Made by a program: the position numbers and the translations under genes. DNA of 64,000 bases from Rhizophagus irregularis. Taxonomy: Eukaryota; Glomeromycota; Glomeromycetes; Glomerales; Glomeraceae. The stretch spans positions 186,001 through 250,000 of the forward strand of contig NC_089438.1 of NCBI RefSeq assembly GCF_026210795.1. Direction: 5' to 3'. The notes under the pieces were generated by a model. That model was not told where the DNA came from. It worked only from the letters and a program-made list of their open reading frames with translations, and ran no database searches. How positions within the stretch are numbered: the first letter of the stretch is position 1; every line of letters begins with the position of its first letter. Below are positions 1 to 64,000 of the stretch, one piece after another.

Positions 1-1645
1 ACAAAACGTCATCAATAGTACAATGTTATGGTTTAACTCAAGATCAACCAAACGGAAATTACATGCTTGTAATGAAAAAATTGGATATAAATTTAAGAGA
101 ATATATACAACAAAATCACAACAAACTTACATGGAGAGAGAGAATTTATATTGTAACTCGTGTAAGTTATGCACTTAGGATGATCCATGTAGAAAATGCA
201 ATTCATAGAGATTTACATTCAGGAAATATATTATATAGTCAGCATAGTAATATTTGGCATATTAGTGATCTTGGATTCTGTGGGCCCGCTGATCAACCAT
301 TGGGAAGTATATATGGAAATCTTTCTTATATTGCACCAGAAGTTATAGTTGGAAAAGGATATACTTTTGCATCTGATATATATAGTATTTCAATGATAAT
401 GTGGGAAATTTCATCTGGACAACCACCATTTACTAATTATGAAAAGGATTATAATCTTGCAATGGATATTGTTAATGGTATGAGACCAAAGGTTATATCA
501 GGAACTCCTTTAAAATATAAAGAATTAATGGAACAATGTTGGGATGCTGATCCAACAAAAAGGCCTAACATCAAAACATTTTTAAGTAAAATAAATGAAA
601 TTAATAAATTATATTATCAAATCATACCAAATGATAATACAAATATTTTTAGTAAATTCTTAGAAAAAATTAAAAAAACTAATAATTTAGATAAAATGAG
701 TAGCTTTGAAATAATGAGTTGTTATTATGCAAGCAGCAAATTATCAGTAAGTAAAATCTATCAATTTGATGATTTACCTGAACCAAGAAATGCAACTGAA
801 GGTATATTTTAATTTTTTATTTATTAAATATTGTTTAATTTTAAACTAATTAATTATTTATTAATATTTTAAAAAATATAGAAGAACAAGAAGGTATATA
901 TTTTAGTATTATAAACATTTCTTTAAAATTCAAATAATTTTTTATTACTATATTTATTTAATTATTTTATTTAAAAGCATATCATAGTAAATCTTATAGT
1001 TTTAATATTCCTGAAAATAGTAAGTGTTTTATTTAGTTATTATGATTTCTTATAGTATACTGAGTATATAATTCCAAATCGTTTTTTTTTATAGTTGATG
1101 ATTTCAATATATCAAATAATAAAAATAATGATAGTACATCGACAACAAATAGTATTTTTAGAAGTAAGTATTAATTATTTCATTTTTGTTTAAAACCACA
1201 AAATATATTAATCTTGTGTTGAAAATATAGGAAATAGTAAAGTATTGTCTAAAGTATTTCAAAAACTACACATAGGATCAGATGATAGTAAGTAATTATA
1301 TGTGTATTTTTTATTAAAATAAATATTTTATTAATTTAATTATATTTATTAGATAATCAAAATAGTTATCAAAATAATTGTGAAAGAAAAATCATAAAAC
1401 AACAAGTGAAGAAGCAAGATATTGATGGTAAGTAAATGTTTACAAATTTATTAGATAAATAACATTAATTGTATAACTGATCATTAAATTTATTTTAGAT
1501 AATGATGAAATTTATAATAATCCAAATCTACATCCAGAAGAACAAGATTTCGAAATTCCTGATGGTAAATAAATTTCTTTATAACAAAATAATTTCAATA
1601 ATCTATTTTTAATACTAATTATCAATTATTTTAGATGGATTTTAA
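1..1645 (+). CDS. TKL-type protein kinase A (5' end outside window)
   Basis: Serine/threonine (TKL-like) protein kinase; the window opens inside its main exon. Reading frame 3 is open from base 3, and by comparison with kinase E the leader and ATP-binding lobe lie upstream of the window. Visible catalytic parts are HRDLHSGNIL (about 205-240), SDLGFCGP (265-290), the APE-like IAPE, and the C-lobe motifs MWEISSGQPPF and QCWDADPTKRP. The main exon ends at 801 before GTATAT. Further exons by splice sites and homology: 882-893, 978-1019, 1095-1163, 1231-1287, 1353-1427, 1499-1564, 1635-1645 (TAA 1643-1645). All internal tail exons are multiples of three and joined in phase 1, and they encode an acidic tail with NPNLHPEEQ and FEIPD. 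Cytosolic signalling is inferred from the family; the substrate is unknown. No lesion is seen in the visible part. Confidence 0.85.
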
Positions 1646-2098
1646 ACAGACCTGTTATCATAAACTGTGAGGGTATCAAGTATCCATTGGCATATTGTCT
1701 ACTTGTTTAACTTACTACGTTTATTTAGCATGTGAATTATTTCACTATAAACTACAATATCTATTATTATGACATTACATTATTATATATTTATTATTTT
1801 TTATTTTTTCTTAGATTTATTTAAACACTAAGATTAGAATATCATATTATTCTTAGTTTGTAATTTAAATAAATTAATTATATTTAAAAATTCTGTGTAG
1901 AATATTTATTTGACATCCTATTATATATTAAGAATATATTTTTAATTGTTTCTTAAATATTTCCCTTTTACATAGTATATGGAACAATTTTGTCTTTGTT
2001 ATTTGCGTATGCTATTTGAATCTTACTATATAAATATTTTTTAAAAAAATTTACTATAAATTTTCTGGGAATTGTAACAATTTAAATTATGATGGCTA
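1646..2098. other. 3' flank of kinase A, no gene seen
   Basis: AT-rich 3' flank. A segment containing ATTTAAACACTAAGA and a downstream block with TTTTCTGGGAATT recur after the other kinase copies (about 8040-8150, 27050-27310, 32230-32300), so this is duplicated downstream DNA rather than unique sequence. Confidence 0.5.
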
Positions 2099-2603
2099 TT
2101 ACCTTAATTGATTTTTCATATCATTAACAATTTCGTTGTTAGTTTTTTGGGCGTCAAATTGGTTTTTCGTGAAGAAAAATATAAATTGACTATCTGAGCG
2201 TGAAGTGTATTCCTTAAAAATGTCTACACTTCGTGTAGTTACATCATTGTTGTTGTCAGATGCATGTTGTGAAATATTCAAATTTTTGTTCGTTAACAAT
2301 TGGTGTTTGATGATCTTCTGCATGAGAGTCACGTGACGTAACATCTTTTTCTGAGGAAAGTAGATGTTCTTTTTCGTTATTAATGTCGATGTCCATATTA
2401 TTTTTGTTATTAGTAGGAGATGAAGGAGCTGAAACTATGGTATCAGTTTTAGCTTTTTTTGTTGGTTGCCTTGAAGGAGAAGGTTCTTTATTAGTGCCAT
2501 AGGTTTCAGCAGCAATTTCTTCGTCTGAGAGGTTGTTATGGTTGTCAAATTGAGTTTTTTGAGTCATTTTTCTAGAGTTCTTGGAGCGAGTATTATGCGC
2601 CAT
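2099..2603 (-). pseudogene. Frameshifted repeat protein, N-terminal part (ORF1/gag-like family)
   Basis: Minus-strand reading frame starting MAHNTRSKNSRK at 2603; an earlier ATG at 2675 lacks this lineage-typical start. It is polar and low-complexity, with a Ser/Pro stretch, a basic patch PTKKAKT and a Met-Asp-Ile-Asp segment. It runs to about 2256, where the frame stops; the downstream text continues in another frame to 2099 (with ...DVTTRSVDIFKEYTSRS), which suggests one frameshift. I recognise this as the disordered N-terminus of a highly repeated Rhizophagus family whose RRM-like middle part appears at 46824-47270; the link rests on recalled family layout. It has no flanking partner domain here, so it is probably a truncated transposon-derived copy. 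Confidence 0.5.
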
Positions 2604-2779
2604 GTAGTTAGTATATTTCACGTCGTAGAGTTCAATTTTCCAATAAAATGTGGAGGTTTGATAGTAAAAAAACACAAGTTTAGTAGTAACTATTCTTTAG
2701 CAAAATTTTTGGTCAGAGGATCGACGTGAAAAGATTTTTTATTTACCAAAAAAATTTACGTTCCGTACCTTTATAAGAG

Positions 2780-2815
2780 AAGTAACGTAATAGATCATGT
2801 GACTTTACGTTACTT
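2780..2815. repeat. Inverted repeat, 11-bp perfect arms
   Basis: Arms AAGTAACGTAA (2780-2790) and TTACGTTACTT (2805-2815) are perfect reverse complements around a core containing CATGTG. More GTTACTTACTTT repeats follow to 2842. It may be a short palindromic element; no function can be assigned. Confidence 0.7.
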
Positions 2816-3168
2816 ACTTTGCCAATTTTCGTTACTTACTTTCTATATATTCATAATAAACGTTGATAGTTTTTTAGGCTGCGCCTCACTTACAATCTAC
2901 TTTTAAATAACATAGCTATCTATAGATTAATCAGCTTGATAATGAGTAATATATAAATTCCACATTTTATATGGAGATTGGAAGCTTATTTATTTTCCAC
3001 TCATTTAAATATTCAATAACTTTTTTTTATACTAAGATATTTGAGATATATTTGATCAATAATTACATTTAAATTTAAGAATAATATATTTAAAGTAAGA
3101 CATTAGTGGGACATGTACGGTTTAGATAATAAAATTTAAATAATAAAATGTCAAATAAAGAAAAAATC

Positions 3169-3866
3169 TTATAATGTCTCATTAGCATATTTACGAGTCC
3201 ATTCCCTAACAGTAGCTTCATAACGATTACGATCAGTCTTGTACAATTGAGATATTTCGGGCATTATATCACATTCTAATTTATTGATAAATTATTTTTT
3301 AGTTGAAATTAATCAGATCATTCAATAAAGTAATGAATGTAAAAAAGTGAATTATAATACCTGGGTTTGGATCTCTCAACAATTGACAAATTTCCGAGAT
3401 TACTTGATAAAATAAAAGATTTGATTAATATTTTTTTTTATAAATATAATAAAAATTCCACATATTATTGTTGGTAATTGCTGGTGATCATTGGTCTCTT
3501 AAGGAATCCACGTCTATACTTCCATTATCAGTAATATCCAGATTGTAGATTCTTAATAAATTGAGTAAATCATGCTATTAAATAACTATACAAGGAAAAG
3601 TATACCTTTGGTGGTTTGAATGGATAATCACTAGGATGACAAATATCAAAGATAAAATATACCTCCAGAGTATGAAGTATTACTTTAATGCAAATTATAC
3701 CGTAACATACAAGCGAAAGTTATTGTAATCTTTACACATGAAGTTTAAAAAAGTGGTAAAATATTACTTACGGGACCCATAATTGACGCCAGTGGAAAAA
3801 GATCATCATCGATAGGACCAACACTAAAAGATGACGGTGGGTCACGACCTAACTCATACAATTCCT
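3169..3866 (-). pseudogene. UBC4/5-type E2 ubiquitin-conjugating enzyme pseudogene
   Basis: Not an ORF call: recognised by piecing minus-strand exons. Exon about 3866-3772 encodes ELYELGRDPPSSFSVGP...IMGP and ends at a good GTAAGT donor. About 3685-3608 encodes SYSGGIFYL then, after a 1-nt frameshift, FDICHPSDYPFKPPK. About 3565-3480 reads like the active-site exon (RIYN..ITDNGSI..DSLRDQ). About 3410-3361 reads EICQLLRDPNP. 3275-3169 reads IMPEISQ then [19 protein letters not shown], with TAA at 3169-3171. The family transfers ubiquitin from E1 to substrates via a cysteine. Here the cysteine (GSIC) is replaced by Asp, the conserved Trp after RDQ is TGA, and the first coding exon was not found. 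Intron positions are kept, so it arose by DNA duplication, not retroposition. Confidence 0.85.
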
Positions 3867-4374
3867 AATAATATATATGTAAATAATAAAAAAGAAATAA
3901 ATTAATTAACTGCAATTTGAAGCCTACAATTTTTCTAAAAGCAATAAATTATTCTTTATTGATTATAAATAAAGAAATGGTTTGAGCAATTCCCATTAAA
4001 AAAATTAAGAGAGCGATTATCACGATCAAATAATTTGAAATTAAGGCAGTAATAAGTAAGTCTCATCCAATTGATGATTTATAAATTTTTTGGTGGGATG
4101 GCAAATCGGGTAATTTTTATGTTGGTAAAATGTCATTTCAGTGAAATGAAGCTAGATAATTTTTCATGGAAGTCAACAAAATAATATCGGTTAATTTCAT
4201 GTCGGTGAAATGGCTGCCTGCTGTAAACTAACCGATTTATCATAATGATCGAATACTCTTATACTCCTTAATGATACATTAAATTTACTTACGAAATTTT
4301 TTATAAAAAGTGTGATTTATCATAAAATTATGTTTTGAAATGAACTTGCTACCCTCATTTAATTATTAACTATA
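3867..4374. other. Intergenic, duplicated F-box 3' flank
   Basis: No gene is seen. The part from about 4230 (GATCGAATACTC, then TATAAAAAGTGTGAT) is matched at about 8755-8820 downstream of F-box B, marking one edge of the F-box segmental duplication. Confidence 0.5.
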
Positions 4375-4435
4375 GGTCAATTAACTGTTAATTAACCGTT
4401 AATTAACCAGTCGTTAATTAACCAGTTAATTGACC
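4375..4435. repeat. Palindromic GTTAATTAAC cluster
   Basis: Several GTTAATTAAC-like palindromes lie between outer arms GGTCAATTAACT and AGTTAATTGACC, so the whole 61 bp can fold back. A related TTAACCGG/CCGGTTAA cluster lies at 53850-53880. It is an insertion relative to the paralogous flank near 8820-8940. Confidence 0.75.
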
Positions 4436-4638
4436 AAATTTATAATTAACCATTATTTTCCCATCCCTAATACCGTATCATTAAACAAAAGTACTATACC
4501 GTACATGATATTAAATTTTTATTTAATAATTGTCTTTTGAGGAAAAAAAAAAACCGCGTACAGTAAATATAAAGATATAGTATAGTATAATAGAATAATT
4601 TGTTATTTATTAATATTCAAATTTCTTATTCACATTTA

Positions 4639-4842
4639 GGCCGTTCCAACTTGATCGTTTGTTTAAAGTACCCAATCCCCTCTATCTTTTTAGAAATATA
4701 AATTTTAATAACTATATAATGCCACCCTAATTTTTTCTTAAATTTCCCAAATTTTCCCATTTATTTCATTTAATTTGTTTAATGAAAACCCTCCTCTCCC
4801 TCAAAAATCTGGACGTTAAACAACAATCAAGTTGGAACGGTC
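4639..4842. mobile_element. 204-bp MITE, PIF/Harbinger-like
   Basis: Terminal inverted repeats GGCCGTTCCAACTTGAT (left) and, read in reverse complement, GACCGTTCCAACTTGAT (right), continuing imperfectly to about 30 bp, are flanked by TTA at 4636-4638 and 4843-4845. A TTA target duplication is typical of PIF/Harbinger elements. It has no coding capacity. It sits 10 bp past the stop of F-box A and is absent from the paralogous flanks, so it postdates the duplication. Confidence 0.75.
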
Positions 4843-4854
4843 TTAAGGTACATA

Positions 4855-6051
4855 CTACAAACAAAAATGTAATTTTAATTTAGGTGAATATTTCATAATT
4901 TTCTCAGATATATCATCTGTATTTACATATGGATATCTATCATCAAAAACTCGTAAACTTTCCAAATATTGACAACTAACAAGAAACAATTTTAATGTTT
5001 CTAATACATCATGTTCAATTCTAATAGAAAGATTTCTAAGATTTGGACAGAACTTCGCTATTGCTAAATCTAATGAATTATCATATAAACCATATGATCT
5101 TGCACAAAATTCTTTTAAATTTTTACCATTATTTTCCAAGAATTTTATTAATATTTCATTCTTTGGACATCTTAAACTAAATATCAAACTTTGTAACCTC
5201 GGAAAAATAACGTATTGTAGTTCATTAAAATCCTCATGATATCTGTTAATAATAATTTTAAATTCAAGTTTTTGTAAATTTGTGAATCTAGCAATAGTTG
5301 ATAATGGTATAGGAACACGTCTTAAATTTCCACGGATAAAAAATTTAGTCAAAGAATTAGTATTCTTTGCTACTAAAGCGATTATATCTGTCAAATCTAC
5401 AATATCACTAGATTGAGTCACATAAAAGTGCTTTAAATTAGGCTGAACAGAAATTAAATTTGCCAAATCATTTGAAGTGACTTCATTGAATACAACTATC
5501 CTTAAAATCTGTATAGTATGACATACTTGAGATAACAGATGAAAAAATCCAGGATAAATATTTGAATTACAGTATAATTTTGTGAGATACTTTAAACAAT
5601 TTTTTGCTCCAGGATATGATGTAAAAATTATTGACGCCGTTTTTATGAATGTTATTTCTCTTAAAGAAGAAATCTGACACATAAGTAATTTGAATATTTC
5701 CTGTGACAACATAGTTATATCATTGCTTAAATTTGGAGATTCCCATTTCTGAAGAAAATGTCCAACATTGTTAATAACTTTATGAACTTCCAAATATTTA
5801 CAAAATGATGCATAATTAAACACTGGAGTTTTTGAAGTTGAAATTGAAATTCCATTATTATGTAAAATTTTTTTTGAATCATTCGGAAGGCAAGCGATTA
5901 AAGTATTAAGATTTCTAATATTTCTCCAGTAAATTCTGACAGAAACTTTACACCAAATTCGATTAACTAATAAGCATGAATACAAAGTCTTTGGATCATT
6001 CTCTAAACACTCAATAATATCGTTAAGGCAATCGACAGAAAAATTTAGCAT
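4855..6051 (-). CDS. F-box/LRR-like protein A
   Basis: Intact single-exon ORF of 398 aa. Residues 1-45 (MLNFSVDCLNDIIECLEND..LYSCLLVNRIWCKVSVRIYW) fit an F-box: Leu/Ile-rich helices, the 'LVNR-W' signature and a closing 'YW'. The remainder has irregular leucine-rich segments (LKHFYV, LRNLSIRIE, LESLRVF) like other fungal F-box/LRR proteins. The family binds Skp1 through the F-box and presents substrates to an SCF ubiquitin ligase; the target is unknown. The start is ATG at 6051, aligned with the internal MLQF starts of the paralogs. It is the most diverged of the four copies in this window. Its divergent neighbour is a kinase relic (7541-7890). Confidence 0.85.
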   Translation of the reverse strand: MLNFSVDCLNDIIECLENDPKTLYSCLLVNRIWCKVSVRIYWRNIRNLNTLIACLPNDSKKILHNNGISISTSKTPVFNYASFCKYLEVHKVINNVGHFLQKWESPNLSNDITMLSQEIFKLLMCQISSLREITFIKTASIIFTSYPGAKNCLKYLTKLYCNSNIYPGFFHLLSQVCHTIQILRIVVFNEVTSNDLANLISVQPNLKHFYVTQSSDIVDLTDIIALVAKNTNSLTKFFIRGNLRRVPIPLSTIARFTNLQKLEFKIIINRYHEDFNELQYVIFPRLQSLIFSLRCPKNEILIKFLENNGKNLKEFCARSYGLYDNSLDLAIAKFCPNLRNLSIRIEHDVLETLKLFLVSCQYLESLRVFDDRYPYVNTDDISEKIMKYSPKLKLHFCL

Positions 6052-7540
6052 TTTAATAGAATTATAGAATTTTCAGACTTTTAAAACAATATAATAGAAA
6101 GAGCGTGTGAATCGCAATTATGGCGTGATTAATTGGCATGCATAACTATTTATTGTGATGATGACATAATATTCCGGCTTTCGGATAAACTTTTAAGCAC
6201 AATTGTCGATCCATTTATCCGTTTTTTTTTTGCGATTAAAAAAAATAAAAAAATTCTCGTACGAGCGATAAAATTTACAAGTATGATGGTCACTGAAACT
6301 TTGTTATTTAATTACAAATATTTTTAAAGTATTCCCGAAAATTAAGTACAAGTTACTTTCTGTCTTAATATTTTTTAAGATAAAAAAAAATTAATAACGA
6401 AAATATTTTAAATTAATTGTATGTACCAAAATGAATGCACAAAAAAATATTTACTGCAATTTAATTTAATTATTTGAATTTATTATATATTATTTCTATT
6501 TTTTATTACAGTCGTGAGTAAAATTTTTTGGAAAATTTCACGTGACTTCAGTCAAGTGTAGGTTGCTTGTTAAAAATTTGCAGATCAAATTGCAATATAC
6601 TTCAACGCTGTACATCTCCAAATAAGAAAAATAACTCTGAAATAAAAAGATTTTATTGAAAAATGATAGCAAAAAAATAAATTTATAATTATGGGTTAAG
6701 AAGTGCAGTATTTGAGTGAAATTTAACTTCATACTATTATGGTTTAAAAAGTTTCGAAACAATAGGAGGATGGGAAGATATGGCTTAAAACCCTAGTAAA
6801 AATCAACTAAAAATGACACAAATATCGCAAAAAATATTATAAGCCAATACATTAGGTAGAATTTTATGATAATGACCAATAATTTAGCTGAAAAGTATTA
6901 GAAACGAATAATAATAATTTTTACTTTTTAGGCATATAATTAAAAAATATTTTCATCACCGTTGGATAGTTAAAAATAATACATTAAAACCTGGTCAAAA
7001 AACTGTAAAAGCTTATTAACAGAAACCTAAGAATATGAAAACCATTAAATTCGGAATGTTGAACGTTAAGGAAGGAATGAAATATTATTTCTAATAAAAA
7101 TATAAATATTTTATTAAATTGATAAAATTAAGTTACGAGGAAATTATTAGGGTAAAGGGAGAGAGGATAATTTTTTAATTGTATATAGTTTAAATCTCAT
7201 GGAATTACACTTTTAAATATATTAAACCAATTGCAAATATAATCACTGGTTGTTGAGTAAATTTACTTTAAAGTTTTCCAAATAATTTTGCTCACCACTG
7301 TACATATTTTAATTATTTATTATTTTTATTTTCTTTGTTTTATACATGACATGGTCAATTTGCACATTAATTGAAATTTCCATTTTTACTATATATTTGA
7401 AATAAATATTAAGTAAATTATTATTATTTTATTTATTAGTCAGGAAACATTTTCTTTTTGTTACTATTTTAAGCATTATCATTTACTATGTTTCTGTCGA
7501 TACTATAATTATACTGGAATTATAATTCCAAATTCTCTTT
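6052..7540. other. Intergenic between F-box A and kinase relic
   Basis: Holds the duplicated F-box 5' flank (GCTTTCGGATAAACTTTTAA near 6177, matched near 12455) and, at about 7320-7500, the same upstream block that precedes kinases D and E (TTTTGTTACTATTTTAAG, then a variant of ATTATCATTTA). No coding exon is visible; 6538-6762 (minus) is a low-complexity ORF I do not support. Confidence 0.5.
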
Positions 7541-7890
7541 CTTTATTTGATGACTTCAATATATCAATTAGTAATTTCATAGTTAAGTATAAGTTATAAT
7601 TTTTTTAAAAAATCGCAAATATATTAATCTTATATTGAAAATATAGGAATAGTAGTAAGTACTAAGTATTATGTGTATTTTTTATCAAAGAAAATATTTT
7701 AATTAATAATTTAATATTAGATAATCAAAATAATTGTGAAATAAAAATCATAAATCAAAATAGAGAAGCAAGAATTAGAAAAATAATATAACTGTCAGTA
7801 TAACTTATTATTCAATTTATTTATAGATGATGAAATTTATAATAATCTATCTACCTCCAGAAGAACAAGAATTCGAAATTCATGATGGTT
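7541..7890 (+). pseudogene. Kinase C-terminal tail relic
   Basis: Only the 3' microexons of a TKL kinase remain. About 7541-7570 matches the FDDFNIS exon, 7721-7760 the NQNNCE..IINQ exon, and 7826-7888 the DDEIYNN...PEEQEFEIHD exon, where a deletion turns NPNLHPEEQ into out-of-frame sequence. The catalytic exons are missing although upstream kinase-flank DNA is present at 7320-7500, so a deletion removed the body of the gene. Confidence 0.75.
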
Positions 7891-9505
7891 GATTAATATA
7901 GTTTCAATAACTGTTTTTAAATACTAATTTTTTAAATTATTTACTTAAATATTTTTTATGGGATATTTACTGGATATTTATTTAGTTGATATTTATTATT
8001 TGACTGTTTGTAATGTATCTAAATACTTTCTTTCTATAATCTTTTATTATTTTCGTGCGCTATTGAATCTTTTCTATATAAATGTTTCTTAAAGCAACTT
8101 ACTCTAAATTTTCTGGGAATTACTACGTTTAAATTATGATGGTCGTCATCTAATTGATTTTCGACAGTCTAAATATCTTATTTTTTTTTAAATTCGGCTT
8201 TGTTGTTTAAATTTGTGAGGAAAAAAAGATTTTTAATTGTCAATAATATTTTATTCATACTGTATTTAAAGTACATTGTGAAAATTAATTTGAATAAATA
8301 TTTTACTATGTATAAACAATCAATAAAATATAAATATTATCATGTAAATTGAATAAATTACCCTTATTTGAAAATATTATATCTACAAACTTACATTAAC
8401 ATCTAAGTCTTATTACATCTGTCTATAACCATTTTTTGGTCTATTCATAAAGAATCCGCGCGAAGATTGGTTTTTAATTATAATTATTCGTTAAAATGCA
8501 GCTTGATCACATTAAAAATGCAACATAATGATATTCCAACATTCAGAAAATTAATAAGTAAGTGTAAAATTGCATTTTTAGTAAAATTTATTTCGCTATT
8601 TTTCTTCATCAACAAAATTATAATAATATATAATTTTTAGTAAATATTCCTAGTGAGCGATAATTATAGTCATTGTAAATATTAATTCATTTTTTAGAAA
8701 TAGAATGATTAATAGAAATAAACAAATTTTGATATTTTAGTACGTGCTAGTAATAATCATATAATGGTTGAATACTCAGTTTTTTTTATAAAAAGTGTGA
8801 TCACGCACGTAATTTATCATCCCACGATTGACGATTCACTAATTAAAATGAAATAAATTTGTTATGAAATGGCCAAATAAACTTGCAGACTTGCATTATC
8901 CCCTGATCCTATCTAAAAGTATATACACTGCGTCATTAAACAAAAGTGCTGTATTGTACATTATAAATTAAGTCAGAAACATCATTGATCAACACGGCGA
9001 AATATACAGTAAGCTTACCTTTATTTATCTTGCTTTTCAATTGAATAGTAATTGTCACATGAAACACTGGGTAGTCAGTATATTATCGAATTTTTTTGTG
9101 TAACAAAAAATGTTCCTCTTTTCTTGATGTGCATCTAAAAAAGTATGATCACAGACTCTAAAGTTGAATCCGCTTCGGACTCGAGTTTAAAAATTATAAT
9201 AAAATTATTATTATAATATAAATAAATAAAACATGAAGTGTATCTTTCAATTTCAACCCATGCTTTCTAACCTCCAATCCGCTCAGATATAAAAAAATAT
9301 TTATTTGGTTAATCGCTTGAAAATGATTAAAATTAAAGTGACCAAATATAGTTTTGATTTATTTAGTTGATGACCACTCCAATGAAATACGTACAGTAAA
9401 TATGACCATAATGGATATGATACAAGAAGAATAATAAAAATAATTTATTACTATTTATTAATAATTACACATTTAAGATATACTAGTACTAATAATAGCT
9501 AGCTA
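7891..9505. other. Intergenic, duplicated flanks
   Basis: About 7930-8160 is the kinase 3' flank. About 8740-8960 is the F-box 3' flank, matched at 4230-4520. ATAATGATATTCCAACAT near 8530 resembles the kinase E 5' flank near 29705. No coding region is seen. Confidence 0.45.
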
Positions 9506-10705
9506 CTAAAGAAATAATTTTATTTTGGACGAATATTTCATAATAATTTCAGTTAAGCCTTTCTTATTGTAATACTTGTAACCAAAAATTCTAATGCTTT
9601 CCAGATATTTGCAACTAATAAGAATCGTTTCTAATATTTCTAATTCATTATCTTCAATTCTAATAGAAAGATTTCTAAGGTTTGGACAGAACTTGACTAT
9701 CGCTAAATTTAATGAATTATCATTACTTTTAACATAAAATTCTTTTAGATTTTTTCCATTATTTTCCAAGAATTTTTTTAATAATTCATTTTCTGGACAT
9801 TTCATATAAATGTTTAAACTTCGTAACTGCGGAAAAACAACATATTGTAATTTATTAAAACCTTCATAATATTCGTTACTGTAAAATATGAATACAAGTT
9901 CTTGTAAATTTGTGAATCTAGCAATAAATGATAATGGTATTACCGCCTTGAAATAACATTTTATTCCTCCATAGATACGAAGTGTAATCAAAGAATTAGG
10001 AAATTTTGATATCAAAGTATTTATATCCGTCAAATCTACACCATATTTATGCAGACACACTTTCAAGTGCCTTAAATTTTGCAGAGAAGAAATCAAATCT
10101 GCTAATCCATTTGAAATGGATTCATTGAATATTATTCTTAGTGTATGTATAGTTGTTTGACATATTTTAGATAAATGATAAAAAAATTCAGGATAAATAT
10201 TTGAATAGCAACTTAATGTTGATAAATTCTTCAAACAATCTCTCGCCCCAGGATATGATGTAAAAGTTATTGATGTCAAATTTGTTAATGTATATTTTAA
10301 TTCTCTTAAAGAAGAAATCTGACACATAAGTAATTTGAATATTTCCTGTAATACTATAATTGTGATATCATTTAAATTTTGAACTAAAATAGATTTTTGT
10401 TTTCTAAGAAAGAGCTTAATATTTTTAATAACGTTATGAACTTCCAGATATTTACAAAATGATGCATAATTAAACACTGGAGTTTTTGAAGTTGAAATTG
10501 AAATTCCATTATTATATTAAATTTCTTTTGAATCATTTGAAAGGCAAGCGATTAAAGTACTAAGATTTCTAATATATCTCCAGTAAATTCTGACGGAAAT
10601 TTTACACCAGCTTCGGTTGACTAATAAGCATGAATACAAAGTATTTGAATCATCCTCTAAACATTCAATAATATTATTAAGGCAATCGATAGGAAATTGT
10701 AACAT
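9506..10705 (-). pseudogene. F-box/LRR-like protein B, one nonsense codon
   Basis: Close paralog of F-box C and D. From ATG 10705 (MLQFPIDCLNNIIECLEDD) the frame stops at TAA 10519-10517, where the paralogs read KEILYNNG: TTA (Leu) became TAA. It resumes in the same frame to 9506 without another lesion, including the LRR-like part and the end MKYSSKIKLFL. The upstream 28-codon extension open in C and D is broken here by a 1-nt insertion, which argues that MLQF is the real start in all copies. The single lesion means inactivation is recent, or stop readthrough or an assembly error. A reinitiated product from ATG 10477 would lack the F-box. Confidence 0.8.
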
Positions 10706-10888
10706 TTTAGCAGGACACTCAAATTTTAACAATTTAATGGGAAAGAGTTTGAGAAATTTGGTTCATGACGTAACATAAATTGGCGTGCATATTTATTTAT
10801 GTTGCAGAATTTATCGGTTTTCGGATAAATTTTTAAGCACAATTATTGATGGCACAAATTGATAAAAGAATCCGGATTTGACTCGGAT

Positions 10889-10938
10889 GTCGATCATTTT
10901 GGCCAAAAGTATCGTTAATTTTAGCCAAAATGATCGAC
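10889..10938. repeat. Hairpin, 15-bp perfect arms
   Basis: GTCGATCATTTTGGC (10889-10903) and GCCAAAATGATCGAC (10924-10938) with a 20-bp spacer. The matching flank of F-box C (about 12530-12545) has only the beginning, so this is an insertion or inverted duplication specific to copy B. Confidence 0.75.
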
Positions 10939-11161
10939 ATTCCTATCAAAAAAATATATTGAACTATCTACATGGTTAATCGTTTGAAAATGATTAATTT
11001 AAAGTAACCAAATATAGTTTTGATTTATTTAGTTGATGACAATGAAACACGTACAATAAATATGACCATAATGGAGATATGATACAAAAATGTGAATAAG
11101 AAATTGCTTATTAATAATTAGTAATAAATTATTTCTAATATTCTTCAAGATATACTAGCTA

Positions 11162-12358
11162 TCAAAGAAATAATTTTATATTGGACGAATATTTCATAAT
11201 AATTTCAGTTAACCCTTTCTTATTGTAATATTTGTAACCAAAAATTCTAATACTTTCCAGATATTTGCAACTAATAAGAATCGTTTCTAATATTTCTAAT
11301 TCATTATCTTCAATTCTAATAGTAAGATTTCTAAGGTTTGGACAGAACTTGATTATCGCTAAATTTAATGAATTATCATTACTTTTAACATAAAATTCTT
11401 TTAGTTTTTTTCCATTATTTTCCAAGAATTTTATTAATAATTCATTCTCTGGACATTCCACGTAAAATTTTAAATTTTGTAACTGCGGAAAAACAACATA
11501 TTGTAATTTATTAAAACCTTCATAAGATTCGTTACTGGAAAATATGAATACAAGTTCTTGTAAATTTGTGAATCTAGCAATAAATGATAATGGTATTACA
11601 GCCTTGAAAAAACATTCCATTCCTCTATAGATACTAAATGTAATCAAAGAATTAGGAAATTTTGATATCAAAGTATTTATATCTGTCAAATCTACACCAT
11701 ATTTATGCTGATACACTTTCAAGTGCCTTAAATTTTGCAGAGAAGAAATTAAATCTGCTAATCCGTTTGAAATTAATTCATTGAGTATTATGCTTAGTGT
11801 ATGTATACTTGTTTGACATATTTTGGATAACTTATAAAAAAATTCAGGATGAATATTTGAAGAACAACTTAATGTTGAGAGATTCTTTAAACATTCTCTC
11901 GCCCCAGGATATGATGTAAAAGTTATCGATGTCAAATTTGTTAATGTATATCTTAATTCTCTTAAAGAAGAAGTCTGACACATAAGTAATTTGAATATTT
12001 CCTGCAACACTATAATTGTGATATCATTTAAATTTTGAACTGAAATATCTTGTATTCTAAGAAAGTGCTCAATATCTTTAATAACTTTACGAACTTCCAG
12101 ATATTTACAAAATGATGCATAATTAAACACTGGAGTTTTTGAAGTTGAAATTGAAATTCCATTATTATATAAAATTTCTTTTGAATCATTTGGAAGGCAA
12201 GCGATTAAAGTACTAAGATTTCTAATATATCTCCAGTAAATTCTGACGGAAATTTTACACCAGCTTCGGTTGACTAATAAGCATGAATACAAAGTATTTG
12301 ATTCATCCTCTAAATATTCAATAATATCATTAAGGCAATCGATAGGAAATTGTAACAT
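11162..12358 (-). CDS. F-box/LRR-like protein C
   Basis: Intact single-exon gene, 398 aa from MLQFPIDCLNDIIEYLEDE (ATG 12358); an in-frame ATG at 12442 adds 28 residues (MHANLCYV...) but lies outside homology with copy A. F-box at residues 1-45 with LVNRSWCKISVRIYW, followed by LRR-like segments (LRHLKVYQ, LQELVFIF, LRNLTIRIE, LESIRIF). Likely a Skp1-binding substrate adaptor of an SCF ubiquitin ligase. It is nearly identical to copy D; both end YSSNIKLFL. It diverges head to head from kinase C with about 1.1 kb between starts. Confidence 0.87.
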   Translation of the reverse strand: MLQFPIDCLNDIIEYLEDESNTLYSCLLVNRSWCKISVRIYWRYIRNLSTLIACLPNDSKEILYNNGISISTSKTPVFNYASFCKYLEVRKVIKDIEHFLRIQDISVQNLNDITIIVLQEIFKLLMCQTSSLRELRYTLTNLTSITFTSYPGARECLKNLSTLSCSSNIHPEFFYKLSKICQTSIHTLSIILNELISNGLADLISSLQNLRHLKVYQHKYGVDLTDINTLISKFPNSLITFSIYRGMECFFKAVIPLSFIARFTNLQELVFIFSSNESYEGFNKLQYVVFPQLQNLKFYVECPENELLIKFLENNGKKLKEFYVKSNDNSLNLAIIKFCPNLRNLTIRIEDNELEILETILISCKYLESIRIFGYKYYNKKGLTEIIMKYSSNIKLFL

Positions 12359-12442
12359 TTTAGCAGGACACTCAAATTTTAACAATTTAATGGAAAGAGT
12401 TTGAGAAATTTGGTTTATGACGTAACATAAATTGGCGTGCAT

Positions 12443-13454
12443 ATTTATTTATTGTCGGCTTTCGGATAAACTTTTAAGCACAATTGTCGATCTGGGCACA
12501 ATTGATAAAAGCATCCGGATTTGACTCGGAATGTCGATCATATGCTTAATAATTAGGTACAATTTTTTTTTTCTTTTTTGTTTAGATGAATAAAATAACA
12601 AAAAAAAATCAATCAAATATCTCAAATATCGCTTGAATTGATTACATGTACAAAAAATGAGAGTATAAAGAATATATACTGTAACTTAATTATTTGAATC
12701 TATATTGTCTATTTCTATTAATATTTATGAAACTATTATTAAACACATATTTGCAATCACATAAAAAATATTGTTTTTTTTTTCACATTTATAATTATTT
12801 TTGGACTATATTATTCAAAGTTGAATTTGCAAAATATGTTAAAAAATTTTTGGCAAATGATGTCTTGCTACAATAAGCTCTTACTGCGTAATGTTTATAA
12901 TTTTTTACATGACGTATACAATTTTCACATTTACTACATTTTCTTTAAAATTCTATTCGTAGGCTAAGAAATATTATTTTGGTTATATATTGGTCGGTAT
13001 AATATTATATATATTTCTGTTGTTATTTTAATAATGTTGATCTTCATGAATAAATTTGTCAATATTAATAAATAGTTTCCAATTTGTATGATAGTTTTGT
13101 ACTTCCTCTAGTAGTTGAATGTTATGGCGCAATATCAGCATTCCATGTTGAGGCAGTCTATTAGGAATGATTTGACATTTTTGACGTCGATCACTCGATC
13201 ATAATACATGGCTCGGTCCTTATGATCACGCCACAATAAATAAGTTATTGGGCAGGGGCTGTATCAGCCTCCGGCCGACACGGCCAACATAAACGCCTCT
13301 TATATTATTGATTCAAACCAATTTGGAAAATATGAATATTATGCACATTGCAGATTGTGAAACAAACTTTAGAGTGTTTTTTAATTTTAATTCTTTTTTT
13401 TTAATTTATAAAATTATATTTTAAGCAAATTTAAAAAATTTTGCCCAAATTATC
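12443..13454. promoter_or_regulatory. Shared divergent intergenic region, F-box C / kinase C
   Basis: No gene. Blocks shared with other copies: GCTTTCGGATAAACTTTTAA (about 12455), a TATGAAAC...ATTATTAA block (about 12725, also near 23505 and 29332), a CTGCGTAATGTTTATAAT-like block (about 12884, also near 23575 and 29492) and, 80-115 bp before the kinase ATG, GCACATTGCAGATTGTG (13339-13355), matched at 29739 and partly at 24699. 13230-13310 is a GC-richer patch with CCGGCCGACACGGCC. Regulatory function is inferred only from conservation and position. Confidence 0.45.
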
Positions 13455-15144
13455 ATGTCAACTATTCGAAAAGAATTGGTTTGGGCTGCAATTCAAAAAG
13501 CATATGTATTAACTGATTATAATATACATGACGATATAGATAAACGACATAAATTTAGAAAACGAGCTATTCTTGCTGATAAATCCCTTACAAAGAATGA
13601 AAAATTAGAAGGAATAAAAAAATTAAATAAAGATTATGATAGTAGTAAAATCCGTTATAATGAAGGAAAAAGAAGATTTTGTGAAGTTTGTAAAGAAAAT
13701 TGCTTAGCAAAGTCATATTGTGAATATTGCATTAGAAATTATTTAAAATCAAAATTTTCAAATTGGACATCTGGAAATAATGATGTTAATGATTTAATTC
13801 AAAAGTGCAAATAAACTCAACTGCTCCTAACAAGATAATTGAATGGATTCCATATAATAATTTACGAAATATTGAATATCTAACCAAAGGTGGTTTTTCT
13901 GAAATTTATACAGCAGATTGGATTGGTGGAAAGATATAAACGATGGAATTCTGAGAAACAGCAACTAAAAATATCCAAAACTACTAGGAAAGTAATACTT
14001 AAAAAGTTAGAAAATGTTGAAGGTGCTGTTGGTTTGATGAGGTATGTAGTAATTTGAATATTTTGAAATAAAAATAATATACAATGATAATATTCTAAAT
14101 ATATTGTAAGCCAAATCTCACCTAACTATATCTAACAAATGGACAGTAATAGTACAATGTTACGGGTTAACTCAAGATCCATCAGATGGAAAGTATGTGC
14201 TTGTAATGAGAAAATTGGATACAAAATTAAGAGAATTTTTACGATGTAATCATAATCAGCTTACTTGGAAAGAAAGAATTAAAATTATTGCTGATATAAT
14301 TAATGCACTTTATTGTCCGGAGCGAAGCGAAGGACAAATATATGTCTACGCACTATGAAAAAAAAATCGATCCCGTGAATTTCTCTGTCCGCCACGTGAT
14401 CGTCACCCAATGAAATCACAAATTTTAGTTTTTCGCTCCGGACTTACAACGGTTCCCGTTTCCTATTAGTATTCAATATGAAAATGCAATTCATAGAGAT
14501 CTACAGTACATTCAGGAAACATATTATATTCAAAACACAATAATTTTTGGCTCATCAGTGATCTTTGACTTTGTGGAACTCCTGATAAACCATTTAGGAG
14601 TGTATATGGAAATCTTCCTTATATTGCACGAGAAGTTATTGCTGGAAAAGAATACACTTTTGCAACTGATATATACAGTATTGCAATGATAATGTGGGAA
14701 ATTTCATCTGGACGACCACCTTTTACTAATTGTGAACATAATTATAGTCTTGCAATGGATATTGTTAACGGTATGAGACCAAAGATTATATCAGGAACTC
14801 CCTTAAAATATAAAAGATTAATGGAGCAATGTTGGGATGCTGATCCGGCAAAAAGACCCAGTATTAGAACTATTGGAAATATGATAAAAGAAATTAACAG
14901 ATTATGTTATCGTAATGTGCCAAATGATGATAGTAATAATATCATTAAAAAACTCTTAAAAATATTTAGAGTATTTAAAAAAACTAAAAAAAATAATAAT
15001 TTGAATAAATCAAGTACAAGTTCAGAAATAATTGTATTAAATAAACAATATTTTAATTTTCTAGATAATGATGAAATATATATTAATCCAAATTTTCATC
15101 CGGAGGAACAAAAAGAATTTGAAATTCCTGATGGTAATTATTAA
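13455..15144 (+). pseudogene. TKL kinase C pseudogene with MITE insertion
   Basis: The leader exon starts MSTIRKELVWAAIQKAY at 13455 and carries the Cys cluster CEVCKENCLAKSYCEYCIRNYL. A small deletion at about 13810 gives TAA at 13812-13814. The frame resumes with EWIPYNNLRNIEYLTKGG, but a second shift occurs at about 13933, the intron acceptor TAGG is changed to TAAG (about 14107), and an element is inserted at 14315-14443 before the HRD. The HRD itself is followed by extra bases. 14686-15144 is open again ([21 protein letters not shown]) and runs straight into NPNFHPEEQKEFEIPD with no intron: the intermediate tail exons are missing. A second tail copy (DDEIYNNQEFEIPDN) lies at 15604-15650. 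Confidence 0.88.
14315..14443. mobile_element. 129-bp TIR element inside kinase C
   Basis: Starts GTCCGGAGCGAA and ends TTCGCTCCGGAC, perfect 12-bp inverted repeats, and contains CCACGTGATCG. It interrupts the conserved stretch between INALxSIH and HRD. About 20 extra bases to the right (ending CCCGTTTCC) are also foreign; TTCCGTTTCCTAGTAATAT near 42050 resembles that edge, so the true right end may be near 14463. No clear target duplication was found. Confidence 0.7.
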
Positions 15145-15527
15145 ATTAATTATATCAAAATTAATCCTGAAGCTGCAATCTGTTGTGTTGCAACAGGATT
15201 AATGAGTTATAACAATAAAAATGTTTTAATAATAAAACAATATATTTATTTTGATTGTATCACCGATCTAAAATCCTAATAATGATCGGCAAATGATAGG
15301 CAAATTAGTGAGAATTACTCAAAATAAAAATTGCGTTTAACTATCACCGATCTAGATATAAGCCTAAAAAATGAAATAAATAATAATGTACCTATTAGAC
15401 ATATGAAAGTTAATAAAAAGAATGTGTATAAAAAAATTACACAATAAAATATATTAATTTAATATAAAGCTTATGAGGTTTTAATTAATATGATGGTCAT
15501 TCTGGTCTGGATATTAATATAATGATC

Positions 15528-15552
15528 TGATGTGGCGCTTCGCGCCACATCA
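15528..15552. repeat. GC-rich hairpin, 11-bp arms
   Basis: TGATGTGGCGC, loop TTC, GCGCCACATCA: perfect arms and a 3-nt loop in a very AT-rich context. It lies between the two kinase C tail copies. It could be a transposon footprint or a terminator-like structure; no gene ends here. Confidence 0.75.
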
Positions 15553-15603
15553 TACCATTATTAAGTCACGCCCAATAACATACAATTATTAAATTTATTT
15601 TTA

Positions 15604-15650
15604 GATGATGAAATTTACAATAATCAAGAATTCGAAATTCCTGATAATTG
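15604..15650 (+). pseudogene. Second kinase C-terminal tail exon
   Basis: After a TTTTTAG acceptor: DDEIYNNQEFEIPDN then TGA. This is the NPNLHPEEQ exon with an internal deletion. Together with the fused tail at 15064-15141 it shows two different tail versions in one locus. Confidence 0.65.
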
Positions 15651-15699
15651 ATTAATAGCTGATTTAAATACTAACTTTTAATTAATTTTAGATGTATTT

Positions 15700-16090
15700 A
15701 AATTATTTTACTATGAACGCTATAAACTACAATATTTATTAGGAACATGTTTTTTTTCGCGCCTTTTTTGGTAATTTTTATATATTAACTAGAACCGAGA
15801 CGCTCTGGACCTTCTAACAGTTCCATCACTAGTTTATTTACTTAATTATCATTTGTGGAACTAATTAAAATATTATTTGATTTAATTCAAGAATTATAAT
15901 TCAAATTCAAAATAAGTGTTAAAGCCGAATACTGAGAATTCGATTTTAAATGTAATTAATTATACAGTAAATCATTCAGAAATAAAGAATTTTATAACAT
16001 TCGTAGCTTATTATATTAGAAATATACTTTCAAGGAACGTGAGTTTAAATTCAAATTAAGAAGTTGAAAATCTGTCCATAATTCTTTATT
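15700..16090. other. Intergenic, nothing recognised
   Basis: AT-rich sequence between the kinase C tail and the MITE at 16091; a short GC-richer patch GAACCGAGACGCTCTGG lies near 15793. No feature is supported. Confidence 0.4.
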
Positions 16091-16551
16091 TATTGCCGTT
16101 TTCAGAAATGTTGGCATTAGAATGTCGATCATTTCTATAAATCGAACATACCGAACACACACCGAACACCCACTGAACACAGCAATTAAAATTAAAAAAA
16201 AAACAAATTTTCCTTTAAAAAAAACAAAATTAATATATTTTTAGGTAGTGTGCATAAAAAAATGTATAAAAATTATATTATTTACATATATGTATTCACT
16301 TGTATTTGCTTGTATTTGCCAATGTTCGGTGTGTTCGGTGTGTTCGTTTGTGTTCGGTGTGTGTTCGGTACAAATTTTCATATTTTCAATTGTATTCATA
16401 TCTAAAAAATGACAAAAATAGTTTTTATATAAAGTTATGCATGAATACTTCAAGTTTGCATAATTTTTTGTATGTGTTCACGGTGTGTTCGGTGTGTTCG
16501 GTATAAAATGGTCAAAATTTCAGATTGTCAACATTTCTGAAAACGGCAATA
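16091..16551. mobile_element. 461-bp MITE, TTGCCGTTTTCAGAAATG family
   Basis: Perfect terminal inverted repeats of about 23 bp (16091-16113 and 16529-16551), core TTGCCGTTTTCAGAAATG, with TA at both edges as for Tc1/mariner. Inside are inverted clusters of the 9-mer GTGTTCGGT: CCGAACACACACCGAAC-type copies at about 16149-16180 and GTGTTCGGT copies at about 16321-16370 and 16478-16503. The ORFs in it are made of these repeats and are not genes. Its ends match the larger element at 51741-52963. Confidence 0.85.
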
Positions 16552-18787
16552 ATTTAGAGAAAAGAAGGTCATATATAGGTTTATTTTAAATGGAGAATAT
16601 ACATTATTTTTTAATCCTTATTTTTCTTTATAATACGAAATTCTTATTGAGGATTTAATTTGCTAGTTTATTGTTATTATTATTTTTTTTTTTTAATAAA
16701 AGCCAAATAAAAGCTTATGGTTTATCATTAAATGGTAATTATAGGCTAACCCACTACGTTTAACTTTAAAATACTGTAATATACAGTAATGTATATTTAG
16801 TTATTGTATATATTTAGTTAACCAGACTAAAAAATTTTTGCGTTTCCATCATTCTCATCAATATGACATTTTTTTTTTATTACTTGCACTAGTATTTATT
16901 AATTAAATTTTTATATTATAGCGTTAACGTTAACAGATTTTTAAAATAATGACTAATTATATATCCTTGAAATCAGTCATTTATTGTAAATGAAAATTAA
17001 AATTTAAAAATAAAAATGATTATTAAATCGATCGTGATTTTTTTTCTCATTTGATAATGTTTGGGACGAACTATCATTAATTATTATTAATTATTGCCGT
17101 TTTGAAATTGATGATCTGCAAGGAAAAACACTAATGTGTAATGTGTGTCATGTAATACGAGATCACGCCTATTGTCGATCACGTGATCATGACAATTATT
17201 TTTAGGTCAACAAAAAATAAAAAAATTATTGTTACAAATAAGTTATTACTTTTTTACTGCATTACATAATGTGGCGCTTTTTCGATATTCATAATTTTCT
17301 AATTTTAGAGTAAATTGTTTTTTGATGATCATATTGATCAATGTGTATATCTTCTAATCTTCTCAAGGAATTATCGTAATGTATTTCCTTTTATGAGTTT
17401 CAAAAAAAGAACAAATATTGATTTAGAGAAAGAATATTTCTTGGAAATAATATTTATTATATCAATGTAATCTTAATGCATGCATAAATTATGATTTATT
17501 CGTTTCAAAAGTCTCTTCCAAAGTTCAAAAATTGTTCACTTTGGGATGTCATGGGAGGACTTGGTATTGTTACACAAATTTACTCGTCGCAGTAAATTTT
17601 TTCTAAAATCAAATGGCTGGTTTGTCCTACTGATTACTTCTAATGATTCTGAATGTATAATATATTATTATGCTTTATATGATTTACAAACTTTTTCATA
17701 CACAAATAAACTTTCTGAGACGGCTAATCAGCTATTGTCATCACTATTTTCGGTAATTTGAACCCAAATAGTGCGGAATTTAGATTAGTTGAAATTTGAA
17801 ATGGAAGGATATAAGCTTTTCGAGAAAAAAATGATGGCGCAGTGAAATGATAAAATTAGATTGTCTTTTAATAATAATTTGATTATTTTTAACTATTTAA
17901 AATATAAATTTATTACTTTTATTATTCTATAAATAAATCATTGTTAGATAAGAAATTTAATTGTAAATTTATAATCACGAGCCACGACTCATTTTTTTGG
18001 ACAAAAAAAAAAATTTTTTTTTTTCGAAATTTATTTATTTATTTATTTATTTTTCGTTAAAACCTAATTTTTCACTAACGAACTTTCAATTTAAATATTT
18101 TTTTTGAATTTAAGTCGATTCTCTAAACATTTTGAACATTGTACCACACATAAAATGATTTAACTCAATCTCGTATTATAAAAAACAACAAAGTCTTGTA
18201 TCACCACCAAAAAAATTATTACGATTGATGTAATTTACTACTTATCTATAATTTAAGTATTACCGTATTATATGAAAGTGCATGATCATTTTCATCAATC
18301 GTAATATTAAAAGTTCCAAATTAACACAATAACACTGATGTTATAACGTTTGGGTTTGTCTTAGAAGATAATGCAATTATATCTGAACAGTTTATCATCA
18401 AGCAAGAAAACCCTGTATTTTCCTAAATAAATAATATCAAGATAATTCACTAAAAAGATATATAAAAAAAAGAATGAATTATTTGTTTAGTAAAAGTATC
18501 AGCTACAATATCTTTTGAAATTGGAGATCAACAGAACTTATCAGACTATCATACCGAATTATTACAAATCAAAGAAGAGAAACAAGCTTCTAGAAGACTA
18601 TAAGATATTCAGAAACAATTAGAACATGTTACAAAGGAAGACAAACAACCTCACAATAAGTGAGTTGAAGTTTCACCTAGTTATTGAATATTAGGCGTGC
18701 TTGTAATAGAGTTCTTTCGATAAGTTCCTTGAAAGAAGTTGCTAAACAGTTACGATAATAAGATTGAGGATTGATAAGAAAATCAAG
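16552..18787. other. Intergenic with solo TIR-like end and decayed coding
   Basis: TTGCCGTTTTGAAAT at about 17095 resembles the MITE end without a partner. CGATCACGTGATC lies near 17178. 17546-17761 is a 71-codon ORF with no recognisable domain. 18490-18720 reads in places like a charged, helix-rich protein (YHTELLQIKEEKQASRRL, IQKQLEHVTKED) interrupted by stops, possibly a decayed upstream part of the next ORF. Confidence 0.4.
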
Positions 18788-19111
18788 ATGAATAAAGTGA
18801 TGCAAACTCAATGCTTTTTTAAGCGTAGCGACCATAAAGATTTTATTTTAACTGCACGACCGGAGAAGTTTGTGGAAAAGTACTTGTATTATATGGAACA
18901 GATGGAAAAAAATAAGAAATCATTTGCAGAGATCAATTACGATGATGAAGTGGAAAAAGACGAAGTAAATGAATCCTTATCTGAATTTGACAATTCTGGA
19001 ATGTCAAACTATTTTCACTTTCACGTGTCAGTGAATAACGCTAGGACGGTTACAAAAAAAATTGTAAATCTGAATGTTGTTTACATGGGACGTCTGAGAC
19101 GCGATTTTTAA
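18788..19111 (+). CDS. Hypothetical protein, 107 aa
   Basis: ORF from ATG 18788 (MNKVMQTQCFFKRSDHKDF) to TAA 19111. It is not recognised. It is charged, with an acidic centre (EINYDDEVEKDEVNE) and a basic C-terminus (GRLRRDF); no signal peptide or membrane segment. Base composition is less AT-rich than its surroundings, as for a gene or gene fragment. The charged, broken frame just upstream suggests it is the 3' end of a decayed gene. Confidence 0.35.
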   Translation: MNKVMQTQCFFKRSDHKDFILTARPEKFVEKYLYYMEQMEKNKKSFAEINYDDEVEKDEVNESLSEFDNSGMSNYFHFHVSVNNARTVTKKIVNLNVVYMGRLRRDF

Positions 19112-19343
19112 GTTTACAAGTTTGTTTTATTTTAATAATATATTATTTTTACGTTTAAAAATGGTTGGTTTATTTAAAATAAATAATTATTAAACACATA
19201 GTTCCATATTGGGCCGGTGACCTACAGTACCGCAGTACAACTAAAAATCCTATAAGCGGACTTGATCAGCTAAAATATTATCAGACTAATCGGGACTATT
19301 AATTATGAGTCATCTCTTTTGTCTCATGATGACATAATTGAAT

Positions 19344-19358
19344 AACAAATTTATATAA
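19344..19358 (+). promoter_or_regulatory. Candidate TATA box
   Basis: TTTATATAAAAAGCC followed by a pyrimidine-rich CTCTCTCTTTCTCTTCAC stretch and acceptor-like TTTTTTCACAG. It looks like a pol II promoter and short leader, but no downstream gene is identifiable; it may drive the repeat array that follows. Confidence 0.3.
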
Positions 19359-19735
19359 AAAGCCACTCCAGAAATTTTTCTCTCTCTTTCTCTTCACTCT
19401 TGTCAATAAACATTTTTTTCACAGCATTTTATCCCTTCCAAATTTTTTTATTTTATTTTAGCTTAAATTTTTACTTTGTTTTATTGTTAATATGTCCTTC
19501 TGTCTCTCTCTCATACATTTTGGGGAAGACTTATGATCTAAAGATTAGGGTAGGTTTCAAAGCCTAACAAACGAAGACGTCACATATGCCTAAGAAAGGG
19601 ACAAAGTGTCAAAATTTTTGACAATATTTTCAGCAAAGCTAATAGTAAATATTTATTACTTTGTTATTTTTATACTTGAATCTTTATTACAAATATTAAA
19701 AAAAAATATTTTTTTATTATAGAGTGATAGGATAA

Positions 19736-21250
19736 AATGAAGATGAAAGTGCACATATTTTCTTAGAGAAGTTCTTGAAAAAGAGTGCATATCAAGTATT
19801 AAAAATGCGAAATTTTTTTTTTGATGTTTATATTTTAAATTTGTTATCTGACCTCTTATCATTGGATTGTATTTATTCTTTGTTTATTTATCAGTTATAG
19901 CACTATTTTGTATTGAAACACTGGACAACAGATGAAAGTTCTCTGAATAGAGTATTACTAATTTCTAGATGAGTGTAAATGGCTCAAAAGACTTTAAAAG
20001 AGGTGTGTATTTTTTTATTTGCAAAGTGGGTAACTTCCTAAGCTAAAATTAGAACGGATAACTCATTGAGTTGGGGAGTTCACAAATTTTACTTAGGATG
20101 GTACTGGATTTATTTGTTTGGGTTGGGTAAGGGTGAGCAAAGTGGGTAATTCCTATGAAATTACCTGCTTTTTCTTTTTTATTTTATTTTATTTTTATTT
20201 TTATTTTTATTTTTTTATTCCCTTTTTTCTTTTTTTTTCTTTTTTTTATTTCTCTTGTTCACTTGATAACCAACTCAAGCAAATAACATCCTACTTTGTT
20301 ATTGATAAAGTCTGCTAATTCTAAAGGAGGAATTGGCTATGTCTTCTTTACCATTAAATGAAAATTTAGCACACTATTAATAATTTTTTCTTTCTTATAA
20401 TAGGTAAATGCAGAGATTTGCAATCACTGGTAAAATGAAGAAATTTCATAGAGGAATTCTTGAAAAAGAGTGCATATCAGGTATTAAAATGTAAAAAATT
20501 TTTTTATGTTTATACTTTATATTTGTTATCTGATTTCTTATTATTGAATTGTATTTAATTATTTATTAATTACAGCATTATTTTGTATTGAAATACTGGA
20601 CAACAGATGAAAATTCTCTGAATGGAGCATTACTGATTTTTAGATAAGTGTAAATAGCTTATTAAGAGACTTTAAAAGAGGTGTGTATTTTTTTATTTGC
20701 AAAGTGGGTAACTTCCTAAACTAAAATTAGAACGGATAACTCATTGAGTCGGGGAGTTCACAAATTTTACTTAGGAGGGTACTGGATTTATTTGTTTGGG
20801 TTGGGTAAGGGTGAGCAAAGTGGGTAATTCCTATGAAATTACCTGCTTTTTCTTTTTTATTTTATTTTATTTTTATTTTTATTTTTTTATTCCCTTTTTT
20901 TCTTTTTTTTTATTTTTTTTATTTCTCTTGTTCATTTGATAACCAACTCAAGCAAATAACATCCTACTTTGTTATTGATAAAGTCTGCTAATTTTAAAGG
21001 AGGAATTGGCTATGTCTTCTTTACCATTAAATAAAAATTTAGCACACTATTAATAATTTTTTCTTTCTTATAAAAGGTAAATACAGATTTACAATCACTG
21101 GTAAAATGAAGAAATTTCTTAAAGGGGTTTTTGAAAAAGAGTGTGTATTAAATCTTAAAAATGTAAAAATTTTTTTTTTTTATGTTTATACTTTATATTT
21201 GTTATCTGACTTCTTATTATTGGATTGTATTTGTTCCTTATTATGATTGC
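19736..21250 (+). repeat. Direct tandem repeat, about 670-685 bp, 2.2 copies
   Basis: The landmark CTTGAAAAAGAGTGCATATCA is at 19774, 20459 and (diverged) 21130, giving periods of 685 and 671 bp. Each full unit also has TGGACAACAGATGAAA, GCAAAGTGGGTAACTTCC, GGGTTGGGTAAGGGTGAG and a long TTTTATTTTATTTTTATTT tract. The ORF 20118-20318 inside is low-complexity and not supported. No transposon hallmarks are seen. Confidence 0.8.
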
Positions 21251-21825
21251 CAAGGTACACTACTCAAATACATTTGTTAGAAGAAGATGAAGATACAAAA
21301 TACATAAGTTTGGTAAGGAATAAGGCAATAAAAAGAAATATTACATTTAAAATCTTTTTCAAAATTCATAGCTGTATTTTTTTAGTATAACTGTCTAAAA
21401 TATTAATAATATTTAAATATGATTTTTTATTGATTAAATACATTTATTTTATAAATTCAATTTTATGAGAGTTTGGATTCAATTTTTCCTAGACTTTTTC
21501 TGCATTATAAAGATTAATTTTTTTTTTTGTGACAAATTTTTTATTTAAAAATATATATAAAATTTTCCATATAATGCAAATGCATTTGTAACTAATAAGT
21601 TTCAAAAAAATATACACATGTATAGTTTTAATTTTTTTACTAGTTAATGAATGATCATTCCAATGAAACATGTACAGTAAATATGACCATAATGGAGATT
21701 TATTTATTTATTTTATGTCGACCATAATGGAGATATGATACAAGAAGAATATTAGAAATAATTTATTACTATTTATTTAATAAGCAATTTCTTATTCACA
21801 TTTAAGATATACTAATAATAGCTAA

Positions 21826-23025
21826 CTACCAAAGAAATAATTTTATATTGGACGAATATTTCATAATAATTTCAGTCAAGCCAGCCTTATTGTAATATTT
21901 GTAATCAAAAATTCTAATACTTTCCAGATATTTGCAACTAATAAGAATCGTTTCTAATATTTCTAATTCATTATCTTCAATTCTAATAAAAAGATTTCTA
22001 AGGTTTGGACAGAACTTGATTATCGCTAAATTTAATGAATTATCATTACTTTTAACATAAAATTCTTTTAGATTTTTTCCATTATTTTCCAAAAATTTTA
22101 TCAATAATTCATTTTCTGGACATTCCACATTAAATTTTAAACTTCGTAACTGCGGAAAAACAACATATTGTAATTTATTAAAACCTTCATAAGATTCGTT
22201 ACTGGAAAATATGAATACAAGTTCTTGTAAATTTGTGAATCTAGCAATAAATGATAATGGTATTACAGCCTTGAAAAAACATCCCATTCCTCTATAGATA
22301 CAAAATGTAACCAAAGAATTAGGAAATTTTGATATCAAAGTATTTATATCTGTCAAATCTACACCATATTTATACTGATACACTTTCAAGTGCCTTAAAT
22401 TTTGCAGAGAAGAAATTAAATCTCCTAATCCATTTGAAATCAATTCATCGAGTATTATGCTTAGTGTATGTATAGTTGTTTGACATATTCTAGATAAATG
22501 ATAAAAAAATTCAGGTTGAATATTTGAACAACAACTTAATGTTGAGAGATTCTTTAAACATTCTCTCGCCCCAGGATATGATGTAAAAGTTATTGATGTC
22601 AAATTTGTTAATGTATATCTTAATTCTCTTAAAGAAGAAATCTGACACATAAGTAATTTGAATATTTCCTGTAATACTATAGTTGTGATATCATTTAAAT
22701 TTTGAACTGAAATATCTTGTATTCTAAGAAAGTGTTCAATATCTTTAATAACTTTACAAACTTCCAGATATTTACAAAATGATGCATAATTAAACACTGG
22801 AGTTTTTGAAGTTGAAATTGAAATTCCATTATTATATAAAATTTCTTTTGAATCATTTGGAAGGCAAGCGATTAAAGTACTAAGATTTCTAATATATCTC
22901 CAGTAAATTCTGACGGAAATTTTACACCAGTTTCGGCTGACTAATAAGCATGAATACAAAGTATTTGAATCATCCTCTAAATATTCAATAATATCATTAA
23001 GGCAATCGATAGGAAATTGTAACAT
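21826..23025 (-). CDS. F-box/LRR-like protein D
   Basis: Intact single-exon gene, 399 aa from MLQFPIDCLNDIIEYLEDD (ATG 23025; ATG 23109 would add the same 28 codons as in copy C). F-box at residues 1-45 (LYSCLLVSRNWCKISVRIYW), then LRR-like segments. It differs from copy C by scattered substitutions (SRN for NRS, CSNIQPEFFYHL for SSNIHPEFFYKL), so it is a recent duplicate. Predicted SCF adaptor. Head to head with kinase D across 1.76 kb. Confidence 0.87.
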   Translation of the reverse strand: MLQFPIDCLNDIIEYLEDDSNTLYSCLLVSRNWCKISVRIYWRYIRNLSTLIACLPNDSKEILYNNGISISTSKTPVFNYASFCKYLEVCKVIKDIEHFLRIQDISVQNLNDITTIVLQEIFKLLMCQISSLRELRYTLTNLTSITFTSYPGARECLKNLSTLSCCSNIQPEFFYHLSRICQTTIHTLSIILDELISNGLGDLISSLQNLRHLKVYQYKYGVDLTDINTLISKFPNSLVTFCIYRGMGCFFKAVIPLSFIARFTNLQELVFIFSSNESYEGFNKLQYVVFPQLRSLKFNVECPENELLIKFLENNGKNLKEFYVKSNDNSLNLAIIKFCPNLRNLFIRIEDNELEILETILISCKYLESIRIFDYKYYNKAGLTEIIMKYSSNIKLFLW

Positions 23026-23109
23026 TTTAGCAGGACACTCAAATTTTAACAATTTAATGGAAAGAGTTTGAGAAATTTGGTTCATTACGTAACATAAATT
23101 GGCGTGCAT

Positions 23110-24787
23110 ATTTATTTATTGTGTAATGCTGCAGAATTTATCGGCTATTGGGTAAACTTTTAACTTTTAAGCATAATTGATTGTCGATCCATTTATCCGT
23201 TATTATACTTTTTATTGTATAACGATTGAAATGTCCTCGTCATTTGAGTAAATTTACAAGTATGATGGTCGCTGGAACTTATTATTTGATTACAAATATT
23301 TTTTAAAGTATTCCTGAAAGTTAGGTACAATTTACTTACTGCCTTAAATTTTTTTTGTAAGATAAAAAAAATTACTTATTATTTGAATTAATTAAATACA
23401 TAAAAAATATTCGCGGTAATTTAATTATTTTAAATTTATTATATAGTATTATCTCTAATTTTAATTACAATTCTTATTATAATTCGTCCAATTTATTAAT
23501 ATTTATGAAACAATTTATTAATTCAAAAAAATTTACAAATAAATAATTTTAAAAATTTCGCTCCATACTGCCTGTACTACGCAATATTTATTATTATAAA
23601 TAGTATTGATTGATATTTTAACATTTAATACATATTTCTGAAATTCTTATTTTTTATTAATTTTTCGCTTGAATATTAACTGTTAATAAAATTATTATTT
23701 TAGTTATCAAATCGGGAAACAATATTTTTGTTACTATTTGAAGTATTACCATTAAAGCTAAGCTTCTGTAGGTACTAATAAAAATTTTTATTTTTTAAAA
23801 ATAGTTCATCATAATGTTTGTACTTCCTCTAATAATAATTGAAAATGATATTCCACATTTATTATTTTTAATTGGCAATCCGGATAAAGATCGGCACTTT
23901 GATTTTGGGGATAAGGTACTTAATAAAATTAAATCTACTGTGCATAGAAATAATTATAAATTCGAAGAATTGATTTTTGAGCTTATAAGAAAGTACCTTT
24001 TATATTTTAAGAAAATCTTTGAAAATTTGTCAAAAAACACTTAATTGGTATATGTACATATATAGTAAAATAAATCAATAATTATGCTTTAATATTTATG
24101 ACTTAACCATATACGCAGCTCAGATTCCAAAATGATAAAAAATCATAATAAATTTGCTCCAAAATTTACTAATACGTTTGTATAGCGATAATGCCAATCT
24201 TATCCAGATTGGCAATTAATTGTTTTTTTATTCTAACGTATCGATTTAACATACATGAGCAGATACAATAATACTATCATATACACTGTTATCTGATGTA
24301 TAAAATTAAAGTGACCTATTTAAAAAAAAAATAAAACAAATTTTTGTACTAAAAAGTACATTGTTGCCGATGAATTAACTAAGCCTTCCTGAGCATGTCA
24401 CCTATCTATCTTGGTCACATGATCAAGATCGCCGCGGCACATTTTTAACAGGTTTAACGGATAAATTTATTCCAGAAGTACTTACATACGATACTATTGG
24501 TCTTCTAAAATCCGAAATTTTCCTTTTTTATCCAGAAGAACGAGCTTATATCCTGTTTTGCTGCGCCATCCAGAAAAATGAAAAATGACCAAAAAAACCG
24601 AAAACGGTAGGACCAAAAAAACGAAAACAAATATAAAAACGTAAAGAATAAACTACCCAAAGACTATAGATATCAATTTGAAAATATGTAATTTATTCAA
24701 ATTGTAGATTAATTAAGCAACTTCGGTGTTTAAAAAATAAAAAAATTATTCTAAATCTTTTTTTTTAAAAATTTGTCTAAATTTACT
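23110..24787. promoter_or_regulatory. Divergent intergenic region, F-box D / kinase D
   Basis: Carries the same blocks as the region between F-box C and kinase C: a variant TCGGCTATTGGGTAAAC (about 23140), ATTTATGAAACAATTTATTA (about 23502), TACGCAATATTTATTATT (about 23577), TTTGTACTTCCTCTAA (23816, also near 13099) and ATTGTAGATTAATTAAG (about 24701). It also holds a small ORF (23814-24044) and the hairpin GCCAATCT/AGATTGGC near 24191-24212. Confidence 0.45.
23814..24044 (+). CDS. Small hypothetical ORF in kinase 5' flank
   Basis: 76 codons from ATG 23814 (MFVLPLIIIENDIPHLLFL). No recognised domain. Its beginning is shared with the flank of kinase C near 13096, where the frame is not kept, so it is more likely upstream non-coding DNA that happens to be open than a gene. 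Confidence 0.15.
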   Translation: MFVLPLIIIENDIPHLLFLIGNPDKDRHFDFGDKVLNKIKSTVHRNNYKFEELIFELIRKYLLYFKKIFENLSKNT

Positions 24788-26979
24788 ATGTCAACTATTC
24801 GAAAAGAATTGGTTTTCTATATGATAAATAAAGCATTTATATTAACTGATTATAATATTTACGATAATATCGAAAAACGACATGAATTTAGAAAACAAAC
24901 TATTCTTGCTGATAAATCCCTTACGAAAGAAGAAAAATCAGTAACAATAAAGAAATTAAATAAGAGTCATGACTGTAGAAAAATCCGTTATAATGAAGGA
25001 AAAAGAAGAGTTTGTGAAGACTGCAAAAATGAATGTTTGGCAATATCATATTGTGAATATTGTATTAGAAATTATTTGAAAGCGAAATTTTCAAATTGGA
25101 CGTCTGGAAATAATGATATTGATGATTTAATTAAGAAATGTCAAATGGAATCACGTGCTCCTGACATGATAGTTGAATGGATTCCATATAATAAATTTCA
25201 AAATATTGAATATCTAACTAGAGGTGGTTGTTCTGAAATTTATACAGCAGATTTGATTGGTAGAAGATATAAAAAGTGGAATTCTGAGCAACAACAACTA
25301 ATATTATCTAAAACTATTAGGAAAGTAGTTCTTAAAAAGTTGGAAAATATCGAAAACGCTAATAGAAGTTGGTTTGATGAGGTATGTAATATAAAAAAAT
25401 GATAGAAATTAAAAACAAATTAAAAATTAAGATACTTTAATGTTTTGTAGGCCAAATCTCATCTAACTATAACTAGCGAATGGTCAAACGTAGTACAATG
25501 TTATGGTTTAACCCAAGACCCACTAGATGGGAACTATATTCTTGCAATGAGAAAATTAGATACTAATTTAAGATAATATTTACAACGAAATCATAATAGA
25601 CTTACATGGAAAGAGAGAACTAATATTGTATATTATGTAAATCGTTCACTTAGTAGTATCCATAAAGGAAATGCAATTCATAAAGATTTACATTCAGGAA
25701 ATATATTATATCATCAATATAGTAATATTTGGTATATTAGTGATCTTGGATTTTGTGGGCCTGCTGATAAACCATTAAAAAGTATATATGGAAATCTTCC
25801 TTATATTGCGCCAGAAGTTATTGTCGGAAAAGGATATATTTCTGCATCTGATATATATAGTATTGCAATGATAATGTGGGAAATTTCATCTGGACAGCCA
25901 CCTTTTGCTAATTATGAAGATGACTATGATCTTGCAATGGATATTGTTAATGGTATGAGACCAAAGTTTGTATCAGGAACTCCTTTAAAATACAAAGAAT
26001 TAATGGAACAATGTTGGGATGCTGATCCAACAAAAAGACCTGATGTTTATTCCATTCGGAAGAAAATAAGAGAAATTAATAAATCATATTATGAAAACGC
26101 TCCGGAAAATTTTAAAAAAGTCAATAATTTAGAAATATTAAGTTGTTATTATTACGCAAGTAGTAAATTATCTATAAGTAAAATTTATCAATTTGATAAT
26201 TTACCTGAACCAAGAAATGCAACTGAAGGTACATTTTAAAATTGTAACGGTTTAATATTTAAATTAATTTTTAATTACCATTTTTTTTTAAAAAAAAAAT
26301 AATAATAGAAGGGCAAGAAGGTATACATTTTATCATATTCGTAAAATCTTTTTAAAATTTTTAAATATAATTTAATGGAATATTCATTATTTATTTTTTA
26401 AAGCTTTCCATAGTAAACCTTATAGTTTCAATATCCCTGAAAATAGTAGTAGTAAGTATTTCCCATCTGAAATTTTTCTTAGTTAATGATTCATCAAAAT
26501 AAATAGTATTTACTAATCATTTAAATTTCGCTTAAAAAATCACAATATATTAATCTTGTATTAAAAATATATAAGTACTACAATAATAGTAAGTAATTAA
26601 TGCATATGTCAAAACATAAACTTTGATTAAATAAGGCAATGATATTTTTTAGAAAGTAATAATCGATGTCGTATTTTATACAGAGTAGTATAATTAAAAT
26701 AATATAAAAGAGAATTTTAAAAACAACAAATAAAGCAGCAAGATTCTGACGATATGCAAATGTTTATAAATTTAGTAGTAGAAACATAACATAATCGTAT
26801 TATTTAATTATATTTTACTTTACAGATAATGATGGCATTTATAATAATCCAAATCTTCATCCAGAAGAACAAAATGAACTCGAAATTACTGATGGTAAGT
26901 AAATACATTTAATTATGACAAAATAATTTCAAAATTAATTCAAACTACTAATTTTTAATTTATTTTAGACGGATTTTAA
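24788..26979 (+). pseudogene. TKL kinase D, one nonsense codon
   Basis: Exon 1 is 24788-25381 (start MSTIRKELVFYMINKAF) with the Cys cluster CEDCKNECLAISYCEYCIRNYL, a weak Gly loop YLTRGGCSEIYTAD and the Lys strand VVLKKL. The intron is 25382-25450; exon 2 starts AKSHLTI at 25451. At 25574-25576 TAA replaces the Glu codon of LREYL-type sequence; after it the frame is open through the rest of the kinase domain to 26229. The catalytic loop reads HKDLHSGNIL instead of HRD. Tail exons are recognisable (FHSKPYSFNIPENS at about 26404-26451, DNDGIYNNPNLHPEEQNELEIT at about 26825-26894, terminal DGF at 26969-26979). Probably a recently inactivated copy; readthrough or an assembly error cannot be excluded. 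Confidence 0.85.
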
Positions 26980-28624
26980 ATTATTTTACTATCAATTATA
27001 ATAATTATTATTATATTATTTATTAAATATCAATTATATTTTATTTTATTTGATTTATTTAAACACTGAGTTTATCTTAGTATTCTTAGTTTGTAATTTA
27101 AGTAAATCACTTTTTATACATTTATATATTATTTGTACTATATTTGTATTATATTATTATTTAGGTATATATTTTTTTAAGTTTTGTAATAAATATAAAT
27201 ATTTGTCTAATGCGTTTATTCATTATTAATATGATTACCAGCACTTGTAATTATGCAAATATATGTTTTTAAACTATCTTACTAGAATTTACTGGAAATT
27301 GCTAAATCCAATTAAATAATCTAAATTTTTTTTGAATTTTTTAAATTTTAGAAAGAACATGGTAACATAATTATAAAAAAACGAAGGAATTGGAACATTT
27401 ACAATCCGGTTTAAAAAAAATAATAAATGAAAAAGTTACACCGAAATGCTCTGTAAGTTTGGTCAACGTCTTTCGATGTTGGGAAAGTTTTTCCTTCTTA
27501 TTGTTTACAAGGCATTACTATAAGTTTTTCTATATGAGTATTACATCCACTGATAATGCCTGAAATATCGGATAATGCTTGTCATATTTGTCTTAGGATC
27601 TTCATCATAAGATACCCCTGTCATAATTATCTTTTTGTATTTTTACTTTGCTTTATATATTTTTCGTTTTTGATTTTTTTTTTGACATGAAAAAACGCCG
27701 AAAACGCGAAAAATCTTAACTCAGATTGATGAAAATTCACCTAATTTGAAATTGCGTGGAGGTTGTAATTTAAATATAAGTAAAAACAATGTAAATAGTC
27801 TTTCAGACGTTAAATAATTAATTAACTTCCTATGAATACCAAACGCCGACAAATTGCCACTTCAGATAAAAAGATAAGAAAACGTTATTGCTGACTTTTA
27901 TATGTGAAATCCATTAAATTTACTTGTATTAAACCTGCATCCGAAGTAAACAAGACATTGTCTCCATTTAATACTGATATTGGATTTATTAGGCTGGAAG
28001 CGAGGTTTTTGTTTGTATAATAAAATAACGAACAAATAAACATATGAATATAGGGCCTTGGAATAATTTTATAGCCCATACAAAATTATAAATGTGCAAA
28101 AAAAATACTAGTACTGTCAGTTTTATTAGAAAAATTCTAATATGCTCCATTAATTCAGATTATACACATGGTATCAACAATAATATTAAATGGAATAGAC
28201 TATTGATAATAATTTGCCTTATGAATATTTATAGTTTCTGCAATTAAGTTCATATAGAAATACTAGCACGAGTAATTCATTGAGCAAATTATCCAGTAAC
28301 ATTTATTTCTCTAGTATACTTAAAAGTATATGTAGCTTTTTGTTAGTGTGATATACACAGGCAGCCTCGACAAACCGACTCATCCTTCCATTAGAAAAGT
28401 CCGATATATCAAGAAATTCGATATATCAAAAATAAATTTATTATTGTACTATAATAATCCGTTACAGATCCGGTTTATTGTGTAATTTACTTTATCCTGG
28501 AATATATATTATACAGTATAATATTATTCCTCTATCTAATACAATACCGAATATAAGAGGTTGGGCCCACCGCTAGTTATATGTTCAAAAATCAATACAT
28601 AAATTATTATTATATTAACTACAC
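26980..28624. other. Intergenic, no supported gene
   Basis: Kinase 3' flank to about 27310. About 27840-28080 has a minus-strand ORF (64 codons) with mixed hydrophobic sequence and no recognised domain. 28360-28440 contains GATATATCAAGAAATTCGATATATC, a short local repeat. Nothing else is called. Confidence 0.4.
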
Positions 28625-29293
28625 TAGGACCCCAAACAATACTAATATAGGTAGGAGCTGAAGATGCGTCGTTATCTTAGTAGCTCTCAATATGTTAGAA
28701 TTTAGGAATGCGTACAATCATCAAAAAATTTTGATAAGGTTAGAATTTGATTTTGCGTAATTTTGATTGGATTTTAGGATGGTAAGATGTTGGATTTGCT
28801 TATTTTTGGTATATTTTTGGAAATAAAAAATAATAATTAATTTTATTTAACGATCATCTTAAAATAAATTTTTTTTTTTCGAAAAAAATCTTTTCTGTAT
28901 TGCATACATAATGTTTCATTGGAAATATGGTAAAGAGTGATTGGCTAACATAAATACGTTACTCATATTGTTAATGCAAAAAAAGTAGTATGTATATGTG
29001 AAAAAGGAATCAAATTAAACCACAGGTATGAAGAAGATTATTTAAATAGACATGTAGCATGTTCAGGATGTAAAGCAGACGAAGACAGAGAACAATTTGA
29101 TACAACTAATAAAAGAGCCAATTAAAATTTTAAAAACTGACTTGAAGTTAGAGGATTAAAATGCGTATTTTGTAAAAATTTCAGGGGTTAGGAGCTATAA
29201 ATGCGTACTGATCATAGTCAAAAGTGCTGCGTACAGCTAATAGTAAATTTTTTTTTCTGGACCTTACCTATATCAGTATTGTTCGGGGTCCTA
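28625..29293. mobile_element. 669-bp TIR element with 6-bp target duplication
   Basis: Begins TAGGACCCCAAACAATACT and ends with its near-perfect complement; two mismatches in about 29 bp (28625-28653 and 29265-29293). It is flanked by CTACAC at 28619-28624 and 29294-29299. It encloses a zinc-finger-like reading frame (28949-29125). The superfamily is not assigned; a 6-bp duplication fits none of the commonest families cleanly. Confidence 0.75.
28949..29125 (+). pseudogene. Zinc-finger-like fragment inside TIR element
   Basis: Open frame of 58 codons without ATG, ending TAA 29123-29125. It contains CICEKGIKLNHRYEEDYLNRH then CSGCKADEDRE: a C-x-C, H, C-x2-C spacing like the degenerate zinc fingers seen at the N-terminus of transposon-derived proteins in this lineage. 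It is probably a remnant of the DNA-binding domain of the parent transposase, but no catalytic part is present. Confidence 0.45.
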
Positions 29294-29869
29294 CTACACT
29301 TCATATTCTAATTTATCCAGTTTATAAATTTTTATGAAACGGTTATCATCGCTCATCTGATTTTATCTTAAAAAGTGTATTGTTTTTACATTTTATGGTT
29401 ATTTTGACAGTATTGTTTAAAGTTATAATTCACATGTTATACGGTATATATTAGAAAATATCGATACGTCAAGCTTGTACTGCGCAATATTTATAATACT
29501 ATGAATATTATGCATGACGTGACTTTAATTTGAAGTAACCAATATCTTGCTAAACCATAATTATTATATCTCTTTAATAATCTTGTTCCCCTTATTTTAT
29601 TCACAGATAAGGTTAGGAAAATTATTATTTTAGCTATTCAATCAGATGACGTTTTCTTTTTCTTTTTTAATATAACAGATAATAAATAATTAAATGTGAC
29701 GTAATGATATTCCATATTTCTACCAATTTAGGAATATGCACATTGTAGATTAGTGAAACAAACTCCGGAGTTAAAAACCGTAAACATCGTCTAACGAAAA
29801 AAAAAGTTTTTATAACTAACTTTTTTAAATTTAAAAAATTTACATTTTAATCTTTTCTTCTAAGTTACT

Positions 29870-32183
29870 ATGTCAGCCGCCGTTTATACTGTTCTTAACA
29901 AAGCATATGCATTAGCTAATAGTGACTCAGTGAGCGTAGATGAAAATTATAAATCTATGAAACAATTTATTCTTAATGATGAATCTCTAACGGAAAATGA
30001 AAAATTAGAAGCAAAAGAATTATTAAAAAAAGAATATGATTATACTAAAATTCTTTATGATGAGGGGAAAAGAAGAGTTTGTAAAAACTGTCAACAAAAA
30101 TGTTTAGCAAAATTATATTGTGAATATTGTATTAGAAATTATTTAAAATCAAAATTTTCAAGTTGGACATCTGAAAATAATGGTATTAATAATCTAATTC
30201 AGGAATGTCAAATGGATTCACGTGCACCAGATAGTATTATTGAATGGATTCCGTATAATAATTTACAAGATATCAAGTATCTAACTGAAGGTGGATTCTC
30301 TGAAATCTACAAAGCAGATTGGATTGGTGGTCGATATCATGAATGGGATTCAAAAGAACAACAATTAAAAAGATGTGGATCCATGGAAATTATACTTAAA
30401 AAGTTAGTAAATATTGAAAGGGCTGATAGAATCTGGTTTGATGAGGTATGTAATCTAAAAGTGTTTTAAAAATCAAAATAATATTTAAATTATAATACTT
30501 TTAATATTTTGTAGGCCAAATCTCACCTAACTATAAGTAATAAATGGCCAGATATAGTAAAATGTTATGGGTTGACTCGAAACCCATTAGATGGAAAATA
30601 TATGCTTGTAATGATGAAATTAGATATGGATTTAAAAGATTATTTACGCCAGTATCATGATCAACTTTCATGGAACGAAAAAATTACAATTGCATATCAT
30701 GTAATTAATGCACTTGATAGTATTCATAAAGAAAATGTAGTTCATAGAGATTTACATTCAGGAAATATATTATATAATCAAAGTTCTAATTATTGGCTTA
30801 TTAGTGATCTTGGATTCTGTGGACCTGTTGACAAGCCATTAGGAGGTATATATGGAAATCTTCCTTATATTGCACCAGAAGCTATAGTTGGAAAAGAATA
30901 CTCATTTGCATCTGACATATATAGTATTGCAATGATAATGTGGGAAATTTCATCTGGACAACCACCTTTTGCTAATTATAAAAAAGATTATAATCTTGCA
31001 ATGAATATTGTCAATGGTAAGAGACCAACAATTGTATCAGAAACTCCTTTAAAATATGTAGAATTAATGAAGCAATGTTGGGATGCTGATCCAAAAAAAA
31101 GACCTGATATTAAAATGTTATCAGATATGATTAATGATATTAATAGGTTATATTACCCAAATGTACCAACTAGTTATAATAAAAAAAATATTTTTAGAAA
31201 ATTCTTAAGAAAATTCAAAAAAACTAACGCTAATAATTTAAATAATGTAAGTACTTCGGAAATAATGAGCTGTTATAATGCAGGACATGCAAGTAAAATT
31301 TATAATCTAAATAATTTGCCAGAACCAAAAAATGCAACTGAAGGTATAATTTAATTTTTTTTCATAATATTGTTGAATTTAAATTAATTACTATTTATTT
31401 ATTTATTTTATGGAAAAAATTATAGAAGAGCAAGAAGGTAAATAGTCTAATGTTTTTAGAATTCTATTTATAATAGTTTTAATATTATTTATTTATTTTA
31501 TTTTTTTAAAAAGCTTTTCATAGTAAACCATATAGTTTTAGTATTCCTGAAAATAGTAAGTATTTCAATTTATAATATTATCATTGCTTATATATTCTAA
31601 TCCTAAAATTTCTTTCTTCTTTTTTTAGTTGATGATTTCAATAAATCAAATGATAAAAATAATAATACATCAAAATCAAATAGTATTTTTAAAGGTGAAT
31701 ATTAGTCATCTAATTTCAATTAAACCCGCAAAATGTATTAATTTTATATTGAAAATATAGGAAATAGTAAAGCACTGTCTAAAGTACTTCAAAAACTAAA
31801 TATAGGGCCAAGTAATAGTGAGTAAATAACGCAGATACTGTATATAATTTTTTTTTATTAAAGCAAAAACTTCGACTAATGTAATTATACTATTAGATAA
31901 TCAAAATTATCATGAAAGAAGTATTATAAATCAACAAGTAAAGAATCAAGATGTTGATGGTGTGTAAATTTAGCAAATTTAGCAGTAACATAATATATCG
32001 ATATCATTATACTTATATTTTTATTTTTTAGATAATGATGAAATTTGTAATAATCCAAATCTTCATCCGGAAGAACAAGAAGAATTCGAAATTCCTAATG
32101 GTAATTAAATTCATTACTACAAAATAATTTCAAAAAAATTAATTCTAAATATTAATCTTTAATTATTATTAGATGGGTTTTAA
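29870..32183 (+). CDS. TKL-type protein kinase E, intact, 9 exons, 574 aa
   Basis: Exons: 29870-30445, 30515-31343, 31426-31437, 31514-31555, 31629-31694, 31761-31817, 31897-31959, 32032-32100, 32173-32183; the total of 1725 nt is exactly 575 codons. Leader residues 1-130 carry a Cys cluster (C71, C74, C78, C84, C87) with YCEYCIRNYLKSKFSSWTS and EWIPYN, typical of Rhizophagus kinases. Kinase domain about 137-400: EGGFSEIYKA loop, Lys in IILKKL (K177), HRD 269-271 with HSGN276, D290-L-G in place of DFG, then IAPE and MWEISSGQPPF. All catalytic residues are present. The tail is encoded by phase-1 exons of 12-69 nt and ends ...PNLHPEEQEEFEIPN-DGF. It has no divergent F-box partner in this window, but its upstream blocks match those of kinases C and D. 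Confidence 0.92.
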
Positions 32184-32314
32184 ATTATTTTTACTACAAA
32201 TTATAATATTTATTACAACGTTATTATAATAGGTTTATTTAAACACTAGGAATATAGTAACACGCCAATTATTCTTAGTTTGTAATTTAAATAAATTAAT
32301 TTTCTCTTATTTTA

Positions 32315-32659
32315 TCATAATTTGTCCATGTCTAAATGTTCTTTATAGTTGTGTAAACTCGCAATCAACTTGATATCTGTCAAGACATTTATGTGAAGAA
32401 CGCGAACAAGAAGGACAAAAGAAACTCTGAAAAGTTCTTTCCATTCCAAAGTAATCACAGCATTCTCAATCATAATTGTCATGTTCTCTTCAAAATCGTA
32501 GGATTCAACATACATGCAAGTGCGATAAATTCGTATACATTGAATTATTTCATATAAAACACAAACAACAATCCAAATATATAAGTTTATCAATTTCGTT
32601 TGATCCTCTTTTATACAAATATTTTCGGGAATTCTCGAAATTAGATACAATGCACTCAT
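32315..32659 (-). CDS. Hypothetical ORF, 114 aa
   Basis: ORF starting MSALYLISRIPENICIKED, with one hydrophobic stretch (LYIWIVVCVLYEIIQ, about residues 27-41) and a further hydrophobic segment near 80-95. No recognised family. It lies in the 3' flank of kinase E. It could be a small membrane protein or a chance ORF. Confidence 0.2.
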   Translation of the reverse strand: MSALYLISRIPENICIKEDQTKLINLYIWIVVCVLYEIIQCIRIYRTCMYVESYDFEENMTIMIENAVITLEWKELFRVSFVLLVRVLHINVLTDIKLIASLHNYKEHLDMDKL

Positions 32660-32869
32660 TCTGAATTTTTCTGTCCATTAAACAAGCTAATTCATTGCTT
32701 AACGTTGGGGATCACAATCTGGGTGACAAATTTTTGACCAGAATTATCATAATTTCGGCCAGAGTTACGATTAGTCATATACACGTCGGGTTCCTTAATG
32801 TACAGCGAGGGTGTACGATATTAACGTACGCAATTAATTTTTAATAAAAGTGTATTTTTCAGTTGTCTT

Positions 32870-33090
32870 CAAACTATATCATTCAAAGGATTTTATGTTA
32901 AAAAATATTTGCTAAATAACGTTTGTACTATACTTCATAATATTTTAATATGTTATACATTATTAAGTGACCGATTTACGTATTAATTGTTACATTATTA
33001 AGTGACCGATTTACGTATTAATTGTAATTTCAACAAGTCAAGAGACATTTTCATTTTTTTTTTGTTACTATTTTTTAAGTATTAAATTAT
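32870..33090 (+). repeat. Orphan copy of kinase upstream flank with 35-bp tandem duplication
   Basis: GTTTGTACTATACTTCATAATATT and AGAGACATTTTCATTTTT resemble the upstream blocks of kinases C-E, but no kinase follows. Within it, 32957-32991 is duplicated exactly as 32992-33026 (unit contains AAGTGACCGATTTACG). Confidence 0.6.
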
Positions 33091-33520
33091 ACTCATAAAG
33101 CATATTAATGAGATAAATTAATAATATATCCACTGATTTTATTGTTACTAGAGAGTGACCGTTGATAAATTTAAAGGTTTATAATTTCCCATAAAAAATG
33201 AATTTATAAACATAAACATAAGTAATTTATTAGCTACTTGGCATTTAAATTTGCAGAAAAAATGTCCTAGAAGTAATGGAGCGTAAAAACCCTGCTTAAT
33301 AAACAAATGATTCAGGATTATTAAACAATGTTGGAAATATGATTCTTCTGATAGGTGTCCAGAATGGACGGGTACAGAAATTACAGAAATTGGGTAATTT
33401 TATGATTTTTCGCAAATTCGGATCAGCCAAAATTGACGATATAAAGCGAAATGCTGATCATAATTTTGGCCGGAATTTCAAGAATTAATGTAAATCGCCA
33501 ATAACGACCTGAAAAATGGT
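33091..33520. other. Intergenic, nothing recognised
   Basis: AT-rich sequence with the short repeated phrase TACAGAAATTACAGAAAT near 33373. No gene or clear repeat boundary. Confidence 0.35.
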
Positions 33521-33526
33521 AATCGG

Positions 33527-33998
33527 ATTTATTTTCCGGTTACACATGCCGGTTAATCGTTCTCAATTACGATCAATTCCAATTTTTTTTTTTCTTTCCC
33601 TTCACTATAGCTTTTTTTTTTATAACTCATGCATATTTTAAAGAAGAGTCACTTAATAACCTTACGGTTAAAAAATGTTCGTTTAAATTTTAAATCATTA
33701 GAGAAAATGAATAATGATATTATAGTTCTAAAAATCGTCAAACTATCCCTAGAACCTTGAAAGTTTCTAATAAGAATACAATATATTAGGAATAATTATA
33801 TTAGAAACATAAAGAACATAAAGTTAAAATGTTGCACATCACAGAATATTGATTCAAAACTTTATTATTGTTTTTTTTATATTTAAAATTTTAACGTTAA
33901 AAAAATTTTTTTTTTATAATTATTGTAAAGTTTCAATTCGTTTAATTCTATCCGAAATCACATGTAACCGGCATTTGTACCGGTAAATAAATCCGGAT
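33527..33998. mobile_element. Candidate TIR element, about 470 bp
   Basis: ATCGGATTTATTTTCCGGTT...GCCGGTTA near 33527-33554 is matched in inverted form by TAACCGGCATTTGTACCGGT then AAATAAATCCGGAT near 33966-33998, with small indels. There is no coding content and no clear target duplication. A short CGTG(C/A)(C/T)AAAAT tandem follows at 34043-34089. Confidence 0.5.
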
Positions 33999-33999
33999 T

Positions 34000-35021
34000 T
34001 TTCGGTGCCATCCAAATCCATGAAAATCGCAGAAATTTATCATCGTGCCAAAATCGTGCCAAAATCGTGATAAAATCGTGATAAAATCGGATCAACCCAT
34101 TCTTGATACTCCTTTAATGACATTCCAAAGTATCCAGTAGAAAAATATTCGTTGAAATTGTTATCTAAATTGAAAAAAAATTTCTGATGGATAGTAAGAA
34201 TAAGGCTGGAGAAAAAGTCTTGCAAATCATGAATTAGAATTTGGACATCTACGGTTTAGAAATTTTTCCTTCTATCTATACAATTTTTATAGTCATATTT
34301 TTGGTATAATTATTATTAAATACTCAGTTATTTACGGATATTTTTTTAAAAAAAGAAGAAATCTCAAATTCTTTTTTTTATAAATAGTTATCGTCTGTTT
34401 AAAAATTTTTTTTTTTAGAAAAAGATTATATACATCTAGCTATGGTTTGTCTACGCACTGTAGATAAATTATAATTAGGATTACAAGAATAATAAACGAA
34501 AGTAATTACATATCATTAATATCTAGTACTTTTAATTTATAGTTTTTCTTCGTAACTCATATAATTATATTATTTATTAAAGTTAATATTGGAATGATAA
34601 ATAATTATTCTATTTAGATATTGTATCTGCGGTATCCATTGTAAAATTCCATTATATATCAAATTATCTGTATTCATAATAATTATAAGATAGTACAGTA
34701 ACTTTATTAAACTAATAGGGATTAGAATCGATTTAATCGAAAATCGAATCTTAAGAATCGATTAAAGATTCGATTAATCGAATCTAAGATTTCAGTCAAA
34801 ATAATTTTGGCTGGAATATAAGCTTTAATTCTAGTCAACATTAATAAAGTCTTAAAATAAGAGTCTTAAATAAGAATCTTAATTCTAGCTAAAATCAATA
34901 ATTTCAGCCAGAATTACAGAGAAGTATTATCACATTATTTATTTCTGTCCAATCAAAAGTCAATATTAATTCAATCACGTGATTTTAATGATTTTTTAAT
35001 TTGAAACATATATACAAATTT
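34000..35021. repeat. Intergenic with AATCGATT-rich inverted repeats
   Basis: 34730-34790 is a cluster of ATCGAATC/GATTCGAT permutations. TTTCAGTCAAAATAATTTTGG (about 34790) and TAATTTCAGCCAGAATTA (about 34900) form further loosely inverted phrases. CCAATCA (34960) and AATCACGTGATT (34974) lie just before the SINE-like insertion. No gene. Confidence 0.45.
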
Positions 35022-35035
35022 AAAATTTAGTAATA

Positions 35036-35433
35036 CTTTCTAAATCTGTTTTTTTTAGCCTGTGTACTAGTAACTTTGGATATCCGGTAGGGTAGCTTCT
35101 GATTTACTGTATTAGGTAGAATATTTTTTTATTGTTTGGTTCGTTCGCACAGATATAAATCCTGGTTATGCCTTGGTGGAGTGTTTGTGTTAGTGTATTA
35201 CTTCTGTTTTTTGAGTTGGGTGTGGTTAGGATTTCCGTCCACTGCCATCGACTCCGAAAGGAGAAGAGGCAGAGGAGACTTCTTGTCTTCTTACATTGTA
35301 AGACCTGGAGGTTGGATTAGATATACTATAGTTTAAGTTTAACGGTTCCACTTTTAGTGTGCGTGCTTTTCGTTTTCTCTCCGTCCCCGCTTCTGTCTTT
35401 ATTATTAAAAATAAAAATAAAAATAAAATAAAT
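35036..35433 (+). mobile_element. SINE-like retroposon with A-rich tail and 14-bp target duplication
   Basis: The 14-mer AAAATTTAGTAATA occurs at 35022-35035 and exactly again at 35434-35447. The 398 bp between ends in AAAAATAAAAATAAAAATAA-type sequence (35407-35433) and is clearly GC-richer than the surroundings. These are hallmarks of target-primed retroposition. GGTTCGTTCGC at 35138-35148 resembles a pol III B box; an upstream A box is weak. The ORF 35136-35336 inside it is not thought to code. A truncated LINE 3' end is the alternative. Confidence 0.7.
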
Positions 35434-35447
35434 AAAATTTAGTAATA

Positions 35448-36750
35448 AAAAAAATGAATTTTAATCGTGACTCTAATGAAAAAAAAAAATTTCTGTTATT
35501 TGAGTATCGACTAGATCCGTTGTCCGTTTGAATTTTCAGTAAAATTGTAATTTAAAGTTACAAATAATTGTTTGAAGCAAAAAATTTTGGAATAAATATT
35601 CTTTACGTAATTGATGTTTTAGTCATAAAATTTATTTCGATTTTATATATAGCAATAAATTCGCTATACATAAATTACACTTTGGATATCCGTTATCCGG
35701 ATATCCGTCGGATATTACATTCTAAATCAATTACTACAACATTACGAAAATAAAAATTTAAAATTTTGTCATTATAGATGATAAATCTGCGGGTCACTAT
35801 AAAATTGAACGATCTACAAAATTATCAACCAACCTCCATATTCGAGTCATCCGGTTGACCCGCAGCTTGCGCGTTACGTCCAATTAACGTTAAATTGATC
35901 GACATAATTACAAAATTTTGACATTGAAAAGTTGAAACAAGTTCTCAATCAACTCGATTCGGCCGTACGGAACACCAAACAAAATTAAGATTATAAGACG
36001 ATTCTGGAATAATTATCAGACAATATCAATTGGTATAATAAGTCAATCATATTATGTCTTATTGGCATGATTTTTAATTATTTCTTGTTACACAAAGCAA
36101 TGCATATAGGCGCAGTAAGTTTAGGAACGTGTCAAGTAATAATATTACAATGCTTCTATAATTAGGTTCTTATACAATATTAACTTTAGAATTTGTTCGA
36201 CAAAAATGAAACATAACCAGTTAGACAAAATAAATTCCTATATCGTGTCAGTATACATTTTTAAAAAAATACGTAAAAATCTGTAAATTTCATAAAAAAA
36301 AAGTTTAATAATATTTATTGATGATCATAGATATTTTAAAGCTCAATCAATTTCTAAAATGGGTTTTTTGACACAAATGTAACATAAAGTGATCGTCCAT
36401 AAATGGTTTCATTACACAAATAATTTTGAGTAACATTGAAAATCCCCCCCCCCCAAAATTCAGACAAAACCAGATCTTTGAAAGCGGGGGCTTCCTCTCT
36501 AATACCTTTTAAGTTTTATTTGTTTCACTTCTTAGAAACGTGCCATTATTAAAAAAAAAAATTTAGTATAATGTGTTATTAGTTGATGATGATATATATA
36601 TTAAATAGCGCGTTTCAAGAATTAATCGGTAAAATTATTTTTTCGCCTTTCTTTCCTCAACAATATCCCTGTAGAAAATGTTGATCTGTGTTTATGTATC
36701 ATTTTCATGGAATTTATAGCCTTAACCCATGGAAATTTTTATCTCTCTAA
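35448..36750. other. Intergenic
   Basis: Contains GGATATCCG-type palindromes at 35685-35712, an inverted pair CTGCGGGTCA/TGACCCGCAG within about 35786-35866, and a run of C near 36447-36456. No coding region is supported. Confidence 0.45.
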
Positions 36751-36955
36751 CACGGATATCCGTGAATGTATCACTTTCATTGAATTTATAGCCTTAAATC
36801 ATCTTTATAACACGGATATCCGTGAATGTATCACTTTCGTTGCTTTAAATCATGGAAATTTTCATCTCTCTGACACGGATATCCGTGAATGTATCACTTT
36901 GAATTTACGGCCTTAAATAATGGAAATTTTAATCTCTCTAACACGGATATCCGTA
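36751..36955. repeat. Four tandem copies of a palindrome-containing 60-68-bp unit
   Basis: CACGGATATCCGTG, a perfect 14-bp palindrome, at 36751-36764, 36811-36824, 36874-36887 and (last base changed) 36942-36955. Spacers share GAATGTATCACTTTC and TTTATAGCCTTAAAT. The ORF across it is just the repeat translated. It could be a protein-binding array or a minisatellite. Confidence 0.85.
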
Positions 36956-38882
36956 AATGTATCATTTTCACGGCACGAAGAAATAATAATTAAGTTCATT
37001 ATTCATTTTATTTTTGGCAAACAGCCGTAATAAGCTTTGGTGATAGTCAAGCATTAATTTATGCTTTTTGTTCTTTAACCTTCTATTTAATCATTGTTTG
37101 CGAAGACAGTAAATTTTAATATTTTTTATTTTGCAAGTACAAGCAAACATCAATGACAACAATATTAATATTAACAATTAATATTGTTGTCGTTTTCGAA
37201 ATGGCTGTCAAGTTTCATATAATGTATTGTAACGTAACACAAAATCATAGAACTTTTTGTGCTAAAAGTAAAAAACCTTAAAGGTACAAACCCCCAAATG
37301 ATTGACAATCATGTGATATTTTGGATCAACTTTTGAGAGCGTAATAAAATTTCAACACAAAAAATAAAAGTATGTTCTATGATTTTGTATTATACATATT
37401 TTTTCTTGTATATGTTTTTGAAATTTTTTTTTTGTTTTTGTCACCACCTTACATCAATTTCAATCATTTTAAAAACAGCAATAACAAGGCATCGACGTCA
37501 GTAATTTTACCTTGCCCTTGATTTAATGATTCAATATAGATCATAACATATATTGTGTCCATTTTAATGAATACAAGAATAACTCTAGTTTACCTTATAC
37601 AGTTAGATACATTCCCACTTTTTCATTGATTTCAATTTTAATATATTTTTCAATCATTTTCTTATTTTCAATGAAAATGTATTTTTACAGGGACGCGATC
37701 ACGTGATTCATCATCATATGGATTCACGACGGACTTTTGTTTTTTACGACATTGCGTCTAGTTTCCTACATTTTTAGTACTCTTAGTTAGTATACAATGT
37801 TCTATCGGATTTGCACTATTGCATGAGTCCCCTTTTAGTCGTAAAAAAAAAAAACTTTTATTAATAATATAAAATTCTCATACACTAATGTGATGCAAAT
37901 GATCAACATTTTTTTATAATGCAGATTTTACCCCAACAATAAAAAATTCTGATGGGTTCACAATTATATGTAGATAAAATATTTTTTTATTAGTAAAATG
38001 TCCATTCAAACCAAATCTGACATAGAATATTCCAAATGTTTACGAAAAGTGCGTTATGAAAAGTGATTATTATTGTGTTCTATCATATGAAACTTATTTA
38101 GAAATGAGTGTTAAAATGATCTCAAGGCTGCCCATAGCTTATTTTCTATCCAACCAAGCGAAATTCGGGTGTAGAATTTCGAAATTAATAGTGAGTATCG
38201 GCCGTATTGCTTCATGTTTCACGAATCTTGTTTCGTTGTTGAAAGAACAAGGGAACAAAATTTGATTGGCTAGATTTGTTGTCGATCCGTTACGTGTTAC
38301 ACGTTTTCTTCTCGGACATTCCTGAAACAACTAACAATTGTCACGAGATGGGTAGATTTGTATCGGAAAAAAATGTTTTATGCGTGGGATCACTTAGAGT
38401 TTCGGTACATGAATAAATAAAATTCTGTGATACAAGTACGACTAATTAAACTCCGGAAAAATTTTAACGAGAATATTATCAAATCATTTCAAAAATGAAA
38501 AACAAAATCATATGGAAACAGGTCTCCAGAACATAATTATATTTAAGTTGATAAATTAACAAATAAATTAAAGAGTTTTATTTTTATAAACTAATTTGGT
38601 AATCACATAATGGTCGTAACGTTTGAAAAAACGTTTTTAACAAAAATGTGCATCAAGTTAATAAACTTTCATTAGGCTGTTACATTAGTTAAATGTTTGT
38701 GATCATAAAAAAAAAAAAAAATGACGGAAGAGTTTTACCTTCTAGTTTCAAGTATATATAGAATCGAAATTTCCTCAGCTTTATTTTTTTCTTAAATTTA
38801 TTAACTTTCTTACTTAAATATTTAAATATAAAATTTTAAATCAATACTTTCATTAAATACTCTTTAAAAAAAAATAAAAAAA
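36956..38882. other. Intergenic with hairpins
   Basis: 37155-37191: perfect 15-bp arms (GACAACAATATTAAT and its complement) with a 7-nt loop. 37239-37253 and 37374-37388: ACAAAATCATAGAAC in inverted orientation 120 bp apart, a possible 150-bp MITE. GCGATCACGTGATTC near 37687. ORFs at 38056-38330 on both strands overlap each other and show no domain. Confidence 0.5.
38753..38760 (+). promoter_or_regulatory. TATA box of HMG-like gene
   Basis: TATATATA 123 bp before the ATG at 38883, followed by a pyrimidine-rich then A-rich leader; the spacing is reasonable for a fungal pol II promoter. Confidence 0.5.
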
Positions 38883-39281
38883 ATGTCTCGACAATTACCA
38901 AGATTTATTTTTGTTGATACGATCCAAGATCCCCAATCATTAATCCAAGAAATCAACGAGCTAGCGGCGAAAATGAAATATACATTCACATTGCCAATCA
39001 AAGAGCTTATTATACCAAACAGTTCAACTCCTCAAAATTCTTTTTTTATGTTCAAACGTGATCAGATGGCCAAGATGACCGGGATGGAAAACCTCAAAAA
39101 AAAATATTATAAATATAAGCCACTTTTCGAACTGTTATACAAGCTCCAGGTCATGTATAAAAATAAAGAATTTCAACATATTTCTACAAACATACAAAAC
39201 ACTAACGATGCAACCAATGAATTCGGAGAAGCAATAGATCATTTCATTGATAATGATCCGGAGATCAGAAGCATGCTGTAA
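38883..39281 (+). CDS. HMG-box-like protein, 132 aa
   Basis: Single exon, ATG preceded by AAAAAA. The central sequence TPQNSFFMFKRDQMAKM resembles the start of a MATA_HMG box (P-x-N-x-F-x-x-F/Y-R/K-x), followed by helix-rich basic sequence (LKKKYYKYKPLFELLYKLQVMYK). The HMG-box family binds and bends DNA; Glomeromycotina have many such genes. The usual Trp between helices 1 and 2 is missing and the middle is shortened, so this is a diverged or degenerate box. N-terminal residues 1-45 (FVDTIQDPQSLIQEINELAAK) and the acidic C-terminus are not recognised. Unrelated to its neighbours. Confidence 0.55.
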   Translation: MSRQLPRFIFVDTIQDPQSLIQEINELAAKMKYTFTLPIKELIIPNSSTPQNSFFMFKRDQMAKMTGMENLKKKYYKYKPLFELLYKLQVMYKNKEFQHISTNIQNTNDATNEFGEAIDHFIDNDPEIRSML

Positions 39282-39880
39282 TTATCAAATTTTCTATATT
39301 TTATAAATGCAGTATTGTTATTATTTTTTTGTACTTATTTTCAAGTAATTTACTAATTCTTTTATTTTTTTCGAATTTTCTTATTAGTAATGAGCTTTTC
39401 GATGAGATGGATAGGAAAAGACATTAATTCTCGAACATCCTTAATTATTTATTCGTTATTAATTTTTTTCAGTTTTACTTTACCATTAATAATAATTAAA
39501 ATAACATCAATAATAATAATAATAATAATAATACAAATAATAATTTTTTTTTTCTCACTTCTTTTTATAGACTAGAATATATTATAATAAAAAATATTAA
39601 TGTACTACTATATTCAATTTATTTTTCTCTAAATAAACTAAATAAAAGATTGATAGTCAACTTATAAATCGCCAATCACACTTTACTTTTGTACTTATCC
39701 ATGTGGTACGCCGGGTATAAATAAATGGAGATAAATTTTACATAAATTAAATAAATAAATTGAACTACAATTCTCCGATCGCCAAATCGTACTAATATTC
39801 GCAAAGGTGACACCGTCTGTCCGTCCGGCACGTGATGATGGGGCGTTCTGTCAACATAACTATATCAAGCTCTATAGTAA
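39282..39880. other. 3' flank and AAT microsatellite
   Basis: (AAT)n at about 39505-39545. GGGTATAAATAAATGG near 39714 is TATA-like with no gene after it. No supported coding sequence. Confidence 0.5.
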
Positions 39881-41440
39881 AATTTACTACGGAATTTTTA
39901 ATCCGTATTAAACTATGTAGTACTATTAGTTTAAATCAGCTTACAAGCCCTATAAGAAATATGTATACGGAAATACGTTTTGTATACATTTTATGTAGAT
40001 TCCGTATACAAATTCCGTATATTTAATAAGCAATTCATTTTTGAACATTTTTTAAAAAAACTGATGTATACGAAATGTATACGGAAAAAATTAATCATAC
40101 GGAATGTATACGGAATTTTTAAACTTAATATTTTTAGAAAATAATTTTACAAAAATCTCGTATCATAACACGAGATCACGTGATTGTTTATTGTTTTGTT
40201 ATGGTACGTTTTTTGTTTTTATATAAACCCTTACTTTGATGAGTTTGATCTTCCGATCTTCTTTCCCTTCCTTCTCTTTTCTCTTGTCTTATTTTTGTTA
40301 TTTTTTCTAAATTTTTCTTCTTTTTTCGTCACCCCCCCTTTTAAAAAAAAATTTTTTTTTCGTACCTCACTTTAAATTTTTTTTTTTCATCACTCTCTCC
40401 TTTAAAAAAAAATTTTTTTTCGTCACTCCCTTAAAAAAAAAATTTTTTTTTTGATTTTATTCTTTTATTCCCACTCTTCTTTTTTTTTAAAAAAATTTTC
40501 TTCTTTCTATTTCTATTTCCTCTTTATAAAAAATTTTTATTTTTCTAACTTTGACGTTCTCCCTTTAAAAAAAAAAATTTTTTTAACTTTCCTAACTTCG
40601 TTACTCTCTTTTTAAAAAAATATTTTTTTTGATTTATTCTTTATTCCCTTATTTATATTTATCTCTTTTTTTATTTCATAGGCCAGCAGATTTTTTTTTG
40701 TGAGAAGACTCAGTTTCTTTTTTCTTTTTTTGTAGATCAGTTTGGGAGTCCTTTCCTTTTTGTAGGATTGTTCAGGATTTTTTTCTTTTTTTAGGTCAGT
40801 TCAAATTTTCTTTTTTTTTTTTTGTAAGTTGGGTTCAGATTCTTTTCTTTTTGTAGGTTGTTTCGGTTTTGTTGCTTCAGAGTCTTCTTTTTTTGTAGGT
40901 CAGTTTTGGATTTATTTTGTTGTTTTGGTTTCTTTTTCATCAGATGCTTCATAATTCTTTTCATTTATGTAGGTCAGACATTCTGGAGTTCTCTTTCTTT
41001 TTTTGTAGGAATGCTGACCTTTGGTGACTTGGACGATTGCAGATACTATATGAGGGGGGGTTTTGTTTCCAATAATTTTTTTTTTGTTCTTTTAGGTTGT
41101 TTGACTCCAAATGAACCTGAACTTATAGATAATTTTGGTTGCAATAGGTGGTTTTAATAAGGAGGAATTTTCATAATGTATTTGTATTTTGTTTATTTTT
41201 TATTTTTTATTTAATTTAATAAAGTAAAATTAGATTTATGTAAAAATTATAGTAAACTGTAATACAAATAGTAAATTCGGTGACCAAATCGTATAAATTT
41301 CGTGATAAAATCAGTGATCAAATCATGTAAATTCCATATGAATTCCGTGCAAATTCCGTATCCAAACCATATTTTTAGTGATACGGAATTGTGCATTTTT
41401 CCGTATCCTATTATGATACGTTATTTCTAAGGAAAAAAAT
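39880..41440. mobile_element. Pyrimidine-tract element with ATACGGAAT-type ends
   Basis: Left side 39890-40120 and right side 41320-41460 carry many TATACGGAA / TTCCGTATA words in both orientations. Inside, after GATCACGTGATT (40171) and TATATAAACCC (40220), the plus strand is almost pure pyrimidine for about 400 bp, interrupted by AAAAAAAATTTTTTTT palindromes at roughly 50-bp spacing. About eight acceptor-like TTTTTGTAGGTCAG phrases then follow (40680-41010). Apparent ORFs here are low-complexity. No transposase; boundaries are approximate. Confidence 0.5.
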
Positions 41441-42258
41441 CGTATAAAAACTTTATAAAAAACGTATCCAATTTTTTTATAGGGAAGAAATTTCTCACTA
41501 AATAGGTGCATTTTTTATACACAAATAACATTGAAACTTTCTCTTATTCTCGTTTCAAATTTCATGAAGGTGTTCCAAATACTTATTTTTTTTATAAAAT
41601 ATCTTGCTTTTTTTTAAAAAAAATAAAAAAGTATTCATTTTTATAATACCTTTAAGTATAGTTTCATAGGGAAAATCATAGGGAAAAAATTTTTTATTCA
41701 AGATTTTTACATAAAAACGAGGTATTTTAAGTTTCTTAAAGTTATCATGTAGTTGGTTAAACTTTTAGTATTTAATGGTTGGTGAGTTATTTAAGTTTTA
41801 AAATTTTCGAAAAATTTAATGGGAAAATGCCTCGAATTTCGAAACAAGCCTAACATTTAGTATAGTATCATAGAATTCATAAAGTGAATTTTATAAATAA
41901 ACCCAGATTTCGGAAATAAACCCGGTTTCAAAATATAACATATACTATAATGATAATAGTAAATTTTACTACAATCTTGACATAGTTTTGTGAAACTATG
42001 TAAACGATGCACAACAATAAAACCTTAAACAGCACTTCGGACTTCCGTTTCCTAGTAATATGACCAGAAAGAAATGATTAAAATTAAAAAAAAAAAAATT
42101 CCAACGAATGACAAGCAATCACGTGAAGATAGCCAATCATATTAACAACTCGTGACAATTTAAACGTGATCAGCCCCGCATTAAAATTTTCCCCAGTAAC
42201 ACCATCAAAAATTTCACTATCACGTACTGCTGATAACTTAGGACTCGTTAACGCATCT
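41441..42258. other. Intergenic
   Basis: AT-rich. The hairpin ACATAGTTT/AAACTATGT is at about 41982-42003. ACTTCCGTTTCCTAGTAATA near 42041 resembles the right edge of the insertion in kinase C. CAATCACGTGAAG lies at 42118. Confidence 0.4.
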
Positions 42259-42739
42259 TCAAATTGTTTCATCCTCCGAAAAGGATCGTGCACTATCTTT
42301 TTTCGTGTCCCTGTACTGCGGCTTTTTAAACTTCCTGTCCTTCCCTATGATTTCATCTTGTCCTTTCATCTGTAAACCTTTACCCATGTCTTCTTCCATT
42401 GTCGATCTATAAATGGCCTGTAATAAATCTCGCTCATTGTTAAAATACAATAGAATATATTTTATTTTGTTAAATCTTGATGATTTTAGCGAAATGGCCT
42501 TTAAATTTTCTAATATACCCTTTAACTATATTGACTTCTGCCTCTAAATTTTCTTTGTCATCTAGCTTTTTAACGGCTTGCCAACTATACCGTTGCTTAA
42601 TATCTTTCACATTCATTGTTGCGTCAAAAATCCTAAAAAAATACTCGTGCTCGTTCTTTACAATTGTTATATTTGATCCGCCCTTTATAAAAATTGTTTC
42701 CATTTCTTTTGTTAGGCGAATGTTAGTCAATAGAATCAT
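42259..42739 (-). pseudogene. RRM-like repeat protein relic, copy 1
   Basis: Two minus-strand frames. 42739-42470 (IRLTKEMETIFIKGGSNITI...YFFRIFDATMNVKDIK..YSWQAVKKL) is the middle of the family also found at 46824-47270 (IHLTKEMEKKFINGGSNIVI...YYCRMFDA). 42450-42259 (MYFNNERDLLQAIYRSTMEED...LQMKGQDEIIG) matches 46675 onward (MIYFNNESDLLKAIYKSSMEEE...LQIKSQDELIG). A frame break separates them and the N-terminus is gone. The family is highly repeated in Rhizophagus; an RNA-binding ORF1-like role is my inference. Confidence 0.65.
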
Positions 42740-42755
42740 TGTAAGACCGGAATGA

Positions 42756-43126
42756 GAGACACTTTTTAATTAGTTAACAATTCATAAAACTTAAATACGA
42801 AACATGACAATAATAATTGAGCGAAAAATTGATTTTATGTATACAGTATATATAATTTAAAGTGGCGAAATGAAAATTTCCAGATCATTATTTTAAATTT
42901 TTGATCTTTCATATTAAATCCTTTCGAAAAAAGTATTGATTGGTTAATTGTCACATGATCAGAACTTTATCTGCGCAACAGATCGTTTACCAATGACAGC
43001 ACAAATCGGAAACAGAACTCCACGTGATGATCGACAGTCAATTTTGTATAATGTCCTCTGGACAATAAATTTCACATTTCAATTATCGATATCTTGAAGT
43101 TAAGGAAGTAAAAATGCCAAGAGGAG
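42756..43126. promoter_or_regulatory. CCAAT/E-box-like cluster, no gene
   Basis: TTGATTGGTTAATTGTCACATGATC (read in parts: ATTGG at 42948, CACATGATC at 42953), CCAATGACAG near 42991 and CCACGTGATGATC at 43021. This combination recurs in the window; no transcript can be assigned. Confidence 0.3.
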
Positions 43127-43658
43127 TAAAGATGGTCATCGGTCCTAAAAGACCACGGTATTGTGGTCCTACACCTTAAAAAGACGGACTGGTCCGTCTT
43201 GGTGTAGGGCCGCGGTGTAACACGTACAATAAGACCGATGGTCTTTTTAAGAACTGCAGTCTTTTTAAGACCGATCAGTCTTTTTCTTTTTTCTGCAAAT
43301 AAAAAATTTTTTCTATTACTTTACTAGGAACAGTCTTCCTTTATAAATGAACATTAATTGTATAAATTTATAGGAACCATTCCAGATGTATATTATAAGC
43401 AAATAACATGTATATAGACATACTTTATTAACGTTAATTTTCTTTTTTTCCCTTGGAGAAAGTCTTTTTTAGAAATAAGGCAAAGTTTCAATATGCATGT
43501 AAATAACTTATATATAAAGACCAATACAAAGACCAGGTCAGTCTCAGACCGGTCCTACTGCGCTAAGAAAAAATGAAAGACCGCGGTCTGGTCCTACAAG
43601 TCCTGGGACCGACTGGTCCAGGACCGAGTAAGATCAGTAGGACCGATGACCATCTTTA
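43127..43658. mobile_element. 532-bp TIR element, GGTCATCGGTCCT family
   Basis: Perfect 21-bp inverted ends (43127-43147, 43638-43658), core AAGATGGTCATCGGTCCT, with TA at both edges consistent with a TA target duplication. Subterminal regions are packed with GGACCG/CGGTCC and AAGACCG words in both orientations, which makes it a GC-rich island. There is no ORF. Confidence 0.85.
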
Positions 43659-43950
43659 AAAACATCCTTAGTGGCGCAGCTTTTAATATTAAATGCCAAA
43701 TCGTTTATTATAATAGTTAAATAATATCAGAAAATTATAAGCTTTTTTTTTAGGTCATAACTAGCAGTTATTCGTTGCTCCGCACCAGGACCAATGAGTT
43801 TGTTTAAATAGAAAATTTTAGTGTTATAATTAGATTAAAGATAGTTACAGCAGTTTTTTGTTTATGATTAGGAATTTAATATAGGTAATAATTAGTTAAC
43901 ATAAATTAATAAAATAATATGTACTAAATTATAATTATAATATTAGAATG
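43659..43950. other. Intergenic
   Basis: AT-rich, nothing recognised. Confidence 0.4.
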
Positions 43951-45160
43951 ATATAAATTATATTGGAAATCGCCTGGGTTTTCGATCATGTGGCAGATTT
44001 AATATTTTTGATTGGCCAGATTGGCTACATGATCGCGTCATATTTATTTGTTTATCGAATCTCATTTTCACTATAGGTTCAAGGTTCGTTTTCTCAGTTA
44101 TTTCGGTCACAAGGTATTTTTCTTTTTTCTTTTTATTTTTATTTCTAACTTACATCCTTACATTTTGTTTCTTACTAACTCTATTTCATTATTTTTAGGT
44201 CTTTTAGTCCTTCCGGTTCTGCAATTAAGGTTCAGTTGTTTATCACTTTACATTTCGTTTCTTATTTTTTATTTTGTTTCTGGTTCATATTTCATTTTTC
44301 ACTAATTTTATTTCATTTTTTTTGATCTTTTAGTTCTTTCAGTTCTACAATTAATAAAGGTATGTTTTTTATTTTTTATTTATTTTTTATTATTTTGTTT
44401 CTATCTTATATTTCGTTTCTTACTAACTTCATTTTTTTTAATTTATGATTTATTTTTTACTAAGTTTCCTATCATTATCTTTTGTTACCCAACCTCCTAT
44501 CATGATCATTTTTTTATTTTTTGTCTCTCATCATTTTTCACTTTTTATTACTTCTCATTATTCCATTCTTTCGTCTCCCATCATTCCTCTCATCTCCCAT
44601 CACTTCTTTTTGTCTCTCATCACTCCTTTTCGTCTCCTATCACTCCACTTCACCTTTTCATTATTCCTCTTCCATCGCTCCTTTTTGTCTCCCATTACTC
44701 CTCTTCATCTTCCATCATGTCCTATTTCTCCTTTTTGCTTCCTATCACTTGTCATTACTCTTTTTTACTCCCTTTCATCTTCTATTACTCCTCATTACTC
44801 CATTGTTATTTCATTTTTTATTAGCATCTTTTCTTTTATTTGTATCACTTCATTAAAAAATAAATACAGTGATTTTTTCTTTAAAATCATAAATGTGTGA
44901 TTTAAATTTTAATATTTGCAAATAAAATTTCATTAGATAAGATAGATTATTTTGGATAAATATGTTTGCAAAAAAAATTTTTTTTAAAATAGATCTTTGC
45001 GATAAAGTTTTTTAAGTTTAACCGATCAAAAATTAGCTGTTTGAAAAAATCAGCCGTCAGCTGATTAATAAATTTACTCTTTATATATTGTACATCATGT
45101 GACATATTTAAAAAAAACCCAGGCGACAATCGCCCAGGCGACGTTTAGCAATTCCCAATT
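43951..45160. mobile_element. Second pyrimidine-tract element with CGCCTGGGTTTT ends
   Basis: Left ATTGGAAATCGCCTGGGTTTT (about 43960-43981) is mirrored on the right by AAAAAACCCAGGCGACAATCG then CCAATTATAT (about 45110-45165), imperfectly and with CGCCTGGG doubled on the right. Inside are two E-box-like sites (GATCATGTGG 43984, CTACATGATCG 44026) around TTGATTGGCC, then a long pyrimidine-rich plus strand with irregular CTCCCATCACT-type repeats (44540-44800). The two long overlapping ORFs at 44445-44900 are translations of this tract, not genes. Confidence 0.5.
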
Positions 45161-46213
45161 ATATTTACAATAATGTAGTTATTTATATTAATGATTTGAC
45201 GTTTAAGTGTAGAATGAAATTCGTATTAATTAAGGAATTGCGAAAAAATAATTATCAATAAAAATTGATTAACTTTTTAGAAGTATTTTCGAAAAAACTT
45301 TAATATTGTGAAAATACTACAAATATTTTTATTAATTAATTATAAATTTTATAATTATTTCTTATTATTTTATATTACGCCAACCTTAAACTCATAACCA
45401 ACTTAGCAGTTAGGAAAAATATTTGAAGAATTAAATGTATTAGAATTCTGTTCATTTCATTTATTATTATTCTTTTTGATATTCATTTTACTCATTTTAC
45501 TTGATAAATTATTAATTTAACTAAATCATTTGAATTAAAATATTTATTAAAAATCTGGTGATTATTTAGAGAATTTCGGATATGGATTTGGTTATCAGTT
45601 ATAATAATCTATTATTAAATCATCAATTTCTTCAATCAATTAATTATAAAATATTGTAAAAATATCAAATTTTTTTGATTTTTATGAATTTGAAAACCAA
45701 ACTATTTATCCAGCATTCAATTTATTGAAAACCTTTTAAATGATCTTTCTATCAACATCGATCAATCTTCCTACATGTTACTTGATTTTTTTTTAAAAAA
45801 TAATAATTTTGTAAATATATTTAATACTTTAATACAATATTTTATTTCTTTATTTAATAATAAAAAAAAATTTGAGGGAAAGAAAAAGGATAAAGAAATC
45901 GGTTTAAAAAAATGGAAATTTCTGAAAAAAAGGAATCTGAAAAAACTGAAATAATTCGGTCTAAAAAAGAGTTAAAAAAAAAAATTTTTTAGAAAAATAA
46001 CAATATGGTCTAAAAAAAAGATCGAAAAAAATTAATATAAAAAAAATCGGTCTTAAAAGACCGAAACAATAGGATAATTTTTTCAGTTTGGGAAAAAAAA
46101 TTAAACCTAAACGGGAAAAGAATAAGAAAAATCAAATTTTTCGGTATGAAAAATTTAAATTAATAATCAAAAATCATCTTCCGGTTTCCGATTTCTCTAA
46201 AAAAAAAAAATTT
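45161..46213. other. Intergenic, A-rich low complexity
   Basis: 45160-45800 is plain AT-rich sequence. 45850-46110 is purine-rich with phrases such as GGTCTAAAAAAAAGATCG, possibly a third, decayed tract in reverse orientation. No gene. Confidence 0.4.
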
Positions 46214-47270
46214 TTAATTTGTTAAAATTTTTGGGATAATTTGTTTATTCATTATCTGAATTGTCCTTTCTCCCTGCTTTCGCACTACACGCTTTTTGTT
46301 TTTATTTGTCTCGTCTTCATTATCCAATGTATCCACCGCTTTTTGTTTATCTTTCTTTGATGGCAAGCTGCTGGATTTTTCCTCTAACTCTTCAAGTCTT
46401 TCTCTAAAATTATTGTTCAAATTATCTAATTCTTCATGTTCTTCTAGAGTCCTTGGAATTGTCGAAATTTGATCGGTGGGGGCGTTAACAAATTCGTCCT
46501 TCTTATTTTGTTGAGGGATTTTAAATCTGTTGATTCCGAAACGTTTCTTGTACGGTCCATTTTCGCCGATCAGTTCGTCCTGACTCTTGATCTGTAGTCC
46601 TTCACATATCTCTTCTTCCATTGATGATTTGTAAATGGCTTTTAATAGATCACTTTCATTGTTAAAATATATCAAATATATCTGACTTTGTTTATTCTGA
46701 TTATTTTTAAAAAATGACCGCCATAATTCATATTAATTAATCTTGTTACTTCATGATCCATTTTGTCTTTATCGTTATACTTTTCTTTAACTTTCATATA
46801 TGCTTGCCATTCGAATCTTTTCTTTATTTCTGTCGCGTCTTCTTTGCGTCAAACATCCTACAATAATAAACTTTATCGTTCTTTTTGATTACTATATTGG
46901 ATCCTCCATTAATGAATTTTTTTTCCATTTCTTTTGTTAGGTGGATCCTGGCTCGAACAGTTTTATACTTGTAGTTCCGTTTAAATTCTACTCTTTCTGC
47001 ATATCCAACTTTCTTTAGACTATCATAAATCTCGTTGTCTTTCCAATAAGCGGGAAAATCGTAAAATTTTAAGTCACGTGATCGGTCGGCAAAATGTTTA
47101 TTCAGATAATCATCATCGGAAGTTGTTTGAACCGGAATTTCGGTGATCTTCCCCTTTTTGATTTCTTGTGTAGATGATTTCTTTTTTTTTTGGATTTTCC
47201 TTTTTGTCTTGGTTATATAGATTTTTAATTTGGAAAAATTAGCACAATTGATTTGGAGATATATATTCAA
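46214..47270 (-). pseudogene. RRM-like repeat protein relic, copy 2
   Basis: 47270-46824 encodes a basic, Lys-rich stretch followed by FYDFPAYWKDNEIYDSLKKVG and VEFKRNYKYKTVRARIHL, a beta-alpha-beta pattern like the first half of an RRM, then FINGGSNIVI and YYCRMFDAK. The frame breaks at the DAKK position, continues in another frame (WQAYMK near 46800) and again in 46675-46214 (YFNNESDLLKAIY, a charged coiled-coil-like segment ELDNLNNNFRERLEELEEK, basic end). So at least two frameshifts divide one former gene of more than 350 codons. Related to the copies at 42259-42739 and, by family layout, 2099-2603. Probably the nucleic-acid-binding protein of a retroelement; the partner polymerase is not adjacent. 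Confidence 0.65.
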
Positions 47271-47499
47271 ATGAAACTAGGCCAGGCCAAAATTGATTGA
47301 TGCAGTATGACAGTAGTATGACATTAGATTGGCTAACATTAGATTGGCAACATGCATAGTTGTAGAATTCATTTTTAGGCATGTTGTAACCCATGCATCT
47401 GGGCTAACTGTACATGCATCATGCATGCAATGAAGTTTTTTTTAAGAGAACTAAAAATAAATCAAATTTCATTATTATTACTTATTACTTAAATGACAA
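47271..47499 (+). promoter_or_regulatory. Upstream region of tandem kinase gene
   Basis: AGATTGGCTAACATTAGATTGG (two ATTGG words near 47312-47350) and repeated GCATGCAT words (47390-47435) before a pyrimidine-poor leader. No TATA box is clear. Confidence 0.3.
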
Positions 47500-50400
47500 A
47501 TGACTTCGGTAAAAGAATGGATTGAGGAAGAAATAAAGAATGAACACATTCGTTATTTTGAATATGATAAATTTAGTCAAATCAACGAAATTGGTAAAGG
47601 AGCTTTCGGTAAAGTGAGTAAAGCGTATTTGGCTAATACGGGATTGGTCGCATTTAAAATTCTTTTTAGTAAAAGTTCAAAAGAGGAAATTAATGAGGCT
47701 AATGATGAGTTTGTTAAGGAGGTAGGAATCGCTTTTTAGTCAGTATGTTGTACAATATATTTATTATCTTGGTAAAACAAATTTAATATTATATACACAC
47801 CATTTTTTTTAGTTAAAACTTCTTCGCGAGGTTAAATATCATCAAAATATCAATCGTATTCTAGGAATAACAAAAGGTTCATATCAAAGAATTTTACTAA
47901 ATAATTTATTTACAAAGTTCAATATAACTTACTTATATTTAAATTGATAGATTCCGAGAATTATATTTTAGTGTTGGAATATGCCAATGGTGGAAATTTA
48001 AGAAATTATTTGAAAAAAAATTTTGTTTCATTGAAATGGAATAATAAAGTTAAAATGGCATTGGATATTGCTAGTGGATTGAAATTTTTACACTTAAGAA
48101 AAATAATTCATAGAGATTTGGTAAAGTAGTATTTATTATAATATTTTGTTTGTGATTTTTGCCTTTGATGATGATTAATAAATACAGTCAATCATTTTAT
48201 AGCACCCAAAAAATATATTAGTGAATAATGGAAAATTATTAATTGCAGACTTTGGATTATCTAAAAAATTGGAAGAAGTTATGACTAATTCGATTGCTAA
48301 TAGAATGGGAATGATTGAATATATTGAACCACAATGTTTTAAAAATATCGATATCGGGTATAAAAAAGATAAAAAGTCCGATATTTATAGTTTAGGTGTT
48401 TTATTATGGGAAATTTCAAGTGGACGTCCTCCTTTTTCTAACTGTTCACAAGATGTACGAAAAATAATTGACCGTTACATTAGAGATGGTCATAGAGAAA
48501 AACCAATTGAGGGTACACTTCCAACATATCAACAACTTTATCAAAAATGTTGGGACGACAAACCAGAATCAAGACCAGATATTGAAGAAGTATATGAAAT
48601 TTTAAGTCAATTAAATAAGGATTCTTTTGATCTACTATCTCTGCAACCTATTAATGTTGATAACACGGGAACTGATGATAATGACGACTTAGATATTCCT
48701 TCTGATTATCTGGATCGTCACGCTAAAGATAGTCATAAAGAAAAACAAATTGATGGTTCATCTTCAAAATATCAAAGACTCTATCAAGAATGTCAGGATG
48801 GTGAAACAAAGTCAAGTCCTGATATTGGAGGTATATGTAATTTAAATACTGATACAAAATAATTTAATGTAAACAATGAATTTAAAGAAAAACTGATGAT
48901 TTTAATTTAGTTGTAGATAAGCTTAAATTGGAAAAAAATTGTTATATGGAATGGTTAGAAAAATCAATTGCCGAAGAATTTATCACGTCTTATGAATATT
49001 CAGAATTTAAAATATTACAAAAGATAGGAAAAGGTTCATTTGGAAGCGTCCGTAGTGCTTCTTGGAAAAATACTGATCAAGTTTTTGCTTTAAAATGTTT
49101 CAATGGTGATAAGACAACATTAAAAGAGATTGTCAATGAGGTATTAAATTTATAACGATTTTAAAATATTTTTTTTTAATTGTTTATTAATTTAATACTT
49201 TTACAGATAAAATTACATAAAAGAGTGGATTTTCATGAAAATATTTTACGATTTCATGGAATAGCAAAAGTGAAAAAAACTAGTAAGTGCTTAGTGTTTA
49301 TATGTATTATGCGTATTATTGTAATTAAGGTATTTTTTGGTGACCTAAACTTTTTTTAATGCATATTTAGATACAATTCAAAAGTACGCATTGGTTTTGG
49401 AATTTGCTGATAGCGGCACATTAAGAACTTATTTAAGTGATCATTTTAATGAACTCAAATGGGATGATAAATACCGGTTTGCATTCCAACTAGCAAGTGC
49501 GATGGCGTGTATACACGAATGTGATATCATTCATCGTGATTTGGTAATAATTTGAAATATTATGATTTTAATATTGATTTTAGCTGATTAATATTAAACT
49601 CTTTCATTTTTAAATTAAAATAGCATGCTGACAATGTATTTGTACATCAGAAAAAGATAAAACTGGCCGATTTTGGTTTATCAAGAAAGATTGCTGCATC
49701 GAGTAATAATCCAAATATGTTTGGTTTGATACCTTATATCGATCCAAAAAGGTTAAAAGATCAGCAAAATTATAAACTAAATAAAAAATCTGATGTCTAT
49801 AGTGTTGGTGTTCTAATGTGGCAAATTTCAAGTGGATATCAACCATATAGAAATGATAGTTATGACGTAAGTTTAGCCATATCAATAATAAATGGAAGAA
49901 GAGAAGAAATTATTGATGGAACTCCTGCTGAATATAGTGAATTATATAAAGGTAATAAATAGTTATTTATTTTTTAATTAATGTTAAAATTAAATTTTAT
50001 TTGGTTTATTTAATTAGAATGTTGGAAAGATAAACCACGTGAACGTCCAAATATGCAAGATATTGTTTCAACTCTTAAAGCTTTGATCTCTTCCGAAAAA
50101 AATAGCATGAACTTGCAACCAAAAATGTCAAGTAAGGTAATTTATATTAATGTGAATATTTTTGAAAATAAAATATTTATAAACATAAATTAATTTACAG
50201 AACCAAGATCAATAAATTTCATGTCGCAAAAAGAATTTAATGCTCAATATTTGAATGAGAAAGAGATAAATATTGTTAGTAACAAAAGCATATTTGGTTT
50301 CTTTAAATCACAATTAGAAGGTTCTTTAAAAATAGAAGGCTTTAAAAATTTAGAAATTATTAGTTTGAAGGATTTTAAGTTAACTGGTTTGGAAATAAAT

Positions 50401-50622
50401 GGTTGTTCTCAACTTAATAAGGTTTACTTGTCTGAACTTACTAAACTTACGAGTTTAACTGTAAGCGATTGTCCAAAACTAACCACGGATGATTGTTCGT
50501 TAATTAAGTTAACTAGTTTGCAAAGTTTGAAAATAATCAATTGTCAGCTCCTTTTACAACAGCTTACCGAATATTTAAAAATTTCCAGATTCTTGAGCAA
50601 TATCGATTGTAAATTTTGTTAG
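47500..50622 (+). CDS. Tandem dual-kinase protein with LRR-like C-terminus (predicted 808 aa)
   Basis: Ten exons by splice sites: 47500-47721, 47813-47876, 47951-48120, 48203-48830, 48911-49140, 49207-49282, 49371-49543, 49624-49951, 50018-50131, 50201-50622. They sum to 2427 nt, exactly 809 codons. Kinase 1 (residues 25-290): [10 protein letters not shown]53, HRD 149-151, N156, DFG 168-170. Residues 325-361 are a decayed second copy of its last subdomain. Kinase 2 (390-660): [10 protein letters not shown]423, HRD 518-520, N525, DFG 537-539. 670-808 has LRR-like repeats ([29 protein letters not shown]). Both kinases look active. The intron at 48831-48910 (GTATAT...TTTAG) joins them in frame; if it is retained, the first product ends at TAA 48862 and a separate kinase could start at 48943. 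One donor (47877, GTTCAT) is unusual. Role: signalling kinase, target unknown. Confidence 0.8.
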
Positions 50623-50717
50623 TTGTTACCGAATTCAAAACTACACAGTAAATACTTTATTATTTTTATTTTATATAAAATATTGCTTTAATCTTTTAAT
50701 TTAAAAATAAAAAGTAA

Positions 50718-50952
50718 TGTTTCGATCCAGATAAATACTTTATTTGGTAAAAATTGGGATTAAACCAAATTATTAAGAAATTTCATCACTACAATCATAT
50801 TTGTAGCACTAAGAGCTGCTACAAATCGTAAAATTCTGACCATTAATTCATGAAATATATCAGATTATCCGAAATCTGCACATGATTTTTATCCAGATAT
50901 TCGCGGTTTAATCCAGGTTGACCTGAGTCAAACCAGACTTGGGATTGAAACA
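50718..50952. mobile_element. Candidate 235-bp MITE
   Basis: TGTTTCGATCC at 50718-50728 and GGATTGAAACA at 50942-50952 (one mismatch), with internal echoes (GGGATTAAACC near 50757, GGTTTAATCC near 50907). The short arms make this tentative. It lies 95 bp after the tandem-kinase stop. Confidence 0.4.
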
Positions 50953-51169
50953 CTAATAAAAAGATTCAAGTTATGTATAAAATATATTAATTAAGAAAAT
51001 TTTGTGGTTTTGAAATATGCCATCTATCAAAAAAACTTTTAAAAAAATTTGTGTTTTCCTTAGAAGGACTGATCCAGCTAAAACATATGCTTAAAGAAAA
51101 AGGCCAGCAAGGTTTCAAGATTTTAGATTTTACCAATATATTTAATTGGTATTATTATTTATTCTTTAA

Positions 51170-51290
51170 TGTAACGATCGGTTATGGTCGGGTCATAACC
51201 GGTCAAGAACCTTTGACTGACCGACCATTTAACCGACCGTTTTGGTTGACCATTTGACTGACCAATATCAGTCACCGGTTATGAGACCGT
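51170..51290. repeat. GACCGGT/ACCGGTC palindrome cluster
   Basis: CGGTTATGGTCGGGTCATAACCGG is one fold-back (51179-51202, read in halves), followed by GACCGACCATTTAACCGACC and ACCGGTTATGAGACC. It is a GC-richer patch related in word content to the ends at 43127-43658. Confidence 0.55.
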
Positions 51291-51740
51291 TGTAGACTTA
51301 TAAATTATACTATTTTCCAAAATTTATTATCTAAATGTGAGCATTTGATACTTTTGGAAACACCAAGATTTACAAAATAAAAAATTTCAAATACATTTGT
51401 GTAGTCAAACTGAAATTTTCCTGAAATCAAAAGAATCAAAGAACCGACCACTATAAAAAAAATTAAAAGTAAAAGAAAAAAATTTTTTTAAAAAAAATAT
51501 TTTGAAGTGAAACCGAAAAATGAAAGTTCTGATTTCATTTTCAATTTTGGTTACGTAATCAGTTTCATTCTTTAAAATAAGGAAGAAACCAGTTTTTTAA
51601 TAGCAGTCTTATATTAAATTATATTAAAGACTTAAAGTGTGTGGAAAGTAAAGGAAAAATTGATAACATGTAATACTTAAAAACTTCAACGTAATGTTGA
51701 TCCAAATTCTCTTTTTACAATACGAAATCAGTAAATCAGT

Positions 51741-52963
51741 TATCGCCGTTTTCAGAAATATGTGTAATCCAAGCCACACGATGATCACTTAAATTTTTGT
51801 AAAAAAAAAATTTCCCGAATATAAAACTTTTACACTTTACTAAGACAAACCGCGATTTTTTTTTTCCATATGAACATACTGCTCTATATAAAGCTTTGAC
51901 ATAAGTTTTATAATATATGAAAAGTTCTTTTGCCGCGAAACTTGCTAATATTTACGAGAATTTTTGCGATTTTAAAACTTTACGAATATATTACAAGACA
52001 GTAAGTTGTTATAATAATACGCGATTTTTTCCTTTCCATATAAATATATTACTTTATACAAGATTCTAATATAAATTTTATGATATATAGATAGTTATTT
52101 TATCACGAAACTCACGGTACTTTGTTGAGATTCTTATAATTCTTGCTTACTGAGGTATATTGCATGATTTTTTTTTCTGAAACATTTTTTTGAAAATTTA
52201 AAACTATTATAGACTATTCTGGTTCTTATTGTGATTTAATTTCGTTTTAAATTTTACTTATTAATCATTTTTTAAAATATTTAGCATTAACATGGTAGAC
52301 TTTAAGTAATGATATAAGATGGTGTATCATTTACCATCAACTTCAGTTGATGGGTTTTCAGCAATAGAAACTGCTCTTAGTCTTTACATTGGCGTTTCTA
52401 CTGTGTATGAGATCAGAAGAATTTATAATCATTGGGATTGTGTGTCAAGGAAGAAGAAAAACTGAATCTTGTTGTTTTAAATGTATCTATTTAAGATAAA
52501 TATTAATAATTAAAAGTAATATGGTTCGCCCTAACTTTTATTAATGTTTAATTTATTAATTGATAAATTATTTATTGATTAAACATTTGATATTACAGAT
52601 TTTAGATTCACTTGTAAAAGATAAGAAAAGTTTGTTGCATTATTGGTTTAATAGTATTACAGTAAAGGCACTTTTGACATGTATATAACAGGTTCCTATT
52701 TAATATTATACATTTATACTAAAGGTTTCTGGTTTTTCAACTTCGCAATTACTCATTGTAATATTTTTTGTAAATGCTTTTTAAAAAACAATTGTTTTTT
52801 GTACGCGAAGGTGCGATAATAAATTATTAATAGTTAGCACGTGAAATCTGGATAAATATTATTGGATAATTTTTAATTGTTACATAAAATTTCGAGTTTC
52901 GAATTTTGCCCGTGAACTACTTTTACAAAATAGCAAATACACATATTTCTGAAAACGGCGATA
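51741..52963 (+). mobile_element. 1.2-kb Tc1/mariner-like element
   Basis: Perfect 24-bp inverted ends at 51741-51764 and 52940-52963, core TCGCCGTTTTCAGAAAT, with TA at the outer edges. It holds a transposase N-terminal fragment at 52319-52465 and otherwise decayed AT-rich DNA. The ends differ by about one base from those of the 461-bp MITE at 16091-16551, so the two are one family. Confidence 0.85.
52319..52465 (+). pseudogene. Transposase N-terminal helix-turn-helix fragment
   Basis: 48-codon frame: MVYHLPSTSVDGFSAIETA then LSLYIGVSTVYEIRRIYNHW. The helix-turn-helix pattern (IETALSLYIGVSTVYEIRR) matches the DNA-binding N-terminus of Tc1/mariner-type transposases, where it binds the terminal repeats. 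The frame ends TGA at 52463-52465; no DDE catalytic part is recognisable downstream. Confidence 0.65.
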
Positions 52964-53480
52964 ATAAAAAGAAAATAAATTAATAATTTTTCAAACAAAA
53001 CAAAAAGACGCGAAAAGTCTGAAGAATCAACTGACAAAAAGAAAATATATTCAACCTATAATACAAAAAAAAAGAATAAAATATAAAATAAAAGAATTTA
53101 AAAAGCCTAAAAAAAGGGAAAGAATAAAATCAAAAAAAAAATTTTATAAATATGGGGAGACAAATGAAAAGAAGAAAATTCTTTTTAAAAAAAAGAAGTG
53201 GGGAATGAAAAAATGAAATCAAAAAAACAATTTTTAAAGGGGTGACGAAGCCAGTAAATAAAAAGAAAAAAATAAATTTTTAAAAAGAGAACGACAAAAT
53301 AAGAAAAATAAAGGAAAGAAAGGAATTATGAAACAGAATGACGATAAATTATGATAAACATGAATATTATCCTACAACCCAATATCATTCAAAAGTTTGT
53401 AAAAATTTTTCTAAATTTATTTTTTTAATTATTAAATTTATTTTTAATTACTAAATTCATTTTTTATTTTCTAAATATTC
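52964..53480. repeat. Purine-rich tract, inverse of the 40-kb pyrimidine element
   Basis: Plus strand 53020-53340 is A/G-rich with AAAAATTTTT-type interruptions. Its reverse complement reads like 40440-40560 (CCCCACTTCTTTTTTTTAAA against CCCACTCTTCTTTTTTTTTA, both followed by ATTTTCTTCTTT). It is a decayed inverted member of the same family. No gene. Confidence 0.5.
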
Positions 53481-53499
53481 GGTAAGATGTTGCAAAAGA

Positions 53500-54905
53500 A
53501 ATTTTCTTTGCTGATCCGCTTATGTAACAACCACCTGCTGCAAATAAAACAGAAATATCTGCCTAATGCAGGTCTTTCCTTTTTACAATTCAAAGCAACA
53601 GCGTAATAAAGTAAAAAAACTTTCGTAAATCAATTAAATAAAAAAATGCCTATAATCCTCTCCTTCTAATTACCTTTAAATCCGACTTGTACAAGAAATC
53701 CTGCATTCCTTGAAAAGAACAAGAAATGAAAGTTAGAAATGTTTAAATAAATGAAAAAAAAATAAACACGCTCCTAATTTACCTTTGAAACTTGGCGTCC
53801 CTAGAATAAAATAAGAAATGAAGTCTAGAGATTGGAACTGATTGATTAATTAACCGGTTAAGACGGTTAACTGGTTAAGGTATTGTAGAGGACGACTTTA
53901 TCTAGTGACATTACTAATTTTGGGGCGCAATATTATATTTAAAATTTTTAGGTATTACTTTTGTTTTAAATTATTGCGGCCCGTAAAGACCTTTAAACTA
54001 TTGGATGATTAATTAACTTATATAACTGCGGTCAGGAATGACGTTCAACTACCATCAAGTTATTTTATTGGGCAAATTATTTTAGTGGGTAATTTAGTTA
54101 GGGATCCGGTGCGGTCGGAGATCGACCTTAAATTAGAAATTGTACTACAGCTGCGGTCAGAAATTTTAATGATCCATTTCATGCCGGGAAAAGTATTTAT
54201 GAATTAATTATAATTTTAGAAAATTTTGTTACCATGCGTTTTTGAATTATTAATCATTTAATTAGTTCTAGAAGGGGAAATTATCATTTTAATTGGTTAT
54301 GTTAGAATTTGATCTTAAATAGACTTTGATTTTCATTCCACATAACTTAAAAATTTCTTGGAATTTTCGATTTATTAATTTTATTTTGAACTTGGGAAAA
54401 CATATTTTTATCTACTAATAATAAAATTTATATTGCATACTAACCGGTGGAAATGATTTAACAAATCATGATCAATACAGTATCTCAAAATCGGTTAATC
54501 GATTAAATCATAATTCTGGTATGCGGCTCATAAATGAGAAATTTTGGTCACGTGTTCTCCCTACTAAATTTAACAAACGCAACAAACGCATCTTTATTAA
54601 AGTTTTAATAATAAGATTAATAAATTATGACTTTCCTCAACTAGACATACGAGTAGAAACAAATTGGTATAATTTACAGCGGTTAAAGCTTTTTTGATCT
54701 CTATTCAAATAATTTCCAAAATTTCTGGTAATTCGTATATTAATCGAATAATTAATCGAATAATTAACATTAGAAACGTTTCTTTAAAGTCAATTAATAA
54801 AAAAATAATTACATACCTCCCCTTCCTAATTTGTCTTCAAAAGTCCGGGTTATATAAGAAACTTGGCGTCCTAGAGGAAAACAAGAAATAAACGTTAGAA
54901 GAATT
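53500..54905 (-). repeat. Diverged exon-like repeat units (minus strand)
   Basis: Three units with the order pyrimidine tract/TTTCTTGTT - CTAG or CAAG - GGACGCCAAGTTTC or GAATGCAGGATTTC - (A/G)AG|GTA(A/T): about 54900-54810, 53825-53770 and 53745-53670. Each looks like a short exon with a good acceptor and donor. Joined in the open phase they would give ...VSYITRTFEDKLGRG / GTPSFKG / MQDFLYKSDLK, then an acceptor TTTATTTGCAG near 53540. About 0.9 kb of unrelated DNA (53835-54770, with TTAACCGGTTAA-type palindromes) separates units two and three. This could be a multi-microexon gene end or a duplicated non-coding unit. Confidence 0.35.
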
Positions 54906-55338
54906 TCTTTTAAAGTCAATTAAAAAATGCTTTTCCAGCCCATTCTAAGTTCTAAGCTGAAACTTTTATTTTTATTTTATTTTTAACATAAGGACAGAAC
55001 ACCAAACTATACATTTAGACAGTTGAAACCTAATCTCACGCATGAGAACGTCCCACCTAATACAGTACAAACCAAGAGCTTGAGGCCTGTTCTAATTATG
55101 TAAATTATTATTAAAAGAAAAATAAACGAATCCAAACTAAAAAAGAAGAAAAATAAGAAAAATAAGAAAACTGCTCTCTATAAATTGATCTATATTTTCA
55201 TAAGTATTTATATAAAAGGTCCGTCCCCGCGTGTAAATAATTTGACGTTATATAAACCATCCATAAAGGTGTAAAATGATCTTCATGTCGCGTTGATAAA
55301 TGTAGGAGGTTGGTGTCGGTTACTAAGAGGAGGCACCA
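54906..55338. other. Intergenic
   Basis: AT-rich, with AAAATAAGAAAAATAAGAAA simple sequence near 55146. CCGTCCCCGCGTG near 55221 is a small GC island. No gene. Confidence 0.35.
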
Positions 55339-56720
55339 TCACGGGGACGTCCAAATCAAATGATTTTGTAGTCGCTTTCGGTGATATTGCTTTTTATCTT
55401 TTTTTGGGACGTTAATAGATTTTTCCCATTCTTTTAGGAGGCGACTGTGCGTTGACCAAATTTCCGATAAATTATCCATCTGTACCGAACTAACTATTGC
55501 TAAAGTGACTGTTTGTAAGGAATTGAATTTTTCTACGTAACTGTAAATAAAATCCGTTAAGGAGGAAAGAATAAGCTGATGAATAATAAAGTAAATTGGG
55601 TGTGAAGGTGACCTAACCGGCTGGAATAAGGCAAGTTTGGTGATTTCCTCATTGCAGAAATAATATGTTATAATGTCATCAGTATGTTCATCAATGAAAT
55701 CAAATAAAATGCGTTGATGTTTGGTGAGAATCATGTTGATCGTATCCGTTAAAGTAGAGCAAAAGCCAAGATGTTGTGTTTTTACAATGTGAGCATTGTA
55801 TGGTGTCATTTGGATATAAATCTGTGGTAGTAAATTATTTTAATTTCTGTGCTTTATATTGGAGATAGTTAACTGAAGTTGTGTTAACGGGGCAGTTAGT
55901 CTTCTGGTGTTAAGGGATAACGTTCCTCTATCTTCTAATCTCTTAAATCAATTTGGCGTACGTCCTTTGAATTTGTTTGAGGTAAGTTCTTGATAAATTT
56001 CCAAGTTTCCAAATAAAATCAATCCATCAACAGAGGAGACTTGATCAAGAAATATATTTCGTTTATATTGAAGTGACTTTACGTCCCAAGACGACGTTGG
56101 GTCTATTAGATGTGGAACTATAAGGGTATGTCCTCCGATTACTCGGGTATCCGTACGAGAAAGGCAATTTATACTTATGGAGTTATAAAGGTGTAATTCT
56201 TTCGTTAGGAGTGAAGGTTTAATCAATGGTAAGTATTTAAAGTCTCTGGGGTAGGAAAGTGTAGTAACCAGTATTCCTTTTGTGTTTGTATGATTTTTTT
56301 GTAACCAATAGTACGAAAAATGGGGGAATTAAATAACATTGGTAATAACACAATGAGCATAAATTTGATTAAGGAAGAAATTGTGTATACTTGGGAAAAG
56401 TTTGTTATGAATGATATTATTATGTGTTGATTTTGGAAGGTTAATGTGAGATTTGAATAGTTTTTTTAAAGGGGCTAGAATATTATTACATTTTGTTTCT
56501 GAAGAAAGTAAAGTAAATTGATTAAATGTATGCGTTACAAAAAGATCACACATGTCCACTTGATATATATTATACAAAGTTATTATCCCAAAAATTTGAA
56601 AAGTGTCGAGTGATTTGTTTTAATTTATTGATAATGGGCGTAAAACTGTTAAAAGAGTTGATATAAATTCCTAGGATTCTTTCACTCGAAGACCAAGCTG
56701 AAACCTAAAGAAAAAATTAT
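55339..56720 (-). pseudogene. Non-LTR retrotransposon (LINE) polyprotein relic, C-terminal half
   Basis: Minus-strand frames joined by frameshifts. About 56720-56590 reads WSSSERILGIYINSFNSF and IINKLKQITRHFSNFWDN. 56577-56329 continues TKCNNILAPLKKLFKSHINLP then IIHNKLFPSIHNFFLNQIYAH. 56226-55948 holds GHTLIVPHLIDPTSSWDVKSL. 55809-55339 holds RILFDFIDEHTDDI, VRSPSHPIYFIIHQLI and a basic end. The first part has the ILG(I/V) thumb pattern and downstream helices of LINE reverse transcriptases; the last part is like their post-RT/post-RNase H region. The catalytic YADD region, the RNase H core and the endonuclease are not found, so it is a 5'-truncated, decayed insertion. Confidence 0.6.
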
Positions 56721-57293
56721 TAATGATTGCTGCGGTAAGCTACCTAATTTGATGATTAACCTTATACTCATACCATATGCCCCGTATCAGTTTTATTTCA
56801 AAAACAAAAAATAAGACACTTTGACAAGTGACAACCAGAAGGAATCTGCTTCAAGATAATCTAAAAAAGAGAGGAAAACAACATTAGCAAAAATATATTA
56901 ACAGTTAAAAAGCAAAGTAAAACCTACCTCATGCCCAATCAAAATTTAATATTAATCACGTGACTTTAGGCGGCCGGGCGTAATAGTATGAGTTCTCTTT
57001 TTTAAAAAAATTTGTAATCCGATGCTTATCAATATTATAGAAAAATGATCAGTACCTTAATACTGTATATACTTTGAAGTCTACTAAACAGAACACATTA
57101 TCAAAAATAAAAATAACCATCCTAACTCTTATCTTCTTTATGATAAGTCTTCTTAAATGAATCTATAAGGAAAAAAGAATTTAGAAGTAAAATATTTTGA
57201 AAATTCTTAGATCTGAAAGACAAAAAAGAAAAATAAAAACTACTGGCATAACTTATAAATACAACTCATTCAAACTGACATAGCTTAAGTCGA
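56721..57293. other. Intergenic
   Basis: AATCACGTGACTTTAGGCGGCC near 56955 is an E-box-like site in a small GC-rich patch. No coding region is recognised. Confidence 0.35.
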
Positions 57294-57540
57294 ATGGGTT
57301 GGGACCATGTAAATGAAATGAGAACCGACTCGTCGGTCTTATTTCGGTTCTTATCGACCTCGCATTGGCTTCTTTTTCTTGACGAGCTTTTTCAGCATCT
57401 CGTTTTCTTGACGTTCACGTCAACGACGTTCATTTCTCAACCACGTGCGACGTCTATTTTTAATACGATTCTTTTCCGCCTTTTATTTAGGTGAAAGAGG
57501 TGGATGAAGAAAACGAAAGAAAGCTTTCATTGTGAGTTAA
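57294..57540 (-). pseudogene. Arg-rich coding relic
   Basis: Read on the minus strand the segment encodes MKAFFRFLHPPLSPK, then after stops KNRIKNRRRTWLRNERR, then RERQENEMLKKLVKKKK: a strongly basic, Arg/Lys-rich sequence of the kind common in repeated Rhizophagus proteins. At least two stops break it. The plus-strand ORF over the same bases (57294-57494) is its shadow. Confidence 0.4.
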
Positions 57541-58095
57541 AATGCGTCAATTTAACAGGTGATGATCGATTAGAAAAATTTTGATTGGCCATCAAACGAT
57601 AGTTGGTCCGTGATCATAATTTTCGATTTTTTTATGAAGTCGGTTTGAGTCAGCTTCGGCTTGATTTTAAAAATAGTCGAATATTCAGAATCTGCTGTAT
57701 TAGAATCGGTTCCAGAACCAACTTGAGGCAAGCAATCCCCATCCTTAATTGAGACGAATTTTTATGTTTTATTTTAACGCGAACAAAATTAAAACAAAAA
57801 TTTTTTCAATCGATCTGCATATTTACCTAACATAAAACCTTACGTATTCCGTCAGTAAGTACAATTATAATATTGTATTCTTTAATTGTGAGTTATAAAA
57901 GCATGATGAAAATTAAATACTTGAGTAGTAGTTCCATTTAACTATTATTTAGCAAAACAAGCAATTTCGTTACAAATTCTTATATTTGCCAAAAATTATG
58001 TTCAATTATTTATTAATACAAAGAAAGCCAAAAAAAAAGAAAGGGAAAGGAAAGTGAGTGAAATAAATACAAATAAATACACCATACCTCAAGCC

Positions 58096-58314
58096 ATGAG
58101 CTGCATTTCAGATTACATGAATATAAATTTTTACTGCCGAAATAATAACTCAAAAAACATCGGAATCGTAATAAACGTTAAGCATAACCATATATTTAAT
58201 ATGAAACTTGTCTATAAAGGGATATTTGTTCAAGAATTCGATTTTTCAAATAAAAATGAAAGTTTATTAATTGGAAAATGCGTAAACATGAGGATGAGGT
58301 GTAGAGATGTCTAA
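58096..58314 (+). CDS. Small hypothetical protein, 72 aa
   Basis: ATG 58096 (MSCISDYMNINFYCRNNNSK) to TAA 58314. Not recognised. The short C-terminus is Met/Arg/Cys-rich (CVNMRMRCRDV). An A/G-rich leader precedes it. It may be real, an exon, or chance. Confidence 0.2.
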   Translation: MSCISDYMNINFYCRNNNSKNIGIVINVKHNHIFNMKLVYKGIFVQEFDFSNKNESLLIGKCVNMRMRCRDV

Positions 58315-59544
58315 AAAAATGGTCAAGAGGAACGGTAGAACGAGTTTTCCTAACTCGTTAGATTCACCTTTGAGCATTTTGTTAAAATTTCAATCATTTT
58401 AACAAAATTAATTATCACTAAAACACGTCATTTTTGGGAGAAAAAGAATCTTAAAGTCAAACTACCTAAAAAAATGTGATCAAAGTTCTTGGTTTTAAAT
58501 TTGCGTAATATTTCTGTCAAAGAAGGATCACTCGAAAAAGAAATTACCATTTTCAAGAAAAGCTATTTTCAAAAAAAAGTAAAATCATGATTAATAATAT
58601 TCTCCTTATAAGCTAATTATTCGCATATCTAAACAAATATCCAAGAATATGAAGAAATAGATGAAATTTTGAATAATACCTTATATTAGAAGGATTTTTA
58701 GGCATAAATGTTTAAATTTTGCATTCATTACAGGACAAATCATTCAAGAAAATTTCCGATAACAAATCTACAATCTAACTTCTATACCTTAGATTAAATT
58801 TACGAAGAAATATTATTAAATATTTTCATAATTAACGTTAACGAAAACAAAAAGTTGAAAAATTATTTGATACAACCCAATAATAAATTTATTGATACAA
58901 TTATCTTACTCAAGTGAGTGTGAATTCCGTAATCGATATTACAGTTTACATATCTAAAAATTTTGAAAAAATAAGTACTTTTTTACCTATTATATATTTT
59001 TCTCTTGAAGTTCTATTCTTTTAAAACGTCAACTTTATTTCCTCATTATTAATTTTAAATCCGACATAAAATAATTTTTAATTATTCATTCTTCATAGAA
59101 TAATATAAAAGATATTTTATGGAAAAAATATTTAATATATTCGCTTGATAAGTAAATTCATAAATATTAATTTTTTAATTTTCAAATTTTTTTAAGATAA
59201 TGGTATTGGTGGTAGTTTAGTCAATCAGGATTATAAATTAGAATTTAGGAATGAAAATAAAAGAAAATGCAACATGTATCCTCTATCTTAAAAGAAATTT
59301 TTACATAAAATGTGAAATAAAAAAAAGGTTTTATACGTCCGGCGTAAAGATTTATCAAAAATCATGTTACACAATTGTGATTTTATCATTGTCAGTTGGC
59401 GGGTGATACGGGTTTTTAATATGATATTGATGTGATAACAAACAAACTAAATAATGTCACGTCACACACATTTTTTTAATAGCATTTTATCACATATCCT
59501 TTATTTTATTTTATTTATTTATTTTACAAACTTAAAGGGTTCTT
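58315..59544. other. Intergenic
   Basis: AT-rich; ATTTCAATCATTTTAACAAAAT near 58388 is locally palindromic. CGTCCGGCGTAAAG near 59336 is a small GC patch. No supported gene. Confidence 0.35.
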
Positions 59545-60000
59545 AATTCGTGGAAAAAATCTTAATTCGTGGAAAAAAAAATCTTAATTTAAATCTTAAA
59601 ACCAAAAATTCTGATGATATGAACCGATGAAAAAAAATCGAAACGAACGAAAAAAAATCTTAATTTAAATCTTAAAACCAAAATTCTGATGATATGACCC
59701 GATGAAAAAAAATCGAAACGAACGAAAAAAAATCTTAATTTAAATCTTAAAACCAAAATTCTGGTGATATGAACCGATGAAAAAAAATCGAAACGAACGA
59801 AAAAAAATCTTAATTTAAATCTTAAAACCAAAATTCTGATGATATGAACCGATGAAAAAAAATCGAAACGAACGAAAAAAAATCTTAATTTAAATCTTAA
59901 AACCAAAATTCTGATGATATGAACCGATGAAAAAAAATCGAAACGAACGAAAAAAAATCTTAATTTAAATCTTAAAACCAAAATTCTGGTGATATGAATC
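59545..60000. repeat. Minisatellite, 75-bp unit, about 5.5 copies
   Basis: The unit contains AATCGAAACGAACGAAAAAA, TCTTAATTTAAATCTTAAAA and CCAAAATTCTGATGATATGA; copies differ by single bases (CTGGTGATATG, GACCCGATG). The period is a multiple of three, so one minus-strand frame stays open for 145 codons as a 25-residue repeat; this is not evidence of coding. It starts with a short variant TTAATTCGTGGAAAAAA repeated twice (59545-59580). Confidence 0.9.
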
Positions 60001-60129
60001 ATAAAAAAAAAAAACAACGAAAACAACGACGAGATAAAAATAAACGAAAATATATCAAAAAAAAAAATAAAAAAAAATAACCGGGAATAATATTATTCAA
60101 AATACAGAATTAACCAGTTTCGAATAAGA

Positions 60130-60735
60130 TTACTCGTAATTGACATAATTGACAAAATTATTGAAACACACTTCGCAGAAGTATGGCTCAATAGAATAAT
60201 TGTCAAAATTGAAGAAATTATCTACTGATGTAGAAAATTGGTAAGAATAATCGGGGATTTGAATGTAACTTGGAAAGTATAGATGCGGTGGTCCAAATTG
60301 GTAAGAAAGGTCGGAAAAGACTGGAATATAATTTGGGTTAACAACATTGTTATCGGTAATTCCGGAAGGTGAGTTATCTTGTAGGCCCAGAGACGATGAC
60401 TCATTGATGAGTACTAACTTTTCCTTCTGCCTAATTTCTGTTAGGCGATTTTCCACTTGTTTGGATAGATCTTCATAAGCATCCCTTACTGAAGTCGTTT
60501 CGTTGAACCACATCGAACTAATGTAAGACGATATTTTCGTCATAGACACATTTTCATCAGTTCGCTTTCTAAGCTCTTTAAGGAAAGCGAGTCTATATAT
60601 GAGGTATCTATTGGGAGCTTTCGATTTAAGTCTGTCATCAGATCTACTGCTCAAGATTTCTTCAACCGTCAGTTCTGGTGGAAATGGTACTTTAAAGAGC
60701 GGAAGTACATATTTGGTTGATTTTTTAACATTCAT
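60130..60735 (-). CDS. MATA_HMG-type HMG-box protein, 201 aa
   Basis: Start ATG 60735 (MNVKKSTKYVLPLFKVPFPP), preferred over 60801, whose extra residues are hydrophobic and lie next to the TATA box. Residues about 18-105: PFPPELTVEEILSSR, then KSKAPNRYLIYRLAFLKELR, MTKISSYISSMWFNETTSVR and AYEDLSKQVENRLTEIRQKE. This has the P-N-x-x-(I/L)YR, S-x-(W/F) and helix-3 pattern of fungal MATA_HMG boxes, a DNA-bending domain found in mating-type and other regulators and expanded in Glomeromycotina. The C-terminal 95 residues are Pro/Tyr/Phe-rich (FGPPHLYFPSYIQIPDYSYQF) and could act as an activation region. Complete, no intron. Not necessarily the mating-type gene; no homeodomain pair is present. Confidence 0.85.
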   Translation of the reverse strand: MNVKKSTKYVLPLFKVPFPPELTVEEILSSRSDDRLKSKAPNRYLIYRLAFLKELRKRTDENVSMTKISSYISSMWFNETTSVRDAYEDLSKQVENRLTEIRQKEKLVLINESSSLGLQDNSPSGITDNNVVNPNYIPVFSDLSYQFGPPHLYFPSYIQIPDYSYQFSTSVDNFFNFDNYSIEPYFCEVCFNNFVNYVNYE

Positions 60736-60804
60736 TTTCCAAATATTATCAAATGAAGGAAAGAGAATTAGAACTGTAGAAATGAAATGGGGGAAAACCA
60801 ATAG

Positions 60805-60813
60805 CTTATATAT
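60805..60813 (-). promoter_or_regulatory. TATA box of MATA_HMG gene
   Basis: On the minus strand ATATATAAG followed closely by CTATTGG, about 70 bp before ATG 60735; it would leave a short leader and supports the internal start. Confidence 0.5.
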
Positions 60814-60829
60814 TTATTTTTGAATTAGC

Positions 60830-63800
60830 TTTATCTTTTTCTTTCTTTTGTAAGTTAAATGTAAAAAACATAAATTGTATATAAAAAGTTTATTATGAAT
60901 CAATACAAAAAAAAGCGTACATTACTTTAAACATGATAAGATCAATTAATAAGATTTCATGCATAAAATTTTTGTTTTAATTGACGAAAATAGTTATTTC
61001 GACTTTGAACTTAATAACAATATTTGATGAGGCGCATAAAAGATAAACTAAATTCTAAAAAAAAAAAATTAAATAAAAAAAATCGCACCATTCCAAATCC
61101 AGTTTAGATCTTCGGTGGTACTTATTAGATTTTTTATAGTAAACGTGAAAAAATGAATTCAATTGTGATTGTGTAATTAGTATAATTAATATCCAGGTCA
61201 CATAATTCAACACAGATATCTAGTTTTTTTTTATATTAAATAAAAAAAAAAACAATATTAATATATAAATTATAATATTTATTAAACAAATGACCAATTG
61301 ATAGTATTTTTTTTAAAAAAAATATACTTTATCCCCTATTGATTCTTCTTGATAAGACTAATTCCGAAAAGGTAGAAAAAAAATCTACAATGATTGTATC
61401 TAAAAAGTAAAAAATAAATAATCGTCATTTAATCGTTCATTCATCATTGATTTATTTATTATTTTATACTTTCCAGTAAAAAAGAAAATTCGACCAAGAT
61501 TTCCATTTAATTATGGCGTTTGTTGATATTGAATGTTACAGAATTTCAAATCGTTTAAAAGTATAAAAAAGGTATTTACATATGAAATTATCAAGAAGAT
61601 ATTTCTAAAATGTAAATTTATCACTTTATATCTTCACGCACATGTATTCTTTATTTACGTGTAATCCGGTTTAATTAGATACGCCATATGCAAAAAAAAA
61701 TTGGACAAATAATATGACTGTACAACTCAACTTGGTGCCCCTGTTCACTACTATGTTTATCTATTGTATCTGAACGAAGCATTATTTCATTATGCTTACT
61801 AAATTGGTAAAAAAATTCAAAAATTGTAACTCTTGGTTAGTTACACTATTATGATAGATAATGAAATCAGGTATTTTTCTTCATTTTCATTTCTAGAATA
61901 TATCATTGTAAGTCTGTGTGAATACGAAAGATTAAATCTATATTTGGGTATTATGAATGTTGTGAATGTTTTGAATGTTTCAACGAGTAACTAACGAGTA
62001 ACTAATTAACCTTCTTCGTATCATGAAAGAACATCCAAACAAAAAAAGCGAACTGAACCCTTGTGTTTTTATTTCATATTTAATTGAATCACATGTCATG
62101 TTATTTTAGCGTAATCGATTGGTGATATGCATTGTGATAAATGATTTCTTTGACCGCAGCAGCAGCAGATCTAAATTTTCGATCAAAATTGATTTTCCCT
62201 TTTTATTCATATTGTATTCTATCCTAGTACTTTATATTCAAGATGTCGGCATTTACCGTTATATTATGTATTCTCGGATTTAAAAATCCTGTGTATTTTT
62301 AAATTTACAATGATTTATGTCATTTTAACCCATTATAGTCGATAGAATGGAAATATCGCTGTCGTTATAGGGAATACAATTCAAAGTTGGGTACTAGATC
62401 GTTTCTTTTTACGGAGAACAGTGATTTTAACTCACTAAAAAGTTTAACAGATAAATTTTATATAATATCAGATGATGCAACATACGTAAAGTATATACAT
62501 AAGGTACTTTCTTTTTATTTCCAAAATTATCCAATACTTTCAAATTTAAATTTTCAGCAATATCCCGCATCTTTATGTTATTCCTCAAACCTAATCTTTA
62601 ATTTAACCTTTTGACTTTCAAAAAATATTGTGCGCAGGAAGTTTAAATTTAATTTATACATAAATAATTTCGCATTTGCATCTTTCTTTAGAAATAGGAC
62701 TCTAAAAAGGAAATTTTGCTTTGAATAAGAAATACATTTTGGCGTCATGGATTATTGATCTATATCTGTTTCATTTAAAAGAATATTTCCTCGCAATATT
62801 AACATAAAAGTATAATGGAATGAATTGTTATGGCGTAAATTTCGCGCTTCTACAAGATACTATTGTATAATGAAAATAATAAAAAATGTAGCACAAACAC
62901 GATAAATAAGAGGATTATCAATTAGAGAGATTTCCACAAAAACAAGGGGTCTATTAAATTTTTTATTTTATTTTTAGAAAAAAAAAAAAATATTTTTTCT
63001 TTTTTATTATTATGGATATAGGTTATAAGAAATGATTCATATAATTACTATAATGGTAGGTTAAAAACAACATTTTAATTCTTTTACTTATTAACTTTTA
63101 AATTTTCATGCATGTCGCACATGAATTGATCGTCAAAAAGTAAAGATTTTCATCTAATTTTAGATTAATTCAAGCCTTTTTATTAAATAGCCTTTTTGAT
63201 ACTTATTTCCGCACTTTAAATAATTTTTAGCAATTAAACCAAATTAGATTGATGTGAGTTGCCGCCATCAGGTTATGAATTTATGAAACAAAAAAAACAT
63301 TACTATGAATGAACATATTTTAATCGTACAATAATAAAACGACAATACATCTGACGTCGATCATTGCAGCACAAATCACAGTCACACGATAATTGACCAA
63401 TCAAAATGCGTTATTTATTATATATAAAAATTTTAAACGCGTTGCGCCTCTTATTTTTTCAGTACAGAACATAATAATAAAAACAAATAAGTTGGAAGTT
63501 ATTATTTATTTGAAATATTAATCATTAATTATTTGTATATATTATTTAATCAAATATAAAAAATAAATTATAATATTAATTATTAATTAAAACAAAAAAT
63601 TAAAAATGTTTAAAAATATATAAATATTAACAAAGTAATAGCGAGCAAACAATCCATATACAAAACCTACAAAACTAGGGTAAAAATTGCTGGCATAGTA
63701 CTTATTATTATCATTATTTATTTAAAAAAAAAAAATAGAAATTTATTTGTTTCATTTTTTTTTTTATTTAATTGATATCTTATCTATTATTCTATTTGTT

Positions 63801-64000
63801 TTAACCAATTTTATATAAAAAAATTTTATATGAGAGTTATCAAATTAAAAACGAAATTTAATATTTCATAAATAAAATCTAAAAAATAATTTGACATAAT
63901 TATTATAATAATATTTATTGACGTATCTAGTAATTTTTTCCATAAATTGTCAATAATGTCAATATACAATTACGTTCACCCGTCCATATTTTTGCTTATG
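60830..64000. other. Intergenic, no confident gene
   Basis: Mostly AT-rich. 62387-62510 reads VGTRSFLFTENSDF and LKSLTDKFYIISDDATYV before a GTACTT donor-like site: perhaps a decayed exon, family not recognised. 63340-63470 combines CACACGATAATTG, ACCAATCA, TATATATAAAA and a TTTTTTCAG acceptor, resembling a promoter plus leader, with no gene before the window ends. Confidence 0.35.

Follow-up and report, generated by a model that had tools for sequence, protein, structure and literature searches.

In metazoan JAKs, FERM and SH2-like domains are followed by a pseudokinase and then a kinase, and NLRs combine a NACHT or NB-ARC domain with C-terminal repeats. The WTK-type tandem kinases of plants descend from plant receptor-like kinases. 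To our knowledge, the purpose of most kinase genes in Rhizophagus irregularis is unknown. Plant tandem kinase proteins (Yr15/WTK1, Pm24, Pm57 and Lr9, among others) are described as having two kinase domains in one protein, some with extra fused parts. Work on R. irregularis and its relatives reports an expanded kinase repertoire of 2,533 members (PMC10234402), high-copy kinase genes and mutator-like elements (PMC8647823), AIG1-like sequences (PMC6872716), expansion of AIG1-Hint proteins in Glomeromycotina together with MLKL homologs bearing Sel1 repeats (PMC8778642), an Aig1 gene whose expression rises when a root hosts two R. irregularis isolates (PMC7490403), and a co-expression module that includes both AIG1 and kinase transcripts (PMC6956056); fungal NLR domains are treated in a further paper (PMC12258605). 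Among the matches listed from the open-licence literature, none concerns tandem kinases or kinase-AIG1-LRR proteins in Glomeromycotina, in agreement with a preliminary description of the present DNA, whose author knew of no account for this fungal lineage.

The locus examined here lies in R. irregularis assembly GCF_026210795.1, NC_089438.1 (contig 10), within bases 186001-250000 of the forward strand; this whole stretch of 64,000 nt is called the window. We consider it likely, in a reading made jointly with the mechanism proposed below, that positions 47500-50622 (+) form one ten-exon gene for an 808-residue protein composed of kinase 1, a linker, kinase 2 of another subfamily and a short LRR, and that this gene is a shortened member of a family. 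The ten exons run from the ATG at 47500 to a stop at 50620-50622 and encode 808 aa (809 codons with the stop), as had been proposed from the letters alone. We hold the exon structure itself, as predicted from the sequence, with high confidence. Its features are as follows, with K1 and K2 denoting loci of the kinase 1 and kinase 2 types and L numbers denoting loci of the same genome.

47500..47721, + strand: exon 1, with the start ATG, Gly loop and binding Lys of kinase 1 (spliced model and motif positions)
47813..47876, + strand: exon 2, kinase 1 (spliced model; the flanking intron positions recur in K1-type paralogs)
47951..48120, + strand: exon 3, kinase 1, with HRDL at its end (spliced model)
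48203..48830, + strand: exon 4, with the catalytic Asn, DFG and C-lobe of kinase 1, plus linker (spliced model, Pfam)
48647..48830, + strand: inter-kinase linker, in which a degenerate repeat of the C-terminal tail of kinase 1 occupies about 48710-48826
48831..48910, + strand: junction intron, phase 1, donor GAG/GTATAT, acceptor TTTAG
48852..48853, + strand: AT at the place of the relatives' junction donor (a GT donor in six K2-bearing paralogs; AT also in L009)
48911..49140, + strand: exon 5, with the N-terminal lead, Gly loop and Lys of kinase 2; Met374 at 48946-48948
49207..49282, + strand: exon 6, kinase 2 (spliced model)
49371..49543, + strand: exon 7, kinase 2, with HRDL at its end (spliced model)
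49624..49951, + strand: exon 8, with the catalytic Asn and DFG of kinase 2 (spliced model and motif positions)
50018..50131, + strand: exon 9, end of kinase 2; the intron before it is found in K2-type but not K1-type loci
50201..50622, + strand: exon 10, LRR tail and stop; DNA homology to L001/L009 up to 50544

When GT/AG sites up to 10 bases from each of nine approximate introns were enumerated, with nine introns and an end at 50622 imposed, 16 combinations keep an open frame. Four combinations are in frame at the junction (donor 48831 or 48837, acceptor 48910 or 48916). The last intron is 50132-50200 in 16 of 16 (from donors 50132 and 50137 and acceptors 50200 and 50207), so that, given an intron there and the imposed end, the earlier proposal that the last junction needs the GTAAGG donor at 50132 holds. 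G+C content is 9-25% in the introns and 22-36% in the exons, and the 808 codons contain neither a stop nor a frameshift. Elsewhere in the window, we observe by eye four similar long frames with an F-box/LRR-type look on the minus strand (4855-6072, 9506-10516, 11162-12448 and 21826-23115), further frames of the expanded kinase type on the plus strand (14569-15144, 24755-26239 and 29864-31354), and an open frame resembling an HMG-box protein on the minus strand (60130-60813).

A Pfam search of the spliced protein, which had been suggested as a check, returns two stretches of PK_Tyr_Ser-Thr (PF07714; 350.8 bits for the whole protein against a cut-off of 23.1) and an LRR below threshold. The Gly loop, Lys, HRD, Asn and DFG reported for each half are present: GKGAFGKV, the Lys in AFKIL, HRDLHPKN and DFG in kinase 1, and GKGSFGSV, the Lys in ALKCF, HRDLHADN and DFG in kinase 2. 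Both active sites had been called intact, in distinction from kinase-pseudokinase fusions; this stands for the window protein, but the same genome also holds tandems whose first kinase is degenerate on inspection (L010-L013 and L025-L026). Both halves resemble many single-kinase loci elsewhere in the R. irregularis genome. The protein is probably cytosolic, since a 19-residue hydropathy scan finds no transmembrane-like stretch (maximum 1.16).

We searched the genome (146,748,485 bases in 32 contigs) with the spliced protein and obtained at least 137 exon-level matches with 56 of 4,365 candidates scored, which makes the counts lower bounds; a search with an AIG1 piece gave 51 matches, with 58 of 58 candidates scored. 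Domain pieces were mapped on 13 + 15 + 13 genome stretches, and the family counts cover those stretches. The order kinase 1-kinase 2-LRR occurs at four loci (the window gene, L001, L002 and L003), the only ones to unite K1, K2 and LRR among 17 K1-type and 13 K2-type loci mapped. An AIG1 GTPase ends L001, L002 and L003, and L001 has another between its kinases. Other arrangements are kinase 1-AIG1-LRR-AIG1 (L007, L008, L009), kinase 1-AIG1-AIG1 (L020, L021), three AIG1 copies after kinase 1 (L023), LRR-AIG1 (twice in L005, and in L006 and L024), and a frameshifted kinase 2 with no kinase 1 within 3 kb upstream (L004). Additional K1-type loci are L029-L035 and additional K2-type loci L036-L041; some of these other K1- and K2-type loci may not be single-kinase genes, because L023, L029, L033 and L041 carry a further, distant kinase piece within the same stretch.

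One relative, L001 with L014 (C10:120500-130500), has a spliced reading of kinase-AIG1-kinase-LRR-AIG1 over 1389 codons from ATG to TAA without a stop or frameshift, in which some splice sites are weak and for which the query was largely L001's own sequence. A single open frame of 478-743 codons covers both LRR and GTPase in L001 (527 codons), L002, L003, L007, L008 and L009. In the LRR-bearing frame, AIG1 (PF04548, cut-off 27) scores 69.9 bits in L001 and 63.3 bits in L003; the L007 AIG1 reaches 29.9 bits, and the one between the L001 kinases 24.9 bits, under the cut-off. Neither Pfam nor the AIG1-piece search finds an AIG1 match in the window gene. Ten loci (L001-L007, L020, L021 and the window gene) fall within bases 17,000-650,000 of contig 10, and L008, L009, L023 and L024 lie on contigs 5, 25 and 28. 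We do not call the group a subtelomeric cluster, as TTAGGG/CCCTAA is absent from the first 1,500 bases of contig 10. By this mapping, the window gene is one of four loci with its domain order, the wider family adds AIG1 GTPases, and the window gene is a shortened member of this shuffled family, which lies mostly on contig 10. Four further loci, L010, L011, L012 and L013, are kinase tandems of a distant type with two or more kinase pieces each; by eye, HRD/DFG is degenerate in the first aligned domain of all four, and the second appears intact in all but L011.

Whether the two kinases belong to one gene turns on the junction. As a query, the DNA surrounding the L002 junction intron matches eight places, counting L002 itself and the window. 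All six K2-bearing paralogs (L001-L004, L025 and L026) have a CAG/GTAYA donor there, scoring 8.8-9.8 bits in a matrix built from 97 family introns with the junction introns left out (median 8.4 bits). In the window, this donor is mutated to AT at 48852, and transcripts could consequently retain the intron and stop at the TAA at 48862. The donor at 48831 keeps the phase and scores 9.9 bits, above the median; the alternative at 48837 scores 0.3 bits. The preliminary description was therefore right that intron 48831-48910 keeps phase, but its donor is a shifted one, 21 bases upstream of the place used by the relatives. The eighth place, L009, where kinase 2 is mostly lost, shares both the AT and the upstream GTATAT; on inspection, an in-frame TAA directly follows that GTATAT, as expected if the piece is now intronic.

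Two adjacent single-kinase genes, the first ending at TAA 48860-48862 and the second starting at ATG 48946, would account for several of these features: without the junction intron, the window frame does stop at 48860-48862, the relatives' donor is mutated, and Met374 supplies an in-frame ATG. In addition, the automatic spliced alignment of L002 crossed its junction with one stop and one frameshift and left the intron unused, although the L002 intron joins in frame when read manually. However, the gap from stop to start would be only 83 bases, and the window ATG stands 2 codons before the Trp of a WLEKS-like stretch, at a position where paralogs read T, I, A or S, whereas six of six single K2 genes have their own ATG 12-18 codons before the conserved Trp or its equivalent (hand count). 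Moreover, five of the six junction-bearing paralogs (L001, L002, L003, L004 and L025) lack an ATG in the stretch from the last in-frame stop to the kinase 2 Gly loop; in L026, an in-frame ATG precedes kinase 2, and a stop lies inside the kinase frame. The strength of donor 48831 and the coding periodicity of the linker (GC1 0.55, GC2 0.34, GC3 0.15) likewise speak against separate genes, and we regard that arrangement as very improbable. One fused gene is the better-supported reading of the sequence, because the junction intron recurs in paralogs, the second kinase there mostly lacks an upstream ATG, and dN/dS is below 1 for both kinases; the kinase-kinase-LRR order of the paralogs likewise favours the original proposal of one gene over two neighbors. 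Details of splicing vary among alignments of the relatives: two alignments place the L001 junction intron at 3634-3725 and 3656-3720, and the C-terminal part of L002 gives no clean splicing pattern.

The two halves of the fused gene have distinct histories. Three kinase introns of K1-type loci occupy matching places, and a fourth kinase intron is present in 13 of 13 K2 rows and 0 of 17 K1 rows. In a tree of 30 rows, K1 and K2 separate with support of 100/100, and the seven K2s linked to the junction make up a single clade (100/98). This intron difference and split led us to discard an internal duplication as the source of the tandem; by intron content and phylogeny, two kinase subfamilies are fused. 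A single clade of tandem-gene K1s was not retained, as among all K1 rows the L001 K1 clusters with L009 (100/99) and the L003 K1 with L007 and L021 (84/94); the single-change result for the tandem K1s leaves out 19 ungrouped rows.

The same junction and K2 also occur behind a different front kinase in L025 (C21:3762000-3766500) and L026 (C10:3127000-3132000). That front kinase retains HRD and has IANFK at the DFG place, which is pseudokinase-like. In L025, an MLKL_N-like stretch scoring 20.0 bits, under the cut-off of 27, precedes it, and Sel1 repeats follow K2 (178.5 bits); the front of L025/L026 is possibly of a cell-death type. Because these loci show the same junction and K2 behind another front, the K2 module has, as judged from these alignments, been combined with kinases of two kinds through one phase-1 intron. 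The window gene would have arisen when two kinase genes were joined through this common intron. No match to the L001 GTPase exon is found within the window gene, and a deletion between repeats of the kinase 1 tail is a plausible way for that exon to have been lost.

The LRR-like repeats first noted in the tail find support in homology, but the tail itself falls under Pfam cut-offs (LRR_4 15.5 bits against 27). We name it LRR after L001: the exon 10 protein shows 71-72% identity to its counterpart there, and the longer C-terminal frame of L001 does exceed the LRR_4 cut-off (35.0 bits against 27). If bases of local composition were drawn independently, 142 codons in a row would be free of stops with a probability of ~1e-6; the base periodicity of the tail (GC1 0.29, GC3 0.25) gives little coding signal. 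Its DNA homology to L001/L009 stops at 50544, with scattered matches of up to 40 bases beyond. The protein could instead be a tandem kinase without a working LRR, with the last intron read through, exon 10 untranslated or incidental and the protein ending at 50193. The unspliced frame does stop at the TAA after 50190 (ORF 50014-50193), the matching L009 segment is open, and the sub-threshold Pfam score fits such an end. We nevertheless find this quite unlikely, given the identity of exon 10 to L001, where LRR and GTPase form one frame, and the existence of the in-frame splice 50132-50200, for which an intron and the end at 50622 were imposed.

Substitution patterns bear on whether the LRR-bearing gene is maintained. 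Against L001, L002 and L003, dN/dS is 0.60, 0.56 and 0.45 for kinase 1 and 0.28, 0.32 and 0.52 for kinase 2 (Fisher p <=0.025), and both kinases appear to be kept under constraint. Constraint on the LRR is uncertain, with values of 0.48, 0.46 and 0.59 (p = 0.13, 0.028 and 0.11, two of the three not significant) and 1.28 against L009. A decaying fusion, in which the donor mutation leads to partial intron retention and the loss of LRR and GTPase sequence leaves a dying or dominant-negative relic, would agree with the lost donor, with the end of homology to L001 at 50544 and the lack of an AIG1 match after it, and with the existence of broken relatives (the L004 frameshift and the L026 stop). Against this stand the uninterrupted 808 codons, the intact motif sets and low dN/dS of both kinases, and the strong in-phase replacement donor, and we judge decay unlikely.

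We propose a putative cytosolic sensor. The LRR tail would bind a ligand or partner protein, binding would bring copies together or release the kinases, and the two kinases would phosphorylate each other and downstream proteins; in the relatives, assembly would in addition come under nucleotide control through the AIG1 GTPase, a step that the window copy would have lost. This scheme draws on the analogies of GIMAP assembly and plant tandem-kinase signalling, and we offer binding by the LRR and signalling by the kinases tentatively, as somewhat likelier to be wrong than right. More speculatively, and with a good deal less confidence, the contig-10 cluster could comprise lineage-specific intracellular sensors built like NLRs, with kinase outputs, AIG1/GIMAP in place of NACHT/NB-ARC, a variable LRR detector, and modules (the second kinase, GTPases and MLKL-like fronts) exchanged via introns, the window gene being the GTPase-less two-kinase form. 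If so, the window gene might serve self/non-self or partner recognition in arbuscular mycorrhizal fungi. The cluster of kinase/AIG1/LRR fusions offers a concrete set of candidate internal receptors, the common phase-1 intron would be one likely route for reassembling such proteins, and receptor-like recognition of partners or other strains by these fungi becomes testable with these genes.

Compared with the described systems, the family shares AIG1 with the AIG1-Hint proteins, and its K2 module occurs at L025 with features of the MLKL-Sel1 proteins (an MLKL_N-like stretch, a pseudokinase-like domain and Sel1 repeats); the available part of PMC8778642 makes no mention of kinase-AIG1-LRR combinations. 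Yr15 and Pm24 are described in the accessible accounts as kinase-pseudokinase proteins, whereas the window protein has all catalytic motifs in both domains. The additions also differ from those of plant tandem kinases, being an LRR tail in the window gene and AIG1 GTPases in its relatives, and the nearest relatives found for the two halves belong to separate subfamilies of the R. irregularis genome searched. Among PDB matches of the two halves, 7t6f, a 1,173-residue "Tyrosine-protein kinase" chain that we take to be JAK1, ranks 2nd and 5th. The predicted window protein shares tandem kinase domains with JAKs, but Pfam finds neither FERM nor SH2 in it and the motifs of its kinase 1 are not those of a pseudokinase; closer to the JAK order are L010, L012 and L013. 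With NLRs, the fuller relatives share a nucleotide-binding domain, repeats and a signalling domain. NACHT/NB-ARC is not among the Pfam families listed for the window protein or for the C-terminal frames of L003 and L001 (for L001, 25 of 27 families, with nSTAND3 at 18.1 against a cut-off of 27.2), and the relatives differ from NLRs in that their nucleotide-binding part is AIG1, placed after the LRR as well as before it.
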